Assembly (NCBI GenBank): GCA_016342355.1
Contig: JAEINP010000032.1
Coordinates: 1 to 60,031 of the forward strand
From: Desulfatibacillum sp.
GTDB lineage: Bacteria; Desulfobacterota; Desulfobacteria; Desulfobacterales; Desulfatibacillaceae
Direction of reading: 5' to 3'
Length of the DNA: 60,031 bases
Shown in pieces: positions 1 to 60,031 of this stretch (positions are counted from its first letter, which is position 1; each line of letters starts with the position of its first letter). The position numbers were made by a program, and so were the translations under genes. The notes below the pieces were generated by a model. It worked only from the letters and a program-made list of their open reading frames with translations. It had not been told where the DNA came from and ran no database searches.

Positions 1-39
1 CAATTGAAAACGAACTGAGTATGTGTGAAGGAGGAATGG

Positions 40-573
40 ATGAAATCAAATATTGTGCTATTTTCATGTCTGGCCGTGATTATCGGTGTTTTGCCGGGTT
101 GCGCCGCTTATACCGGATCCCCTCAAGGCAACGTTGCAATGATGGATACTTCGGAAAGGACTCACCTGGACACGCAATTGAACATGACGGACCTGATGGC
201 CCTGGCAGAAAAACTGACTAACGATATGCTGATGTCAAGCGCTGTCAGCGAATGGGGGAACAAACAGCCTCGTTTGGTGGTGGTGCCATTGAAAAACAAT
301 AGCTGTATCGATAATATTCCTGAAGAACAGATCTACGATCGGATCAAGGGCATTCTACGGGAAGCCGGAGTCGCCCGTATCTTTGATCAGAGTACCAACA
401 AATTCGATTATATTTTGTACGGCGTTTTGGATTCCACCCAGGAATACGGCGGGGATGGATCCGAAATCCGCGATTTTATCGTCACATTGAATCTTGCCAC
501 AATTGACGGAGAGGATCTTGGCCGGTGGAACGGTCGGATCAAATTAGGGAAGTCTAAACGTCCCTTGTTTTAG
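40..573 (+). CDS. LpoB-like outer-membrane lipoprotein
   Basis: A 177-residue lipoprotein precursor. The ATG at 40 is chosen because GAAGGAGG lies five bases upstream; a GTG at 25 would overlap that Shine-Dalgarno site. A hydrophobic signal peptide ends in the lipobox LPGC, which makes Cys21 the lipidated residue. The mature part has the fold pattern of the LpoB / penicillin-binding-protein-activator family: an early 'TDLMALAEKLTNDML' helix, a V-V-P-L-K strand with conserved Asn, and a closing 'DGEDLGRWNGRIKLGKS' stretch. LpoB proteins span the periplasm and stimulate the peptidoglycan synthase PBP1b. Function here is inferred from family resemblance only; no PBP gene is nearby. Upstream context is cut by the window edge. 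Confidence 0.72.
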   Translation: MKSNIVLFSCLAVIIGVLPGCAAYTGSPQGNVAMMDTSERTHLDTQLNMTDLMALAEKLTNDMLMSSAVSEWGNKQPRLVVVPLKNNSCIDNIPEEQIYDRIKGILREAGVARIFDQSTNKFDYILYGVLDSTQEYGGDGSEIRDFIVTLNLATIDGEDLGRWNGRIKLGKSKRPLF

Positions 574-988
574 AGCGATGGTATTTCGCAGAAGATGGGT
601 TTGTGGAGGCAACGCTGATGGAAATCATCAAATGATCAGGGTTCGCATAATCCAGGGCAGAGTATTGCTTCATAAATCCCCAGTCCCATGGCCGTGGACC
701 CCCAAAAAAAAGGATTACGGTCGCGGATAGGGGAAGGAAGAACCGGTTCGATATCCCGGTCCATCTTCCATCCGAACCGTGCGAGCGGAACTCCTGCACA
801 CGGCGCTCGGATCGGCAGATCACCTCGGAGAGGATGGACCATGGCCTGCTTTGCACGACCAGAGAAAACAGCCCAAGTGTAGCAAAATAGGCATTGGGCC
901 TGCGATTATGGCCCAAGTCCCGTCCCTTTCCCTCCTTGCGGGGGAAGTTTATCCGCCTTTGGCGGGGACAGGATGGGGGGAATCGTTT
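574..988. other. Intergenic region with degenerate GC-rich repeat
   Basis: No convincing gene in 415 bases between two convergent genes; the open frames here have no family features and no ribosome binding sites. The right end (about 921-985) carries a pyrimidine-rich then G-rich motif whose second half (GGCGGGG..., then GGATGGGGGGAATCG) matches a block at about 5356-5388, so both look like copies of a dispersed repeat. Confidence 0.5.
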
Positions 989-1405
989 TTATCCTATATC
1001 CTTGATTTCCCCGGCCAAAAGCGCGGTGATTACAGCCTTTACGTGTTCAATGGGGACGTCCCCCTTGCAACCGGGGCAGCAGTCCGCCATGATTCGCCAG
1101 TTCATTTCGTCTTTCAGAACAGCCTTTAAAAAGGGCCATTGCCTGCACATCCATGGCTTGACCGGGTGGATGGAGCACTTGTCCGTGAAAAAGATGCACT
1201 TGCCGTCCTCGCCCTGGGCCAGGACCGGCTTGTGGCAGGATGTCTGGCAGTATTCACTTCGAACGGTTTCCGGGGATTCGCCGATAAACTCGGCAATGGC
1301 TTGGATGTCTTGTTCCGTGACGTAGGTGCCGCCATAACCCTGGCAGCATTTACCGCAAAGGGTGCATTCGAATATATCGGTAGATTTCAATTCATTTCTG
1401 TTCAT
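989..1405 (-). CDS. YkgJ family cysteine-cluster protein
   Basis: A 138-residue protein rich in cysteines. The N-terminal motif CTLCGKCCQGYGG and later cysteines in CQTSC, CIFF...CSIHP, MCRQWPF and CCPGC are the signature of the YkgJ / putative zinc- or iron-binding cluster family (PF03692). The biochemical role of the family is poorly defined; metal or Fe-S binding is inferred from the cysteine pattern. The ATG at 1405 is preferred to an in-frame TTG at 1429; neither has a clear Shine-Dalgarno. It follows recR by a few tens of bases on the same strand, so it is probably the last gene of the dnaX-ybaB-recR operon. Confidence 0.8.
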   Translation of the reverse strand: MNRNELKSTDIFECTLCGKCCQGYGGTYVTEQDIQAIAEFIGESPETVRSEYCQTSCHKPVLAQGEDGKCIFFTDKCSIHPVKPWMCRQWPFLKAVLKDEMNWRIMADCCPGCKGDVPIEHVKAVITALLAGEIKDIG

Positions 1406-1432
1406 TATCAGTGCTATTTTACCCGACAAGCA

Positions 1433-2032
1433 TCAGATGCAATGCCGGGAGTCCAGGGCTCTTTTGAGGGTCAGTGCGTCGGTGTATTTCAGGTCTCCTC
1501 CGATTGGAATCCCGGAAGCGATCCGGGTGATCTTAACGCCTGAGCCTTCCAACACCTGACATAAGTAATTTGCTGTGGATTCCCCTTCCACGCTGGTTCC
1601 GGTGGCCAGGACCACCTCCTTGATTTTTTTGGACTTGATCCTCTCCACAAGCTCCCGAATCCGCAAATTGTCCGGGCCTACGCCGTTCATGGGAGACAAA
1701 CACCCCTGGAGTACATGATACCGCCCCTTGAACGCTCCGGATTTTTCCAGGGCCACCATGTCCGTGCCCTGTTCCACCACGCAAACCGTTTCAGCATCCC
1801 GGGTGGCGTCCCTGCAAATATGGCAGGGGTCGGCATCAGCCAGTCCAAAACAAATGGAGCAAAGCCTGACCGTTTCCTTGGCCTCGGTGATGGATTGGGC
1901 CAGGGCCTGGGCATCCTTGACCGAACCCCGCAAAATATGCAGGGCCAGGCGTTCGGCGGTTTTTTCCCCGATTCCAGGCAATTTGGAGATTTGCTTGATC
2001 AGGTTCACCAGGCTGGGAGGATAAAAGGACAT
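1433..2032 (-). CDS. recR: Recombination mediator protein RecR
   Basis: A 199-residue protein of normal RecR length. The N-terminal helix-hairpin-helix 'ISKLPGIGEKTAERLALHIL', the four-cysteine zinc finger (CSICFGL...CHIC) at about residues 58-73, and the Toprim region with VVEQGTDM and the E-V-V-L-A-T strand are all visible. RecR works with RecF and RecO to load RecA on gapped single-stranded DNA during recombinational repair. It sits downstream of dnaX and ybaB on the same strand, the gene order seen across many bacteria. No clear Shine-Dalgarno precedes the ATG, which suggests translation may depend on its operon neighbours. Confidence 0.97.
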   Translation of the reverse strand: MSFYPPSLVNLIKQISKLPGIGEKTAERLALHILRGSVKDAQALAQSITEAKETVRLCSICFGLADADPCHICRDATRDAETVCVVEQGTDMVALEKSGAFKGRYHVLQGCLSPMNGVGPDNLRIRELVERIKSKKIKEVVLATGTSVEGESTANYLCQVLEGSGVKITRIASGIPIGGDLKYTDALTLKRALDSRHCI

Positions 2033-2057
2033 GAAAAATCAAACCTGTCTCTATCGG

Positions 2058-2372
2058 CTAAAAAAGGCCGGGGATGTTCATGCCGCCCGTTAGCTTGCCC
2101 ATTTCGCCCTGGACCATGTCCTGGCTTTTGGTCATGCCTTCGTTGACAGCCGCCAGAATCATGTCCTGGAGCATTTCCACGTCTTCCGGGTCCACCACTT
2201 CCTTCTCTATTTCAATGGACAGCAATTGCTGTTTGCCGTTGACCACCACCTTGACCATGCCGCCGCCCGCGGATGCTTCCACGGTCTTATCGCCCAATTC
2301 CTCCTGGAGCTGAGCCATCTGGGTCTGGAGTTTTTGAGCCTGCTTCATGATGTTGCCCATTCCCTTTTTCAT
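2058..2372 (-). CDS. ybaB: YbaB/EbfC family nucleoid-associated protein
   Basis: A 104-residue protein. The ATG at 2372 is chosen because AAGGAGG lies just upstream on the minus strand; a longer frame reaches 2390 but would cover that site. The Met-rich N-terminus 'MKKGMGNIMKQAQKLQTQM' and the GGGMVKVVVNGK core with 'DVEMLQDMILAAVNEG' match the YbaB/EbfC family, which binds DNA as a dimer and helps shape the nucleoid. Placement between dnaX and recR is the classical context. The C-terminus 'GGMNIPGLF' is also typical of the family. Confidence 0.95.
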   Translation of the reverse strand: MKKGMGNIMKQAQKLQTQMAQLQEELGDKTVEASAGGGMVKVVVNGKQQLLSIEIEKEVVDPEDVEMLQDMILAAVNEGMTKSQDMVQGEMGKLTGGMNIPGLF

Positions 2373-2474
2373 GCAATCCTCCTTGTGCAAATAGTGCCTG
2401 GGCCAGGGTTTTGATCCCGGCTGCCAGTGTTTTTCGTATTTTTAAACCCGATTTTTTTGAAACCAGGGGTCAGT

Positions 2475-4589
2475 TTATTCCATATGACGGATTTCCACAA
2501 CCTTGCCCTCAAAAATGCGAACCGCTTCCTCCACCAGGGGGTGGTTCAAGGCCTCCTGTTCCAGTTCCCGGCGCCTTTCCGCCTGATTCTGCATGGGCTC
2601 GGGCCGATTTTCCTCGCTGGGCTCTTCCAGTCCGAACTGAACCCGGCTGCCAAAAAGTTTTCGGCAAACCCCCTTGAGGGTGGCCTGGTTTTCCGTGGTG
2701 TTCAACTGATCCCGGGAAAAAGGCGTCCCGTCGGTCTCAACGGTAAAGCGGCCTTCTCCATACTCCTTTAACCTGCAATTGGAAAGGGTGATGCCCAGCA
2801 TGACGCTTTTTTTCTCCACCCCGGCGGCAAAGGCTTTCCAGGGATCGCCCTCAAATACGGGGGGCTCGCTTTCCTCGGGTTCGGAATCCTCCGGGGAATC
2901 CTCTTCAGGCTCCGGGGAATCCAAATCCTCTTCTTCATCAGGATTTGCAGGGAAAGCATTCCCGGCCAATACGGGGGCGGGCGCATCATATTCCAACCCA
3001 TAGTCGGGAATATCCGGTTCGTAATCCGGGATGTCCGGTCCGAAATCGGGCAAGGCGTATTCAGGCTCCGGGTAATCCGGCTCCGCGTCCATGGCCCGGG
3101 GCGCAGGGGAAGCAGGTTCCGGGACAGTCTCTGCCACGGGTTCCTGCTGAAAAAGATTGTCTGCCTGAGGCTCTGGCTCGTCGTCAAACAGGCTGTCTTC
3201 TTCAAACGGGCTTTCTTCTTCCCCGGTCACAGGGGGAAAGGAGGCGGTTTGTTCGGGAATTGGAGCGGCAGGCGCAGGCGGCTCAACAGGCAAAGTATCT
3301 TGCGCCGGAGCGGCAGGCGTTTCCTGCTCCGAAGCCATGCTGCTTCCAGCGGGCGGCGCTTGGTTTTCAGCCGGAGGAGGAGCATTTCCCCCGTCCGGAG
3401 CGGTCGCAGGTCCGGGGCCTATGTTTATGATCTGGTTGGCCGAGGCTGGCAGGGAAGCCAGGTTGTCCAGGGCTGCAATCAGGGTGTCGATGGCCACCGC
3501 CGGGGTGACCTCGCAAACGCGGATCATGGCCACTTCCAGGGCCAGCCGGGGTTGGGGCGACATCCTGACCATGGCTTCCTCTTTAAAAAGGAGGCTCAAT
3601 ACCTGATTCAGGAACGACAGGGATGCCCGGGCCACCTGATCCTGCATGGCCTGGATTTCTCCGGGCGGCACGTCCAGGAGGGGCGTGGGGTCCTTGACCA
3701 TCTTCACCACGGTAAGGTCCCGCATGTGCTCCACAAGGTCGGCCATGACCTGTTTGAGATCGTAGCCCTTGGCGTACAGGTCGTCCACGGCGGTAAGGCA
3801 GCTGGGAACATTCCTGGTTAACAGGGCTTCGGCCAGGGCGAACAGGGATTTTCGGCCCGCCACGCCCAGGATGTCCAGGACCTGATCAAAACTCGCCTGA
3901 CCCGTGGTGTAGGCCATGACCTGATCCAGCAGGCTCAGGGCGTCGCGCATACAGCCGCCGGAGCGTCTTGCCACGGCCCACAGGCTTTGTTCTTCTATGG
4001 TGAATTTTTCCAGGTCCGCCAGTTTGGCCAGATGCCCTACGATGGCGTCCAGGCTGATCCGTTTGAAATCGTAACGCTGGCACCGGGACAGGATGGTGAC
4101 GGGTATTTTGTGGCTTTCCGTGGTGGCCAGGATGAACATCACATGGGGCGGGGGTTCCTCCAGGGTTTTCAGCAAAGCGTTGAAGGCCGCCTGGGAGAGC
4201 ATGTGCACTTCGTCGATGATGTACACCTTGTAATTGCCCCGGGCAGGGGCATATTGCACGTTCTCCCGGAGTTCCCGCACCTGATCCACGCTGTTGTTGG
4301 AGGCGCCGTCGATTTCAAACACGTCCACGGCGTTGCCGGCCGTGATCTCCCGGCACGAGGCGCACACGCCGCAAGGTTCTGGCGTGGGGCCGTTGACGCA
4401 GTTCATGGCTTTGGCCAGAATGCGGGCCACCGTGGTCTTGCCCGTGCCCCGGGGGCCTGCCATGCACAGGGCGTGAGCCACCCGGCTCTGCTTGATGGCG
4501 TTTTTCAGGGTGTCGGTGATGTGGGGCTGGGCCACCACTTCATCAAAGGTCAGGGGTCTGTATTTTCGTGCAAGGACAAGATAGGACAT
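2475..4589 (-). CDS. dnaX: DNA polymerase III subunit gamma/tau
   Basis: A 704-residue clamp-loader ATPase. Walker A GPRGTGKT is at residues 45-52, zinc-site cysteines at 64, 73, 76 and 79, Walker B/DEVHM near 126-130 with 'LSQAAFNALLKTLEEPP' after it, and the arginine-finger motif TILSRCQRY around 165. Domains I-III end near residue 370. A long linker of Pro, Glu, Asp and Ala (about 400-560) leads to a C-terminal tau-like domain. It loads the beta clamp and tethers polymerase cores at the replication fork. First gene of the ybaB-recR operon. No E. coli-type slippery site was found after domain III, so a separate gamma form is not indicated by sequence. Confidence 0.97.
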   Translation of the reverse strand: MSYLVLARKYRPLTFDEVVAQPHITDTLKNAIKQSRVAHALCMAGPRGTGKTTVARILAKAMNCVNGPTPEPCGVCASCREITAGNAVDVFEIDGASNNSVDQVRELRENVQYAPARGNYKVYIIDEVHMLSQAAFNALLKTLEEPPPHVMFILATTESHKIPVTILSRCQRYDFKRISLDAIVGHLAKLADLEKFTIEEQSLWAVARRSGGCMRDALSLLDQVMAYTTGQASFDQVLDILGVAGRKSLFALAEALLTRNVPSCLTAVDDLYAKGYDLKQVMADLVEHMRDLTVVKMVKDPTPLLDVPPGEIQAMQDQVARASLSFLNQVLSLLFKEEAMVRMSPQPRLALEVAMIRVCEVTPAVAIDTLIAALDNLASLPASANQIINIGPGPATAPDGGNAPPPAENQAPPAGSSMASEQETPAAPAQDTLPVEPPAPAAPIPEQTASFPPVTGEEESPFEEDSLFDDEPEPQADNLFQQEPVAETVPEPASPAPRAMDAEPDYPEPEYALPDFGPDIPDYEPDIPDYGLEYDAPAPVLAGNAFPANPDEEEDLDSPEPEEDSPEDSEPEESEPPVFEGDPWKAFAAGVEKKSVMLGITLSNCRLKEYGEGRFTVETDGTPFSRDQLNTTENQATLKGVCRKLFGSRVQFGLEEPSEENRPEPMQNQAERRRELEQEALNHPLVEEAVRIFEGKVVEIRHME

Positions 4590-4913
4590 GGATTACCTGT
4601 GGGATCGCTATCCCGGAAAATGCAAGAAAAACCTGGCAAATAATGATTTCATAAATAAAATAAACAGGTTGCATTCATGGGGAATCTCCCTGACGCATCC
4701 TGTTGATTCACAATATTGTAAAATGCCGGATTGTTTGCACCCAGACGGGCCTGGTTCGCGTTGCAAGCCATGTCAGCCCGGAATCACAACGCCCCTTAAA
4801 GGCTTAAACCCGGCTTGTTTGCTTTCACACGAATCCGCCTCGTGAATAGCCGGGGCTGCCAGCCTTGCAAAAGGCCTGTTGCGCCGGGATAATCCCAAGG
4901 CTCAAAATAAAAA
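4590..4913. other. Intergenic region, dnaX upstream / tRNA-Ser downstream
   Basis: About 320 bases without a supportable gene. It must hold the promoter of the leftward dnaX operon and the 3' trailer of the leftward tRNA gene. I see no clear -35/-10 pair. The tRNA trailer is T-rich on the minus strand (TTTTTATTTT) just after the CCA, which could act as a weak transcription stop. Confidence 0.4.
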
Positions 4914-5005
<92 letters not shown>

Positions 5006-5006
5006 G

Positions 5007-5770
5007 CATTCGTGCGGTACTTCCTATGTCTTGCTCCTGGCATGCAGAAATTATCGCCAGTTGCCCCTGTTCCGGGATTGGCCTGCGGACAATTATCCCG
5101 CACCCCGAAAAGGTGGGTGTCTTATGGCGCATTTTCGCCTGTTTGGCAAGAGGTTTTTTTTCTGTGAGGCCGGGTGGGGAAATGCTTGGCTCTGTGGGGC
5201 CATTCAGGCCGGTTTACTGAAGGAGTTCCGATTCCTGACGATTTTAAACGCAAATGGATAATATGGACTCGCCCCCAAAGATATCGTACACTGGATTCCA
5301 ACAATTTCAGGTTGAAAAATACTGATTGCCGCGCCCTTTCATAAAATTCCTTCCCCACTGGCGGGGGGAGGTCAGGATGGGGGGATTCGTCATCCCCGCG
5401 AAAGCGGGGACCCAGCATCCTTGTCCCTTGCTGTCATCCCCGAATGACCCTGTCGGGGATCCAAGGTCCTTGCGCCTGCCACGGCTGGAAGGGTGGCCGG
5501 GGAGCAGAGCAACTCCCCGGCCTGTCCTGCAAACCAAATGCTTCCGGCCGAACAGGCATGATCGCTCCCAGCTAAAGGAGGAAACCTGAAAGCGATCCTA
5601 CACGGCGTTTTTATAACACGGGTTTTTCAGAAAAGAGGGATGTTCAAAAAGGAGGGTGTCCACTTACCACGATTTGCGGCAATTTGACGGGGATATACCA
5701 CGATTCGATTTTCACGAACCCCTGTTTTTTCTCTTGACAGGGAGTTCTAACAGTCGACCCAAAAACAAAA
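5007..5770. other. Intergenic region without genes, repeat-rich
   Basis: About 760 bases with no supportable coding sequence. The middle part (about 5340-5470) is a mosaic of short palindromic, GC-rich repeats annotated separately. The left part should contain the promoter of the leftward tRNA-Ser but no clear -35/-10 pair stands out. Confidence 0.4.
5388..5465. repeat. Tandem pair of REP-like palindromes
   Basis: Two related palindromic units occur in a row. The first is TCATCCCCGC-GAAA-GCGGGGACCC (5388-5415). The second, starting near 5432, is GTCATCCCCG...CGGGGATCC. This 'GTCATCCCCGCGAAAGCGGGG' type of unit is known as a scattered intergenic repeat in many proteobacterial genomes. Immediately left, at about 5350-5387, is a second repeat type shared in part with 921-985. 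Confidence 0.65.
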
Positions 5771-5806
5771 AAAGCAGGAAGCATTAGCAACATGCTCCCT
5801 GCTTTT
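5771..5806 (-). terminator. Rho-independent terminator of the tail-collar-like gene
   Basis: On the minus strand AAAGCAGGGAGCAT, loop GTTGCTA, then ATGCTTCCTGCTTT forms a long stem with one mismatch-type pair. It is followed by a T run (TTTTTTTGTTTTT reading leftward). It lies about 40 bases beyond the stop of the leftward gene at 5847-6773. Confidence 0.85.
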
Positions 5807-5846
5807 GAATTGCTTTATAGCCACAAAAATAGCAATGCGTAATGGC

Positions 5847-6773
5847 TTAGTTTATCTTAATATAATAATAGACTGCAACATTGTTGGGCCGTGTTTCTTC
5901 CCCTCCAGCCGCCTTCGTTGGAGGGGGATTAATATGACCATATCCAAAAGCACCAGGATCATGAGCAACCCAACTGGCATTATCTCCACCTCCGGCATCA
6001 TAAACATTACTATAAAAATTATGAAAATGTTCCTTAAACATTTGATCCTGCTCATCCCCGGGTTTTCTGTTGTTGTCTGGGTCTTGTTTGCCGTCAGTTC
6101 TCCCTTCATTCAACCCGCGCAAAAACATACCGCGAAGATCTGGAACGGTAGGCCCAACTAACTCAGCGTATCTTGTGTTTGGCACACTCCGCCCATTAGC
6201 GAGAGTCCATTTCGTTCCCTCAGGCAATTGTGCAAATTTGTCTGGAGAGAGCATCGAAGGTATTATTGTTCCAACAGGTAATACAAGTAATAGCCCATTA
6301 ACATCGAATGATTTCAGTTCATTAACTTTTAAATCAAGAACTTCAGCTAATTTCAAATTTGCCTGATCATTTAAAAATGTTGATATGTTATTTGATACTA
6401 ATTTTTCAATATCTTTTTTATTCTGATTAATAACTGCATCAGAAATTTCATTAATCCTAATAGATATCCTCTTTTCTAATGCAGCATCAACCTTATAATC
6501 AACAATACGATTTGAAGCCTGTTGCTCTGCATACTTTTCTAACATATTAATTTTATTCTGAATTGATGAAGTTAAATATGTAACAGAATTATTCATTTCG
6601 TTGTAAGAGTTTCCATAAACCCAAACAAAAACTATCAGGACAAATCCAATTAAAATGGTCAATCCCCACTTAAGTTGTTTAAACTGGGTCTCAAGGTGTT
6701 CTCTGTACTCAGAAACCTCTTTTGCTATACTTTGTCTAACCTTCAATTCGATGAGATCTTCTTGACTTGTCAT
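5847..6773 (-). CDS. Membrane-anchored protein with phage tail-collar-like C-terminus
   Basis: A 308-residue protein with AAAGGAG seven bases before the ATG. One membrane segment at about residues 36-54 (LTILIGFVLIVFVWVYG) is followed by a helical, probably coiled-coil stretch to about 165. The C-terminal third begins PVGTIIPSML and contains 'LPEGTKWTLANGR', VPDLRGMFLRG and the closing GGEETRPNNVAVYYYIKIN. These are hallmarks of phage tail-collar / tail-fibre tip domains, where ETRPxNxA is typical. The gene is much more AT-rich than its neighbours, suggesting transfer. No other phage gene is present. A role as a surface or periplasmic adhesin-like or receptor-binding protein is inference only. 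Confidence 0.78.
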   Translation of the reverse strand: MTSQEDLIELKVRQSIAKEVSEYREHLETQFKQLKWGLTILIGFVLIVFVWVYGNSYNEMNNSVTYLTSSIQNKINMLEKYAEQQASNRIVDYKVDAALEKRISIRINEISDAVINQNKKDIEKLVSNNISTFLNDQANLKLAEVLDLKVNELKSFDVNGLLLVLPVGTIIPSMLSPDKFAQLPEGTKWTLANGRSVPNTRYAELVGPTVPDLRGMFLRGLNEGRTDGKQDPDNNRKPGDEQDQMFKEHFHNFYSNVYDAGGGDNASWVAHDPGAFGYGHINPPPTKAAGGEETRPNNVAVYYYIKIN

Positions 6774-6780
6774 TTTTTAA

Positions 6781-7808
6781 CTCCTTTCTAAGGATTAAAT
6801 ACAAAATGGCTTTCGCCATTAAAACAGTTCCTGAAGTATATTTTCAGGAATTGATTTTGGACAAAATAGGTCACAAGTCTGACTTCAAAAGCACAATTAA
6901 GTGAAATTTAATGTTGAATTTTTATGCAAAACATACCAATTATGAATAATGCAAGTTTATTATATGTTAAATCTAAAAACACTATACTTAGAGATCCCCA
7001 AATGTCCCACCCCCTCTATTTTGTGGATGCATCCCGCATCCCCAGCTCAGGGCGTGGTGATCAGGGGGCGAGGGGACCCTCAAATTTTTGAAAAATCCCA
7101 CGCGCACCAGAGTGATAGGGGGGGAGGGAGTCCCAGTCCGGGACTTTTTGTCTGGAGGGCCATGGCCCATGGGGTAAGACCGGCCGTCCAGGTCCGGCCG
7201 TCTACCACCAGGAGGCAGGAGCCACCTCCCCAGGCGCCAGTCACCCCCTGCCACATCCCGGACGCCGGTCCGGGGATTTCCTTCCCGGATTGCTCCGGCC
7301 GCTCCCGGTCACCAGACCAACCTGATGAGGTCCAGGAACCGGATCGAAATCCCCACCTTTTTACAGAGGGAAACGAAAACCCCAAAAACCCCCCAATATT
7401 TCCCATAAACCGGAAAAATAAAACGCAGTATTCCCTTCCGCTTTCACCCCCCCAATAAACGAACCCTTATCTTTGCCTTACCCCTTCTTCTCACATTACA
7501 TAAGGTCCTGGCCAACACTTGGCCAATCCAAAAAAACACCCCTGGTCACCATCGGGGTGGCAGGGGAATTTTTGCCCTTAAAAAAAAACTGAATGATGGA
7601 TTTTGAAAACAAAAAAAACCAAGTGTAGTCAAAAGGGAAAAAAGAGCAGATGCTCGGCATTGCCCTGTGTGTGACTACAAAGGCCTCTGTTTACAAAGTG
7701 TTTACAAAGCCAAAAACGAGCTTAAGCCACTGATATTATTTAGGTTAATCTTGTTTTAGGATGGGTTGCTATTTAGGAGATAAATGCTTGATTTTATAAG
7801 GTAATGCT
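6781..7808. other. One-kilobase non-coding stretch: AT-rich, then GC-rich block
   Basis: No supportable gene. Bases 6781-6995 are AT-rich and should contain the promoter of the leftward tail-collar-like gene. Bases about 7000-7460 change abruptly to GC-rich DNA with C-runs and G-runs, several self-complementary pieces, and the partial hammerhead-like core listed under findings. Bases 7460-7808 are AT-rich again; TGTTTACAAAG is repeated in tandem near 7690-7710. A long open frame across 6949-7458 is dominated by Pro, Arg and Ser and lacks protein-family features, so it is not called. Confidence 0.45.
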
Positions 7809-7901
7809 TGGCGGAGAGGGTGGGATTCGAACCCACGATCCCGCTTTTGGCAGGATACTGCTTTTCGAGAGCAGGGCCTTCAGCCGCTCGGCCACCTCTC
7901 C
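7809..7901 (-). tRNA. tRNA-Ser (anticodon CGA)
   Basis: Class II tRNA on the minus strand. Acceptor GGAGAGG/CCTCTCC, discriminator G and encoded CCA. The anticodon stem CTGCT/AGCAG holds the loop CTCGAAA, giving anticodon CGA (bases 7865-7867), which reads UCG. The long variable arm TATCCTGCCAAAAGCGGGAT and the T arm GGGTTCGAATCCC are as expected for tRNA-Ser. It shares a perfect 29-base 3' end with the tRNA-Ser at 4914-5005, in the same orientation. Confidence 0.96.
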
Positions 7902-8350
7902 GCATGGGGAACACAATATGGAGAAAAATCCATATCCCCATTGGGCCTTTCTGTCAATGGAAAAGCGATTTTTCGCGGCTGGTTTGCTACACAAGGGGGC
8001 CGGAAGCCTCCCCTGAGCAAAAACCTCTGAACCAAAGAACGATTGGCGCAGTGTTCGTCAGGGCGGGACATGTTCTGCAGGGATCAGAATTGGCGTAATC
8101 CCGACAGGTATGCTTCCTATGAAGGACCGTGGGGACGAGAAACGGATACGCCCTTTCCCTCCTTTCATTAAATATGGAACCATTTTCATGTATATTCGAA
8201 TATTTTTTTGTATTTTTCCTGGAAAACAAAGGAAATTCAACGCTTGGACCATCTTTGTCATGCTCCGGGATTGCAAAAGGGGGAGGAATTGTTTATAGTG
8301 CAAATTCCACGTTTTATCGTAAGCAAATCTCGGAGGGGAAAGGAAGGGAA
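7902..8350. other. Intergenic region upstream of SDR gene
   Basis: About 450 bases with no gene I can support; frames reading into the next gene lack family features before its ATG at 8351. It separates the leftward tRNA-Ser from the rightward SDR gene and so should hold both promoters. The AT-rich run around 8170-8240 is the most promoter-like part, but no confident -35/-10 pair was found. Confidence 0.4.
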
Positions 8351-9454
8351 ATGGCCCGCAAAAAAAGGTCTGTTCTGATCACCGGGGTATCCCATTCTTG
8401 GGGGAGGAATCTGGCGCCCTTGCTGGAGCAGGATCCTGAGTTTGATCCCATCATCGGCATTGATTTTGAAAAACCCAAAAAACCGTTCAAACGCCTGGAA
8501 TTCTTCCAGGTGGACCTGCATACGCCGCTTTTGGCGGAATTGCTCCAGGTAGCCAAGGTGGACACGGTATGCCATCTTTTGTTCCTGGACTCTTACACAT
8601 CCAACGAAGAGCATTTTGACCAGAACGTCATGGGCACTATGGACCTGTTGGCCGCCTGCTCGGCAGCCCAGACCCCGCGCCTGATCATCAAAAGCAGCAC
8701 CAAGGTGTACGGCGCCCAGGCCAGCAATCCCAATTATATTTCCGAAGACGCGGACTTAAAAGGCCAGCACCAGCATCGGTATATCCAGGACCGGGTGGAG
8801 TTGGAAAAGATGGTCCGGCGTTTCGCCCGGAGCAACCCAATCCCCAATATCACGGTGCTCAGGTTTGCCAATATCCTGGGCCGGACCGTGGACACTCCGG
8901 TGATGCGGTATTTGGACTCCAACATTGTGCCCACCTGTCTGGGGCACGATCCCTTATTCCAGTTCACCCACGAACAGGACGTGCTTTCGGCCCTGTATCA
9001 CACCATCAAGAGCGACGTGGTGGGGACCTTCAACATCTCGGGGGATGGGATTTTGCCCCTTTCCCAGATTTTGCGCATCGGTGGAAAAATTCCCCTTCCT
9101 CTGCCCAGCCCCCTTTTGCGGGCGTCCGGCATGCTGCTGAGACCGGGCGGCAGGCAGGGCCTGACCGACTCCATTCCCATTGAGACGGACTACATTATGT
9201 ACAATTGCCTGGGCGATACTGGGCGCATGAAAAAGGTGCTCCAGTTCAAACCCCATTTTTCCTCCAAGGAAACCGTGCGGGAGTTTTTCGAGCATCTACG
9301 CATTCGGCGATACCTGCCTTCCCGGAATAAAATCCAGTCAGACCCCCAGTCTTCAGAGCGGATGCAGGCCTGGATACAGGCCCGCCAGAGGGCTTCCAAT
9401 TACCTTTCCAACCTGCTTGACGACTTCAACAAGGAAGAGGGTTATGACCAGTAA
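8351..9454 (+). CDS. NAD-dependent epimerase/dehydratase (extended SDR), degenerate motifs
   Basis: A 367-residue Rossmann-fold protein; the start is set by GGAGGGGAAAGGAAGG just before the ATG. The N-terminal nucleotide loop reads TGVSHSWG instead of the usual TGxxGxxG. The active-site position reads Y144-I-Q-D-R148, so the catalytic lysine of YxxxK is replaced by arginine. 'KSSTKVYG' and 'VLRFANILG' are otherwise typical of extended SDRs acting on nucleotide sugars or sterol/lipid substrates. The stop overlaps the start of the acyltransferase gene by 11 bases, so the two are co-translated. It may bind rather than convert its substrate; that is inference from the motif changes. Confidence 0.82.
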   Translation: MARKKRSVLITGVSHSWGRNLAPLLEQDPEFDPIIGIDFEKPKKPFKRLEFFQVDLHTPLLAELLQVAKVDTVCHLLFLDSYTSNEEHFDQNVMGTMDLLAACSAAQTPRLIIKSSTKVYGAQASNPNYISEDADLKGQHQHRYIQDRVELEKMVRRFARSNPIPNITVLRFANILGRTVDTPVMRYLDSNIVPTCLGHDPLFQFTHEQDVLSALYHTIKSDVVGTFNISGDGILPLSQILRIGGKIPLPLPSPLLRASGMLLRPGGRQGLTDSIPIETDYIMYNCLGDTGRMKKVLQFKPHFSSKETVREFFEHLRIRRYLPSRNKIQSDPQSSERMQAWIQARQRASNYLSNLLDDFNKEEGYDQ

Positions 9455-10448
9455 ACATTCCGGCCAGCCCAGGTGCCAGGGCATGACGGCAAAAAACACC
9501 CCGTGCAAAAACAAGGCCCTGGAAGGGCAGGCTTTTTGCGCCATGCATCAGGAAAAGGACAGTGACAACGGCCTTTTGAACTCCTTTCCACGGGACAGTG
9601 AAACCCCCACGGAAAAATGCATTGAGACATTCAAGGAGTGCATGGAATTTATCCGTCGGAGAAGGGCGGGGGACTATGAGATAGACGACTGGGGCAGGGA
9701 CGACGAACTCACCCAGCGCGCCATGTTCGCGGTCAGGTTCATATACAAATATTATTGGAGGGTGACGGTCACGGGAGTGGAAAATGTCCCGGTGGACGGC
9801 AGATGTCTGCTGGTGGCCAACCACTCCGGGGTGTTGCCCTACGACGGCGCCATGGTGGTCATGGCGGTCAATGAGGAACATCCCCATCCCCGGCTGGTGC
9901 GGGCGCTGGTGTTGTCCCTGGTCTTCAAGCTGCCCGTGACCGGGCCTTTGTTGCTTCGTTTGGGCGGGGTTCAGGCCTCCCCGGAAAACGCGGAAAAACT
10001 CCTTATGCAGGACGAGTTGGTCCTGGTGTTTCCCGAAGGCATCAAAGGCATTGGCAAGCCTTTTTCCAAAAGATACCAGCTTGCCAGGTTTGGCCGGGGC
10101 GGATTCACCCGGGTGGCCCTGAAAACCAAGTCTCCCATTGTGCCGGTTTCCATTGTGGGGGCCGAGGAAATCCACCCCATGCTCTACAACATGAAGCCGC
10201 TGGCCTCCCTTTTAGGCATTCCCTATGTGCCCCTGACCCCTACTTTTCCGTGGCTGGGTCCCTTGGGTTTTGTACCTCTGCCCACCAAGTGGCATATCCA
10301 CTTTGACGCGCCCATTCGGCTGCAGGACGTGGAATGCCGCCCTTCGGAGGAGCCGCTTTTGGTATCCAAGGTGTCCAACCAGGTGCGGGACACCATCCAG
10401 CGCAGGATTTACGACATCCTGAAAAAACGGCGCGGCGTGTTCCTGTAA
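9444..10448 (+). CDS. Lysophospholipid acyltransferase-family protein with N-terminal zinc-knuckle-like segment
   Basis: A 334-residue protein; AAGGAAGAGG lies four bases before the ATG at 9444. Residues about 8-36 hold 'PRCQGMTAKNTPCKNKAL...FCAMH', a C-C-C-H pattern like small zinc-binding domains (DUF5763 type). The main part carries the acyltransferase block NHSGVLPYDGAM (H127, D134) and the later FPEGIKG block, as in the glycerolipid / MGAT-like LPLAT branch. This family transfers acyl groups to lysolipids or similar alcohols at the inner membrane. Its coupling to the preceding SDR gene suggests a shared lipid-modifying job. The substrate is unknown. Confidence 0.85.
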   Translation: MTSKHSGQPRCQGMTAKNTPCKNKALEGQAFCAMHQEKDSDNGLLNSFPRDSETPTEKCIETFKECMEFIRRRRAGDYEIDDWGRDDELTQRAMFAVRFIYKYYWRVTVTGVENVPVDGRCLLVANHSGVLPYDGAMVVMAVNEEHPHPRLVRALVLSLVFKLPVTGPLLLRLGGVQASPENAEKLLMQDELVLVFPEGIKGIGKPFSKRYQLARFGRGGFTRVALKTKSPIVPVSIVGAEEIHPMLYNMKPLASLLGIPYVPLTPTFPWLGPLGFVPLPTKWHIHFDAPIRLQDVECRPSEEPLLVSKVSNQVRDTIQRRIYDILKKRRGVFL

Positions 10449-10463
10449 AATCCTATAAAAAAA

Positions 10464-10487
10464 CCCCGTGGCCACAGGGCCACGGGG
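10464..10487 (-). terminator. Terminator between convergent genes
   Basis: A perfect stem CCCCGTGGCC-ACAG-GGCCACGGGG lies between the acyltransferase gene (rightward) and phaR (leftward). On the minus strand it is followed by TTTTTTTATAGG, a good U-tract, so it should stop phaR transcription. On the plus strand the tract is poor (TCTCTATG), though the hairpin may still help. Confidence 0.85.
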
Positions 10488-10568
10488 TCTCTATGTAAAG
10501 GCGCCCCCGCCCCTAGGCGGCAGGGTTCCGTTATGGCGTTTAAGATTGGGTCCGGTCATCCGGACTTT

Positions 10569-11135
10569 TTATTTCCCGTCATCCTTTGCAGGCGGTTCGT
10601 TGCTATTCTGCAATTCCTCCACCAGATTGGTGAGCCGGGTCACCTGGTCTTCCAAGTCTTGAATATGCTCCCGGGAAACCAGGTTCATCATGCCCAGCAC
10701 TTCGGCCACACGATAATCAATCTTGTCTGATATCCAGGTTTTGAGATTAGAGGCATAGCCCATGACTTCGACCTTGAACCGGCTGCCCTCGGACTCGGAC
10801 AACTCGTTGTTCTTGACCATTCGGGTGACTACTTTGTCCAACTCTCCCTCGGCCATGCTCATGGCGCCCTGCCAAAGGGACACAAATTTCCGGGCCGAGA
10901 GCAAGGTTCCCTGTCCTTTTTGGAGAAGCTGCATCAGGACCCCGGAAGGCACCCCTTTATCGCGTGCCAGCAACTGGGACATGGTGGCGGCGGTCAGGTC
11001 CTCACCGGTCTTGGAATCCTGGATGAACACTTCTTCGCCAGCCCGTACCAGTTCGGAAACCCGGGCCAGGGATATATATTGTTTATCCTCGGTGTCATAC
11101 AGCTTGCGGTTGGAGTACTTTTTGATCCTGCGCAT
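10569..11135 (-). CDS. phaR: PHA synthesis regulator PhaR
   Basis: A 188-residue protein; AAAGGA precedes the ATG on the minus strand. The N-terminus has the signature of the PHB/PHA accumulation regulator DNA-binding domain (PF07879): IKKYSNRKLYDTEDKQYI, then 'FIQDSKTGEDLTAATMSQLL'. PhaR represses phasin and its own gene, and is titrated off DNA by nascent polyhydroxyalkanoate granules. The C-terminal half is helical and ends in a coiled-coil-like segment (LEDQVTRLTNLVEELQN). The adjacent upstream gene encodes a phasin-like protein, the expected target, and a palindromic operator candidate lies in that gene's promoter. Confidence 0.92.
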   Translation of the reverse strand: MRRIKKYSNRKLYDTEDKQYISLARVSELVRAGEEVFIQDSKTGEDLTAATMSQLLARDKGVPSGVLMQLLQKGQGTLLSARKFVSLWQGAMSMAEGELDKVVTRMVKNNELSESEGSRFKVEVMGYASNLKTWISDKIDYRVAEVLGMMNLVSREHIQDLEDQVTRLTNLVEELQNSNEPPAKDDGK

Positions 11136-11172
11136 GGAGTTCCTTTGATGCTCAGAGAGTTTGCCAAAGGCG

Positions 11173-11202
11173 GCCCCGGTTCCCCCTAAAGGGAATCGGG
11201 GC
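11173..11202 (-). other. Intercistronic hairpin between phasin-like gene and phaR
   Basis: GCCCCGGTTCCC, loop, GGGAATCGGGGC forms a 12-bp stem with one G-U pair in the 111-base gap between the two leftward genes. There is no following T run, so it is more likely an RNA stability or attenuating element than a full terminator. It would allow the phasin-like mRNA to be more abundant than the phaR part. Confidence 0.5.
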
Positions 11203-11246
11203 AGCGGCCTATGTTTTTCCTGGCTCCAAGCGTTATCCAGCGCGCC

Positions 11247-12029
11247 TTATCTGGAAGCCAAGGCGGTCATCTTGGAAGTCAGGGCCTTGACCTTATCAGC
11301 CATGGGCAGCCTGGCAGCGATCTTTTTGCCGTTTTCCGCCATGGTGCCAAAGGTCTCCAAAGCGACCATCCCCATATCTTCGACTAGATCGGTTCCGGTT
11401 TCAAGGGTTTTTTTGCCGGACTCCAGTGCTTTCTTGACATATTTCTCGTTGCATTGCAGGGCGGTTATGGTTGCCGTGTCTGCAACCATCTTGACCTTGC
11501 CCTGGATTCCGGCCGTGCGTTCATTGACCTTTTGTTTGCCAAGGTCCACGTAAACAGCGGCAGTAGCCAAGGCTGTTTTGGTCATTTCCTCTACAAAATC
11601 CACTCCTGTGGTCACAGCAGTCATAATCTTTTCATTGTAACCGGATACGGGAGCAGGCAGGCTGTCGGTAACCTTTTGGGCGGTCCGGATAACATACACG
11701 GCAGGGGTCGCCTTTTCAGGCGCCTTGGGAGCCGCCTTTTTGGCTGGAGCCTTTTTAGCGGTTGTCTTGGCCGCGGCCTTTTTGGCTGGAGCCTTTTTTG
11801 CGGCAGCCTTTGCAGCAACCTTTTTGGCTGGAGTTTTTTCCTCAGCCGCCTTGGCAACCGCCTTTTTAGCCGGGGCTTTTTTGGCCGCAGCCTTTTTGGG
11901 AGCCGCCTTTGCTTCTTCGGCTTTTACTTCCACGGCTTCAGTCTTGGCCGCGACAGTTTTCTTGGCTTGTTCGGGTTTCTCTTCGGCGGCCGTTTCAGGC
12001 GCCTGGGTGTTGGTGATTTCTTCCGCCAT
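11247..12029 (-). CDS. Phasin-like protein with histone-H1-like Lys/Ala/Pro tail
   Basis: A 260-residue protein; AAGGAGAAGAACA precedes the ATG. Residues about 20-110 are low-complexity Ala/Lys/Pro with repeated PAKK units (at least four), resembling eukaryotic H1 tails and the DNA-binding tail of Ralstonia PhaM. From about 115 on, an amphipathic helical region (TAQKVTDSLPAPVSGY, 'FVEEMTKTALATAAVYVDLGK', LETGTDLVEDMGMVALETFG) looks like a phasin that coats PHA granules. Neighbouring phaR supports the granule role. A granule-to-nucleoid tether is an inference. The alternative is a nucleoid protein of AlgP/H1 type without a granule role. Confidence 0.72.
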   Translation of the reverse strand: MAEEITNTQAPETAAEEKPEQAKKTVAAKTEAVEVKAEEAKAAPKKAAAKKAPAKKAVAKAAEEKTPAKKVAAKAAAKKAPAKKAAAKTTAKKAPAKKAAPKAPEKATPAVYVIRTAQKVTDSLPAPVSGYNEKIMTAVTTGVDFVEEMTKTALATAAVYVDLGKQKVNERTAGIQGKVKMVADTATITALQCNEKYVKKALESGKKTLETGTDLVEDMGMVALETFGTMAENGKKIAARLPMADKVKALTSKMTALASR

Positions 12030-12355
12030 TGTTCTTCTCCTTGATAAGTAATCGTGTTATAAACAGTTCAGAAAATAAAAAGAAATTTCCCGGGATCCAT
12101 TTCCCGGGACCACGTATGATCTGTATGTCAAATACAATATGACGCATCGCGTCATTATGTCAAGGCTTTTTTTTCACTGCAAAAAAACTTCCTGCCTTGC
12201 ATTCCGTTTCCTTGCCGCAGGATTAATTTTGAGCGGCAGTATTCCTGCGGCTCACAGACAGTGCTTTACCTTGAATCGAGACAGTGATAACCTAATTTTT
12301 GCCTGGGAAAAGAGTCTGGGCCGGATTAATTATTATTTCAAGGTATGCGAATAAA
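12030..12355. other. Divergent intergenic region between phasin-like and NFACT-R genes
   Basis: About 325 bases. The left half holds the phasin promoter and operator candidate (annotated separately) and two direct copies of ATTTCCCGGGA at about 12085 and 12099. The right half leads to the rightward NFACT-R gene; I see no gene and no clear promoter in it. Confidence 0.45.
12134..12163 (-). promoter_or_regulatory. Promoter of phasin-like gene with palindromic operator in the spacer
   Basis: On the minus strand a consensus -35 TTGACA (12158-12163) is followed after 18 bases by TATTGT (12134-12139). The spacer is filled by a perfect inverted repeat ATGACGC-ATC-GCGTCAT (12139-12155). A palindrome between -35 and -10 is a common place for a repressor; PhaR, encoded just downstream, is the obvious candidate. 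The site does not match the CTGC-type site described for PhaR in other species, so the binder is inferred. Confidence 0.6.
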
Positions 12356-12772
12356 ATGGGCTCCCGAACCGATAAGAATCATGATAAGGAAAGTTTTACT
12401 CCTCCGGAGCCCCGGGTGTTCCGGTACGAGTTGCCCGGCGGTTGGGAAGTCCTGGCTGGAAAGACAGACGAGGATAACGACATACTCAGCCTAAAGACAG
12501 CCAGGCCCAATGACTGGTGGTTTCATGTCCGTGGCATGCCGGGGAGCCATGTGCTTTTGCGGTCCCGGGACGGGCAGCAGCCCGATGCCCTGTTAAAGAA
12601 GCAGGCGGCCGCCATTGCAGCCTATCACAGCAAAGCCCGTAGCGGCGGTGTGGTTGCTGTATCGTGCACTCAGGCCTGCAATGTGACCAAGCCCCGGGGG
12701 GCCAAGCCCGGGACTGTTCAGATCCGCAAAGAAGTTGTGTATAAAGTCCGTCCCGCGGTGGGGGAGGAATGA
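12356..12772 (+). CDS. Stand-alone NFACT-R (RqcH C-terminal-like) RNA-binding protein
   Basis: A 138-residue protein. The core 'WEVLAGKTDEDNDILSLK', DWWFHVRGMPGSHVLL and 'AAYHSKARSGGVVAVSCTQ...VTKPRGAKPGTVQI' is the NFACT-R / DUF814 domain, found at the C-terminus of RqcH/Fbp proteins that add alanine tails on stalled 60S/50S subunits. Here only that domain is present: the NFACT-N, HhH and coiled-coil parts are absent. Short free-standing NFACT-R proteins are known in bacteria but their role is not well defined. The ATG at 12356 has only a weak AAGG upstream. It is followed 35 bases later by the lipoprotein cyclophilin gene. Confidence 0.85.
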   Translation: MGSRTDKNHDKESFTPPEPRVFRYELPGGWEVLAGKTDEDNDILSLKTARPNDWWFHVRGMPGSHVLLRSRDGQQPDALLKKQAAAIAAYHSKARSGGVVAVSCTQACNVTKPRGAKPGTVQIRKEVVYKVRPAVGEE

Positions 12773-12807
12773 ACTTTGGAGTGGTTTGGGTTTTTCGAGG
12801 AGGAATG

Positions 12808-13458
12808 ATGAAAGCAATCAGGATTCTGATGGTGGTTTTAGCGGTATTGTTGTGCCTGGGTTCCTGTTCGCCCAAGGAGGAAAGCAGCGAAGTTTCCAAG
12901 TCCAAGATTTCCAAGGCTCCGGAGGTCACGCAGGAGGTGGCAGCACAGCCCCGGGTGCTGGTCAAAACCACTCTGGGCGAATTCCAAGTGGAACTTCGGC
13001 CTGACCTGACCCCTGTGACAGTGGAGAATTTTTTCAAGTATGTGGACGAGGGCTTTTACAGCGGCAAGGTATTCCATCGGGTGATTGATGGTTTTATGAT
13101 CCAGGGGGGCGGTTTCGACGCCCAGATGAACCAGGCAAAGGTTCACGCTCCCATAGTGAACGAAGCGCCCAAGGGGCTTAAAAATCTTACCGGCACTATT
13201 GCCATGGCCCGTACTGGCGACATAAACAGCGCTACAGCCCAGTTTTTCATCAATGTGAAGGACAATCATTTTCTGGATCACGTACCGGGCAACGCCAGGA
13301 GTTACGGCTACGCTGCTTTTGGCAAGGTGGTTCAAGGAATGGATGTGGTGACCCGAATATCCCGGGTGGAAACAGGTTCCAGTGGTTTTTTCAAGGATGT
13401 GCCCCGAACTCCTGTGCTTATAGAGAGTATTTCAAGGGTTGTTGACGCAGAGAATTAG
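12808..13458 (+). CDS. Cyclophilin-type peptidylprolyl isomerase, lipoprotein
   Basis: A 216-residue precursor. AGGAGG lies four bases before the second of two adjacent ATGs (12805, 12808); the second is chosen. The signal peptide ends with lipobox LGSC, so Cys20 is lipidated. The catalytic domain is a compact bacterial cyclophilin: 'VENFFKYVDEGFYSGKVFHRVIDGFMIQGGG', 'TIAMARTGDINSATAQFFINV' and FLDH are all present, including the catalytic arginine in FHRVI and the QFFI motif. It should catalyse cis-trans proline isomerisation of exported proteins from the inner face of the outer membrane or the periplasmic side. Confidence 0.93.
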   Translation: MKAIRILMVVLAVLLCLGSCSPKEESSEVSKSKISKAPEVTQEVAAQPRVLVKTTLGEFQVELRPDLTPVTVENFFKYVDEGFYSGKVFHRVIDGFMIQGGGFDAQMNQAKVHAPIVNEAPKGLKNLTGTIAMARTGDINSATAQFFINVKDNHFLDHVPGNARSYGYAAFGKVVQGMDVVTRISRVETGSSGFFKDVPRTPVLIESISRVVDAEN

Positions 13459-13494
13459 GGAAGTCCTTTACGGAGTCCGGCCTATTATTCAGGT

Positions 13495-14193
13495 ATGAAG
13501 CATGCCATGACTGAATCCACCACAGATACCCCGGAGAAATCCTCTCCGTCCCCTTCGCGGGACATTTCGGACGCCAGCGAAAACCCCTCCCTGGATGGGG
13601 AGGGCCTGAGCGATCATGACATTGAGAAGGATTTTTACCTCCATTATATGCCAACCTCAGGCAATGGCCTGAAGGGGACTTTAAAGCGGGCTTTCCACCG
13701 GTTTCTAGCCATACGGGGGACCCCCCGGGAACTGGCCCTTGGTCTGGCCCTTGGGGTTTTTGTGGGCATGAGCCCCTTCATGGGGGTGCATACGGCCATT
13801 GCCGTGTTATTGGCCGCCATCTTCAAGTGGAGCAAGATTTCCTCGGCCGTGGGGGTTCAGATTTCCAATTTCGCCACTGCGCCTTTTGTCTATTGGTTCA
13901 CCTACCATGTGGGCAAGTTTTTTTGGGCGGCCAAGGTGCCTTTCAGGGCGCCCGGGGAGTTCAATCTTAACGGGCTCTTGGCCATGTTAAGCCAAACCCC
14001 TGAAATGATCTGGATACTCACCGTGGGCGGGTTGATTACCGGCATCCCCCTGGCCTTCATCACCTACTGGATCACTTTTAACGCGGTGACCAGATATCGG
14101 GCGGACATCAAGGAAAAAATTGCGGCCCACAAGAGCAAGCTCCTAAGGAAGGCCAAAGCCAAAGCCAGGGCCAAGGCCAAGCGCAGGCGTTGA
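13495..14193 (+). CDS. DUF2062 membrane protein
   Basis: A 232-residue protein. After a polar N-terminal tail of about 60 residues, the DUF2062 domain begins: 'TPRELALGLALGVFVGMSPFMGVHTAIAVLL', 'SNFATAPFVYWFTYHVG' and a third hydrophobic segment ILTVGGLITGIPLAFITYWI. The C-terminus is a strongly basic Lys/Arg/Ala tail of alternating KAKAKARAK type, which may contact membrane lipid or nucleic acid. DUF2062 proteins are integral inner-membrane proteins without settled function, sometimes fused to glycosyltransferases. No clear Shine-Dalgarno is seen; ATGs at 13495 and 13507 are both possible starts. Confidence 0.82.
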   Translation: MKHAMTESTTDTPEKSSPSPSRDISDASENPSLDGEGLSDHDIEKDFYLHYMPTSGNGLKGTLKRAFHRFLAIRGTPRELALGLALGVFVGMSPFMGVHTAIAVLLAAIFKWSKISSAVGVQISNFATAPFVYWFTYHVGKFFWAAKVPFRAPGEFNLNGLLAMLSQTPEMIWILTVGGLITGIPLAFITYWITFNAVTRYRADIKEKIAAHKSKLLRKAKAKARAKAKRRR

Positions 14194-14339
14194 CGCAGTG
14201 GTTTGACAAAATTGGGAAATCTGATAAGGGAGCAGTTAACGACTCGCTATCAGATGGATTTTGTGTTGCCTTGATCCCGACACCATGGCCGGGCCGGGCG
14301 CCTTGCCCGGGCTTATAATGTCACCCAAAAGGAGGGGAT

Positions 14340-15104
14340 ATGCGCAGAGTGGTTTTCAATCAAAAGGGGGGGGTGGGAAAATCCACCATAGCAAGCAACC
14401 TGGCTGCCATGGCCGCCAGCAAGGGAAAACGCACGCTCCTGGTGGACCTGGACCCCCAGAGCAACGCCACCCAGTATTTGTTGGGCAACGGCGACCTGGA
14501 CCCTGGTGAAACCATGACAGAGTTTTTCCAGGACATGCTACGCATCAGCCTGCGCCGCAAAGGGGTGGAAGCCTATATCCACCGGACCCCCTATCCCGGT
14601 CTGGATATCCTGCCCGCCCATCCGGAAATGGCGGACCTGAGTTCCAAGCTGGAGGCAAGGTACAAGATTTACAAGCTCAAGGAGGCCCTGGACCAGATCC
14701 CTCATTACAGCGAGGTTTTTATCGACACGCCCCCGGCCCTGAATTTTTTCACCCTGTCCGCCCTCATTGCTGCAGACACCTGTCTGATTCCCTTTGATTG
14801 CGACGATTTTTCCAGGCGTGCCTTGTACACTCTCATGGGCAGCGTTCAGGAAATCCGGGAGGACCACAATCCCAAGCTCAGGGTGGAGGGAATCATAGTC
14901 AATCAGTTCCAGGCCAGGGCCACGTTGCCCCGGAAGATTGTGGATGAGTTGAAAAGCGAAAATTTGCCGGTGCTGGATGCATTTTTATCCCAATCCATCA
15001 AGGTGCGGGAATCCCATGACAAGTCCATGCCGCTTGTCCATCTGGCGCCCAAACATAAACTGTCCCAGGAATATCTGGCTTTATACGAGATGCTGAACCC
15101 ATGA
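14340..15104 (+). CDS. ParA family ATPase (orphan)
   Basis: A 254-residue MinD/ParA-type ATPase; AAAGGAGGGG precedes the ATG. The deviant Walker A KGGVGKST is at residues 9-16, Walker A' '[12 protein letters not shown]' follows, and Walker B is VFIDTPP. The closing part '[22 protein letters not shown]' is typical of Soj/ParA proteins. Such ATPases position chromosomes, plasmids or protein assemblies on the nucleoid. There is no ParB gene next to it. Instead an unknown gene overlaps its stop by four bases (ATGA), so the likely partner is that protein rather than a DNA-partition factor. The cargo is unknown. Confidence 0.92.
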
Positions 15105-15607
15105 CCATGGATGTGGATAACAAGTTGATTCCCGTGCTCACCGAGGCGGTGGGCGTCGTTAAAATTGCTCTTTTCAAAACGCTCAAGAAGCATTTTTCCG
15201 GCCACTACCCGGACTGGGAGGAGGCCTTTGCCGCCATGCTGGCAGGGGCCATTATAAACGATCTTTTTTGTACTCCCAACCTGGACCCCCAATATGTGGA
15301 GTTCGTGCGGTCCCATCGCCCCGTGATCGCCCAGTATGTGCGGTCCCTGGCAGTACACGAGGACTTCGCGAGTTTGCTGCCCCACATCACCGACGCCCTT
15401 CGTGTCGCCTTCATGTGCGACCATACCCGGGGAGCCGATACATCCTTTATCCTCACCCGGTCCCTGCAACTGGGTGTTTTGATGGAGGAACGCACCATCC
15501 CCCTGCCCAGGCATTTCATTGATTCCGTCAAGATTCTGGGAGACTCCATGGGCCTGGTTATTCCAGCCGTGGTTCCGGAAGATTCGCCTCCTGAAGAGCC
15601 CCAATGA
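15101..15607 (+). CDS. Unknown protein translationally coupled to ParA ATPase
   Basis: A 168-residue protein of no family I recognise. It starts inside the stop region of the ParA gene (ATGA overlap), so the two are made together. It is predicted mainly helical and soluble, with three conserved-looking blocks: '[19 protein letters not shown]', '[23 protein letters not shown]' and [18 protein letters not shown]. The C-terminus is acidic and proline-rich. No signal peptide, membrane segment or metal motif is seen. Position suggests a partner or adaptor of the ParA ATPase. Confidence 0.72.
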
Positions 15608-15917
15608 TTGTTTGACACAATTTGGCGTCATTTATTTTCTTCGGGCAACTGTTTCATTTTCAGGGGTTTCTATGGATTTCATATTCTCCGGCGAAGAGGA
15701 TTGCGCAAATTTTCACTTGACTTTTGAAAGTAATCATTGCAAGACAGGGCGCAAATTATGTTGTCGTATGGTATTTGTGAGAACTGTACACTCCGTTCCC
15801 AGCCATGCTGCGCTGACATGATATCCTAAAGTGCTTTCGCCGGATTGGCGGACACTTTCAGAAATGATTACCAACATTAATAGGCGGCCTTTTTTTGTAA
15901 AGGAACCAGAGGAATTG
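15608..15917. other. Intergenic leader of the Ehr-type complex operon
   Basis: About 310 bases before the first gene of the membrane complex. It should hold the operon promoter. A TTGACT at 15717-15722 is the best -35-like hexamer but has no matching -10 at 16-18 bases. No riboswitch or terminator hairpin was recognised and no small gene is supported. Confidence 0.4.
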
Positions 15918-17873
15918 ATGGATACCTATTTGTTTTCCCTTGTCGTGATACTTGTGGGCGGCATTCTGCCTCTTTTTACCTACAAGAAGTTCACCGTGAT
16001 GAAGGCCGCCTGTGTCATCATCACGGCAATAGGCTCCTTTACTGGGTTGTATGCAGCCTTATCCTTTTTGATACACCCCGTTGAAAACGCAGTCATCTCA
16101 TGGCCCTGGCTCCACCATTTCGAGATTGCCCTCCAGATGGACGCCATGGCGGCATTTTTCCTCATTCCCATTTTTTTTATTTGCCCATTAGCCACCCTTT
16201 ACAGCTTCCACTATATGCACCATGAGAAACAGTCGGGTAAGACAGCAATCAGTTATTTTTTTTCGGCTGTTCTTTTTGTGTCCATGGCTTTGCTGACCAC
16301 CGCCAACAATATGCTGACCTTTGCCCTGGCCTGGGAAATTATGTCCCTGTCCTCTTTTTTTCTGGTGGTTTTTGATTTCAGGAACAAAGAAACCCGGAAA
16401 GCCGGATACCTTTATTTTATCTTCGCCCAGGCAGGCGCCTTGTTTCTCTTTGCCGCATTCGCCGTTATATACAGCCAGACCGGCACATTGTCCTTTGACT
16501 CCATTTCGGCCATGCCTGAAAACATGAAACTCATCGCCTTTGTGCTGGCCTTTATGGGCCTGGGTTCCAAGGCTGGTGTTTTTCCCCTGCATATCTGGCT
16601 GCCCCATGCCCATCCTGCGGCGCCCAGCCCGGTTTCCGCGGTCATGTCCGGTGTGATGATCAAGATGGGTATTTTCGGAATTATCAGGTTTTATATGCTG
16701 TTAGCCCCTGCGGGAGAGATTTACGGCCAAATAATTTTGGTGGCGGGTATGATTTCGGGCATCCTTGGGGTTGTCTATGCTCTGGGGGTTCATGACATAA
16801 AGCGGCTGTTGGCCTATTCCAGTGTAGAGAATATCGGCATTATTCTTTTGGGGCTGGGTCTTGGCATGCTGGGTGTAGCCACGGGAAACTCCACCATGGC
16901 GGCTTTTGGCTTTGCGGGCGGGTTGCTGCATGTATTCAACCATTCGATTTTCAAATCTCTGCTTTTCATGGGCGCCGGGTCAGTCATTCACAAGGCAGGC
17001 ACCGGCAAGATCAACGAGTTAGGCGGGCTTATGAAAACCATGCCGGTCACGGGAAAAACCTTTCTTGTGGGAGCTGTTTCCATATCCGGGCTTCCTCCCT
17101 TTAACGGGTTCGTGAGTGAGTTCCTCATTTACTACGGTGCTTTTTACGGATTGGCCCATGGATCGTCGTTTTTGTTGCCCATGTTGACCATCATTTCCCT
17201 GGCTGTGATAGGCGGATTGGCGGCATCGTGTTTTACAAAATTGGTGGGCGTTGCTTTTTTGGGAGAGCCGAGAACCGAAAATGCCGCTAAGGCTTCGGAG
17301 TGCGGCATTGCCATGCGGATATCCATGGTTGTGCTGGCTCTTTCCTGCATTGTGGTTGGGGTCTTTCCCGAACCCTTTGTGCATATAGTCTTCCGGGTTG
17401 TTTCCGGGTTGCCAATCGCAGCAACGGTTTCGCCCACTGTTTTCATTGACTTGGTTCGCAATATTTCCCTGGTGGCGGTTCTTTTTCTGGGTATTTTGGG
17501 GATTACCATGCTTTTACGGAAGGGACTTTATTCCGGCAAACCCATGGCCAAGGGACCCACTTGGGGTTGCGGCTTTACCCAGCCCACCGTCAGGATGCAG
17601 TACACAGGGACATCCTACGCCATGTCCATCGTTGGCTTTTTCCGCCCATTTATCCATTCGGAGAACGTATATAGCGGAATTCAGAAAATTTTCCCTGGCA
17701 AGACGACTTACAAAACGAAAGTGAGCGATCGCGCCGAATCAGCCATACTTGAGACAGTCGTGAAGCCGGTTTTCTGGGTTCTGGATAAGCTGCGTTGGAT
17801 ACAACACGGCGAAATTCAGCTTTATATCGCGTATATTGTTCTGGCCATCGTTATATTGCTTCTTGCACAATAG
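15918..17873 (+). CDS. HyfB/NuoL-like antiporter subunit of Ehr-type complex
   Basis: A 651-residue integral membrane protein; AGAGGA is four bases before the ATG at 15918. It has the proton-translocating antiporter core of HyfB/HycC/NuoL: 'ALAWEIMSLSSFFLV', 'KAGVFPLHIWLPHAHPAAPSPVSAVMSGVMIKMG' in pieces, and 'VHDIKRLLAYSSVENIGIILLG' with 'FNHSIFKSLLFM'. These contain the conserved lysines and the histidine/glutamate pair used for proton or sodium transfer. A C-terminal part of about 150 residues resembles hydrogenase-4 subunit B. It is the first gene of a five- to six-gene operon and should form one of the ion pumps of the membrane arm. Confidence 0.92.
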   Translation: MDTYLFSLVVILVGGILPLFTYKKFTVMKAACVIITAIGSFTGLYAALSFLIHPVENAVISWPWLHHFEIALQMDAMAAFFLIPIFFICPLATLYSFHYMHHEKQSGKTAISYFFSAVLFVSMALLTTANNMLTFALAWEIMSLSSFFLVVFDFRNKETRKAGYLYFIFAQAGALFLFAAFAVIYSQTGTLSFDSISAMPENMKLIAFVLAFMGLGSKAGVFPLHIWLPHAHPAAPSPVSAVMSGVMIKMGIFGIIRFYMLLAPAGEIYGQIILVAGMISGILGVVYALGVHDIKRLLAYSSVENIGIILLGLGLGMLGVATGNSTMAAFGFAGGLLHVFNHSIFKSLLFMGAGSVIHKAGTGKINELGGLMKTMPVTGKTFLVGAVSISGLPPFNGFVSEFLIYYGAFYGLAHGSSFLLPMLTIISLAVIGGLAASCFTKLVGVAFLGEPRTENAAKASECGIAMRISMVVLALSCIVVGVFPEPFVHIVFRVVSGLPIAATVSPTVFIDLVRNISLVAVLFLGILGITMLLRKGLYSGKPMAKGPTWGCGFTQPTVRMQYTGTSYAMSIVGFFRPFIHSENVYSGIQKIFPGKTTYKTKVSDRAESAILETVVKPVFWVLDKLRWIQHGEIQLYIAYIVLAIVILLLAQ

Positions 17874-17917
17874 TGGCGTTTTCCACTTGGCATTTCCCAT
17901 TCCGCCGGAGGTATTGA

Positions 17918-18835
17918 ATGGAATCGATCATAGCATATGGGATAGCGCTTTTAGCTGCGCCTTTATTCCCTGGTTTTATCCTCAAGGTAAAGGCCTTTTT
18001 CGCAGGCAAAAAAGGACCGCCGCTGCTTATCAAGTATTACACCGTGCTCAAGCTGTTCCGTAAGGGTTCCGTGTACAGCACCAGCACCAGTTTTGTTTTC
18101 AGGATGGGCCCCACCGTATCCTTTGTCACGGCGGCCATGGCGTTGCTTTTTGTTCCCATAGCCGGTGCTTCGCCGGTGCTGTCTTTTCATGGGGATGTGA
18201 TCGTCCTGTTCTACCTGTTTGGCCTGGGCCGGTTTTTTACGGTAATCGCGGCCCTGGATACGGCCTCGCCCTTTGAGGGCATGGGGGCTGCCCGGGAAGT
18301 CTATTTCGCCACTCTGGCCGAAGCCACCACCTTTTCCATTCTGGTCATCTTTTTTCGCCTCAACGGAGCATTGAGCTTTGGGGAATTTTTTGCCGGAACC
18401 AATCCCATCACCGTTTGGGGGGGAGCCGGGGCGTTGCTCCTGCTGGTGATCGTATCGCTTTTCATGGTGCTGTTGACGGAGAACTCCCGGGTGCCCGTGG
18501 ATGACCCCGCCACCCATTTGGAACTCACCATGATTCATGAGGTGATGATCCTGGATCACAGCGGTCCTGACCTTGCTCTCATTGAATTGGGCGCCTTTTT
18601 CAAATTGTTGTTTTACGCCGCGTTCATCACGTGCATTGTCCAGCCGCTGCAATTTACCAGCCCCTGGCTCCATGCCCTGCTGTTTTTCGGAATTATGGGT
18701 CTGATCTATGTGGCCGTGGGGATTACCGAGTCCATAACAGCCCGCCTTAAGATGAATCTGGTTCCCAAATTTATTTTAACGTCATTTGCCCTGGTCTTTT
18801 TTGCCGCCATTTTAACCACGAGGGTTGTCTCATGA
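17918..18835 (+). CDS. HyfC/HycD/NuoH-like membrane subunit
   Basis: A 305-residue integral membrane protein of the NuoH / formate-hydrogenlyase subunit 4 family. The N-terminus 'PLFPGFILKVKAFFAGKKGPPLLIKYY' matches the usual 'G..r..qa...gR.GP...q.y' block that faces the quinone-like cavity. 'ALDTASPFEGMGAAREVYF' and 'ENSRVPVDDPATHLELTMIHE' are the strongly conserved loops contacting the peripheral arm. It anchors the NuoB/D-like catalytic module to the membrane. A GGAGG site precedes the ATG, and its stop overlaps the next gene by four bases. Confidence 0.94.
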   Translation: MESIIAYGIALLAAPLFPGFILKVKAFFAGKKGPPLLIKYYTVLKLFRKGSVYSTSTSFVFRMGPTVSFVTAAMALLFVPIAGASPVLSFHGDVIVLFYLFGLGRFFTVIAALDTASPFEGMGAAREVYFATLAEATTFSILVIFFRLNGALSFGEFFAGTNPITVWGGAGALLLLVIVSLFMVLLTENSRVPVDDPATHLELTMIHEVMILDHSGPDLALIELGAFFKLLFYAAFITCIVQPLQFTSPWLHALLFFGIMGLIYVAVGITESITARLKMNLVPKFILTSFALVFFAAILTTRVVS

Positions 18836-19485
18836 TACACTTAACTGACGTCATTCTATCTATCACCATATTGTCCGTCCTTTTGACGTTGGGCTCCAAC
18901 CGGTTGATGGCCCTGGTGAAGATTATTGCCTTGCAGGGTGTTCTGGTTTCCTTGACGCCCTTGTTTATGGAGCACCATGACAAGCTGACAGGGGGTATTT
19001 TGTTTCTTACACCGATAACGGTGGCAATCAAAGGCTTGGTGATTCCCGCATTTTTATTCTTTGCGGTCAAGAAGGCTTCCATCCGCCGGGAGATAGAACC
19101 CATTATCAGTTACCATGCTTCGTTGTTCGCCGGCCTTGCGATGATACTTGTTTCAGCCTTTATTGTGGACAGGCTTCCCCTGAACCTTCCCGGGAGCCAT
19201 GCCCTTTTGCTTATTACCGGTATCACCACCCTCGCGGCCGGACTTTTGCTCATGATGGGGCGGCGTAAGGGCATTACCCAGGTTATTGGATATCTCATGC
19301 TGGAAAACGGGATCTATCTGATTGGAACAGCTTTGGCTAGGGAGGTCCATACCTTGCATGTGCTTGAGTTTGGGATCCTGCTGGATCTCTTGGCTGGCGT
19401 CATGATCATGGGGATTATCCTCACCAACATCAATCGCGCCTTTGATGACATGGACACTTCTCTACTCATGCGACTGAAGGATTAA
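18832..19485 (+). CDS. HyfE-like membrane subunit (NuoK-type N-terminal region)
   Basis: A 217-residue membrane protein with about six to seven hydrophobic segments, as in hydrogenase-4 component E. The C-terminal half 'RKGITQVIGYLMLENGIYLIGTAL' resembles the NuoK glutamate-containing helix (LENG), which takes part in ion transfer between antiporter subunits. 'LEFGILLDLLAGVMIMGIIL' closes the protein. It overlaps the upstream NuoH-like gene by ATGA and is separated from the next gene by only four bases, so the genes are tightly co-expressed. Confidence 0.9.
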   Translation: MIHLTDVILSITILSVLLTLGSNRLMALVKIIALQGVLVSLTPLFMEHHDKLTGGILFLTPITVAIKGLVIPAFLFFAVKKASIRREIEPIISYHASLFAGLAMILVSAFIVDRLPLNLPGSHALLLITGITTLAAGLLLMMGRRKGITQVIGYLMLENGIYLIGTALAREVHTLHVLEFGILLDLLAGVMIMGIILTNINRAFDDMDTSLLMRLKD

Positions 19486-19489
19486 TCTC

Positions 19490-20917
19490 ATGCTTGAACA
19501 TGTTTTCCTGCTCCCCTTTCTGATTGGGGTGATCGTCATGTTTCTTCCAGCCCAGTATGGGCGGGCCGGACTTATAATCGCCGCCGCGCTCCATTTGGGA
19601 CTCACGCTCATGGGGTGGATGGGCAAGCTCAGCCCCGTCACCACAGGATATTTCAGCACGGCGCCTGAAGGGATGCTTGTGCTGTTGGTCACCTCGTTTA
19701 TTTTCATGCTTATTGCCATCTACACGCTTTCCTACTTGCGGGAAACCGAGTTGCGGAATGAGCCTGTTTTTATAGGGTGCATGCTGCTTTTTTTGGCGAC
19801 CATGAGCATGGTGGCCCTGGCCGACCACATCATTGTTCTGTGGGTGGCCATTGAGGCGACGACTCTGGTGAGCGCCCCCCTTATCCTCCTGTCGCACTCC
19901 AAGGCTGCTTTGGAAGCCACCTGGAAGTACGTCATGATCTGTTCCGTGGGAATCGCCCTGGCTCTTTTGGGCTCCTTTTTTATTGTCTTGTCCATGGACC
20001 TGGGGGGAGTGCGGGTGCCCCTGACCTTTACCTCGTTAAACACCGTGGCAAAATCGCTTGATCCGGTGTGGCTCAAGGCGGGCTTCATCTTTGTTATGAT
20101 AGGGTATGGCACCAAGATGGGCCTTGCCCCCATGCATACATGGCTTCCCGACGCCCACAGCCAGGCCCCAAGCCCGGCTTCGGCGCTACTTTCCGGGGTG
20201 CTATTGAACTGCGCCTTTCTGGGCGTGTACAAAGTGCACACGCTCATGGTTAACGCAGGGTTAGGCTCCTATTCAAGCAACGTGCTCATGGGTTTTGGGT
20301 TGTTGTCCATGTTTATTGCCGGGGTTTTTATCCGGAATCAGCACGACTACAAACGGATGCTGGGCTATTCCAGCATCGAGAACATGGGTATCATCGCTTT
20401 TGGAATTGGTGTGGGCGGGTTGGCAAGCTACGGCGCCATGCTACATCTTATCCATCATTCCCTTATCAAATCGTCCCTTTTTCTCTCGGCTGGCAACATC
20501 ATGCTGGCTTACGGAACCAAGCTGGTAAACAAGGTGGGCAAAATGCCTTCTTTTCTGCCCAAGACATTTGGCGTTTTTTTTGCCGGGTTTGTGGGTATTT
20601 CCGGGTTTCCTCCGTTCGGCATGTTCCTCAGCGAGGTGCTCATTATTATTGGCGCCTTCAGGGCCGGGCATTATTGGGGTATCGGATTTTTTATCTTTTG
20701 CCTCATACTCATCTTTGCGGCTGCATCCCGTCTGGTCATGCGTATGTGCTTTGGTGACACCGAGGAAACCATCCAGGTGGAAGAAAACCTCATGCGGGTG
20801 GCCCCTTCTTTTCTTTTGCTGTTGACCTCAATTGTCCTGTGCGTATGGATGCCAGCGGCTTTATACGATACCATACAAAACGCCATTGCCATGATCGGAG
20901 GTGCGTTCAATGGATAA
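19490..20917 (+). CDS. HyfF/NuoN-like antiporter subunit of Ehr-type complex
   Basis: A 475-residue integral membrane protein, the second Mrp-type antiporter-like subunit of the operon. Conserved pieces include 'HIIVLWVAIEATTLVSAPLIL' (glutamate in TM5), GTKMGLAPMHTWLPDAHSQA, 'SPASALLSGVLLNCAFLG' and 'HDYKRMLGYSSIENMGIIAFG' with 'HHSLIKSSLFLSAG'. These hold the lysines and histidines used for ion translocation. It overlaps or abuts the following large-subunit gene. Two different antiporter modules plus NuoH- and HyfE-like subunits point to a complex with more than one ion path. Confidence 0.93.
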   Translation: MLEHVFLLPFLIGVIVMFLPAQYGRAGLIIAAALHLGLTLMGWMGKLSPVTTGYFSTAPEGMLVLLVTSFIFMLIAIYTLSYLRETELRNEPVFIGCMLLFLATMSMVALADHIIVLWVAIEATTLVSAPLILLSHSKAALEATWKYVMICSVGIALALLGSFFIVLSMDLGGVRVPLTFTSLNTVAKSLDPVWLKAGFIFVMIGYGTKMGLAPMHTWLPDAHSQAPSPASALLSGVLLNCAFLGVYKVHTLMVNAGLGSYSSNVLMGFGLLSMFIAGVFIRNQHDYKRMLGYSSIENMGIIAFGIGVGGLASYGAMLHLIHHSLIKSSLFLSAGNIMLAYGTKLVNKVGKMPSFLPKTFGVFFAGFVGISGFPPFGMFLSEVLIIIGAFRAGHYWGIGFFIFCLILIFAAASRLVMRMCFGDTEETIQVEENLMRVAPSFLLLLTSIVLCVWMPAALYDTIQNAIAMIGGAFNG

Positions 20918-22418
20918 CCTCCTGAAAATTGAAAACGGAAAACCCATCGCCCGGACAGACATTCCCAATTTGCCTCTGGAGGGCTTCAGCCAAACCCTTG
21001 TGGATCTGGCCGAAAATGACGGCTTTGTGGTCCAGATGTTTGCATACGAGGACGGAAAGGACACGAAACTGCTGGCGGTCATGCGGCAGAAAAGGGATCT
21101 TTTTGTAACGGGTTGTTCCGTTAATAAGGAATTTGATTCCCTGACCAGCGCCAATGAGAAGTTCCACATGTTCGAACGGGAAATCGCCGAGCAGTACGGG
21201 ATCAGACCCCTGAACCATCCCTGGTTGAAAATGGTCCGTTATCATGCCAACTGCACGGGCGCGCAGGACGTGTTCGGGAATAATTACAAGGAAGAAATCC
21301 CCGGCAACTATCCCTATTTTCAAGTGGAAGGGGAAGACATCCACGAAGTGGCTGTGGGGCCGGTCCATGCCGGGATTATCGAGCCGGGGCATTTTCGCTT
21401 CCAGTGCATCGGCGAGGTGGTCCTCCATCTGGAAATCCAGTTGGGTTACCAGCACCGGGGCGTGGAAAAAATGCTGCCCAAGGTTCCTAAAAAACGGTTG
21501 CCTATTATTTGCGAAACTATTGCCGGAGATACCACCATCGGCCACAATTTATGCTGCTGCCAAGCCATCGAAGGATTGGCGGGCCTGGAAGTGGATGAGG
21601 AAGCCCGTGTGGTGAGAACCATCGCCCTGGAGTTGGAACGCATGGCCAACCATGTGGGCGACCTGGGCGCGTTAAGCGGCGATGTGGCCTTTAATCCTCC
21701 GGCCAATTATTTTGGACGCCTGAGGGGGGATGTCCTGAATCTGTCGCAGGTTTTGTGCGGCAGCCGCATGGGCAGAGGCTTGGTGCGTCCCGGAGGGGTT
21801 GCCTATGTCTTGAAAGATGAGCAACGCCAGCTTTTGAGGGATAAAATCGCGGAGATCAAGCCTGAAATTGAGCATGTTTGCGATCTATTGTTTACGGCCA
21901 ACACGGTTTTGGCGCGTTTTGAAGATACGGGAAAGGTTCCTCTGGAAAGAGCGGAAAAGTTGGGTTTGGTGGGCTATGCGGGCCGCGCTTCGGGTGTGGG
22001 ATATGACGCAAGGGATAGCTTCCCCACCGAGTGCTACGCCACCCTGCCAGTCAATAGAAACACTATGACCAATGGCGACGTCTGCAGCCGCGCCACGGTC
22101 CGACGCGAGGAAATCATGCACTCTTTTTCTCTTATCGAAACGCTGCTGGACCGCAAAGGGGACACGGAAGCTGTATTTATGAAGGACTATAAGCTATCGC
22201 CCTCTTCCTTTGTGGTAACCCTCAACGAAGGGTGGCGGGGGGAAGTTTCCCATTGTATACTTACCGATGCCACAGGGGGGATACTGCGGTACAAGGTCAA
22301 GGATCCCTCGTTCCATAATTGGACCGGGCTGGCCATGGCGCTTCGGAACGAAGAAATATCCGAGTTTCCCCTCTGCAATAAGAGTTTTAATCTGTCCTAT
22401 TGCGGATTTGACCTGTAA
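20910..22418 (+). CDS. NuoC/D-type large subunit of Ehr complex, without nickel ligands
   Basis: A 502-residue fusion of a NuoC/HycE-N-like part (about 1-140) and a NuoD/HycE-like part. CGGAGG lies eight bases before the ATG at 20910. In [NiFe] hydrogenases two CxxC motifs bind nickel. Here the first region reads C201-E-T-I-A-G-D-T-T-I-G-H212 and the second, D465-P-S-F-H-N470, has no cysteine where hydrogenases have DPCxxC. The subunit therefore cannot bind the Ni-Fe centre in the known way. This fits the 'energy-converting hydrogenase related' (Ehr) group described in the complex-I literature. The true substrate is unknown; quinone-like or ferredoxin-linked chemistry is possible. Confidence 0.9.
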   Translation: MDNLLKIENGKPIARTDIPNLPLEGFSQTLVDLAENDGFVVQMFAYEDGKDTKLLAVMRQKRDLFVTGCSVNKEFDSLTSANEKFHMFEREIAEQYGIRPLNHPWLKMVRYHANCTGAQDVFGNNYKEEIPGNYPYFQVEGEDIHEVAVGPVHAGIIEPGHFRFQCIGEVVLHLEIQLGYQHRGVEKMLPKVPKKRLPIICETIAGDTTIGHNLCCCQAIEGLAGLEVDEEARVVRTIALELERMANHVGDLGALSGDVAFNPPANYFGRLRGDVLNLSQVLCGSRMGRGLVRPGGVAYVLKDEQRQLLRDKIAEIKPEIEHVCDLLFTANTVLARFEDTGKVPLERAEKLGLVGYAGRASGVGYDARDSFPTECYATLPVNRNTMTNGDVCSRATVRREEIMHSFSLIETLLDRKGDTEAVFMKDYKLSPSSFVVTLNEGWRGEVSHCILTDATGGILRYKVKDPSFHNWTGLAMALRNEEISEFPLCNKSFNLSYCGFDL

Positions 22419-22442
22419 AGAAATGGGGCGAGGTTTTTCAGC

Positions 22443-23186
22443 ATGTTAAAAGTCATAAAAAACAGAATGGAACAGGGGTGCAAAACTAGCAAGTACCCCA
22501 AGGAACCTATTTCCTTATATAAACGATTTCGGGGGCTTCCTGAAATCAAGAAGAATTGCGATCCAGCCCTGGCGAAACTCTGCGCCGAGGCATGCCCTCA
22601 AGATGCCATTGATCCCAAAAAGAAAAAAATCGATCTGGGACGCTGCACCTTTTGCGGACAGTGTGAAATGCAGTCGGGCGGTAAATTTGTCCATTTTACC
22701 GAGAATTTCGCCATGGGCGCAGCCAACAGGGATGACCTCTGGACAGACGGAACTTTACCAGACCTGGCCGCCCATTCCAAAAAGCATTTTAAAAAGCTCT
22801 TTGGCCGCTCTCTTCAATTGCGTCAGGTTTCCGCGGCGGGCTGCAATTCCTGCGAGGCGGACACCAACGTTCTCAATACCCCGTTTTTTGATTTGTCCCG
22901 TTTTGGAATCGACTTTGTGGCCTCTCCCAGGCATGCGGACGGCGTCCACGTCACAGGCCCCATTTCCCGGAACATGAAGGCCGCACTCCTGACTACCTAT
23001 GAGGCGGTCCCGGGACCCAAGGTGGTCATCGCCAGCGGCGCATGCTCCATATCCGGCGGTCCCTTTTGGGGGAGTGAGGACGTGGTGGGCGATCTGAACA
23101 GCCTGCTTCCCGTGGATCTGTATATTCCCGGCTGTCCTCCTCACCCCCTGTGCACCCTCCATGCCTTGTTGAATTTTTTCAAATAG
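22443..23186 (+). CDS. Ferredoxin-NuoB fusion, small subunit of Ehr complex
   Basis: A 247-residue protein joining two modules usually encoded apart. Residues about 30-80 are a shortened ferredoxin: C39, C47, C51-Pro and then C68xxC71xxC74. This is six cysteines, not the eight of a 2[4Fe-4S] HyfH/NuoI protein, so probably one complete cluster. Residues about 118-247 are NuoB-like: C134xxC137 in AAGCNSCEAD, C201 in GACSISGG and C231 in PGCPPHP, all four ligands of the proximal [4Fe-4S] cluster. It passes electrons to or from the large subunit. Last gene of the operon. Confidence 0.9.
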   Translation: MLKVIKNRMEQGCKTSKYPKEPISLYKRFRGLPEIKKNCDPALAKLCAEACPQDAIDPKKKKIDLGRCTFCGQCEMQSGGKFVHFTENFAMGAANRDDLWTDGTLPDLAAHSKKHFKKLFGRSLQLRQVSAAGCNSCEADTNVLNTPFFDLSRFGIDFVASPRHADGVHVTGPISRNMKAALLTTYEAVPGPKVVIASGACSISGGPFWGSEDVVGDLNSLLPVDLYIPGCPPHPLCTLHALLNFFK

Positions 23187-23214
23187 GCCATGTGCATTCA
23201 CATCAAAATTAAAA

Positions 23215-23245
23215 ACGGCCTGATCCTCTTTAGGGATCAGGCCGT
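23215..23245 (-). terminator. Terminator between convergent genes
   Basis: ACGGCCTGATCC, loop TCTTTA, GGGATCAGGCCGT forms a 12-13 bp stem. On the minus strand it is followed by TTTTTAATTTTG, a U-tract suited to ending the leftward hexapeptide-repeat gene. It also separates the end of the Ehr operon; on the plus strand the T-tract is poor. Confidence 0.85.
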
Positions 23246-23269
23246 TGTATTCCAAGCATATTTGGCTTT

Positions 23270-24691
23270 TTAAGGGGTGATACTAATAGTGGGGTACATC
23301 CCCCTCATGTCCCCTTCCGGGTATGGCTCAATGAGGTTGTAGGAAATGTTGCGGCCCATTTGGGCATGGCCGGATTGTTCGCCTGCCTGAAAATAGGCGC
23401 CATTGGCCTCCAAAATATGATCGATACGTTGGGCGAAGGCTTTCACAAAGGCCCGGCCGCTTCCTGAAAAATGCATATTTCCCATGGCCAGATCCCCTTC
23501 CACTTTAATAAAATCTTCCATGGACAGGCTGTTTTCCTCAAAATCCTTTTGATTGCGGATATACCCCCACACAAAATGGGCGTCGGGAATGGTAAGAGGT
23601 TCTTCCAGGTCCATGATGGTGTGGGGCATGACCACGCAGTTTTTACCCACGGTGAGAGGGGATTTTTCGGATCCGCGTAAAAAGGCGTTGAAACCTACAA
23701 ATCCGTCTTCTCCTAATGTCGCGTGGATCACCTTGCCCCCATGGGCCGTCACATTGTTGCCCATGAGGTGGGAGTCAATGATATAACAGTTCTCCTGGGC
23801 GTTGGCCCCTTTTCCCATGGTGGAATCCTCAATATAGGCGCGTTGGGCTATCAAAACGTTTTCCCCGATATGGACATCTCCCTTGATGACGGCATACCGG
23901 GAAACCGCTGCGGATTCCAACATAAGCCGGGCCTGGCCAAATTGAACGCGGCCAAACACCTCCCAAAAATCCCCCTGGCGTTGTTCCACAAAGTCTATCA
24001 ACAATCCGCTGGGCTGTTCCTCTTTGTTCATTTGGATATATTTAGGCAATATTTCCGTGGGAAACTGATAGACAAAATCAAAATCCTCTCCCGACCGAAT
24101 CCAGACCTCGCCGGGACCAACCAGTTCGTGATTCAACTCCCCCACCTGGACATAGGCGAATTCCCCGATCACGCAATCATGGGCTGTGGTCAGATCCACA
24201 GTGGCGTAAGGCCCTAAAAAACAACCGCGCAGGGGAGACCCATGGATGTTGGCGTAGTGCATGGAAATGGTGTTTCTGATTCCAAATTCCCCAAGATCTT
24301 CCGGATCATGGGAATAATTATGAACCAGGTTTTTGATGAGAAAGCTGTCTTTGATGTAAATCTTTTCGTCCTTCTGAAGGGTGATTTGGATATCGCCCAC
24401 ATCAATGGTGTCACCTTCCAACTTCAACTCGTCCCCGCGGACATCGGTCTTGTAGATGACAGATCGATCAATATCACAGTATCCCAGAAAAAAACTGCCA
24501 GCCAGGCCTGAACGCTGGAAGCTAAAGGACAAGGGATGATGCTGGGTCATGCCGTAAAATGCATAGAATTTCCAGAAATGTTTTTTGGGTATTATCCCCC
24601 GCACATAGGGGCCTACATCCATGGAAAACTCCCGCAGGTTGATGTTGGTCCGCCCGATGATCAACTCGATCAATTCTTCGATTTTAGTCAT
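23270..24691 (-). CDS. Hexapeptide-repeat (left-handed beta-helix) protein, unknown function
   Basis: A 473-residue protein, long for its class. Two stretches have hexapeptide repeats: 'NIHGSPLRGCFLGPYATVDLTTAHDCVIGEFAYVQVG' (about 150-190) and a longer one about 270-370 ('AVIKGDVHIGENVLIAQRAYIED', 'NNVTAHGGKVIHATLGEDGFVG'). Such coils form left-handed beta helices in acyl- and sugar-nucleotide transferases and carbonic anhydrases. No histidine triad or CoA-binding signature was recognised, so an enzyme class cannot be given. The C-terminus (about 420-473) is conserved-looking but unassigned. GGAAGGAACC precedes the ATG. It stands alone, with a terminator on its 3' side. Confidence 0.78.
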   Translation of the reverse strand: MTKIEELIELIIGRTNINLREFSMDVGPYVRGIIPKKHFWKFYAFYGMTQHHPLSFSFQRSGLAGSFFLGYCDIDRSVIYKTDVRGDELKLEGDTIDVGDIQITLQKDEKIYIKDSFLIKNLVHNYSHDPEDLGEFGIRNTISMHYANIHGSPLRGCFLGPYATVDLTTAHDCVIGEFAYVQVGELNHELVGPGEVWIRSGEDFDFVYQFPTEILPKYIQMNKEEQPSGLLIDFVEQRQGDFWEVFGRVQFGQARLMLESAAVSRYAVIKGDVHIGENVLIAQRAYIEDSTMGKGANAQENCYIIDSHLMGNNVTAHGGKVIHATLGEDGFVGFNAFLRGSEKSPLTVGKNCVVMPHTIMDLEEPLTIPDAHFVWGYIRNQKDFEENSLSMEDFIKVEGDLAMGNMHFSGSGRAFVKAFAQRIDHILEANGAYFQAGEQSGHAQMGRNISYNLIEPYPEGDMRGMYPTISITP

Positions 24692-25018
24692 GGCTTGGTT
24701 CCTTCCTGATCGCCATAGTCATGGCTTTGTTTTGCTATCCAAAGGATTAGATGGCCTATTCTTCTAACCTTTAACTTCTACCATGTTTCCACGGGAGGTT
24801 CAAGCATTCCTGTTTGCAGAGCGGTTTCAGCAAAATTTTCCATTTTCGAGAGCCCTAAAATCATTATAAAGCGCTTCATAATGATATTTTATGGATTTTA
24901 ACTTGCAAAAATCTTTCTTTCCATTTTGATAATGCTTGACAGATTGTCCGCCACAAGCCATTATACGGTCCATAGTTCAATCGTTATGCTATTTCCCGCT
25001 AACAAATTGGTTTCCTCT
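24692..25018. other. Divergent intergenic region
   Basis: About 327 bases between the leftward hexapeptide-repeat gene and the rightward VanZ-like gene. Apart from the promoter annotated at 24936-24964, the sequence is AT-rich and shows no gene. The promoter of the leftward gene must lie here but was not located. Confidence 0.45.
24936..24964 (+). promoter_or_regulatory. Sigma70-type promoter upstream of VanZ-like/acylase pair
   Basis: A perfect -35 TTGACA (24936-24941) is followed after 17 bases by CATTAT (24959-24964), a four-of-six match to TATAAT. Transcription would begin near 24972, leaving a leader of about 47 bases before the ATG at 25019. Confidence 0.6.
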
Positions 25019-25546
25019 ATGAACAATCGCCAGATAGCCATAGGTCTGTTCGCCTTGCTTGCAGGGTCGTTGGTGTATTTGGCGGACAGGCCTCCGCAAG
25101 CTACCTGGTTTGTGCAGGCTTTTCCGTTCAGTGTCAGCCTGCATTCGTATCTTGGCGGATTTCTGGGACCCTTGGGCAGGTATCTCCCCGCATTCGTGCA
25201 TGTTTTTGCCCTGGCCCTGGTCACGGGAGGCTTTTTGGGAGGGGGCATGGTACGGCGGTTGTCAGCCTGCCTTTTTTGGCTTGCCACAGATCTTGCCTTT
25301 GAATTCGGACAGAAATTTCCGGAACAGGCCACAAGCCTTGTCCCGGATTGGTTTTCCCATATTCCTTTTTTGGATCAGACATCCCGCTATTTTATTAACG
25401 GCAGCTATCATCCCCTGGACGTGTTGGCCACAGTACTGGGAGCTTTGGCTGCCTACGGCGTTTTATTAATAACGGAAAAACCCCTATTTTCCAAAAACCC
25501 CAACACCGTTAACCCCAAACAAGACAAACAGGAGGGCTGGACATGA
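25019..25546 (+). CDS. VanZ-like membrane protein
   Basis: A 175-residue membrane protein. The ATG at 25019 is chosen because the hydrophobic protein starts there (MNNRQIAIGLFALLAGSLVYL) and a promoter maps just upstream; an in-frame start at 24926 would fall inside that promoter. About four hydrophobic segments alternate with short loops, with 'FLGPLGRYLPAFVHVFALALV', 'ATDLAFEFGQKF' and 'YHPLDVLATVLGALAAYGVLL'. The E-F-G-Q and D-x-x-A-T-x-x-G-A pattern resembles the VanZ family. No Shine-Dalgarno is obvious. The stop overlaps the acylase gene by ATGA, so the two are coupled. Confidence 0.7.
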   Translation: MNNRQIAIGLFALLAGSLVYLADRPPQATWFVQAFPFSVSLHSYLGGFLGPLGRYLPAFVHVFALALVTGGFLGGGMVRRLSACLFWLATDLAFEFGQKFPEQATSLVPDWFSHIPFLDQTSRYFINGSYHPLDVLATVLGALAAYGVLLITEKPLFSKNPNTVNPKQDKQEGWT

Positions 25547-28428
25547 AACAATTGAAGGGACGATTCTGGCTGGTACGTACTTTGTGCCTGCTTTGCGTGT
25601 TGGCTGTGGGCTTTGCCACAACCATCGCCACCACTTCCAGTGATGATGACGACATCATCCAAACCATTCTAAAGGGCAGGTTTTTAGACACGGCGGTTTC
25701 GGGCCTTGGGTATGCCACAGGTAACAGTTCCGACCTTACCAACGCCGGCGGCAATTTTGAATACCTCAAGGGCAACAAGATCAGGTTTTTCCTTGGTGGA
25801 ATCCAGCTTGGCGGGTGGACCAAAGTGGGAGCCATTCTGACGCCCATGGACTTGATCAACGGCGCCCTGGACTACACCGACGAGGAAGTCACCAATATTC
25901 TCCGGTTCCTCCAAACCATTGACTCGGATCAGGACCTTTCCAACGGCATCCAGATTACCAAGGCCATGCGGGCCAATGCTGCATCCCTTTCCCTGGATTT
26001 CACCGAGCCCAATTTCACGGCCAACGCCCAGGCCATTATTGACCTGATTATGGCCCCTGCGGCGGCAGGCACGTATGCGCTCATCAGTGCCGATGATGCC
26101 CAAAGGCATTTCCGCGCCACCCTGGCGGATCTTTCCAATGTGGAACTCACCCGTGACGCTCTGGGCGTTCCCGTCATCAATGGCCCGGCCAATGCCTCCC
26201 TGTACGATATCTTCACGGCACAAGGCTACGCCGTGGCCCAGGATCGCCTGTGGCAGTGCGAGACTTTCCGCAGGACCGCCAACGGCACCCTGGCGGAAGT
26301 CTTTGGCGCAGGACTAAACGACACTTATATAGATTCGGACATGCTCATGCGTACCACCGGCTATACGGACGAAGAAATCCAGGCCGCGTTTGACGCCATG
26401 GACGAAAAATACCAGACCATCGTCAAGGGCTATGTCAACGGGTTCAATACCCGCATTGACGAACTCAAGGAAGACCCCACCCTGGTTCCCTATGAATTTG
26501 GCGCAGTGGGCTGCCCCGTCACCTACTGGGATGTCAATGACGTCCTGGCCTGGGGCGCCACCATGCAACGCAATTTCGACCCGGAAGGACGCGGCCTCAC
26601 CGGCCAGATCGACAACTTGGCCCTAATTACGGAAGTAGGGCCGGTCAAGTTCAACGACATGCGCTGGGTCAACGATCCTGACGCCCTCACCTATATTCCC
26701 GGTGTGGCGCCGCAGCCGGTTCGCAAGACTGCAGACAGCGATCCCGGAACCCCGAGCGTGGACATCGACGCAGCCGCCCTGGCTCAAACCATGCGGGAGC
26801 GTTACGCAGGCATTGAACAGGGCCTCAAGGACATCAACGCCTTTGTGAAAATGGGCTCCTACGCCTGGGTGGTGGACGGAACCAAGACCGAAAGCGGCAA
26901 CCCCATCATCTATTCCGGTCCCCAGATGGGCTTTTCCGTGCCTTCCATCATTGGCGAAGTCGCCATCAAAGGCGGCGGCATGAATGTGTCCGGCATGTAT
27001 GTTCCCGCCCTTCCCGGCGTGGTCATCGGCCGTACTCCCCATCATGCCTGGTCCATGCAGGTGGGCCACGCCCATACCCTGGATTATTACCTGGAAAACG
27101 TGGACGACATCGTCATGACCCGGACCGTGACGATCAACGTGGCGGGCGACTGCCCTGTGGTCTTTAATGCGTACCGTACGGCTCACGGCCCCATCGTCAA
27201 CCCCATGCCTTTTGACCCGGGCTCCTATACTCCGGACCCCGCCAACCCCATCCTCGCCAGCAAATATTCCCAATGGGGCTACGAACTGAACATCGTGGAG
27301 CCCGTGTTCGGGGTGGATACGGCCACCAGCATGGATGAATTCGGGGAAGCCATTGATAAAATGGCCCTTTCCCAGAATTTCTGCTACGCGGACAAGGACG
27401 GCAACATCGCCTATTGGATGTCCGGCCGCGATCCTGTCCGGCCTGAAGGCGAATGGCGCTTTCCCCAGGGCTACCCTGGCTTAACATATCCCGCCAAGGA
27501 GTGGGACGCCGCAACACTTATCGCCCGTTCCACAGACCGCAACACGGATCAGCATTACTACTGCGGCTGGAACAACAAATCCAACCCCGATTACAACAAC
27601 ACATACAATAACTTCGGTTATTTCTTTGGTCCTTTCCATCGCGCCCATGTGGTGGACGAGTACCTGGCCACCCACGACAACCTGACCTTTGAGGAAGTCC
27701 GGGACCTGGCCCTGAACATCGCCACCACCGACTCCTTTGGAAGTGGCGGCAATCCCTGGGCCTTTGTGGACGATGAGTTCACCGCAGCTGTGGAAGCCTA
27801 CAACGCCATCACCCCCACCCAGGTCTTCACCGACGCCATCACCCTCATGCAGGGCTGGGACGGCCACTTTGTGGACGGCGGAGAAGCCTTCTGGGTGGAC
27901 GGCGAAGACAGGGCCGACGCCTGGATGCTCATGAACGCCTGGATCCGGGAAGTCATCCGCCTGACCTTCGAGGATGAGTTCTTACCGGCAACTTATGACA
28001 TCCAAAGCACCAACGTGCTGTTCAATATTATACTCCATTCCTTCCCTGGCTCCAGCATCCAGAACAACTACGACTGGTTCCAGAACGCTGATCCCACAGC
28101 GCCACAGACCTTTGACGACATTGTGGTCACGGCCCTGGAGAACGTCCTGGCCACTCTGGGAACCCAGCCCTGGGGCGTGGGACAACGCGGCGTGATCGAG
28201 TACAAGATCTCCGGTATGGGCGTGGTGCATACAACGCCCTTCTCCTCTCGCTCCACTTACGCTCATGTGGTGGAATACGGACCTGCCGGTCCTGTGCGGG
28301 TGGAAAGCATGTTCCCCCTGGGACCCAGCGGAAACATTGATTACCAAGGCAATTTTGATCCCTATTTCTTCTCCCTCACCGCCAATTTCGACGCTTTTGC
28401 GCCCAGGGATTTTCCTGTGCCCAAATAA
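25543..28428 (+). CDS. Secreted penicillin-acylase-family (Ntn) hydrolase with N-terminal extra domain
   Basis: A 961-residue precursor; AGGAGG is eight bases before the ATG. Signal-peptide-like N-terminus, then an acidic stretch, then an extra domain (about 45-195: 'ILKGRFLDTAVSGLGYATG', 'NFEYLKGNKIRFFLGGIQLG', 'ILRFLQTIDSDQDLSNGIQI'). The acylase begins near 205 with 'VELTRDALGVPVING' and 'AQGYAVAQDRLWQCETFRR'. Gly438-Ser439-Tyr-Ala-Trp is the self-cleavage site; Ser439 becomes the N-terminal nucleophile of the beta chain. The family hydrolyses amide bonds of penicillins, N-acyl-homoserine lactones or related lipids. The substrate is unknown. The N-terminal domain is seen in other secreted proteins and may bind surface polymers. 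Confidence 0.93.
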   Translation: MKQLKGRFWLVRTLCLLCVLAVGFATTIATTSSDDDDIIQTILKGRFLDTAVSGLGYATGNSSDLTNAGGNFEYLKGNKIRFFLGGIQLGGWTKVGAILTPMDLINGALDYTDEEVTNILRFLQTIDSDQDLSNGIQITKAMRANAASLSLDFTEPNFTANAQAIIDLIMAPAAAGTYALISADDAQRHFRATLADLSNVELTRDALGVPVINGPANASLYDIFTAQGYAVAQDRLWQCETFRRTANGTLAEVFGAGLNDTYIDSDMLMRTTGYTDEEIQAAFDAMDEKYQTIVKGYVNGFNTRIDELKEDPTLVPYEFGAVGCPVTYWDVNDVLAWGATMQRNFDPEGRGLTGQIDNLALITEVGPVKFNDMRWVNDPDALTYIPGVAPQPVRKTADSDPGTPSVDIDAAALAQTMRERYAGIEQGLKDINAFVKMGSYAWVVDGTKTESGNPIIYSGPQMGFSVPSIIGEVAIKGGGMNVSGMYVPALPGVVIGRTPHHAWSMQVGHAHTLDYYLENVDDIVMTRTVTINVAGDCPVVFNAYRTAHGPIVNPMPFDPGSYTPDPANPILASKYSQWGYELNIVEPVFGVDTATSMDEFGEAIDKMALSQNFCYADKDGNIAYWMSGRDPVRPEGEWRFPQGYPGLTYPAKEWDAATLIARSTDRNTDQHYYCGWNNKSNPDYNNTYNNFGYFFGPFHRAHVVDEYLATHDNLTFEEVRDLALNIATTDSFGSGGNPWAFVDDEFTAAVEAYNAITPTQVFTDAITLMQGWDGHFVDGGEAFWVDGEDRADAWMLMNAWIREVIRLTFEDEFLPATYDIQSTNVLFNIILHSFPGSSIQNNYDWFQNADPTAPQTFDDIVVTALENVLATLGTQPWGVGQRGVIEYKISGMGVVHTTPFSSRSTYAHVVEYGPAGPVRVESMFPLGPSGNIDYQGNFDPYFFSLTANFDAFAPRDFPVPK

Positions 28429-28483
28429 CTGGGAGTGACTGAGAAGTTGTAGACATACTTTAATTAACTCAACTCAAACCAAA

Positions 28484-28509
28484 ACGGGGAGGCCGCATGG
28501 CCTCCCCGT
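28484..28509. terminator. Intergenic hairpin between convergent genes
   Basis: ACGGGGAGGCC-GCAT-GGCCTCCCCGT is a perfect 11-bp stem with a four-base loop, placed between the acylase stop (28428) and the leftward gene ending at 28556. The flanks have short T runs on both strands (TTGTATTT rightward, TTTGGTTTGAG leftward), so it may work in both directions. Confidence 0.75.
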
Positions 28510-28555
28510 TGTATTTACAGTCTTCCGATTTTTTGAGTCTCGCCGTCTCGCAATT

Positions 28556-29269
28556 TCAATCTTTTTCCGCCTTGCGTTTGGCGGCGAGGTCCAGGGCCTT
28601 TTCCTCAATCAGGCGGGTGAATTCCCCCCATTTTCGTTTTTGATCGGGACCTCCTTTTTCCATGGTGAAAAAACAGGTTTCAGCCCCTGACGGAATAGTG
28701 CTTTTGAACTCCACATCCCAGACTTTTTCCCGTCCCTGGCTTTCCATGAAATCCGTGCTGGCGTCTATCATCCCCTGAACAAAATATCGTTGCACCCGGC
28801 AGTCAAAGGGTTTGTAATGATCCTGGTGAGGGCACCAGTCAATATGGAAGCTGGCCTTTTCTTCTGAATCAATGAGGGCGGTTTCCAGGGAGGCGTAGGC
28901 GATTCGGTTGATGACGGTGGCGTAAAAGCTGAGCCATTCTCCCGTGGACATGTCGTCGGGAACCAGGGTGTTTTCCGTAATCTGGCGACCGATGTCATAG
29001 CCCACCTGCCACAGGCTGTCCAGGACCAGCTTTTGCCCCTCGGCCCCGAATTTTTCTTCCACGGTTTTCAACACCTTGATGAGGGCCATGGCCTGCATGG
29101 TGCCCCATTGCCAGAGCACGGCAGGGTCAAAATTTGTTTTGGAAAGCACCTCTCTGTTAAGCCGTTCCAGACCCTTGGCGTATGGCTGGTTAAACTGGAA
29201 TCGATCCCAGTTTTTTTCTTCGCGGTGTTCCCAGTGCTTGTGGCTCTTGTCGTCGTGGGCGGATTTCAT
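28556..29269 (-). CDS. L-2-amino-thiazoline-4-carboxylate (ATC) hydrolase-like protein
   Basis: A 237-residue protein; AAGGAGG precedes the ATG on the minus strand. The sequence is soluble and mainly helical. 'WQWGTMQAMALIKVL', 'DSLWQVGYDIGRQITENT' and 'CPHQDHYKPFDCRVQRYFVQGMIDAS' resemble the family annotated as L-2-amino-thiazoline-4-carboxylic acid hydrolase (PF14196), named for an enzyme of cysteine formation from ATC. Most members in anaerobes have no tested activity, so the family name should not be taken as function. The gene is divergent from an XRE regulator, which probably controls it. Confidence 0.62.
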   Translation of the reverse strand: MKSAHDDKSHKHWEHREEKNWDRFQFNQPYAKGLERLNREVLSKTNFDPAVLWQWGTMQAMALIKVLKTVEEKFGAEGQKLVLDSLWQVGYDIGRQITENTLVPDDMSTGEWLSFYATVINRIAYASLETALIDSEEKASFHIDWCPHQDHYKPFDCRVQRYFVQGMIDASTDFMESQGREKVWDVEFKSTIPSGAETCFFTMEKGGPDQKRKWGEFTRLIEEKALDLAAKRKAEKD

Positions 29270-29432
29270 GGGACAGCCTCCTTATGGGGTTCAATTGCTG
29301 TTTGGTTTTCACCAACCGATTAAGCGCTTGTTGCCGGGAACAGGATGATATACACAGGGGACAGCTTGCAAGCGATAATTTTTGGGCGCCGGATTTCGGC
29401 GCCCAAGGAACCGGTAACCGGAGCCAAACCCC
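29270..29432. promoter_or_regulatory. Divergent regulatory region of ATC-hydrolase-like and XRE genes
   Basis: A 163-base intergenic region between two divergent genes. It contains a palindrome AGCTTGCAAGC near 29364-29374, with an upstream AAGCGCTT at about 29321-29328, either of which could be a regulator site. No firm -35/-10 pair was identified. Confidence 0.4.
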
Positions 29433-30185
29433 ATGAGCCAGACCACGCAACTGCTATCGACACTAAAACTCTATATCAAGGCCAAAGGCATGACCTACAA
29501 GGATCTTGCCCGGGAAATGAACCTTAGCCTCACCAGCATCAAACGTCTTTTCTCCCAGGAGTCCTTCACCATGAAACGCCTAGAGGCCGTGTGCCGGATT
29601 CTGGACCTTGAGTTATTCGACTTGGTCATGATGGATAAAAAACGACGCTTCCAGGGCGAGCAAAAGCTCACCTGGGAGCAGGAAACTGCCCTGGCCGAGG
29701 ATGAGCATTTTTTATTCTTTTTCTTTTTTCTGGTCCAGGGGTTCACGGTTTTTGATATCCTCACAGAGTATCAATACACGGAACAACAGGCCCGGGACTA
29801 TTTGATAAGACTGGATAAACTGGGACTGATCGAACTCCACGCCAATAATCAGGTTCGGGTTCTGGTAGCCAGCAATATCTTTTGGAACCACGACGGACCC
29901 TTGAGCAGGAGCAACAAAACAACCTTCATGACCGATCTCATGAACCATCCCTTTGACAGGCCAAACCAGCGGTTGGGGTATTATCCGGGCATTCTTACGG
30001 GGGATTCCTACAAAATAATTCTGCGCAAGGTGGACGAACTTTTGGCCCAGTTCAACGAGCTGGCCGAAATGGACGCCAATCTTCCTCTGAAAAACCGGCG
30101 GAGTGTGGGGTTGATGGTCGGGCTTCGGCCCTGGTATTACCGAAAAATGGCTGAACTCCGCAGAAAACCCGGAACCAGGGAATGA
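29433..30185 (+). CDS. XRE-family transcriptional regulator
   Basis: A 250-residue protein. The N-terminal helix-turn-helix (about residues 12-60: GMTYKDLAREMNLSLTSIKR, then 'FTMKRLEAVCRILDLELFDLVMM') is the XRE/Cro type. The long C-terminal part is not a recognised ligand domain; it contains 'GLIELHANNQVRVLVASNIFW' and a second helix-turn-helix-like 'FDILTEYQYTEQQARDYLIRL'. It is divergent from the ATC-hydrolase-like gene, so regulation of that gene is the simplest guess. GGAG lies about nine bases before the ATG. Confidence 0.85.
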   Translation: MSQTTQLLSTLKLYIKAKGMTYKDLAREMNLSLTSIKRLFSQESFTMKRLEAVCRILDLELFDLVMMDKKRRFQGEQKLTWEQETALAEDEHFLFFFFFLVQGFTVFDILTEYQYTEQQARDYLIRLDKLGLIELHANNQVRVLVASNIFWNHDGPLSRSNKTTFMTDLMNHPFDRPNQRLGYYPGILTGDSYKIILRKVDELLAQFNELAEMDANLPLKNRRSVGLMVGLRPWYYRKMAELRRKPGTRE

Positions 30186-30378
30186 ATGGGACGATCCATC
30201 CCTATGCCACCGCTCCACAGACGGTAGGGCAAGCCCTGCCTCTCCAATAAAAAATTGCGATATTTGGCATTGCGTACTTGCTTTGTTTTATGTTATTTTA
30301 GCGTATTATAAAGATATTGAGTTTTTGATGAACATCTCCCAAGTGGACATCCCCATCACAGACTGGAGGCGGGTACTA

Positions 30379-31725
30379 ATGAAACGATCCTTTGTTTTTT
30401 TGCTATTTCTGCTGTTGTGCCTGCCATCCTGCGATAGCGACGACGGCTATGCTCCCGGCGTTTTCCACTCGTTTTTCGGAAAGCTCGACACGTCCTTCAA
30501 CAAACCGGAGGGCTTTGTTTTATTCGATGGCCCATTTTCGGAAAACGACACGGGAGTTGAAACGCTTATTCAATCCGATGGTAAAATTATTGTCATGGGA
30601 TATTCCTTTGACGGCGTCAAAAATCAGGTCCTGCTCCTTCGATACAACCCGGACGGAACGTTAGATAACCTTTTCGGAACGAACGGAACCGTTTACTTCG
30701 ATGACGGGTTGGACCAGAAGGGCCTCGGGCTGGCCCTGGCTGCGGATGGCTCCATAATAGTCGCGGGCTATGTCAGATATAACACCAAACGGGATATTCT
30801 TGTTCTAAAATATGAGCCTGACGGAACACTTGACGGGTTTACCACCTATTCGAGCCCGGGGGAGTTTACGGATATCGGATTCGGGGCCGCTGCCGGACCC
30901 GACGGCAGGTTTTATATTGTGGGGGAAGTGCTCGGCGCCAACAGCCAGGATCTTATCCTTTTGTGCCTGGACAACAATTTGAACCTTGAACCGGGATTTG
31001 GAAATAACGGCGTGGTTACATATAATGGATCCGGCGATGACAACGACAAGGGCTTTGCGGTCGCCATACAGAAGGATGGCAAGGTTGTTGTTGCAGGCGC
31101 TGATATTGTAGTGGGGATGATAGAGGAAGACCTCCTGGTGTTGCGATATCATCCCAATGGCGTCCTTGACGCCTCTTTCGGCAACAACGGTGTTTTCAAA
31201 TACAGCCACACAGGAGACAATGCAGATTACGGCAATTTTGTCACACTTCAGGCCGACGGAAAAATAGTGGTCGCAGGCTCGGCGCACGATGGAAACAGCT
31301 ATAAGATCCTTCTTTTGCGATTGGAAGAAAATGGAGTTCTGGACAATGGGTTCGCCAATGGCGGCGCAGCCGTATACCCGGAACAACCCGGCGTGTTTGA
31401 ATACGCATTTGGCGTGGCAGTTTCATCATACGGCGGGATATTCGTTGCCGGGGTAAGCGACAACGGCCCCAAAAACCAAGCAATTGTCCTGGGATACGAC
31501 CGCAACGGGAATTTGGACATGGATTTTGCCGAAAACGGCGTATTCACTTTTACCGGTTTGCCAAATACTGACGACCAGGCCAATGGGATCGCCATACAAA
31601 CCGACGGCAACATTGTTGTGACCGGTTTTTCCAACAACGGGGTCGATAATGAGGTTCTGACGCTCAGGCTCCTGGGACAATATAATGCGCCCTGGACGAA
31701 CGATCCGTTCAGCCTCCCCCAATAG
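30379..31725 (+). CDS. Delta-60-repeat lipoprotein
   Basis: A 448-residue lipoprotein. The ATG at 30379 gives a signal peptide ending LPSC (Cys18). The mature protein is about seven copies of a ~55-residue unit of the delta-60 (TIGR02608) type: each has 'LDxxFGxNGxV' and a later '(x)QxDGKIVVAG' followed by 'D-L-L-x-R-Y-x-x-x-G'. These units, known from myxobacteria and other Desulfobacterota, form beta-propeller-like surface proteins of unknown function. The Asp at +2 after Cys18 would favour inner-membrane retention in E. coli, but rules differ in other phyla. GGAGGCGGG lies upstream of the start. Confidence 0.85.
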   Translation: MKRSFVFLLFLLLCLPSCDSDDGYAPGVFHSFFGKLDTSFNKPEGFVLFDGPFSENDTGVETLIQSDGKIIVMGYSFDGVKNQVLLLRYNPDGTLDNLFGTNGTVYFDDGLDQKGLGLALAADGSIIVAGYVRYNTKRDILVLKYEPDGTLDGFTTYSSPGEFTDIGFGAAAGPDGRFYIVGEVLGANSQDLILLCLDNNLNLEPGFGNNGVVTYNGSGDDNDKGFAVAIQKDGKVVVAGADIVVGMIEEDLLVLRYHPNGVLDASFGNNGVFKYSHTGDNADYGNFVTLQADGKIVVAGSAHDGNSYKILLLRLEENGVLDNGFANGGAAVYPEQPGVFEYAFGVAVSSYGGIFVAGVSDNGPKNQAIVLGYDRNGNLDMDFAENGVFTFTGLPNTDDQANGIAIQTDGNIVVTGFSNNGVDNEVLTLRLLGQYNAPWTNDPFSLPQ

Positions 31726-32090
31726 AATTGGCGGCCTAAGATGCATGGATTGGGAGGCCGTCATCCCCGAAATTGAAGAAACAGTCGCGGGTTCCGACCC
31801 TGGCATTACGGGAGAGTGGCCGAACTCCATAGATAGTCAGGATCCAGGGGATATTTAGAACGATTCGCAGGTATGCCAGCCACGCCTTTTGCCACAAGGT
31901 CCACCCGCCTATCGCTGGCCCCAAGGTTTTTGCATTTCTTTTGCTTTGCCTCCACAACATTATTTGCTAATCTCATAGTCGTTATCCATGCCGTGGGGCT
32001 GCTTGACAGGGCCGCAGGCGCGGAAGCGGGACCGTCCTGTTTCCGGATTGCCAGGAAATGCCGTAAACCCGGCGTTGCGAGGAGAAAATC
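31726..32090. other. Intergenic region without supported genes
   Basis: 365 bases between the delta-60 lipoprotein gene and the DUF2007-like gene. An imperfect inverted repeat (GGCGGCCT...AGGCCGTC, about 31731-31762) lies just after the stop and might be a weak terminator, but has no T-tract. The rest shows no gene or clear promoter. Confidence 0.4.
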
Positions 32091-32360
32091 ATGTCTGAAT
32101 CGGAAGTTGTGAATATCGCCACCCTGGAAAACGAAATCGAAGCCCGGCTTTTGGGCTCCATCCTGGAAGAAAGGGGCGTCGCCCATACCATATTGACCTA
32201 CCACGACACAGCCTATGACGGCATGTACCAAGTCCAGAAAGGATGGGGCGTGGTTCGGGCGGAGGAATCCCTGTCCGAAGAAATCAACGCCATCCTGGAT
32301 GATCTGCGTTCGAGCGACGCTCAAATGGACATGCCCCTGGAGGACGGGGAAGACGAATGA
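32091..32360 (+). CDS. DUF2007-like small protein
   Basis: An 89-residue acidic protein; GAGGAG lies seven bases before the ATG. The opening 'VVNIATLENEIEARLLGSILEERGV' followed by 'GWGVVRAEESLSEEINAILDDL' matches the DUF2007 / putative signal-transducing-protein family. That family adopts a ferredoxin-like fold and may act as a sensor or PII-like partner. Function is not established. It is monocistronic as far as can be seen. Confidence 0.7.
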   Translation: MSESEVVNIATLENEIEARLLGSILEERGVAHTILTYHDTAYDGMYQVQKGWGVVRAEESLSEEINAILDDLRSSDAQMDMPLEDGEDE

Positions 32361-32720
32361 TCGCCCTGCGATCATGATCAAACTATAAATCAACAGGAAA
32401 CCATGAGAAAAAAAGGTGCATGGCTCTGATTAGCCGGAATCATAATCCTGCACTCCATGTTATGAAGCGTATTTATTCGGTATTTTCGCCGGTCAGTAAA
32501 ACCTGATGCACTGACGGCAAGGGCTTTTGGAAATATGTCATGGTTTCCGCTCTTGTTTGTGACCAAAATTCTTTTTCCGGCGTCTTGAATTCATAGAGGG
32601 GGCGTGATATCTTCCTTACGAAATAAATCGGTTATCATCGTAGTGTTTCGCCGGGACCTTGCAAGCAGGGGTTCATTGGCCTTAACGCGGTTTTTTGGAT
32701 GATTACATAGAGGTGAAGAC
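32361..32720. other. Intergenic region upstream of aldolase gene
   Basis: 360 bases. It must include the aldolase promoter but no convincing -35/-10 pair, riboswitch or hairpin was found. No gene is supported. Confidence 0.4.
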
Positions 32721-34016
32721 ATGAAAGAGACGACCGCAGTTTATTCCCAGGATTTTTTGAAGGCCTTGGAAATCGGACGCCCGCCCAATATCAAAAAACT
32801 TTTTCCCCATTCCCGGGCCCTTATCGTGAGCGGCAAGTACATAGACAGAGCCCTGCTGGCCAAAGGCAAGGCCATGACCATCGCCGCAAACGGCAGGAGC
32901 CACCTGATCATCCGGGGGGCTTTGGCAGCGGCCCAAAAGGCCAACGCCGCCATTATCATTGAAATCGCCCGGTCAGAAGGCGGCGCAAGTTTTTATTGCC
33001 CGGTTAATTACTGGAATATGGCCCGGCAGGTGGACGCCTTGTGCAATGAAATGGGGATTACTGTGCCCGTGGCGATCCATGCCGATCATTACGGCATCAA
33101 GAAGCCCGAGGACGTGGCGCCGGCTTCGGTGGAAATCCCCACCCTGTTTGAGGCCGGGATCACCTCCATCGCCATTGACGCCTCCCACATGCCCGACGCC
33201 CAAAACCTGGCCGCCAACCTGGCCCTGAACGAATTCATACCCGACTGGGCTGGCCTGGAAACAGAAGTGGGCGAGATCAAAGGAAAGTCCGGCCTGTCCA
33301 CCGTGGACGAGGCCAAGTTCCTCATTGCCGGGCTCAACGCCCATGGCATTTTTCCCGACTGGATCGCCCTGAACAACGGCACCACCCACGGCATTGAGGC
33401 CAGCGACACGGGTATTCAAGTGGAACTGACCGCCGAAATCCACGAGGCATTATCTCCCTACAAAACCTCGGGCGCCCAGCACGGAACTTCCGGCAACAAC
33501 ACTGACCGTTTGCGCCGGATCGCCGCTGAAACCCGCACCACCAAGGCCAATGTGGCCACGGCCCTTCAGATGATCTCCTGGGGCCTGGAGGTGAATGACT
33601 TCGGCAACGCCCATCAGGACGCAAACGGCGATTTCGTGAAGGTAAAGGGTCAGGGACTTTCGGAAGAGTTGTGGGCCGAAATGAAAGCGCATGCCGCGGC
33701 CCAGGGCTGGAAAGGCGGCAACTACAAAAAACTCAACCTGCCCTTTGAAAACAAGATCCTGGGCCAGCCCCGGGAAGTGCGGGAACGTATGGCGAAACGG
33801 GTGGAGGACTTTATCTATACGCTGTTGGCCGATGTTTTTAATGCCACGGACAGCGCGACCCTCGCCATCGAGGCCATCTTAAAAGCCGGATCGCACGATC
33901 CGGGTCCCAAGGCAGGGAGGATTGAAGATCCTGCGGACTGGACCCCGGAAAAATACCGGCAACGCGCCGCTTCCCTGGAAAAGGTGGAAGGGCCGGAAGG
34001 GAATTTTGACGATTAG
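32721..34016 (+). CDS. Class II fructose-bisphosphate aldolase family protein
   Basis: A 431-residue protein; GAGGTGAAG precedes the ATG. It shows class II (zinc) aldolase motifs: VAIHADHYG with the H-x-D-H metal and catalytic residues, 'SIAIDASHMP', and GAQHGTSGNN, the second metal histidine. Strand 'WIALNNGTTHG' supplies a further histidine. The protein is longer than most class II fructose-bisphosphate aldolases (about 350 residues) because of extra N-terminal and C-terminal sequence. The reaction is reversible cleavage of fructose 1,6-bisphosphate or a related ketose bisphosphate. The sugar cannot be fixed from sequence alone. Confidence 0.88.
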   Translation: MKETTAVYSQDFLKALEIGRPPNIKKLFPHSRALIVSGKYIDRALLAKGKAMTIAANGRSHLIIRGALAAAQKANAAIIIEIARSEGGASFYCPVNYWNMARQVDALCNEMGITVPVAIHADHYGIKKPEDVAPASVEIPTLFEAGITSIAIDASHMPDAQNLAANLALNEFIPDWAGLETEVGEIKGKSGLSTVDEAKFLIAGLNAHGIFPDWIALNNGTTHGIEASDTGIQVELTAEIHEALSPYKTSGAQHGTSGNNTDRLRRIAAETRTTKANVATALQMISWGLEVNDFGNAHQDANGDFVKVKGQGLSEELWAEMKAHAAAQGWKGGNYKKLNLPFENKILGQPREVRERMAKRVEDFIYTLLADVFNATDSATLAIEAILKAGSHDPGPKAGRIEDPADWTPEKYRQRAASLEKVEGPEGNFDD

Positions 34017-34017
34017 C

Positions 34018-34524
34018 ATGGTCAAAAATACCTTTTGCCGCTTTTGCGGAAGCCTGCTTGGAGAAAAGCATGTGGAAGGCAGGCTCCGCCTGCATTGCGA
34101 GGATTGCGGGCAGACAAACTACCAAAATCCCGTTCCCGCCAGCGCCCTGGTAGTGGTGGACGCCCAGGGCCGCCTTTTGTTGGTCAAACGCAACGTGGAG
34201 CCTAAAAAGGGCATGTGGTGCCTGCCCGGCGGGTTTATGGAAATCGGCGAACAGCCCGAAGAATGCGCCTTGCGGGAACTTGTCGAGGAAACCTCGTTAA
34301 CCGGAAAGATCGAGGACCTCCTGGGCCTGACCAGCAGTTCCAATTCCGACTACGGAACGGTGCTGCTCATGGGCTATCTGGTCCGGGAATACAGCGGAGA
34401 GCCTGTTGCGGGCGATGACGCCCAGGAAGTGGAGTTTTTCCTGCCCGATGACCTTCCCGAACTTGCATTTGACAGTCATAAACGCTTTGTGCGCATTTAC
34501 CTGACAGGATACCGGGTTGCGTAA
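34018..34524 (+). CDS. Zinc-ribbon Nudix hydrolase
   Basis: A 168-residue protein. The ATG at 34018 lies two bases after the aldolase stop. A four-cysteine zinc ribbon (CRFC...CEDC, about residues 7-30) with YQNP after it is followed by a Nudix domain. The Nudix box reads GFMEIGEQPEECALRELVEE, fitting GX5EX7REUXEEXGU. This arrangement resembles NUDT12/NudC-type and ADP-ribose-type pyrophosphatases. The NAD pyrophosphatase motif SQPWPFxS is not seen, so the substrate (nucleoside diphosphate derivative) is open. Co-transcribed with the aldolase. Confidence 0.88.
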   Translation: MVKNTFCRFCGSLLGEKHVEGRLRLHCEDCGQTNYQNPVPASALVVVDAQGRLLLVKRNVEPKKGMWCLPGGFMEIGEQPEECALRELVEETSLTGKIEDLLGLTSSSNSDYGTVLLMGYLVREYSGEPVAGDDAQEVEFFLPDDLPELAFDSHKRFVRIYLTGYRVA

Positions 34525-34582
34525 TCTGATCCCCCAGGCCATGGAAAATCCCGTGCCTGGCGCGGCGAGAGAATAGAGGCCT

Positions 34583-35809
34583 ATGCCGGTTTACGAATAT
34601 GTGGCCCTGGACTCCAAGGGCAAAAAACGAACGGGCATCATGGATGCGGACAGCCCTGCTGTGGCCCGCACCAAGCTCCGGGAATCGGGTTCCTATCCTG
34701 TGGAAATCAGGGAAGCGCCCGAGGTTTCCACCAACCAGGAAGAGAAGAAATTCAACATTTCTTTCCTGGAAGGCAGGATTCCCTCCAAGTACCTGTCCAT
34801 CACCACGCGCCAGCTTTCCACCCTGGTGGGGGCCGGGCTGCCTATTGTGAGCGCCCTGGAAGCCCTCATTCCCCAGTCGCCCCATCCCACTCTGCAAAAA
34901 GTCCTGGCCCATGTGAAGGACGATATTGTTGAGGGCAAAAGTCTGGCGGACGCCTTGTCCATCCATCCCAAGGTGTTTTCGCCCCTGTATGTGAATATGG
35001 TCCGGGCTGGCGAGGCTTCCGGGGCCATGGAAATCGTACTGGCCCGTCTTTCGGACCTGACCGAACGCAACGAATCCACCAAGGGAAGAATCCGGGCCGC
35101 CATGGCCTATCCCGTGATCATGCTCATAGTAGCCATGATTGTTTTGACGATCCTCATGGTCAAGGTGGTGCCCAGCATCGTGTCCCTGTTCGACGACGTG
35201 CAAAAGGCCCTGCCCCTGCCCACCCGCATACTTATTGCGGCCAGTGATTTTTTGGTGGATTATTGGTGGGTGCTTTTGATCCTTATCGCCCTGGCGGTGC
35301 TGGCGTTTCGCCAGTTCAAGAATTCCAAACGGGGCCGCCAGTGGTGGGACTCCCGTTATCTTCGTGTTCCCATAGTAGGCCCCCTGGCCCAGAATCTGGC
35401 TATAGCACGTTTCGCCCGGACCCTGGCCAGCCTGCTCACCAACGGTGTGCCTCTGGTTCCGGCTATGGGCATTGTGCGGAACGTAGTGGAAAACGTATAT
35501 ATAGCCGAAGGAATTGGGGAGGCTTCCGAGGAAATCGGGGAGGGTAGGGGCCTGGGAGAATCTCTGGCCGCCAAGCCGGGCTTCCCGCCCATCACCATTC
35601 AGATGATGGAGGTGGGGGAACAGAGCGGTGAATTGGAAGCCATGCTGGAAAAAATGGCTGACTTATATGACGCGGAAACGGAAAACACCATCAACGCCCT
35701 CACCGCCAGCCTGGAGCCCATCCTCATTGTGGGCATGGCCGTGGTTGTGGGATTCATTGTGTTTTCCATATTAATGCCCATGGTGGAACTCACCAGCAAT
35801 ATCCGGTAA
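34583..35809 (+). CDS. gspF: Type II secretion system inner-membrane protein GspF
   Basis: A 408-residue platform protein. After a basic N-terminus it has two GspF domains: 'TRQLSTLVGAGLPIVSALEAL' (about 75-200) with a membrane segment IMLIVAMIVLTILMVK, and 'RFARTLASLLTNGVPLVPAMGIV' (about 275-400) with a C-terminal membrane segment ILIVGMAVVVGFIVFSIL. GspF links the GspE ATPase to the pseudopilus assembly base. First gene of the T2SS operon. The start has AGAGG upstream; no clear promoter is seen in the 58-base gap after the Nudix gene, so read-through from upstream is possible. Confidence 0.95.
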   Translation: MPVYEYVALDSKGKKRTGIMDADSPAVARTKLRESGSYPVEIREAPEVSTNQEEKKFNISFLEGRIPSKYLSITTRQLSTLVGAGLPIVSALEALIPQSPHPTLQKVLAHVKDDIVEGKSLADALSIHPKVFSPLYVNMVRAGEASGAMEIVLARLSDLTERNESTKGRIRAAMAYPVIMLIVAMIVLTILMVKVVPSIVSLFDDVQKALPLPTRILIAASDFLVDYWWVLLILIALAVLAFRQFKNSKRGRQWWDSRYLRVPIVGPLAQNLAIARFARTLASLLTNGVPLVPAMGIVRNVVENVYIAEGIGEASEEIGEGRGLGESLAAKPGFPPITIQMMEVGEQSGELEAMLEKMADLYDAETENTINALTASLEPILIVGMAVVVGFIVFSILMPMVELTSNIR

Positions 35810-35852
35810 ATGACCCTGGCCTCTATGCCGGGCCGTTTCCCAGGAGGAAGTC

Positions 35853-36305
35853 ATGAAAAGAAATAAAAAAAAATTCCAGGGGGAGCAGGGTTTCACCCTT
35901 CTGGAAATCATGGTTGTGATAGTGGTTTTGGGCATCCTGTTTGCCTACGTGGGCACCAATGTCCTGGGTGTGAGCGACCCGGCCAAACAGGATATGGCGA
36001 AGATTCAAATGCAAACCTTTGAAACCGCCCTCAAGATGTTCAAGCTCCACAACGGCTACTATCCCACCTCGGAACAGGGCCTTCAGGCTCTGGTGGAGGA
36101 ACCTTCCACAGGACCGGCCACCAAGCGCTACCAACCCGGCGGATATCTGGCGAAAAAAAAGGTGCCCCTGGACCCCTGGGATAACGAGTATTATTACAGA
36201 AGCCCGGGCGAAAATGGCGATTTTGACATCATATGCCTGGGTGCTGACGGCCAATTGGGCGGCCAGGAATTTGACGCGGACATCAATAGCTGGGACCTTG
36301 ATTAG
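35853..36305 (+). CDS. gspG: Major pseudopilin GspG
   Basis: A 150-residue prepilin-like protein. The leader ends G13|F14TLLE, with the conserved glutamate at +5, followed by the hydrophobic helix 'MVVIVVLGILFAYVG'. The globular part has 'TFETALKMFKLHNGYYPTSEQGLQALVEEP' and 'PLDPWDNEYYY', the calcium-site region of GspG. The major subunit of the pseudopilus that pushes substrates through GspD. CAGGAGG lies seven bases before the ATG. Its leader needs a prepilin peptidase, which is not encoded in this window. Confidence 0.96.
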   Translation: MKRNKKKFQGEQGFTLLEIMVVIVVLGILFAYVGTNVLGVSDPAKQDMAKIQMQTFETALKMFKLHNGYYPTSEQGLQALVEEPSTGPATKRYQPGGYLAKKKVPLDPWDNEYYYRSPGENGDFDIICLGADGQLGGQEFDADINSWDLD

Positions 36306-36332
36306 GCCGGCCCCTCTCCGGCACAGGACACT

Positions 36333-36860
36333 ATGGCAAAACGCCCCATCAAAGCAATACGCCCCGGCCAAAGAGGCTTTTCCCTCATGGAACTCATGAT
36401 GGTCATTTCCCTCCTGGGCATTCTCTTTTTTGTGATTGTGCCGCGCTTTGAAGATGCGGCCAGCGCGGGGGACATGGACGAACTGGTCCGCATATTGTCC
36501 GCAAAGGTCGGCAAGGAGCGGGAAAACGCCATTGCAGGCCAGGAAATGCGCAGCCTGTACATTGACCTGGATCAAAGAACTTACGGCACGGATGGGGCGC
36601 CCCTTACGGAAGAGCAACTCATGGAAACCGAAAGAGTGGGCGCCGATATTTCCGAATCCGTGACCATCCTGGACGTGGAATGGCCCGGCGGTTTGCTCCA
36701 GACACGGGGCGTGGCCCAGTTTCCGGTTTCAACAATGGGCTATGTGGCCCATGCAGCCCTACATCTGGAAGACCAGGACGGCCAGGTTACCCTGGTCCTG
36801 GAGCCTTTTTTGGGAAGGGCGAGGTTATATCAAGGATATGTTTCATTGGATGAGGAATAG
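36333..36860 (+). CDS. gspH: Minor pseudopilin GspH
   Basis: A 175-residue protein with cleavage site G15|F16SLMEL, a slightly shifted form of the usual FTLLE with Glu at +5, and a hydrophobic helix (MMVISLLGILFFVIV). The globular part is unremarkable. GspH is a minor pseudopilin placed near the pilus tip. It overlaps gspI by 23 bases, so the two are translationally linked. Confidence 0.9.
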   Translation: MAKRPIKAIRPGQRGFSLMELMMVISLLGILFFVIVPRFEDAASAGDMDELVRILSAKVGKERENAIAGQEMRSLYIDLDQRTYGTDGAPLTEEQLMETERVGADISESVTILDVEWPGGLLQTRGVAQFPVSTMGYVAHAALHLEDQDGQVTLVLEPFLGRARLYQGYVSLDEE

Positions 36861-37251
36861 GGGCCTGCAAGGCTCTTCCGGGTTTACCCTCCTGGAGATG
36901 ATCGTTTCCCTGCTTATTCTGGGGATCGCCCTCACCACCATATTCCGACTCCAGTCCATGTCGGTCATGATGGCCAGCAATATACAGTTCGAAACCACGG
37001 CCCCTTTGCTGGCCCAAAAAAAGATGGCTGAATATATGATCAAGGAAGCGGAAGATCTTGCCTCCGACTCCGGGGATTTCGGAGATGATTTCCCCAACTA
37101 TTCCTGGACAGCCACTGTGGAGGAAATGGAATCGGAATATCTGGATACTACAGCGGAACGACTGCGGGTGATCAATATATCCGTCTCCAGGACCGAAACA
37201 TCCTATTCGTACGACATACAGACCTACCGTTTTGTGGAACCGCAGCAATGA
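36838..37251 (+). CDS. gspI: Minor pseudopilin GspI
   Basis: A 137-residue protein. The ATG at 36838 is chosen for CAAGGAT just before it and because it gives a 15-residue leader ending G15|F16TLLEM; an ATG at 36850 would give 11 residues. The hydrophobic helix is 'IVSLLILGIALTTIF'. GspI nucleates the tip complex with GspJ and GspK. It overlaps gspH upstream and gspJ downstream (ATGA), showing tight coupling. Confidence 0.92.
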   Translation: MFHWMRNRGLQGSSGFTLLEMIVSLLILGIALTTIFRLQSMSVMMASNIQFETTAPLLAQKKMAEYMIKEAEDLASDSGDFGDDFPNYSWTATVEEMESEYLDTTAERLRVINISVSRTETSYSYDIQTYRFVEPQQ

Positions 37252-37976
37252 TAAAAACAGCCCGCGGCATCTCAATTTCAAATAACATGGAGGGCTTCAC
37301 CCTGCTGGAAGTCCTCATGGCCATATTTTTATTCTCCATTATCATGACTATTGTTTTGTTTTCGTTTTCCGGGGCCATGTCCAACGTGGAGAATATTCAA
37401 AACACCATTTCTGTGTACGAATCCGCCAAAAGCGCCATGGACCGAATGATCATGGATCTGGAATCGGCCAGGGTGGCCATGCCCGGAACCTACACCAAAC
37501 CAGCCACCGGCGATGACAAGGACCCCTGGCGAATTACCTGCACCACGGACAATTTGCTATCAGGCTCCGGTCCCGTTCTCCGTTTTGTGTCCCAGGCCCA
37601 TGTGGATTTGTCTGGCAATCAAAAAAACGGCTTGGCGGAAATCACCTATTATCTGACTCCGGACCCGGGTAACGAAGAAAATCTGGTCCTGCGGCGCAGA
37701 GATGTCCTGGACTGGGAAATTTACGAGGAAGATTCCCTGGAAAATCGTTCCGATCCCATTTTGTGCGACAGGATCAGGACGGTCGAGTACCATTTTTACG
37801 ACCAGGACGGCGACACCACCGAAACCTGGAACTCGGATTCCGAGGAAACGGAATTCGCCACCCCCATGGCCGTGGACATTGTCTTGGAATTGTCCGCCTT
37901 TGACTCCGAGGAAGGGGCGCCGTTTCGGTTTGAAACCACCGTCAACCTTCCTTTTTACCGGGAGGAGCAGGGATAG
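37248..37976 (+). CDS. gspJ: Minor pseudopilin GspJ
   Basis: A 242-residue protein with leader end G16|F17TLLE and the helix 'VLMAIFLFSIIMTIVLF'. The large globular domain ('SAKSAMDRMIMDLESARVAM', 'LRFVSQAHVDLSG', 'LVLRRRDVL') is usual for GspJ. It forms the tip trimer with GspI and GspK. Its start overlaps gspI by four bases and its stop shares a base with the gspK GTG start. Confidence 0.93.
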   Translation: MIKTARGISISNNMEGFTLLEVLMAIFLFSIIMTIVLFSFSGAMSNVENIQNTISVYESAKSAMDRMIMDLESARVAMPGTYTKPATGDDKDPWRITCTTDNLLSGSGPVLRFVSQAHVDLSGNQKNGLAEITYYLTPDPGNEENLVLRRRDVLDWEIYEEDSLENRSDPILCDRIRTVEYHFYDQDGDTTETWNSDSEETEFATPMAVDIVLELSAFDSEEGAPFRFETTVNLPFYREEQG

Positions 37977-39076
37977 TGAAATTCTTCCTCCATAAACCCG
38001 GCCATAAAGGCAAGGAACAAAAAAACCAGTCCGGCGTGGCTCTTCTGATGACCCTTGCCGTGGTTGCCTTGCTGGTGGCCGTGACCGTGGAACTTCACCA
38101 CCGGGTGCGAGCCTCGGTGTTTTCCACCGAAGCGACCCGAACCCGGCGTCAATTGGACTGGACCGCCCAAAGCGGCATAGCCCTGGGCATGGCCATGCTG
38201 GTGCACGACAAAAAAATCAATACCCTGGATTCCACCCAGGACGATTGGGCCAATCAGGATAAAATCAAGGAAATGCTGGCGGATTTTGACTTTCCCCAGG
38301 GAAAGGTGGAGTTGGAAATCAAGGATCTGACCGGTCTTATCCAGGTGAACGCCCTGGTGAAGTCGCCAAACGGGCAGCAGTTCAATACCGCCCAGAACGA
38401 ATTGTGGGACCGGTTCCTTCGCCCCATTGCCTCCTTGTATGAAGAACTGGATGTGAACGCCACCACGGATATTATCAACTCCATGAAGGACTGGATTGAC
38501 AGCCAGGACGATGACGCCATAACCGGGTTGAACGGCGCGGAAACTGACTATTACCAGGGCCTGGACACACCCTATAACGCTAAAAACAACTACTTTAACA
38601 GTGTGTCCGAGTTGCTAAGGGTTAAAGGCATTACTCCTGAACTCTTTTACGGCAGTGAAGAAATCCCCGGCATTTGGGAGTCCATTACGGTGTACGGGGC
38701 TGATCCTGCCAAAAAGAATCCCGTTGAGTATCCGGGCAAGATAAACATGGGAACCGCCCCCCTGGGTGTGCTCCGGGCCATGATGCCGGTGGGCAGCGAA
38801 GATCTGGCGGAGTCCATCCTGGAATACCGGGAGGACAGGGAAGAGGACTATTTCATCAATCCCATCACAGAAGCCAATTGGTACCTGAATGCTCCGGGAT
38901 GCGCGGACCTGAAAATCGACCAGGGAATCCTGACGAGCATCAGCGATTATTTTGAAATTACCTGCACGGCCACATTCCAGGAAATCAAGAAGGTGGCAAA
39001 GGTGGTTGTGCTACGCAACAAGGCAAAAAACAGCCAGGACCACACATGCGAAATCCTGGCGTGGCACAGCCTGTGA
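37976..39076 (+). CDS. gspK: Minor pseudopilin GspK
   Basis: A 366-residue protein starting with GTG; GGGAGGAGCAGGG lies upstream. Leader end G20|V21ALLM: position +5 is not glutamate, the known feature of GspK, which caps the pseudopilus tip. The membrane helix 'TLAVVALLVAVTVELH' follows. The large globular domain includes a helix-hairpin-helix-like T2SK region and 'NMGTAPLGVLRAMMPVG'. It finishes the G-H-I-J-K pseudopilin block. Confidence 0.93.
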   Translation: MKFFLHKPGHKGKEQKNQSGVALLMTLAVVALLVAVTVELHHRVRASVFSTEATRTRRQLDWTAQSGIALGMAMLVHDKKINTLDSTQDDWANQDKIKEMLADFDFPQGKVELEIKDLTGLIQVNALVKSPNGQQFNTAQNELWDRFLRPIASLYEELDVNATTDIINSMKDWIDSQDDDAITGLNGAETDYYQGLDTPYNAKNNYFNSVSELLRVKGITPELFYGSEEIPGIWESITVYGADPAKKNPVEYPGKINMGTAPLGVLRAMMPVGSEDLAESILEYREDREEDYFINPITEANWYLNAPGCADLKIDQGILTSISDYFEITCTATFQEIKKVAKVVVLRNKAKNSQDHTCEILAWHSL

Positions 39077-39160
39077 TACAGGGATGGTATTTTCCAAAAT
39101 TATTTGTTATTAAGGGGTTTGAAACCATTTTTACCACGGGTTGGAAGGCGAAAATAGACA

Positions 39161-40618
39161 ATGCCGGAAAATAGGCTGGGGCTGGACATACAATCTGATT
39201 CGGTGCGGGCTGTGGTCATAAAAGGAGGGCTGAAACCCAAGGTGGCCGCCCATGCCCTTGTGGAGGTATCCGGGCAGGACGGCCTTGAGCGCGCCCTGGA
39301 ACTGGCCCTCGAAACACTTGGCAGCCAGACGGACGTGGACCGGATTCCGTGCAGCGTTTCCTTTGGGAGCGCCAACACGTCATTCAAAAACATAACCATT
39401 CCCTTTTCCGAAGCCAAGAAAATCCGTCAGGTGCTGTCCTTTGAACTGGAAGCCCTCATCCCCTACAAGGTGGAAGAGGCTGTGGCTGACTACCACGTCA
39501 TCCGCAAGGGAGACCATACCGACTGTCTGGCTGCTGTGACCTCGGCTTCCGAAGTGGAGGCTGGCCTGGATTTTATGACAAGCGCCGGCATCAACTCCGA
39601 CATCCTGACTCCCAGCGGAGCATCCACTGTCCTGGGCTTCCTGGCATGGACCCATCCCAAGGAAGACGGCGTGTTTTTGGATGTGGGGCCTGACAGGGTT
39701 TTGCTTGCCCTGTTTTCAGGCAGGGATTTAAAACTGCTCCGCAACCTGAGGCAGAATTTTCAAGGTAACCCCCAAGCCCTGGCCGCGCAGATCAACCTTA
39801 CACTCAAGGCCTTTGAGGAAAAAACAGGGCAGGTGATGGCGCCCTCCATAATTTTTGGCACCGGCACCGGCCTAGTCTGGGAAGGCCTTCAGGAAACCCT
39901 CAAAGAACAAACAGGGTTGCCAATCACAACCATAGATCTGGCCCGGGATACCCAACTGCCCATGGAAGGACGCATGGCAGGAAACTGGAACGCCCCGGCC
40001 ATGGACGGGGCCCTGGCCCTGGCATTGTATCACCCCACCGAAACCGCAGGTTTCAACCTGCGCCAGGGGCCCTTTGCCGTACGCAGGCGCTGGGAGGCTT
40101 ACAAAGACAGGGTGATCCATGCAGGCGTTCTGGCTGCAGTGCTTCTTGTGGTTTTGGGGTTGCAGTTTTATACCGATTCCTCCTTACAGGAAGCCCGCAT
40201 CGACAATTTGAAAGGCCAGATCGAACAGGTTTACCAAACAGTGATGGACGGCCGGGATTCCAAGGGAGACCCTCTTGCCGCCCTCATGGCCGAAATGGAG
40301 GCCCTTACCCAGACCCCGGCATTTCCGGGCGCCGACGGAAATCAGGTTTTGGTGGTGGATGTGCTCAAGGCCCTCAGTGAAGGCATACCCGGCTCTCTCA
40401 ATGCTAAAATTACCAGTTTTTCCGTAAACCCCGAAAGGGTGGAAATCAACGGTGAAACCGATGCCTATGAATCAGCGACGGATATCAAGACAGGACTGGA
40501 AAATCAGCCCCTGTTCCAGGATGTGAACCTCCAATCCGTCACCGCGGGCAAAGACCCGGGCGTCTGGAAATTTCGCATCAAAGCCCAGGTAAAAAAGGAT
40601 TCGGGAACCAACACATGA
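39161..40618 (+). CDS. gspL: Type II secretion inner-membrane protein GspL
   Basis: A 485-residue bitopic protein. The cytoplasmic part (about 1-320) is an actin-like PilM/GspL fold: 'LGLDIQSDSVRAVVIKGG', 'FELEALIPYKVEEAVADYHVI' and 'VFLDVGPDRVLLALFSG'. One membrane segment (about 325-343: VLAAVLLVVLGLQFY) leads to a periplasmic ferredoxin-like domain. GspL recruits the GspE ATPase to the membrane with GspM. An 84-base gap separates it from gspK, the largest inside the operon, and overlap with gspM is four bases. Confidence 0.92.
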   Translation: MPENRLGLDIQSDSVRAVVIKGGLKPKVAAHALVEVSGQDGLERALELALETLGSQTDVDRIPCSVSFGSANTSFKNITIPFSEAKKIRQVLSFELEALIPYKVEEAVADYHVIRKGDHTDCLAAVTSASEVEAGLDFMTSAGINSDILTPSGASTVLGFLAWTHPKEDGVFLDVGPDRVLLALFSGRDLKLLRNLRQNFQGNPQALAAQINLTLKAFEEKTGQVMAPSIIFGTGTGLVWEGLQETLKEQTGLPITTIDLARDTQLPMEGRMAGNWNAPAMDGALALALYHPTETAGFNLRQGPFAVRRRWEAYKDRVIHAGVLAAVLLVVLGLQFYTDSSLQEARIDNLKGQIEQVYQTVMDGRDSKGDPLAALMAEMEALTQTPAFPGADGNQVLVVDVLKALSEGIPGSLNAKITSFSVNPERVEINGETDAYESATDIKTGLENQPLFQDVNLQSVTAGKDPGVWKFRIKAQVKKDSGTNT

Positions 40619-41151
40619 ACAGGCTCGGAAATAGGGAAAAACTAATCCTGGCGGCAGGAATTGTCATAGTGCTCACCGTCCTGATCCATGCCCTTGTCAT
40701 TTCTCCGGTTATTAACGGCAATCGGACCCGACAGGCAACCATCAGGAACCTGGAAAACGATCTGGTGACCATGGCGGATGTGGCCGGGCAATACGAAAAA
40801 GCCAAAATGTCCACCAATGGAGATTGGGACAAGCTGATCAACCGGAAGGATTTTTCCCTGGAAAACTATCTGGGACAACTGGCGCGGCAATCCCAGGTCA
40901 TGGGCAAGACCAAATACATCAAATCCACCAAAAAGCCCATCGCCAACAGTACCTTTGCCCAGTCCATCGCGGATATCAAGCTGGATGACGTGACCATGGA
41001 AGAGCTTTTGAATTATTTGCATAAAATCGAAACCTCTCCCAACTTCCTGTCTGTGAAGCGCATAACCATAACGCGGTCTCAAAATCCCGATGATTATGGC
41101 GTAAGCTCCATTTTCCAGGTGACCACCATAGAAGCTGAGAAGGAAAAATGA
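40615..41151 (+). CDS. gspM: Type II secretion protein GspM
   Basis: A 178-residue bitopic protein with N-terminal membrane segment (LILAAGIVIVLTVLIHALVIS) and a periplasmic part of coiled-coil plus ferredoxin-like fold, ending in 'VTMEELLNYLHKIETSPNFLSVKRITI', as in GspM/PilO. It pairs with GspL in the inner-membrane platform. ATGA overlaps with gspL upstream and the gspN start downstream. Confidence 0.87.
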   Translation: MNRLGNREKLILAAGIVIVLTVLIHALVISPVINGNRTRQATIRNLENDLVTMADVAGQYEKAKMSTNGDWDKLINRKDFSLENYLGQLARQSQVMGKTKYIKSTKKPIANSTFAQSIADIKLDDVTMEELLNYLHKIETSPNFLSVKRITITRSQNPDDYGVSSIFQVTTIEAEKEK

Positions 41152-42017
41152 AGAAGTTTTTCGGATATTCGGCATACGCTTTGTGCTCCCTGGTTTTCTT
41201 TTTGGCCATACTGTTTCCCGGGGATCAGGCAGGAAAATACGTGGAAATGCGTTTGAGCAAAGCCCTGGGCATGGACGTTTCCATGGCCAGCCTGGCTCCT
41301 GCGGGGCTTTTCACAGTCCGCATGGATAATCCGGGCCTGCGGGACGCGGAAGGGTATTTGGTCCGGGCCGATAAGGTGAAGGTTTCGTCCGGCCCCTTGT
41401 CCCTTATCAGGAAAAGACCTGATGTGGAGCTTTCGGCCCAGGCCTATGGCGGTGAGGTGGATGGCAGGTTTACGGCGTCTGAAAACGCCAAGGGCTTTGA
41501 CGGGCCTTATGATGGCAGGGTTGGATTCCGGGATATTCAGGTGGAGACCATGGACGCGGCCTCGCGCATACCCGAGCCCGGCTTGGTGACAGGTCTTTTG
41601 AGCGGCGAGTTTACATTCACCAATCTCTCCAGGAGAGTGGCCGACCTGGAAGGCGAGGGTGATTTTACCCTGTCTTCAGGAAATCTGGTGCTTTGGTCGG
41701 GAATTGTGGCTGGTATGACAATCCCGTTTGACGAAATGCACATGATGCTTTCCGTCAAAAACGGGAAAATCGATATCAAGGAATGCCTCATCAAGGGGGA
41801 ACTGGTAAGGAGCCGTTTTTCCGGTAGCATCAGGATGGGTAAATCCGCCTCCCAAAGCCGGGTGAATATTCAGGGAAGCATGGAACCCAGCAGGAGCTTT
41901 TTTGAATCTGGCATAGGCACGCTGGCCAATCGTTTTTTGGGGAATAAAAAGGCCGGGGATTCCATTCCATTTACGGTTTCCGGCGCCCTGGACGACATTC
42001 GGTTTGTTCCCAAGTGA
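41148..42017 (+). CDS. gspN: Type II secretion protein GspN
   Basis: A 289-residue protein with one N-terminal membrane segment ('AYALCSLVFFLAILFPG') and a periplasmic AsmA-like beta-rich part: repeated strands such as 'KVKVSSGPLSLIRKRPDVEL', 'GEFTFTNLSRRVADLEGEGDF' and 'RMGKSASQSRVNIQGSME'. This is the GspN of the lepto/delta type rather than the short enterobacterial form. Its exact part in secretion is unclear. It overlaps gspM by four bases. Confidence 0.85.
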   Translation: MKKFFGYSAYALCSLVFFLAILFPGDQAGKYVEMRLSKALGMDVSMASLAPAGLFTVRMDNPGLRDAEGYLVRADKVKVSSGPLSLIRKRPDVELSAQAYGGEVDGRFTASENAKGFDGPYDGRVGFRDIQVETMDAASRIPEPGLVTGLLSGEFTFTNLSRRVADLEGEGDFTLSSGNLVLWSGIVAGMTIPFDEMHMMLSVKNGKIDIKECLIKGELVRSRFSGSIRMGKSASQSRVNIQGSMEPSRSFFESGIGTLANRFLGNKKAGDSIPFTVSGALDDIRFVPK

Positions 42018-42058
42018 CTGGTAAGCAGGGCAGGGCCTAACCTGCACGGGATAAGGAC

Positions 42059-42916
42059 ATGAATAAATATTTGCCAATAGCCTTGAATTTGATCGTCATT
42101 ACGCTCGTAGCTTATCTTGGGGTTGACACCTTCTATAAAGTGGGAGAGTCCAAGATGGGAAGCGTCCCCGTGGTTATGGCAGCGGTTCGGCCCCCGTCCA
42201 ACCAAGCGCCCCAACAGGTTGCACCATATAGCGAGTACAAAAGATCCGTGGTGGAGAGGGACCTGTTTCATACGGTCAAGCCCAGAGAGGCTATTGCAAA
42301 GCCCGATCCCAAGCCCGTGGAGCAGATCGATCTTACCTCTCTCAAACTCAACCTCTTGGGCACCATTACAGGACCCGAGAAATATGCCTGCGCCTTTATC
42401 GAAGATACCAAGGCAAGGTCCTCCGGACTGTATCGCCTGGGCGATGACGTGCTGGGAGCGGAACTGAGGCAGATCATGCGGGGCAAGGTGGTTTTGAAGG
42501 TCAATGGCAGGGACGAACTCCTGGTCATGGACGACAAGGAAAAAAAGCCCCGCGGCAGGGACACGGCGCCAGAGAATTTGGCCAGGCAGGCGTCCGGCAA
42601 CGATTTCAAGGTCGGACGGGAGCAAGTGAACGATGCCTTGCAGAATATCAACAAGCTCATGACAGAGATCAATGTCCGCCCTGTCTTTGAAGACGGCAAG
42701 CCTGCCGGGCTTATGCTCCGGCGCATTAAACCCAATTCCATATTCAAGGAAATGGGCTTGCAGGACGGAGATGTGATTCAGGGTATCAATGACGAAGAAA
42801 TCAAGGACACGGAAGATATTCTGTCCCTGTATAACAGCCTGAAAAGCGCGGAAGCGGTTTCCCTCCAGATCAAACGGGGCGGGACTCCCACAAGTTTGAA
42901 TTACAGCTTTGAATAA
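42059..42916 (+). CDS. gspC: Type II secretion protein GspC
   Basis: A 285-residue bitopic protein. An N-terminal membrane segment (IALNLIVITLVAYLGVDT) precedes the periplasmic HR domain ('RDLFHTVKPRE', 'LKLNLLGTITGPEKYACAFIED', 'YRLGDDVLGAELRQIMRGKVVL'), which binds the N0 domain of GspD. A C-terminal PDZ domain ('GLMLRRIKPNSIFKEMGLQDGDVIQGIN') may help select substrates. GspC bridges the inner platform and the secretin. In many species gspC is first in the operon; here it sits after gspN. Confidence 0.93.
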   Translation: MNKYLPIALNLIVITLVAYLGVDTFYKVGESKMGSVPVVMAAVRPPSNQAPQQVAPYSEYKRSVVERDLFHTVKPREAIAKPDPKPVEQIDLTSLKLNLLGTITGPEKYACAFIEDTKARSSGLYRLGDDVLGAELRQIMRGKVVLKVNGRDELLVMDDKEKKPRGRDTAPENLARQASGNDFKVGREQVNDALQNINKLMTEINVRPVFEDGKPAGLMLRRIKPNSIFKEMGLQDGDVIQGINDEEIKDTEDILSLYNSLKSAEAVSLQIKRGGTPTSLNYSFE

Positions 42917-42933
42917 ATCTGGCGGTTTGGTCC

Positions 42934-44775
42934 ATGTACTACGAACATTTCGGCCTTAAGGAAAACCCGTTCCATACCACGCCCGATCCCCGGTATCTTT
43001 ACCTGAGCCGGGGGCATCAGGAGGCCATGGACCACCTTGTGTACGGCATCACCCAACGCAAGGGGTTTGTGATGATCACCGGCGGCGTGGGTACGGGCAA
43101 GACCACCCTGCTGCGTTCCTTGCTGGCGGACCTGGACCAGAACGTAAAAACCGCGCTTATTTTCAATCCTTTTCTGACTGCCGATGATCTCCTGCCCACC
43201 ATCTGCGATGAATTCGGCGTCAAGGCGCCGGAATCCCCGGGAAAAAAGGGATACCTGGACGCCATCAACGCCTTTTTGCTGGATAGCTTTACCGGAGGCC
43301 GAAACGTGGTCCTGCTCTTGGACGAGGCCCAAAACCTTTCCCGGGATGTCTTGGAGCAGGTGCGCATTCTTTCCAACCTGGAAACCGATAAGGAAAAGCT
43401 CCTGCAAATTGTGTTGGTGGGGCAGGAAGAGTTGGTCCACCTGCTGGGTTTGAACGAAATGCGCCAGCTTAACGAACGCATTGTGGTGCGTTACAGCCTG
43501 GACGCCCTGGACGCCGAGGACGTGAAATCCTATGTCCAGCACCGTATGATGGTGGCTGGCTGCAAAGGGCGCATGCCCTTTACCGCTGGCGCTTTCAAGG
43601 CTCTGTATACCTTGAGCCAGGGTATTCCCCGGCGCATCAACGCCATTTGCGACAGGTCCCTGTTGGCTGCCTATTCCCGCAGTCTGAAACAAATTGATAA
43701 AAATCTCATTATCCAGGCTGCCAAGGAGGTGACAGGCCACACTCCGGCCCTTGCCCGGGAAGGACGGCCTTCCCTGGTCTACATCTCTCTGGCGGCGGTC
43801 CTGGCTGCTGCGGCGGTTTTGGGCGTGGCTTACGGATTCTGGCAAGGTCAAAAAGGTGCGCCAGGCATGCAGGCGGCCCAGGCCCGGACTGCCATGCCCC
43901 TTCAAACAAACCTTGCCGTGGACGCGCCAAAGGCGCCGGTTGTGGACGCACCCCAAATTCCTCTGCCCGCGCCGGTTGTGGCGCCCAAGCCCTTGGCTGC
44001 GTCAGTGGTGGAAAGCATTCCTGAGCCCCAGCCTGCTCCTGCGGTTGAGGTCTCCAAACCCGAAATGCAAGACGTAAAAACGCCGGAAAAATTCCGCCCT
44101 GAACAACAGGAACCCAACCCGCCTTCCCGGGAAATGGAAACACAGCCCCGGACTGGCAACGGACAACCTTCGGCCATTCAAAAGCCCGAGGCCCCGCCTG
44201 TTCTGGCAGTGGGCGCCTGGGCGCTGGACGCCGAAACCAGCTTGGCCCGCTTGTTTATCCTGTACGAATCCGACCCTGAATTGCAGGCTGCTTACGGCGA
44301 GGAACAGGCAGGCATTGTTTCCTTCCGGGCTCGCGGGGATATTGTCGGTTTTTTTCAAAGACCATTTCGGGCAAGCCTTAAAGGCCTGGATGACGCCCAG
44401 GGCGGGCATGCCGTGGTGGTCGGCTCCTTTCCCGGCGGTTTTTTGGTTTCCGATTCTGCGGGAAACCTGGTGGAGGTTTCGAAACAGGATTTTGAGGAAC
44501 GGTATTCCGGCGGACTTGTGTGGTTGATTCCCGAGAAATTGTGGATCAACCGGATCAACACGGGCATGAAAGGCGCCCTGGTCAACTGGATTCAGGAAGT
44601 GCTTGCGGAAGGTAGATACGCCTTGGTGCAGGACGGGGTTTTCGGCCCCCAAACCGCTCGGGCTATCAAGGGTTTTCAAACGGATTTTGGCATTCGGGCC
44701 GACGGGGTGGCAGGCCCATCCACCATTGGCCTGATGTATCAGCTTGCTAGACGATTACCGGAATTATCAGACTAA
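42934..44775 (+). CDS. GspA/ExeA-like AAA ATPase with C39-like and peptidoglycan-binding domains
   Basis: A 613-residue protein. The N-terminal ATPase has Walker A GGVGTGKTT (50-58) and Walker B VLLLDEAQN, with the family start MYYEHFGLKENPFHTTPDP. A membrane segment (about 285-305) is followed by a Pro/Ala-rich linker, a degenerate C39-peptidase-like domain ('GGHAVVVGSFPGGFLVSDSAG', no catalytic cysteine apparent) and a peptidoglycan-binding domain ('GVFGPQTARAIKGFQTDFG'). ExeA-type proteins use ATP to remodel or bind peptidoglycan so the GspD secretin can be placed. The partner GspB-like gene follows directly. Confidence 0.92.
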   Translation: MYYEHFGLKENPFHTTPDPRYLYLSRGHQEAMDHLVYGITQRKGFVMITGGVGTGKTTLLRSLLADLDQNVKTALIFNPFLTADDLLPTICDEFGVKAPESPGKKGYLDAINAFLLDSFTGGRNVVLLLDEAQNLSRDVLEQVRILSNLETDKEKLLQIVLVGQEELVHLLGLNEMRQLNERIVVRYSLDALDAEDVKSYVQHRMMVAGCKGRMPFTAGAFKALYTLSQGIPRRINAICDRSLLAAYSRSLKQIDKNLIIQAAKEVTGHTPALAREGRPSLVYISLAAVLAAAAVLGVAYGFWQGQKGAPGMQAAQARTAMPLQTNLAVDAPKAPVVDAPQIPLPAPVVAPKPLAASVVESIPEPQPAPAVEVSKPEMQDVKTPEKFRPEQQEPNPPSREMETQPRTGNGQPSAIQKPEAPPVLAVGAWALDAETSLARLFILYESDPELQAAYGEEQAGIVSFRARGDIVGFFQRPFRASLKGLDDAQGGHAVVVGSFPGGFLVSDSAGNLVEVSKQDFEERYSGGLVWLIPEKLWINRINTGMKGALVNWIQEVLAEGRYALVQDGVFGPQTARAIKGFQTDFGIRADGVAGPSTIGLMYQLARRLPELSD

Positions 44776-45843
44776 ATGAGCACAATACACAGCGCACTCA
44801 CAAGGGCTCAGCAGGAAAAAGACGCCCACAAAGGACCGTTCCCCGGATCAGGAAACACAACTGACCCTTCCCGGACCGGAAGGGGAAAGCGCGTCCTGTG
44901 GACCCTGATGGGGATCGTATTGGTTTTCCTGCTGGGCTATTCGGGCTTCCTATTGGCCGGCCGATCTCAGGGAGAGGACGCCGGGGAGAAATTGGCCGGA
45001 ATTCCTGCAACCGAAAAGGCAATCGTTCCAGTCCCTCAACCTGAGGAACCGGAAGAACCGGAAACCATCACCTTGCCCAAAATTTTGGACCTGAACAGCC
45101 AACCAGCTAATTCAAGGGTTATACCCGCCCAAGGAAAGCTGGCCGCCGGGGCAGAGAAAAAGGAAAAACCGCGGGCAGCCGGGAACAAGGATTCCATGGC
45201 CAGGGCCCTGGTGGCTTCCCAGATGAATGGCGAGCAGAGTGTTGCTCCCCGGTCCCGTCGCCCGGAAGGAAGACCGGAATCTTTCAGGTCGGGACACCGG
45301 CGGGAAAACGCCTGGACCATGGCCAAGGATCGTGCAAAATTCAGGGGTTTGCCCGGCATGGGACGCATGCCGGGTATTAGCGAGGACGAGTTAGAGGAAC
45401 AGGAGGACTCAAGGCCCTCTCCGGAACCCGTGGAAACGGTTGAGCCCCCGGCCGTCATCGCCTCCCGTTGGTACTCCCGGGGCCTGGACAGCCAAATGCT
45501 TGGCAGGCCGGATGAAGCTCGGGCCTATTATTCAAGAAGTCTCTCAGAAGATCCGGAATATGCGCCCAGCCTGAACAACAGGGCGGTTATAGATATGGAA
45601 AGTGGCGATATGGATGCTGCCCGCGAAGGCTTTACCCAGGCCATGAATGCAGACCCGGAATATGTGGACCCTTGCTACAACCTGGCGTGCCTGCATGCCC
45701 GCCAGGGAAATATGGAAGAAGCCCTTTCGTTTTTGAAAATGGCGGCAGGTATGGACAAGGCTGTCCTGGAATGGGTCCGGGAAGACGAAGACCTGGCCTC
45801 CCTGCGGGACTTGGATGAGTTTAAAGAGGTAATGAATGATTAA
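44776..45843 (+). CDS. GspB-like protein with TPR domain
   Basis: A 355-residue protein. The N-terminus MSTIHSALTRAQQEKDAH resembles the start of GspB/ExeB, followed by one membrane segment (VLWTLMGIVLVFLLGYSGFLL). The Pro/Glu-rich periplasmic region is disordered-looking. The C-terminal 110 residues are tetratricopeptide repeats ('RWYSRGLDSQMLGRPDEARAYYSRSL', 'APSLNNRAVIDMESGDM'). GspB works with GspA in secretin assembly. The TPR tail is an addition not found in the classic protein. It begins immediately after the GspA stop and overlaps gspD by eight bases. Confidence 0.8.
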   Translation: MSTIHSALTRAQQEKDAHKGPFPGSGNTTDPSRTGRGKRVLWTLMGIVLVFLLGYSGFLLAGRSQGEDAGEKLAGIPATEKAIVPVPQPEEPEEPETITLPKILDLNSQPANSRVIPAQGKLAAGAEKKEKPRAAGNKDSMARALVASQMNGEQSVAPRSRRPEGRPESFRSGHRRENAWTMAKDRAKFRGLPGMGRMPGISEDELEEQEDSRPSPEPVETVEPPAVIASRWYSRGLDSQMLGRPDEARAYYSRSLSEDPEYAPSLNNRAVIDMESGDMDAAREGFTQAMNADPEYVDPCYNLACLHARQGNMEEALSFLKMAAGMDKAVLEWVREDEDLASLRDLDEFKEVMND

Positions 45844-47986
45844 GGCGACGCATATGAGGCAAATGATGACTCACATGGCGAAATCCCTGCGCGTTTTGCT
45901 GATGCTCTTTGTAGTTGTGGCATTTACGGCAACAAACATCCAGGCAGCCCGGGTGACGGGATCGGAATCCTCCAATGGAGGAGATGGCACCCAGACCCCG
46001 GCGGAATCCGCGCCGGGACAGGAAGGCGATAACCTGATCCAGATTGATTTTACGGACACTGAAATCGCTGAGTTTGTAAAATATATTAGCGAAATAACAG
46101 GGAAAAATTTTGTGTTGGACAGCAAGGTCCGGGGCAAGATCACTATCATGTCGCCCAAAAAGGTGACTCCCGAAGAAGCCTACCAGGTGTTTTTGTCCGT
46201 GCTGGAAGTCTACGGTTACGCGACGGTCCAGGTAGGTACCGTCACCAAGGTCGTCCCCGGCCCTGAGGCAAAAACCAAAAACCCTGAAACCCGGCTTTAT
46301 GATCACAAACTGTCCGAATCGGACAAGGTGGTCACCCAGTTGATTTCCATGGATTATGCCAAGGTGGAGGACGTGGTTAAACTGTTCCAGCCCATGATTT
46401 CCAAGGGCAGCCTCATGGCCGCATACAGTCCCACCAATACTCTGATAGTTACAGACGTGGAATCCAATATCCAACGGCTGGTCACCATACTCAGGGCCAT
46501 TGACATTCACGGCGTGGGCGAAGAATTAACGGTGATCCCTCTCCAACATGCAGGGGCCTCTGAAATGGCCAAGCTGGCAAGCACCTTGTTTGAAAGCAAG
46601 GGAGAAACCGCATCACGGCCAAAGGTCAGGACCAAATCCGGTAATACCTCCACCATAGCCTCCAGCGGTGACGTGGTAAAGATTGTGGCGGATGAACGCA
46701 CCAACAGCCTGATTATCCTGGCTTCCAAGGATGATACCGAGGCCATCATGGCCTTTGTGGATCTGCTGGATAAGGAACAGCCTACCGGCGAGGGGAAAAT
46801 TCAGGTGGTTTACCTCCAGAACGCCACGGCCGAGGAGGTTGTCAAGGTTCTCCAGGCTCTTCCGGGCAAGCAAACAGACACCCAGAACAAGGCCGAAGCG
46901 CCCGTGGTTTCCAAGGATGTCCAGATCTCCGCGGATAAGGCCACCAACAGCATCATCATTGTGGCCAACAAGGAGGATTTCGCCGTACTCAGGGATGTCA
47001 TCGAAAAGCTGGATATCCCCCGGTCCATGGTCTACATCGAAGCCCTGATTATGGAAGTTTCCACAGACAAAGCCTTTGACCTGGGCGTGGAATGGCGGCT
47101 GGGTGATAATTTTGAAGTCAATGGTGACGAGGCCGTGGGCTTTATGGGGTCTGGCGGCGCAGGCAGCGAAGGCGCCTATAGTCTTTTTCCCTCCAATGCG
47201 GAACTCCTGGCCGGCGCCGCTGGTTTCCCGGCTGCTTTTTCTGCGGGGGTCATTGGCGAAAACATCAAGATCGGGGGGGTAATTTTTCCCACCATCGGCG
47301 CTGTGTTGCAGGCCTATAAAAACGATTCGGACGTGCATATTTTGTCCGCCCCCCATATTCTGGCCACCAACAACGAAGAGTCGGAAATCTACGTGGGCAA
47401 GAACGTGCCTTACGTCACCCGGCAAGATACCTCCAGTTCCAGCGTGGACTACACCAGTTACGAATACAGGGACGTGGGCGTCACCCTCAAGATCACCCCC
47501 CAGATCAGCCAGGAACGCCTTGTGCGCCTGGATGTTTTCCAGGAAGTGACCCGGCTCATCGAATCCGCCGGAACCACCACCCAACCCACCACCTACAAAC
47601 GCAAGGCCGACACCACGGTCATTGTCAAAGACGGCAACACCATCGTCATTGGCGGCCTCATTGACGAAAGCACCGAAGGCGGCACGTATCGGGTTCCTTG
47701 TCTGGGCGATATTCCCGGGTTGGGGTGGTTGTTTAAGAGCACAACCGAACGCCGTGAAAAAACAAACCTCTACGTGTTCCTCACGCCCAGGATTATCCAG
47801 ACGCCCGCAGAGGCCAACGCCATATCCGATAAAAAGATTGAGGCCATCAAGAACGTGGAAAAAAGCGTTATAGAATTGTATGGCAGAAAACCCGAACAGG
47901 TTATCCGTATTGAAGACTACCTTCCCAATGCCAATCAGGGAGAAGAAAACACCCCGGAACCGGCTTTGGAAGAGAGGCCCGAATAA
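45836..47986 (+). CDS. gspD: Type II secretion outer-membrane secretin GspD
   Basis: A 716-residue secretin precursor. Signal peptide, then N0 ('IDFTDTEIAEFVKYISEITGKNFVLD', about 62-150), N1-N3 repeats ('VIPLQHAGASEMAKLASTLF', 'VVYLQNATAEEVVKVLQAL') and the beta-barrel secretin domain with VPYVTRQ, GVTLKITPQIS, 'TTVIVKDGNTIVIGGLIDES' and VPCLGDIPGLGWLF. It forms the outer-membrane channel for folded substrates. No pilotin gene is recognised nearby. A Shine-Dalgarno-like AGAGGTAATGA lies at the overlap with the GspB-like gene. Confidence 0.97.
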   Translation: MIKATHMRQMMTHMAKSLRVLLMLFVVVAFTATNIQAARVTGSESSNGGDGTQTPAESAPGQEGDNLIQIDFTDTEIAEFVKYISEITGKNFVLDSKVRGKITIMSPKKVTPEEAYQVFLSVLEVYGYATVQVGTVTKVVPGPEAKTKNPETRLYDHKLSESDKVVTQLISMDYAKVEDVVKLFQPMISKGSLMAAYSPTNTLIVTDVESNIQRLVTILRAIDIHGVGEELTVIPLQHAGASEMAKLASTLFESKGETASRPKVRTKSGNTSTIASSGDVVKIVADERTNSLIILASKDDTEAIMAFVDLLDKEQPTGEGKIQVVYLQNATAEEVVKVLQALPGKQTDTQNKAEAPVVSKDVQISADKATNSIIIVANKEDFAVLRDVIEKLDIPRSMVYIEALIMEVSTDKAFDLGVEWRLGDNFEVNGDEAVGFMGSGGAGSEGAYSLFPSNAELLAGAAGFPAAFSAGVIGENIKIGGVIFPTIGAVLQAYKNDSDVHILSAPHILATNNEESEIYVGKNVPYVTRQDTSSSSVDYTSYEYRDVGVTLKITPQISQERLVRLDVFQEVTRLIESAGTTTQPTTYKRKADTTVIVKDGNTIVIGGLIDESTEGGTYRVPCLGDIPGLGWLFKSTTERREKTNLYVFLTPRIIQTPAEANAISDKKIEAIKNVEKSVIELYGRKPEQVIRIEDYLPNANQGEENTPEPALEERPE

Positions 47987-49713
47987 TGCCCCAGTCATTG
48001 GATGAAATACTGGTCAGGGACCACGGGCTGATGCCCGAAGCCCTGGAGGAGGCCCGGCGGGTTTCCGCAGAAAAAGGCGCGCTCCTGGGAGATGTCCTGG
48101 TCCAAAAAAACCTGCTGGCCGAATCTGCCTACCTTCAGGCCGTGGGCCAGTATTACGGCCTGGATGTATGGAAGGAACTGCCCCTGGATACCGGACCAGC
48201 CGACTATACCCAAAACGTGCCCATCCAGTTTCTTAAAAAACACAAGATGGTTCCCCTGTTGCTGGGCGACCCGGAAGACGGCCAGGACCCGGCCCGGGAA
48301 CGGAAGTGGGATGTGGTTGTGGCCGTAAGCAATCCTTCGGATTTTGACGCAGTGGACGACCTTGCCGCCATTATGAATGCAGGCCCGGTGCGGACCGTGC
48401 TGGCGCCCTCTGCGCCCATTATGTCAGCCATCAACATGGCCTATGACATGGCCAGGGACAGCGCCGAACAACTGGTGGCGGACATGGAGGAAAGCACCGA
48501 CTCCATTATTTCGGAAATCGAAAAAACCGCGGACCTTCTGGAAGAAACCAGCGACGCCCCCATCATCAAACTGGTGAACCATATTCTTTCCCAGGCGGTC
48601 AAGGCAAGGGCCAGCGATATCCATATCGAGCCCTACCAGGCTGTTCTCAAAGTCCGGTACCGGGTGGATGGCGTATTATACGACCTTATCAAACCGCCCA
48701 AACGCATCCAGTCGGCCCTGGTTTCCCGTATCAAGGTTATGGCCAAGCTGAACATCGCGGAAAAACGCCTGCCCCAGGACGGCAGGATAGAAATCCGCAT
48801 TGGCGACCGCAACGTGGACATCCGGGTTTCCACCATACCCACCACATTTGGAGAAAGGTTGGTCCTGCGCCTTCTGGACAAATCGTCCACCATACTCAAA
48901 CTTGCGGACATCGGTTTTTCCCAGGCTCAGCTAACAACCATCCATGGCCTGATCCATCAGCCTCACGGCATTATTTTGGTCACCGGCCCCACGGGTAGCG
49001 GAAAAACAACCAGCCTGTACGCGGTGCTGTCCACCATCAATACCGAAGACATCAACATCATCACCATTGAGGACCCGGTGGAATACCAGATTCAAGGCAT
49101 CGGCCAGATCCAGGTGAATCCCAAGATAGACCTTACATTCGCCAGGGGCCTCCGGTCCATCGTACGCCAGGACCCGGACGTGATCCTTGTTGGTGAAATC
49201 CGGGATATGGAAACCGCGGAGATTGCGGTCCAGTCCTCCCTTACCGGGCATCTTGTTTTTTCCACCCTCCATACCAATGACTCGGCAAGCGCCATCACGC
49301 GGCTCATCGACATGAATGTGGAGCCTTTCCTGATTTCCTCGTCAGTCCTGGCTGTCATGGCCCAGCGTCTGGTGCGCGTCCTTTGCCCCCATTGCAAGGA
49401 GCCCCACACCCCGGACGAAGCCTCCATGGCGTTTTTGAAAATGACCGCCGAGGATTTGGCTCAGGGACAGATTTACAAACCCATGGGTTGCAGCGAATGC
49501 CTCCAGACCGGTTATCATGGCCGGAAAGGAATCTTTGAAATCATGATTATGGACAAGGACATCAAGTCCCTGCTCCTGTCCACCTCCGACGCCAACGTGA
49601 TCAAGGCCAAGGCCGTGGAAAACGGCATGATTACCCTGCGTCAGGACGGAGTCGACAAGGTCCTCCACGGGATCACTTCCATCGAAGAGGTCTTCCGGGT
49701 GACCCAACAGTGA
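47986..49713 (+). CDS. gspE: Type II secretion ATPase GspE
   Basis: A 575-residue hexameric ATPase; stop and start overlap as TAATG. N-terminal MshEN/GspE-N domain ('EILVRDHGLMPEALEEARRVSAEKG'), then a RecA-like domain with Walker A GPTGSGKTTS, Asp box 'NIITIEDPVEYQIQGIGQ', Walker B DPDVILVGEIRD and the His box GHLVFSTLHTND. The C-terminal four-cysteine zinc domain is CPHC...CSEC. It powers pseudopilus assembly from the cytoplasmic face of the platform. Last core gene of the T2SS operon. Confidence 0.97.
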   Translation: MPQSLDEILVRDHGLMPEALEEARRVSAEKGALLGDVLVQKNLLAESAYLQAVGQYYGLDVWKELPLDTGPADYTQNVPIQFLKKHKMVPLLLGDPEDGQDPARERKWDVVVAVSNPSDFDAVDDLAAIMNAGPVRTVLAPSAPIMSAINMAYDMARDSAEQLVADMEESTDSIISEIEKTADLLEETSDAPIIKLVNHILSQAVKARASDIHIEPYQAVLKVRYRVDGVLYDLIKPPKRIQSALVSRIKVMAKLNIAEKRLPQDGRIEIRIGDRNVDIRVSTIPTTFGERLVLRLLDKSSTILKLADIGFSQAQLTTIHGLIHQPHGIILVTGPTGSGKTTSLYAVLSTINTEDINIITIEDPVEYQIQGIGQIQVNPKIDLTFARGLRSIVRQDPDVILVGEIRDMETAEIAVQSSLTGHLVFSTLHTNDSASAITRLIDMNVEPFLISSSVLAVMAQRLVRVLCPHCKEPHTPDEASMAFLKMTAEDLAQGQIYKPMGCSECLQTGYHGRKGIFEIMIMDKDIKSLLLSTSDANVIKAKAVENGMITLRQDGVDKVLHGITSIEEVFRVTQQ

Positions 49714-50663
49714 TGAATCATGCCGCACAGGGTTTCCCAAGGATTCTGGTTGGATTCCTGGTTTTCTTGTTTTTGTTGACTGGCTTTCCTTGCCCGGGCT
49801 TTTCCGGCGAGGTTTTGACCATTGACGCGGACAACCAACTGGCCTTCGCCGAAAAAAATTTTGCCGAAGGAGAGTATTACCGCGCTATCTCCGAATACCG
49901 GAGATTCCTGCATTTTTTCCCCGGGGACGAACGGGCTGCATCGGCTGCCTTCCGGATCGGCCAGTCCTATTACCTGGGAGAAGACTACCCCGAAGCCCAA
50001 AAAGCCTTTGAAACGGTCAAGCATGATTATCCCCAAAGCCCTTTGGCCAAAGAAGCCTCTTTGCTTATATGCCAGTGCCATGTAAAAATTCAGGATTTTG
50101 AAGAAGCCCGGGACTGCCTGAGCCGGGTGATCCAGGGAACGGACTCCTCTGATGTGGCGGACAGGGCGCGCTATGATGCCGGGTGGGTGTACGTCAGGGA
50201 GGGTCAGTTCTCCATGGCTTCCGATACGTTTTCCGGCATGAGCCAGGCTGCCTGGGAAAAATACCGGATTCCCTCCCTGCTTTCCGGGGTGGAAAAAGCG
50301 GGCGGCCTGAAACATAAAGAACCGGTTGCGGCAGGCGTTTTAGCCATTGTGCCGGGCCTTGGGCATGTATATACAAAGCGCTACCAGGATGCGGCCATCG
50401 CCTTTTTGCTCAACGCTGGCCTGATTCTGGCGGCCTACGAAAGTTTTGACAATGACCAGGAAGCCCTGGGCTCTGTCATTGGATTGGTGGGTTTCGGTTT
50501 TTATGCCGGAAACATTTACAGCGCTGTATCCAGCGCCCATAAATATAATAAAAGAGAACAAGCTGCCTTTACCAAAAGCCTGGAACAGTATAAGGTCCGT
50601 GTTTCGGTAGGCGCCTTGTCGGGCGGTTCAGGCCCGGGCGCCTCGCTGACCATCCCATTTTGA
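49710..50663 (+). CDS. TPR protein with C-terminal hydrophobic domain, T2SS-linked
   Basis: A 317-residue protein, overlapping gspE by four bases, so co-translated with the secretion operon. A signal-peptide-like N-terminus ends near residue 32 (LTGFPCPGFSG). Residues 40-190 are TPR units ('AEKNFAEGEYYRAISEYRRFL', 'RIGQSYYLGEDYPEAQKAFE') like YbgF/CpoB. The C-terminal 110 residues have glycine-rich hydrophobic helices ('AAGVLAIVPGLGHVYTKRY', 'AIAFLLNAGLILAAYESF') of DUF5683/TM2-like type. Not a standard Gsp protein. A role in substrate handling or envelope scaffolding is suggested by position only. Confidence 0.75.
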   Translation: MMNHAAQGFPRILVGFLVFLFLLTGFPCPGFSGEVLTIDADNQLAFAEKNFAEGEYYRAISEYRRFLHFFPGDERAASAAFRIGQSYYLGEDYPEAQKAFETVKHDYPQSPLAKEASLLICQCHVKIQDFEEARDCLSRVIQGTDSSDVADRARYDAGWVYVREGQFSMASDTFSGMSQAAWEKYRIPSLLSGVEKAGGLKHKEPVAAGVLAIVPGLGHVYTKRYQDAAIAFLLNAGLILAAYESFDNDQEALGSVIGLVGFGFYAGNIYSAVSSAHKYNKREQAAFTKSLEQYKVRVSVGALSGGSGPGASLTIPF

Positions 50664-50767
50664 ACCGATGGTTTGTTTTAGGGAGACAGGCCCAATGGCT
50701 TCATGGCCTGACGCCGATTTTTTTGGACCATTTTATTCCCTCTTCCTGCATTTTTTCCCGAGGGATT

Positions 50768-52369
50768 ATGGAGACCTATATGCGTGTAGCAATTATTGCC
50801 CCGCCGTACCCCCTGGAAGAGGCCCCAGCTCCCCCCTTGGGAGTGTGCTATGTGGCCGCCGCCTTTGAACAGGCAGGGGCCGAGGTTAGAATTTTCGATT
50901 ATGTGGTGTCTGGATATTCCAAGAAAAAACTCAAAAAAGCCATGGAGGATTTCTCTCCAAACGTGGTGGGTTCCACCTCTGTGACCATGAGCTTTCCCCA
51001 GGCCATGGCAATCATGACCGATGTGAAGGAAATCGATCCTTCTGTGGTCACCATCATGGGCGGTCCCCATGTGTCTTTTTATGCCAGAGAAACCCTGGAA
51101 CAATGCCCGGCAGTGGATTGCATTGTGGTGGGCGAGGGCGAACAGACCATTGCGGAAATCACCCCTCTCCTGGCAAAAGGCCAAACCCTGGAAAATGTTC
51201 CCGGCCTGGTGTTGCGCCATAACGGTGAAATCCTACAAACCGGGCACAGGGAATTCATCCAGGACCTGGACGCCCTGCCCATGCCCGCCCGGCATTTGTT
51301 GCCCCTTTCCAGGTACAAGGCCCTGGGCTTTCCCGTTTCCATCATCACCAGCAGGGGCTGCCCCAACCAATGCATTTTCTGCCTGGGCAGACGCATGGTG
51401 GGCCCCAAAGTCCGGTACCGCAGCACCCAAAGCGTGGTGGATGAAATCGAGGCCTTGCTGGATATGGGGTTCAACCGCATCAACGTGGCGGACGACCTGT
51501 TCACATCCAACAAAAAACGGGTTCGTGAAGTTTGCAACGAAATCAAAAAACGGGGTCTGGTATTTGGATGGAGCGCCTTTTCCCGGGTAAATACCGCGGA
51601 CAAGGAAACCTTCGCCCTCATGCGGGAAACCGGGTGCGATTGCGTGAGCTTTGGCATTGAGTCCGGCAACCAGGAAATGCTCAAAAGAGTCAAAAAGGGC
51701 ATTACCCTGGCTCAGGCCAAAAAGGCCGTGGCCATGTGCAAGGAGGTGGACATCCTGCCCCATGCGTCCTTTATGGTGGGCCTCCCCGGGGAAACCCACG
51801 AGACTATGGCCGACTCGGACCGCTTCGCAAAAAGCCTGGGCGCCATTTACGGCTATCACTTCCTGGCGCCTTTTCCAGGCACCACAGTCATGGAGAACAT
51901 CGAGGAGTACGACCTTGAGGTCCTTACCACTGACTGGACCCTGTACGACGCCAATCGTCCGGTGGTGCGCACCTCCCAGGTGTCCCCCCAGGACGCCATT
52001 GATTTTGTGGCCCGTTACGACGCGGAATGCGCGGCGGAATGGAAACGCCTGGAAGACGGTTTTGGAAAAGGAACCAATACGCCTCTGGAAGACCTGCGCG
52101 TAGCCGGCACCCGCAAGGTGGCTGGCACCTTCCAGGTTCTGGAAGAGGATCTTGTGGAAGAGTGCGGGGCCATACCTGAAGACATGGCGGATGCTCCGGA
52201 CAAGGCCCTGGCTTTTCTTGTGGATGCCATTGCAAAGCACACAGGGCGGGACCATGAATTGGTGGAATCCATTATGGCGCCCTTCTTTAAAAACGGCCAC
52301 ATAAGAATAGTCGCTGAAAATGAAAATGCCTGCTGGACCTGGACTCCCAATCCCGGCCAGGCCGCCTGA
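50768..52369 (+). CDS. B12-binding radical SAM protein
   Basis: A 533-residue enzyme. The ATG at 50768 has GAGGG just upstream and gives a clean start; a longer frame overlaps the previous gene. The N-terminal half is a B12-binding Rossmann domain ('PPLGVCYVAAAFEQAGAEVRI', 'SVTMSFPQAMAIM', 'MGGPHVSFYARETL', 'GEGEQTIAEI'). The radical SAM core has C198xxxC202xxC205 in RGCPNQCIFC. Such enzymes carry out methylations and rearrangements of lipids, cofactors or peptides. No substrate can be deduced. It follows the TPR gene by about 100 bases and precedes the strong terminator, so may be the last gene of the T2SS transcript. Confidence 0.9.
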   Translation: METYMRVAIIAPPYPLEEAPAPPLGVCYVAAAFEQAGAEVRIFDYVVSGYSKKKLKKAMEDFSPNVVGSTSVTMSFPQAMAIMTDVKEIDPSVVTIMGGPHVSFYARETLEQCPAVDCIVVGEGEQTIAEITPLLAKGQTLENVPGLVLRHNGEILQTGHREFIQDLDALPMPARHLLPLSRYKALGFPVSIITSRGCPNQCIFCLGRRMVGPKVRYRSTQSVVDEIEALLDMGFNRINVADDLFTSNKKRVREVCNEIKKRGLVFGWSAFSRVNTADKETFALMRETGCDCVSFGIESGNQEMLKRVKKGITLAQAKKAVAMCKEVDILPHASFMVGLPGETHETMADSDRFAKSLGAIYGYHFLAPFPGTTVMENIEEYDLEVLTTDWTLYDANRPVVRTSQVSPQDAIDFVARYDAECAAEWKRLEDGFGKGTNTPLEDLRVAGTRKVAGTFQVLEEDLVEECGAIPEDMADAPDKALAFLVDAIAKHTGRDHELVESIMAPFFKNGHIRIVAENENACWTWTPNPGQAA

Positions 52370-52395
52370 TATTTTCCCATAGTTCAAACATATCT

Positions 52396-52439
52396 TGCCG
52401 GGACGGGGAATAGGATTTCCTGTCCCGGCAGTTTTTTTT
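52396..52439 (+). terminator. Strong rho-independent terminator
   Basis: TGCCGGGACGGG, loop, CCTGTCCCGGCA forms a 12-bp stem with one G-U pair, followed by GTTTTTTTT. It lies 27 bases after the radical SAM stop and probably ends the long rightward transcript that includes the T2SS genes. Confidence 0.92.
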
Positions 52440-52899
52440 GCATTCATTTTTCTTCCCGGCCAGTGGAATTAGGGGGACACGATCTTTATCTCAACAATTT
52501 CAATTTATTAGCTATTATCATTGCTTCAAGAGATAAGAGTCGTGTCCCCCCAATTCAAGAGTCGTGTCCCCCCAATTCAAATCTACTTTTGTGAACGCAA
52601 CTTGGTATTATTTCGCCCTCCTGGAATTGGAAATAAAACATAGCAAAAGAGCATGCTCGGGCAGTCCACATTCAGGCCGTAAATCAGCATGGGAACACTG
52701 TTTCGTTTAAAGGAAAATAGCGCCCTCCCATAGTGCGTTCCGCCTTTTTCCTTTTTATGCACTTTTACTTCATGTTTTTGTGAACCGACGCTTTTAATGA
52801 GCGCGGGTCATAATCACATCTTGCGAATATCGCAAAAAAATGATACATGCAGGCGTCCTTTGACAGTGACATACCATTCTTATGGAGGAACACGCACAA
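52440..52899. other. Intergenic region with REP-like repeats
   Basis: About 460 bases. The left half carries the inverted and tandem repeat described next; the right half (52580-52880) is AT-rich with no supported gene. No clear promoter for the foldase gene was found. Confidence 0.45.
52466..52578. repeat. REP-like inverted repeat with exact 22-nt tandem duplication
   Basis: Arms at 52466-52492 and 52530-52556 are inverted copies matching at 23 of 27 positions around GGGGGACACGA / TCGTGTCCCCC, so the RNA or single strand could fold as a long hairpin. The right arm's 22 bases (52535-52556) are repeated exactly at 52557-52578. The GTGTCCCC core is like elements mobilised by REP-associated tyrosine transposases (inference); no transposase is present here. 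Confidence 0.75.
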
Positions 52900-53880
52900 A
52901 TGCCTGGGGGGGTCATAAGATACGGGTTAATCGCCGCGATTGTGGTAATTATTGCCCTCCTGTTCATTCCCTGCCCGAGTTTGGCCCAGGCCGACAAGAT
53001 CCTTGCCAGGGTAAATGGGGTTGACATCCTCCAGTGGCAGATCGATCTGACCGAAGGCCTCATGTTCGGCAATCAAAACGGCGTCATACAGTCCCATTCC
53101 CAAATCCTGCAAGACGAAATTTTGAGAAACGCCATTGATGCTGAAATCGTATGTCAAGACGCGCAAAAACGAGGGCTTGTTGCGGATGAACGAGGCGTTC
53201 AGAAGCTTCTCTGGGATTACATGGCCAGCTATCCCACATTGTCCGCCTATGAGGAAGCCATGGCAGCCATGGGCGTGACGGAACAGGGTTTTGAGTCCCT
53301 GGCCCGAAAGGTGGTGATTGTTGGCGCCTGTTTGCACGAGCGCTTTGGCCAGGATCTCATAATAAATGAGGATGAGGCCATGGATTTTTATAAGAAAAAT
53401 CCCCGGAAATTCAATCTGCCCCGGGCGGTGCGCGTGAGGCATGTTCTGGTAAAGTTTTCGCCTGACCAGGATGTCACGCGGGAAAAGGCCCTTTCACGGG
53501 CCCGGGAAATCATTGCACGCCTTACAAGTGGGGAACCTTTTTCCACGGTTGCCCGGGAAACCTCCGACGGCCCTGAAAAAAACCAGGGTGGAGACCTGGG
53601 ATATATTTCCCGGGGGGGCTTGGAAAACACGGAACTGGCCCCCTTGGAGTCCATGATCCTGGATCTCGTACCCGGAACAATCGGGCCTGTAACGGAAACA
53701 AATATCGGCTTTCACATTGTAACGGCTTTGGACATCAGGCCTGAAAGCATCACCCCTTTTGAATCAATCAAGGACAAGCTGATCGCCACCCTGCACAAAA
53801 AGCGCTTTATCGAAGCCTTGAACACGCTGGCTGCCGAACTCAAGCCTGAATATGAAGTTAAAGTGCTGGAAAATCCTTGA
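52900..53880 (+). CDS. Parvulin-type foldase (SurA/PrsA-like)
   Basis: A 326-residue exported protein. The ATG at 52900 has GGAGG 11 bases upstream; an ATG at 52882 lacks any site and would include that sequence. A signal peptide or anchor ('LIAAIVVIIALLFIPCPSLAQA') precedes a SurA-N-like helical domain and a parvulin domain at about residues 175-275 ('VRVRHVLVKFSPDQDVTREKAL', 'SDGPEKNQGGDLGYISRGG', 'GPVTETNIGFHIVTALD'). It should assist folding of exported proteins and fits the secretion-rich surroundings. It stands alone. Confidence 0.9.
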   Translation: MPGGVIRYGLIAAIVVIIALLFIPCPSLAQADKILARVNGVDILQWQIDLTEGLMFGNQNGVIQSHSQILQDEILRNAIDAEIVCQDAQKRGLVADERGVQKLLWDYMASYPTLSAYEEAMAAMGVTEQGFESLARKVVIVGACLHERFGQDLIINEDEAMDFYKKNPRKFNLPRAVRVRHVLVKFSPDQDVTREKALSRAREIIARLTSGEPFSTVARETSDGPEKNQGGDLGYISRGGLENTELAPLESMILDLVPGTIGPVTETNIGFHIVTALDIRPESITPFESIKDKLIATLHKKRFIEALNTLAAELKPEYEVKVLENP

Positions 53881-54109
53881 TTTCCAAATAGTTTCACGCC
53901 TCCATTGGTCTGCCTCCGGGGACCATGACGGGACGGTTGAGCCATTCTTTAGCATTATGTTTTAAAACCTTTACGGGGACTATTCCCCTATAACCCTGTT
54001 GATTTATATCTGCGAGGCTTGAGCCTTTTGCAGGATTTTCGTTCACAAGGGCCTGTCCTTGCGGCCCAGGCACGAGTTTTTTCACTGAATCAGGAAATGG
54101 AGGCGCCAC

Positions 54110-55801
54110 ATGAGCTTTGAGAGGGTTTGGCATAAATGGTATCCCAAGGGAACTCCCGGCCAGGTTGAACTGGAAAAAATCACAATGCCCGAGGTACTGG
54201 ACAGGACTGCCCGGGACTATCCGGACAAGACGGGTTTTATTTACATGGGCAAGAAAATCACCTTCGGACAATTGAATTCCATGGTGAACCGCTTCGCAAA
54301 GGCGCTAAAGGACCTGGGAGTTCAAAAGGGGGTCAAGGTGGGGATGATACTTCCCAACATTCCCCAGGTGATTATCGCCAATTTGGCCACCCAGCGTATA
54401 GGCGGGGTGACGGCCATGAACAATCCCCTGTATACGGAGCGGGAACTGGCCCACCAGCTAAACGACTCGGACGCAAAGGTGGTGGTTACCCTGGACCTCC
54501 TGCTGCCAAGATTGGAAAAGATCAAAAGCCAGACCAAGGTGGAAAGCATCGTCACCTGCCATATAAATGATTTTCTTCCTTTCCCGGTCAAGCAGATCTT
54601 CCCGTACGTAAAAAAGGACATGTTCCGCAAGATCACCCCCGGTCCCGGGCTTTACCAGTTCATGGATTTATTGAAAAAATACCCGGACACCCCGGTTCCC
54701 AATCAGTCCCAATGGGATGATGACGCAGCCCTGCTGTATACGGGCGGCACCACGGGTGTAAGCAAGGGAGCTGTCATCACCCATGGCAACCTGTCTGCCG
54801 TGACCCAGATGTTTTCCGCCTGGTTTCCTGAAATGTCCCGGGGCGACAACGAAAGGCTTCTGGGCATCTATCCCATATTTCACTCCGCCGGATATTCCGT
54901 CAGCCAGAATTTCATCATATACAATGCATGGACATCCATCCTGATTCCCAGGCCGGAGCCTGGAGTGATCATCGACATGATCAAGAAGTTCAGCCCCACC
55001 TTCCTTCCCGGGGTGCCCACCATTTTTATGGGCTTATTGGCGAACAAGGAATTCAGGGAAATGGATCTTTCGGGCATCAAAGGATATTTCGGGGGCGCCG
55101 CGCCCCTTTCAGAGGCAACCCTGACGGATTTGAAAAACCTCCACGGCGCCATCATCAACGACGTTTACGGCGCTACGGAAAACACGGCGTTCGGCACCTG
55201 CACTCCCTGGAAAGGCAAGGTCAAACGGGGCACTGTGGGAGTACCCCTGCCCAACACGGACATAAAAATCGTGGACATGGAAACAGGAGAAACGGAAATG
55301 CCCCCCGGCGAACCCGGAGAAATCTGCATCAAGGGTCCCCAGATTATGAAAGGTTACTACAATAAGCCCGAGGAAACCGCCAAGGTGATCAAGGACGGCT
55401 GGTTTCACCTGGGGGACGTGGGAATCATGGACGAGGAAGGGTATCTTTCCATCGTGGACCGGAAAAAGGACATGATCATCGCCAGCGGATACAACATCTA
55501 TCCCCAGGAAGTCGATGAAATACTGCTCCTGTGCCCGGGCATCGCCGAAGCATGCACCATCGGCATTCCCGACGAGTACAGGGGAGAAACCGTCAAAGCC
55601 TGGGTGGTGTGCAGTCCGGGCGTGGAAATGACTGAAAAACAGATTATTGCCTACTGTAAGGAAAAGCTGGCGGCCTACAAGGTGCCCAAATCCATCCGCT
55701 TTGTGGATGAACTGCCCAAGAGCGCCATTGGCAAGCTGATGAGGCGGGAAGTCCGCAAGATGGAGGAAGAGGCAAAGGGGGGCAAACAGCCCGAGGCCTG
55801 A
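54110..55801 (+). CDS. Long-chain fatty-acid-CoA ligase (AMP-binding)
   Basis: A 563-residue adenylate-forming enzyme; GGAAATGGAGG is seven bases before the ATG. Motifs: P-loop-like LLYTGGTTGVSKGA, 'NDVYGATENT', 'GDVGIMDEEGYLSIVDRKKDMI', and the catalytic lysine in 'PKSAIGKLMRRE' near the C-terminus. It activates fatty acids to acyl-CoA via acyl-AMP, as in FadD-type ligases. In a fatty-acid- or alkane-using sulfate reducer this fits substrate activation. The following genes (SDR, GNAT, SDR, lipoprotein) run in the same direction with short gaps and may form one operon. Confidence 0.93.
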   Translation: MSFERVWHKWYPKGTPGQVELEKITMPEVLDRTARDYPDKTGFIYMGKKITFGQLNSMVNRFAKALKDLGVQKGVKVGMILPNIPQVIIANLATQRIGGVTAMNNPLYTERELAHQLNDSDAKVVVTLDLLLPRLEKIKSQTKVESIVTCHINDFLPFPVKQIFPYVKKDMFRKITPGPGLYQFMDLLKKYPDTPVPNQSQWDDDAALLYTGGTTGVSKGAVITHGNLSAVTQMFSAWFPEMSRGDNERLLGIYPIFHSAGYSVSQNFIIYNAWTSILIPRPEPGVIIDMIKKFSPTFLPGVPTIFMGLLANKEFREMDLSGIKGYFGGAAPLSEATLTDLKNLHGAIINDVYGATENTAFGTCTPWKGKVKRGTVGVPLPNTDIKIVDMETGETEMPPGEPGEICIKGPQIMKGYYNKPEETAKVIKDGWFHLGDVGIMDEEGYLSIVDRKKDMIIASGYNIYPQEVDEILLLCPGIAEACTIGIPDEYRGETVKAWVVCSPGVEMTEKQIIAYCKEKLAAYKVPKSIRFVDELPKSAIGKLMRREVRKMEEEAKGGKQPEA

Positions 55802-55840
55802 TTGTTTTCGGCAGTAAAACTGCATCAGCCAGGAGAGGGT

Positions 55841-56848
55841 ATGAAAAAGGTTCTCATCACAGGCGCTTCAGGGTTTATTGGAGGCGCTCTGGTTCAGGCC
55901 AACCTTGCCAGGGGGCATCATGTACGGGCTTTTCATTTGCCCAACGATCCTGAGAAAAATGTATTGGAAAAGCTGGATGTGGAGGCCTTTGCCGGTGACA
56001 TCACCGACCTGGAATCCGTCATGGAGGCGGCCCAAGGCATGGACATCATTTTCCATTGCGCGGCGGTGGTGACGGATTGGGCGCCCCAAAGCCTGTTTGA
56101 AAAGGTCATACTTAAGGGAACGGAAAACGTTTGCAAGGCAGCGGTGGCAGCCGGGGTATCCCGTCTTGTGGACCTTTCCACAAACGACGTTTTCGGCACG
56201 GACGAAAGCGTCGTCATGATTGAAAGCATGCCCCTGAGTCCCTGGAACGAGCCCTATGCCGATTATAAAATCCAGGCCGAGGAGATTGTGTGGAAATACC
56301 ATCGGGAGCACGGCCTGCCGGCAACCATGGTTTATCCCTGCTGGGTGTACGGTGAGGGGGACAAGACCTTTGTCCCCCATCTGGCCGACGCCATTTTGAA
56401 AAAGGAAATGATATTCTGGCGAAAAGACGCCCTGGTATGGCCCACCTATATAGAAAATCTGACGGACCTGCTCATGCTGATTTCGGAGGATGTACGGGCC
56501 GTCGGCAACGGATATCTTGTCCATGACGGAGAGTCCACAACGCTCCAGGAATTTTGCGCGGGCATTGCCCTGGCTTTGGGTGCGCCGCCTCCCACCCGCC
56601 ATATTCCGTACGCCGTGGCCTATGGCGTGGCGGTGGTCATGGAATGGGTGTGGAAAGCCCTTAAAAAACCAAACAGGCCCTTACTGACCACATACACCGT
56701 CAAGAACCTGGGCTCCCGTTTTCGCTTTTCCATTGAAAAGGCAAATCAAGAGTTGGGCTGGAAGCCGAAAATCAGCTATAATAAGGGATTCAAAAAAACC
56801 ATGGTCTGGCTTAAAACCCTGGACCTGGATGCCTTGAAGCAAAAATGA
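55841..56848 (+). CDS. NAD(P)-dependent epimerase/3-beta-HSD-like SDR
   Basis: A 335-residue extended SDR. The ATG at 55841 is placed by AGGAGAGGG; the longer frame would start within the ligase stop. TGASGFIGG nucleotide loop at 7-15, 'FHCAAVVTDW', and the active site Y-A-D-Y-K (YxxxK) are intact. The family includes dihydroflavonol reductases and 3-beta-hydroxysteroid-type dehydrogenases. Unlike the SDR at 8351-9454 its catalytic motif is complete. The substrate is not known; lipid context is suggested by the upstream acyl-CoA ligase. Confidence 0.9.
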   Translation: MKKVLITGASGFIGGALVQANLARGHHVRAFHLPNDPEKNVLEKLDVEAFAGDITDLESVMEAAQGMDIIFHCAAVVTDWAPQSLFEKVILKGTENVCKAAVAAGVSRLVDLSTNDVFGTDESVVMIESMPLSPWNEPYADYKIQAEEIVWKYHREHGLPATMVYPCWVYGEGDKTFVPHLADAILKKEMIFWRKDALVWPTYIENLTDLLMLISEDVRAVGNGYLVHDGESTTLQEFCAGIALALGAPPPTRHIPYAVAYGVAVVMEWVWKALKKPNRPLLTTYTVKNLGSRFRFSIEKANQELGWKPKISYNKGFKKTMVWLKTLDLDALKQK

Positions 56849-56872
56849 TTTTAGCATGCGAAAGGAAATGCG

Positions 56873-57721
56873 ATGACAACACCTCCCCATTCTTTTGAAG
56901 TCCGGCGAATGACCAGGGAAGAGTTGGACACGGCGGTTTTATGGGCGAAAAAAGAAGGCTGGAATCCTGGGGTGCATGATGCGGAATGCTTTTATAGGAC
57001 AGACCCCCAAGGCTATTTCGCGGGGGTCCTGGACGGTCAGCTTGTATCCAGCATATCCGCCGTGTCTTACGGGGAGGGGTTTGGTTTCATCGGGTTTTAT
57101 ATTGTCAAACCGGAATATCGGGGGCAAGGCTTTGGCTTGGCCGTGTGGAAGGCGGCCATGGAATACCTGGGGGACAGAAACATCGGCCTGGACGGAGTGC
57201 TCGCCGAAGAAAAAACCTACGAAAAATCAGGGTTCAAAACGGTTTATCATAACATCCGGTTTGAAGGCGTGGGTGGCGGATTCCGGCCCGACTCCGTGGA
57301 GCCCTTGGAAAGTTTTTCCTTTGACGATATCCTGGAGTATGATTCCCGATTTTTCCCCGTACCCCGGGAGGCATTTTTAAAAGGCTGGCTGGCCATGCCC
57401 AATTGCTTTGCATACGGAGTGAGGGAAAACGGAAGCCTGGGAGGATACGGGGTTATCCGCTCCTGTTCCTCAGGGTTTAAGATCGGCCCCTTGTTTGCCC
57501 GGGATGGAAATATGGCCGAGGATTTGTTTCGCGCATTGATTTCCCACACACCCAATGGCCCGGTTTTCCTGGATGTGCCGGAATCCAATCGCGAGGCGGT
57601 AAATATGGCCAAAAAGCATCGCATGGTGAAATCCTTTGAGACCGTACGCATGTACACCAAGGAAGCCCCTGACATGTCCCTTTCCGGGATATTCGGGGTC
57701 ACATCCCTTGAATTGGGATGA
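56873..57721 (+). CDS. GNAT-family acetyltransferase with C-terminal Acetyltransf_18-like domain
   Basis: A 282-residue protein; AAAGGAAATGCG precedes the ATG. The first half is a GNAT domain with the acetyl-CoA loop in 'FYIVKPEYRGQGFGLAVWKAAME' (V-x-P-x-x-R-G-x-G-x-G). The second half ('RENGSLGGYGVIRSCSSGFKIGPLFARDG', 'PVFLDVPESNREAVNMA') matches the second domain of YitH/HolE-type GNATs. Such proteins transfer acetyl groups to small amines or proteins. The target is unknown. Confidence 0.88.
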   Translation: MTTPPHSFEVRRMTREELDTAVLWAKKEGWNPGVHDAECFYRTDPQGYFAGVLDGQLVSSISAVSYGEGFGFIGFYIVKPEYRGQGFGLAVWKAAMEYLGDRNIGLDGVLAEEKTYEKSGFKTVYHNIRFEGVGGGFRPDSVEPLESFSFDDILEYDSRFFPVPREAFLKGWLAMPNCFAYGVRENGSLGGYGVIRSCSSGFKIGPLFARDGNMAEDLFRALISHTPNGPVFLDVPESNREAVNMAKKHRMVKSFETVRMYTKEAPDMSLSGIFGVTSLELG

Positions 57722-57742
57722 TTTACAGCGGGGAGGCGGAGA

Positions 57743-58558
57743 ATGCACGGATTGGAAAGCAAAAGAGTTTTCATTACCGGCGGGTCCAGCGGCATAGGGT
57801 TATGCACGGCGGAAGCACTGGCCCGGGAAGGAGCTCATGTCTGCCTTTTCGCCCGCAACAAGGAGAGGTTGGAAGCAGCGGCAGCGCATATTCGGGAGAT
57901 TGCCAAAGCCAAGGGGGATGTGGCTTGTTTTGCCCTGGATGTGGCTGACAACAGCCAGGTCCGGACAGTCATGGCCCGGGCCATGGTGGAATTTGGAGTC
58001 CCGGATATATTGATCAATTGCGCGGGACGTGCCAGACCCAAGGTATTCGTGGATATTTCGTATGAACAATTTGACGAAACCATGAAAATCAACCTGTACG
58101 GAGCCCGTAACACAATCGCCGCCCTGGCGCCCTATATGGGGAAGAACGGCGGGCATATTGTCAATGTGTCCTCCATGGCAGGGCTTATCGGTGTTTTCGG
58201 ATACACCGATTATTGCGCTTCAAAATTTGGTTTAATCGGCTTTTCCGAGGCTTTACGGAGCGAATTGGACGGCCTGGGCATTGGGGTTTCGGTCCTGTGC
58301 CCCGCAGATACGGACACGCCCGGACTGGCCGAGGAAAACCTGACCAAGCCTCCCGAGACCATCGCTATTTCAGAAAGCGCGTGTCTGCTTCCGCCCGAAA
58401 AAGTGGCTCAGGCCCTTATTGCGGGCATCAAAAAGAAAAAATTTCTCATCATCCCGGGTACGGACGGCAAGGTCTCCTGGCTTGCCAAACGCTTTTGCCC
58501 CTGGATGGTGGACTTAATTATGAAACGGACTATCAACAAAGTCCGGGCGGGGATGTGA
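57743..58558 (+). CDS. Short-chain dehydrogenase, 3-ketodihydrosphingosine reductase-like
   Basis: A 271-residue classical SDR; the ATG at 57743 follows GGGGAGGCGGAGA. TGGSSGIG is at 12-19, NCAG follows, and the Ser-Tyr-Lys triad is in 'NVSSMAGLIGVFGYTDYCASK' (YCASK). The TGGSSGIG form and C-terminal 'IPGTDGKVSWLAKRFCPWMVDLIM' resemble the KDSR-like branch that reduces 3-ketosphinganine and 3-keto lipids. No serine palmitoyltransferase gene is present in the window, so a sphingolipid role is unproven. The next gene starts two bases after its stop. Confidence 0.88.
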   Translation: MHGLESKRVFITGGSSGIGLCTAEALAREGAHVCLFARNKERLEAAAAHIREIAKAKGDVACFALDVADNSQVRTVMARAMVEFGVPDILINCAGRARPKVFVDISYEQFDETMKINLYGARNTIAALAPYMGKNGGHIVNVSSMAGLIGVFGYTDYCASKFGLIGFSEALRSELDGLGIGVSVLCPADTDTPGLAEENLTKPPETIAISESACLLPPEKVAQALIAGIKKKKFLIIPGTDGKVSWLAKRFCPWMVDLIMKRTINKVRAGM

Positions 58559-58560
58559 GC

Positions 58561-59607
58561 ATGGATTTCGCCCGAAAATTTGGAATACGGCGCACTTCTC
58601 CCGGGCTGGCCGCAAACCACCTGTTGAGGGGTATGGGTGTCGCCCTGTGCCTGCTTGTTTGTCTGCTTGCCCAGGCGTGTTCACACCATGCGCCGTTAAA
58701 GGAAGGCATCCCGTCCACTCTCTATCATGCATCGTCCAGTGTGGAAGGAGACATGGGACGCCTTGCGCCTGTTTTTCTGGCCCATGGCGCAGACAAGGAC
58801 CATAATCGCATCGGCACGCCCAAGGCGTATGTAAAGGAAAACGGCAAGGCAGCGGTCTATGTGGATTTCCAAAAGCCCTCTTTTTTCATATTGAAAACCA
58901 GTTTTTCCACGGAAAAAGACGACTATACCAATCTGGTTTACAGGGTCCATTTCTCTAAAATTCCCTTTTCCCTGATTCCCTTTACCCTGACTGCCGGAAA
59001 AAATGCAGGGTTACTGGTGGTCGTCACCCTCAACAGCCAAAAGCAGCCGGTGCTTGTAACCACAGTACACACCTGCGGATGCTATTTGTCCATTATTCCC
59101 ACGACAAACCTGCCCCGGGATTGCCTGCCTGCGGGTTGGAAGGAGACTCCTCAAAACGTTTATGGCGAGGTGCATCCTCCCATACTGGATTTTTCGCCCG
59201 AAAAGGGACAACGGCTTTTGATTGAGTTAAGGCCGGAGATTCACCGGGCCATGGATGTCCGGGTCGTAGGGGATTCCTTTTTTGCCGATTGGAATCAGGC
59301 GAAGGAAGAAGCCCCCCTGATTCCCGCCCAGGCATTGGAAGCGCTTGATGCGGATGGCTTGGGGCCGGTCAGCTTTTTTTATGACAGCGGCCTGAAAACG
59401 GGTTTTGTGAAGGGCTCGGTTAAAACCTGGGAGACCCTCCTCATGAGCTGGATGGCCCTGGATCTATTTGTAGGAACGGACAAGGCGTATTCGCCTGTGG
59501 CCGATAAAGCGAATCCCTTTTACACCAGCCTGAAGCCCTGGAACCGGCAACAATCCAACATGTGGCGCTTCAAGAACTTCCTATACTTTTGGGGTTTCAA
59601 TCTGTAG
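58561..59607 (+). CDS. Unknown lipoprotein, lipid-cluster neighbour
   Basis: A 348-residue exported protein of no family I recognise. It begins two bases after the SDR stop, so the two are coupled. A basic N-terminus and hydrophobic stretch end at LAQAC (Cys40), a non-standard lipobox; it may be a signal peptide instead. The mature part has 'YVKENGKAAVYVDFQKPSFFILK', 'TVHTCGCYLSIIPT' (paired cysteines) and 'LLIELRPEIHRAMDVRVVGD'. The C-terminus ends with conserved-looking 'QQSNMWRFKNFLYFWGFN'. Perhaps a lipid-binding periplasmic protein; that is a guess. Confidence 0.75.
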   Translation: MDFARKFGIRRTSPGLAANHLLRGMGVALCLLVCLLAQACSHHAPLKEGIPSTLYHASSSVEGDMGRLAPVFLAHGADKDHNRIGTPKAYVKENGKAAVYVDFQKPSFFILKTSFSTEKDDYTNLVYRVHFSKIPFSLIPFTLTAGKNAGLLVVVTLNSQKQPVLVTTVHTCGCYLSIIPTTNLPRDCLPAGWKETPQNVYGEVHPPILDFSPEKGQRLLIELRPEIHRAMDVRVVGDSFFADWNQAKEEAPLIPAQALEALDADGLGPVSFFYDSGLKTGFVKGSVKTWETLLMSWMALDLFVGTDKAYSPVADKANPFYTSLKPWNRQQSNMWRFKNFLYFWGFNL

Positions 59608-59662
59608 CAACGCATATCTGGATTTTTCGGGAACAAATTTTCAACGGGTTTTTGAGTATTGT

Positions 59663-59692
59663 TTGACAGCAAGGCTTTTTCTTGCGTATTCT
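59663..59692 (+). promoter_or_regulatory. Sigma70-type promoter of the right-edge gene
   Basis: Perfect -35 TTGACA (59663-59668), 18-base spacer, and TATTCT (59687-59692), four of six to TATAAT. It lies about 50 bases before the ATG at 59743 and after the end of the lipid cluster. Confidence 0.55.
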
Positions 59693-59742
59693 TGCTTATG
59701 AAATTTATTTAAGGACTTACATCTCCAGGGAAGGGAAGCACC

Positions 59743-60031
59743 ATGCGCATTAGCAGGCTGACAGCGGTTTCCGACATGCAGCTTGCGCCCTTCACCCTCT
59801 CCTTTATTGGCGAATACGCCTACCTGGAGCAGCCTTTCCGAAACTTTAACAACAAGAACACCCTTCGCCAGGCCCGGGTCGCCGGGCTTATGGCCTTTCT
59901 TTTTTATGCCTTATTCGGAATAATGGATGCTTATTGGGCGCCGGAACATAAATGGGCGCTCTGGATGATTCGCTACGGAATTGTTTGTCCCTTCTTTTTT
60001 TCAGCCCTTGCCCTGACCTTCTACAAAAAGT
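59743..60031 (+). CDS. Truncated gene for multi-spanning membrane protein, possibly an adenylate-cyclase-type sensor (N-terminal part)
   Basis: The open frame runs off the right edge, so only the first 96 residues are seen. GGGAAGGGAAG lies six bases before the ATG. The N-terminus is polar ('MRISRLTAVSDMQLAPFTLSF'), then 'FRNFNNKNTLRQARVAGLMAFLFYALFGIMDAYWAPE' begins a membrane domain; the second hydrophobic segment is 'IRYGIVCPFFFSALALTF'. This opening is typical of the 6-TM sensor part of membrane class III adenylate/guanylate cyclases and related sensor proteins. The output domain is outside the window, so the class is uncertain. Confidence 0.6.
   Translation, partial: MRISRLTAVSDMQLAPFTLSFIGEYAYLEQPFRNFNNKNTLRQARVAGLMAFLFYALFGIMDAYWAPEHKWALWMIRYGIVCPFFFSALALTFYKK

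Follow-up and report, generated by a model that had tools for sequence, protein, structure and literature searches.

What does a membrane complex of the energy-converting hydrogenase type do when its large subunit carries no nickel ligands? The question is raised by a six-gene operon on the forward strand at positions 15831–23186 of the window, the whole stretch of 60,031 nt from Desulfatibacillum sp. that was analysed, with the subunit order B-C-E-F-G-HI (Table 1). Both antiporter-type subunits that had been proposed in the initial annotation are present, each with a PF00361 domain, and the operon has the group-4/complex-I-like composition that is characteristic of Ehr (Ech-hydrogenase-related) complexes. 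The hyfB/ehrA-like ORF opens at GTG 15831 and has a likely start at ATG 15918; it scores 583 bits against the "hydrogenase 4 subunit B" model, below the cut-off of 667, with the match extending from residue 30 onward. The 5' end of hyfE shares 4 bases with hyfC. None of the genes in the operon was identified as one for a donor or an acceptor, and the operon contains no formate dehydrogenase-type, hycB-like or fdhF-like gene and no NADH module. The large subunit, hyfG/ehrL, is a 30-kDa-like domain fused to a 49-kDa/hydrogenase-large-like domain, and is encoded by an intact ORF that starts at ATG 20910 and specifies 502 aa; a GTG at 20901 would add 3 aa. Its best PDB match is HycE (7z0s, 138 bits with phmmer), the top Foldseek hit is 7z0s_E, and the nearest solved relatives are HycE of FHL followed by MbhL and Nqo4.

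Table 1. Features of the operon, of its large subunit and of the downstream neighbour, with positions in the window.
Feature	Position	Strand	Evidence
hyfB/ehrA-like antiporter-type subunit	15831..17873	+	PF00361 1e-61
hyfC/ehrB-like (NuoH-type) subunit	17918..18835	+	PF00146 2e-25
hyfE/ehrC-like subunit	18832..19485	+	"hydrogenase 4 membrane subunit" model 3e-19, below cut-off
hyfF/ehrD-like second antiporter-type subunit	19490..20917	+	PF00361 1e-45; "hydrogenase 4 subunit F" model 324 bits, below cut-off
hyfG/ehrL large subunit	20910..22418	+	PF00346 and PF00329
Glu158, counterpart of HycE Glu193 (proton-relay Glu)	21381..21383	+	112/112 homologues
A-G-D-T (205-208), counterpart of L1 CGxC	21522..21533	+	alignment to HycE C241/C244
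DPSFHN (465-470), element common to complex I and hydrogenases	22302..22319	+	alignment
N-L-S-Y-C-G (494-499), true counterpart of DPCxxC	22389..22406	+	alignment
hyfH-hyfI fusion (ehrS-like) small subunit	22443..23186	+	PF01058 4e-25
Hexapeptide-repeat protein, full-length homologue of PDB 3c8v	23270..24691	-	recurrent neighbour

Alignment to HycE bears out the earlier claim that both nickel-binding cysteine pairs have been lost from 20910–22418, since all four residues which ligate nickel in group 4 [NiFe] hydrogenases are replaced. In the L1 region, the RxCGxC of hydrogenases reads T-I-A-G-D-T, with Ala205 and Thr208 at the positions of HycE C241 and C244; the loss itself had been correctly noted but the C201 that was quoted for it falls short of the first ligand column by four residues. 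DPSFHN (465–470), which had been taken for L2, was misplaced and is ruled out by alignment with HycE, MbhL and Nqo4: DPSFHNW (465–471) pairs with RAATYANW of E. coli HycE, REPTFPNL of MbhL and RAPSFVNL of Nqo4, and not with DPCxxC. The L2 counterpart is found at the extreme C-terminus, NLSYCGFDL, where HycE C531 and C534 correspond to Ser496 and Gly499. Excerpts of PMC6349859, PMC10284858 and PMC4378227 define Ehr complexes by a large subunit in which neither L1 nor L2 has its cysteines.

The replacements were followed through 112 distinct homologues, a set which covers the nearer relatives of the window only, with those at 36–39% identity lying outside it and a wrong-frame row (L121) left out. 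The AGD of the L1 region is common to them (A in 106/112, G and D in 112/112 each), as are Ser and Gly at columns 496 and 499, within an S-Y-x-G that occurs in 112/112, and because both motifs are shared across the set the replacement of the nickel motifs is more than chance. Three of the four ligand columns lack cysteine in all 112 rows and the fourth has one in 1/112, such that no row retains more than one of the four. The idea that the nickel cysteines might be shifted but present, which the initial annotation had raised against its own claim, applies to a single residue of the four, C498, whose position directly precedes the last ligand column and holds a cysteine in 109 of the 112 homologues. 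The C-terminal extension that is removed at maturation in HycE, though not in all hydrogenases, is absent, with no residue after L502 and none past position 502 in 112/112 homologues; HycE and HyfG carry 32 such residues and two other reference hydrogenases none. Recoding near the C-terminus was considered for 12 homologues with internal stop codons and rejected, as all 12 fetched ends run to FDL followed by a stop; the stops at issue presumably precede the start codon.

The assignment to Ehr is supported by the missing nickel site, by the HyfB-C-E-F-G-HI type subunits and by homologues in Geobacter and Geomonas. The operon is an Ehr complex, a known kind already described, for example, in Geobacter: the G. 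sulfurreducens Ehr (GSU0739-0745) is portrayed in excerpts of PMC7894505 and PMC13194489 as lacking a NiFe-binding centre and as including NuoL-like and HyfE-like subunits next to the large and the small one, and it is by this description that we liken it to the window's operon. Among the matches listed, homologues at 47% identity occur in Geobacter argillaceus and Geomonas edaphica, and the G. argillaceus and Geomonas homologues group with the window, apart from the hydrogenase and complex I references, at 100/99 in a tree that is unrooted, carries long-branch warnings and includes the wrong-frame row L121. Large-subunit relatives are widespread, with at least 575 confirmed stretches in the contig scan, and by record titles they span many phyla among the matches listed. 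L069, L161 and L162 have no large-subunit ORF and were left out of locus counts.

The small subunit differs between two subfamilies. That all subunits apart from the large one are intact, as had been stated, holds for the four ligands of the proximal [4Fe-4S] cluster encoded in 22443–23186 (C134, C137, C201 and C231), which include C134-x2-C137 where NuoB of complex I has adjacent cysteines. It does not hold for the HyfH-like domain, which retains one complete ferredoxin-type cluster (C51, C68, C71 and C74) while the second of its two [4Fe-4S] clusters has no ligands (D40, A44 and S78). This cluster is lost in all 34 distinct small subunits of type A, the subfamily of the window (0/34 intact), whereas it is intact in 50 of the 58 of type B, to which the Geobacter homologues belong.

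Comparison with solved relatives suggests that the emptied pocket has a character of its own. HycE and HyfG, of E. coli formate hydrogenlyase/hydrogenase 3 and hydrogenase 4, respectively, share with the window's complex the fold, the NuoC-NuoD-like fusion, the CxxC spacing at the proximal cluster and counterparts of Glu193 and Arg478, but in the window's complex their four nickel cysteines, D529 and C-terminal extension are lost, and neither a hycB-like nor an fdhF-like gene accompanies it. All 112 homologues retain the hydrogenase-type Glu158. Conservation at columns 151–158 and 464–471 is partly built in, since peptide patterns over these columns were used in the scan that supplied 80 of the 112 rows, but the 32 rows found without such patterns agree with it, with 32/32 at columns 157–158. 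Respiratory complex I has a homologous core, and of two complex I rows compared, one has Asn at the canopy position like the window's large subunit. However, the column of the complex I quinone His in the beta1-beta2 loop (Nqo4 H38) holds Ile157 and that of the DY tyrosine (Nqo4 Y87) Gly206, each in 112/112, and the adjacent cysteine pair and NADH module are also lacking, so a quinone site like that of complex I, as hinted at in the initial annotation, finds no support. Pyrococcus MBS resembles the window in being NiFe-less with an antiporter-type membrane arm, but in excerpts of PMC7684303 it is described with a three-cysteine proximal cluster, two of the four nickel cysteines and no beta1-beta2 Glu, a combination which, judged by sequence, the window does not share. 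The Ehr pocket matches none of the three and looks like a fourth kind, which bears on how hydrogenase became complex I. A structure model of the large subunit (505 aa) has pLDDT <50 at 111–120, 133–182 and 480–505 and leaves the pocket unresolved.

We consider that Ehr is probably a redox-driven ion pump of the group-4-hydrogenase/complex-I type without a [NiFe] site, a reading favoured by the subunit set and order, the nearest solved relatives, the replaced ligand columns, the near-invariant pocket columns, the reduced but ordered Fe-S chain, the low dN/dS of the homologues, the reported abundance of Ehr subunits in G. sulfurreducens grown on formate, and the sole Complex1_49kDa match and the Rnf-like genes of the host; its donor, direction, coupling and acceptor are parts that we infer. 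A one-electron carrier, for example reduced ferredoxin, would reduce the one complete cluster that the HyfH-like domain retains; electrons would then pass to the proximal [4Fe-4S] cluster and on to a small acceptor bound where the NiFe site has been emptied (E158, D207, N247, R443, S496 and C498). Protons for the pocket reaction would be supplied via E158, and the reaction would drive ion translocation through HyfB and HyfF. As acceptor we would first guess, with low confidence, menaquinone or a similar hydrophobic carrier, in a binding mode other than that of complex I. Speaking against the ion pump are the lack of an identified donor or acceptor gene in the operon, the low confidence of the model at the pocket, the absent quinone His and Tyr, the formate-based readings of Ehr in PMC7894505 and PMC6349859 and a 2026 paper (PMC13194489), excerpts of which call the Geobacter Ehr nonfunctional; a gene linkage in relatives that hints at CO2 speaks, in addition, against a plain redox role.

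This linkage concerns a homologue of LCIB-type carbonic anhydrases, which we sought within the phylum of the window. In the class of G408, 48 of the 61 genomes with such a homologue also carry type-A Ehr, compared with 92/257 overall, and in 34 of these 48 the LCIB gene adjoins the Ehr operon on the same strand. With G103, G197 and G247, the neighbouring gene is found in 37 related genomes, and in G103 and G247 it lies within type-B operons in the order LCIB-regulator-hyfB. Ehr with such a partner could constitute a system for redox-driven CO2 hydration or inorganic-carbon handling like cyanobacterial NDH-1MS or DAB2, both of which, in excerpts of PMC13144422, combine a complex-I-type proton-channel subunit with a carbonic-anhydrase-like protein. 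Two lines support the LCIB fold, namely PF18599 (of two close Pfam scores, one is below cut-off) and the seven best Foldseek hits (E 7e-4 to 0.09), but this evidence is modest, the model has low confidence near two candidate metal residues and the CO2 activity is a predicted one. DabA, for its part, is PF10070 and not LCIB. Moreover, only 48 of the 92 type-A genomes have an LCIB match (E <= 1e-50), 14 of these 48 carry it on a different contig, and the window's genome, with no match at E <= 1e-10, lacks the carbonic-anhydrase-like partner, encoded alongside, that vectorial CO2 hydration would call for. We regard a CO2-linked pump as unlikely. There is a similarly small chance that in some Ehr, at least in bacteria related to Desulfobulbaceae, an LCIB-type anhydrase held on the antiporter-type arm is powered by low-potential electrons that enter the repurposed NiFe pocket, and that the window's member uses another anhydrase or has shed it; such Ehr would be redox-driven inorganic-carbon machines, a non-photosynthetic counterpart of NDH-1MS. 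The recurring carbonic-anhydrase-like neighbour provides a new gene-context handle on the Ehr substrate, beside the formate dehydrogenase-Ehr complex that is proposed, also from gene context and for other lineages, in excerpts of PMC6349859.

For that proposal, in which formate electrons would enter via an associated formate dehydrogenase, speaks the report in excerpts of PMC7894505 that Ehr subunits are more abundant when G. sulfurreducens grows on formate than under conditions with hydrogen; the excerpts take this as possibly connecting Ehr with the formation of H2 from formate. In one relative (L041), moreover, the operon lies next to genes for a molybdopterin oxidoreductase and a ferredoxin-type protein. 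We consider a complex linked to formate dehydrogenase improbable here, as the window's operon carries no gene for such an enzyme and none recurs among the annotated clusters of 81 neighbourhoods. An MBS-type sulfane sulfur reductase, with the proximal cluster reducing polysulfide in the pocket, would suit a host bearing dsrA and the overall plan that MBS shares as a NiFe-less relative, but is equally doubtful, given the four proximal cysteines with CxxC spacing, Glu158 in every homologue, the absence of any nickel-column cysteine from 111/112 and the spread of the listed relatives over many phyla. A complex that is decayed or does no redox chemistry, serving as an ion antiporter whose peripheral arm is a vestige, would accommodate the loss of one Fe-S cluster, the lack of an identified partner dehydrogenase and the published view of the Geobacter Ehr. 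Yet the homologues are under purifying selection, with dN/dS of 0.09–0.20 in the nine listed pairs with dS < 1; because these values are well below 1 and the pocket columns and remaining Fe-S ligands are conserved, we consider this reading unlikely and argue that Ehr is functional. Finally, C498 and the other NiFe-hydrogenase large-subunit matches of the host might point to a genuine [NiFe] hydrogenase whose cysteines are displaced, but this is extremely improbable in view of the ligand columns and of the C-termini that end at position 502.

The redox-driven ion pump would operate in a host that is probably a sulfate reducer, as had been supposed, with dsrA present above the curated cut-off. 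The sole Complex1_49kDa match of its genome is the Ehr large-subunit gene, and Rnf-like genes are present. In the order of the window, eight of nine type-A genomes (the window's included) have the Ehr gene as their only PF00346 match; the notion that Ehr simply takes the place of complex I was rejected, since additional PF00346 matches occur in G050 and in every one of the 10 other type-A genomes tested. The hexapeptide-repeat protein downstream, on the opposite strand, is probably outside the Ehr complex. It was considered as a gamma-carbonic anhydrase and rejected, because matches are weak (PaaY/CcmM models; 1v3w at 3e-4), the second metal-His candidate varies and 24 of 36 genomes with the protein have no Ehr match at E <= 1e-100; the protein occurs in 36 of 395 genomes of the phylum, and 12 of these 36 have an Ehr match at that threshold.

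The hydrogenase-like genes of the window form a compact operon of six genes, resembling hyfB, hyfC, hyfE, hyfF and hyfG together with a hyfH-hyfI fusion. Taking ATG 20910, which is preceded by GGAGG, as the start of the large subunit gives a protein of 502 amino acids and gaps between the genes of 44, -4, 4, -8 and 24 bases. Residue numbers refer to this start, while alignment A1 and the structure model use 505 residues. The predicted fold of the large subunit gave 7z0s_E as first structural hit (TM 0.80 by query), in agreement with the PDB sequence search.

Coordinates of features in the window and at loci (L numbers) of Ehr homologues
Feature	Location	Strand	Remark
Ehr operon	15831-23186	+	
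Large subunit (hyfG-like)	20910-22418	+	best PDB match HycE of formate hydrogenlyase, 138 bits; then MbhL, Nqo4
Hexapeptide-repeat protein	23270-24691	-	3c8v homologue
Penicillin-amidase family protein	25543-28428	+	large; PF01804, 1.5e-94
Lysine/alanine-rich protein	11247-12029	-	
HTH_17-EIIA-2 regulator	L058:3262-3969	same as hyfB	domain fusion
HTH_17-EIIA-2 regulator	L159:5836-6519	same as hyfB	domain fusion
Molybdopterin oxidoreductase, 4Fe-4S dicluster protein	L041:11423-14557	-	
LCIB-type gene adjoining Ehr	L081:2675-3820		31% identity to reference

The large subunit was aligned with Escherichia coli HycE and HyfG from NC_000913, and HycE numbering was checked against the residues C531, D529, R478, S283 and E193 named in the FHL structure paper (PMC9474812). 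The nickel ligands of HycE are replaced at both the L1 (RxCGxC) motif (C241 by Ala205, C244 by Thr208) and the L2 (DPCxxC) motif (C531 by Ser496, C534 by Gly499), so that all four are absent, as the initial annotation had claimed for both cysteine pairs. Its L2 counterpart, DPSFHN, was misplaced: DPSFHNW aligns with RAATYANW in HycE, REPTFPNL in MbhL and RAPSFVNL in Nqo4, the same element in all three, which rules it out. With these ligands absent from an operon of hyf-type genes, the assignment to the Ech-hydrogenase-related (Ehr) complexes holds; the complex is a genuine Ehr, belongs to a subfamily of its own and is of a kind already known. Three papers describe Ehr as devoid of Ni/Fe ligands and of unknown or suspected function (PMC6349859, PMC10284858, PMC4378227).

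The pocket appears to be neither that of a hydrogenase nor those of complex I or the Pyrococcus MBS complex. The four nickel cysteines of HycE are lost; Glu158 (E193) and Arg443 (R478) are kept, and D529 and S283 correspond to Asn494 and Asn247. The quinone His and Tyr columns of complex I are occupied by Ile157 and Gly206, which gives no support to the earlier hint of a complex-I-like quinone site. MBS, the best NiFe-less precedent, is described as binding its proximal cluster through three cysteines, keeping two nickel cysteines of the four and lacking the beta1-beta2 Glu (PMC7684303), and the window sequence differs in all three respects. Retention of the proton-relay Glu suggests that the complex may perform proton-coupled chemistry.

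Conservation was assessed over 112 distinct homologues (113 rows minus L121, a wrong-frame row), all nearer relatives, those at 36-39% identity being left out. Of the 112 rows, 80 were taken from the matches listed by a scan with two peptide patterns covering columns 151-158 and 464-471, and the invariance of those columns owes something to this selection. Residues I157, E158, G206, D207, R443, S496 and G499 are invariant (112/112) and every chain ends by position 502; variation is limited at columns 205 (A 106, S 4, C 1, G 1), 208 (T 104, S 6, A 2), 494 (N 109/112) and 498 (C 109, A 3). In rows from outside the scan I157, E158, D207, S496, C498 and G499 are each found in 32/32. Among the 20 closest listed pairs from 122 coding sequences, the nine with dS < 1 gave dN/dS values of 0.09-0.20, and dS was saturated or nearly so in the other eleven; the 16 pairs that gave a number, some repeating one duplicated sequence, span 0.04-0.20. 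Since these values lie well below 1, decay is unlikely in the family, as judged from pairs of homologues among which the window gene had no sufficiently near partner.

The earlier statement that all other subunits are intact stands for the proximal [4Fe-4S] cluster of the small subunit, whose four ligands keep the hydrogenase spacing (C134-x2-C137, C201, C231). It fails for the HyfH-like domain, where one cluster is complete (C51, C68, C71, C74) and the other is short of ligands, both in 34/34 distinct rows of what we term type A (about 54-76% identical to the window, whose complex belongs here); the second cluster is kept in 50/58 rows of our type B (about 43-52%). In an unrooted tree that carried long-branch warnings and included L121, all Ehr rows were split from the reference sequences of hydrogenases and complex I (100/99). 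The type-A set was supported at 100/100, two of its rows having been wrongly labelled B in the input.

The host genome (5.26 Mb, 142 contigs) has dsrA (598 bits), two contigs with matches to NiFe hydrogenase large subunits, and Rnf-like genes, rnfC scoring 191 bits, below its cut-off, beside RnfD-family and FMN-binding proteins; a PF00346 search of it matched only the large subunit of the window. Type A was absent from the one same-genus and seven same-family genomes examined, three of the latter carrying type B, once as a fragment. In the tree the window protein is also placed closer to copies from Desulfobulbaceae and Desulfocapsaceae than to others from its order, on a weak branch (89/73), and horizontal transfer is possible.

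Among annotated clusters in 81 neighbourhoods no recurrent extra oxidoreductase was seen; one cluster (11 loci) apparently comprises sensor kinases, as read from sequence. A regulator with HTH_17 and PTS EIIA-2 domains, scanned in two examples, is matched on the strand of the operon, close to hyfB, at 33/60 type-B loci, which suggests control by phosphotransfer signalling.

The second recurrent neighbour is an LCIB-type (carbonic-anhydrase-like) protein of about 390 residues. PF18599 (LCIB_C_CA) scores above cut-off in L053 and just below in L039; PDB sequences gave no match. With its middling model (mean pLDDT 69.7) as query, Foldseek placed a CCM-related protein and LCIB/LCIC/PtLCIB4 in the first seven ranks (E 7e-4 to 0.09, TM 0.29-0.40 by query). 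C54 (36/37, one gap), H106 and C133 (both 37/37, L081 left out) are candidate metal residues, two lying where pLDDT falls below 50 (45-95, 122-133). The L081 gene, unmatched by PF18599 and missing the segment with C54, appears to be a decaying or altered copy.

Across 395 genomes of the phylum, LCIB occurs in 7 at E < 1e-100 and 11 at E < 1e-10; Ehr is present in 5 of those 7 (two have no match) versus 71/395 overall. The genes adjoin on one contig in four genomes, two with type-B operons ordered LCIB-regulator-hyfB. In the class of genome G408 (257 genomes), LCIB occurs in 61, type-A Ehr in 92 and both in 48, leaving 13 LCIB genomes without type A and 44 type-A genomes without an LCIB match (Fisher odds ratio 12.8, p 3e-15, ignoring relatedness among genomes). 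By coordinates and strand, LCIB adjoins the operon in 34/48, always on the same strand; it lies upstream of hyfB in 30 of these and downstream of the small-subunit gene in 4. Same-contig distances never exceed 7.8 kb, and the remaining 14 have the genes on separate contigs. The genomes that carry only one of the two genes count against the link, as does the window's genome, which has no LCIB match; it is this link in relatives that merits following. No published LCIB/hydrogenase-like-complex link was found in open-licence literature, though one may exist elsewhere. DAB2 and NDH-1MS provide a precedent for CO2 hydration driven by proton subunits of complex-I type (PMC13144422).

Other publications propose a formate dehydrogenase-Ehr complex (PMC6349859), report all Ehr subunits of G. 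sulfurreducens more abundant on formate than under hydrogen-containing conditions, a result whose authors consider that formate may be a source of H2 (PMC7894505), report Ehr higher in coculture (PMC8691401) or, in 2026, regard Ehr as nonfunctional (PMC13194489).

At L041 the molybdopterin oxidoreductase and the 4Fe-4S dicluster protein, possibly formate dehydrogenase-like, lie directly downstream of the Ehr operon on the opposite strand. The hexapeptide-repeat protein of the window recurs near type-A operons related to those of the window's order (L052, L053, L055, L057, L168, L171, L173, L174) and is also common without Ehr (24/36 genomes); the penicillin-amidase gene lies two genes past it. 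The lysine/alanine-rich product carries its repeats at the N-terminus, as read from the translation, which presumably resembles histone-H1-like proteins.
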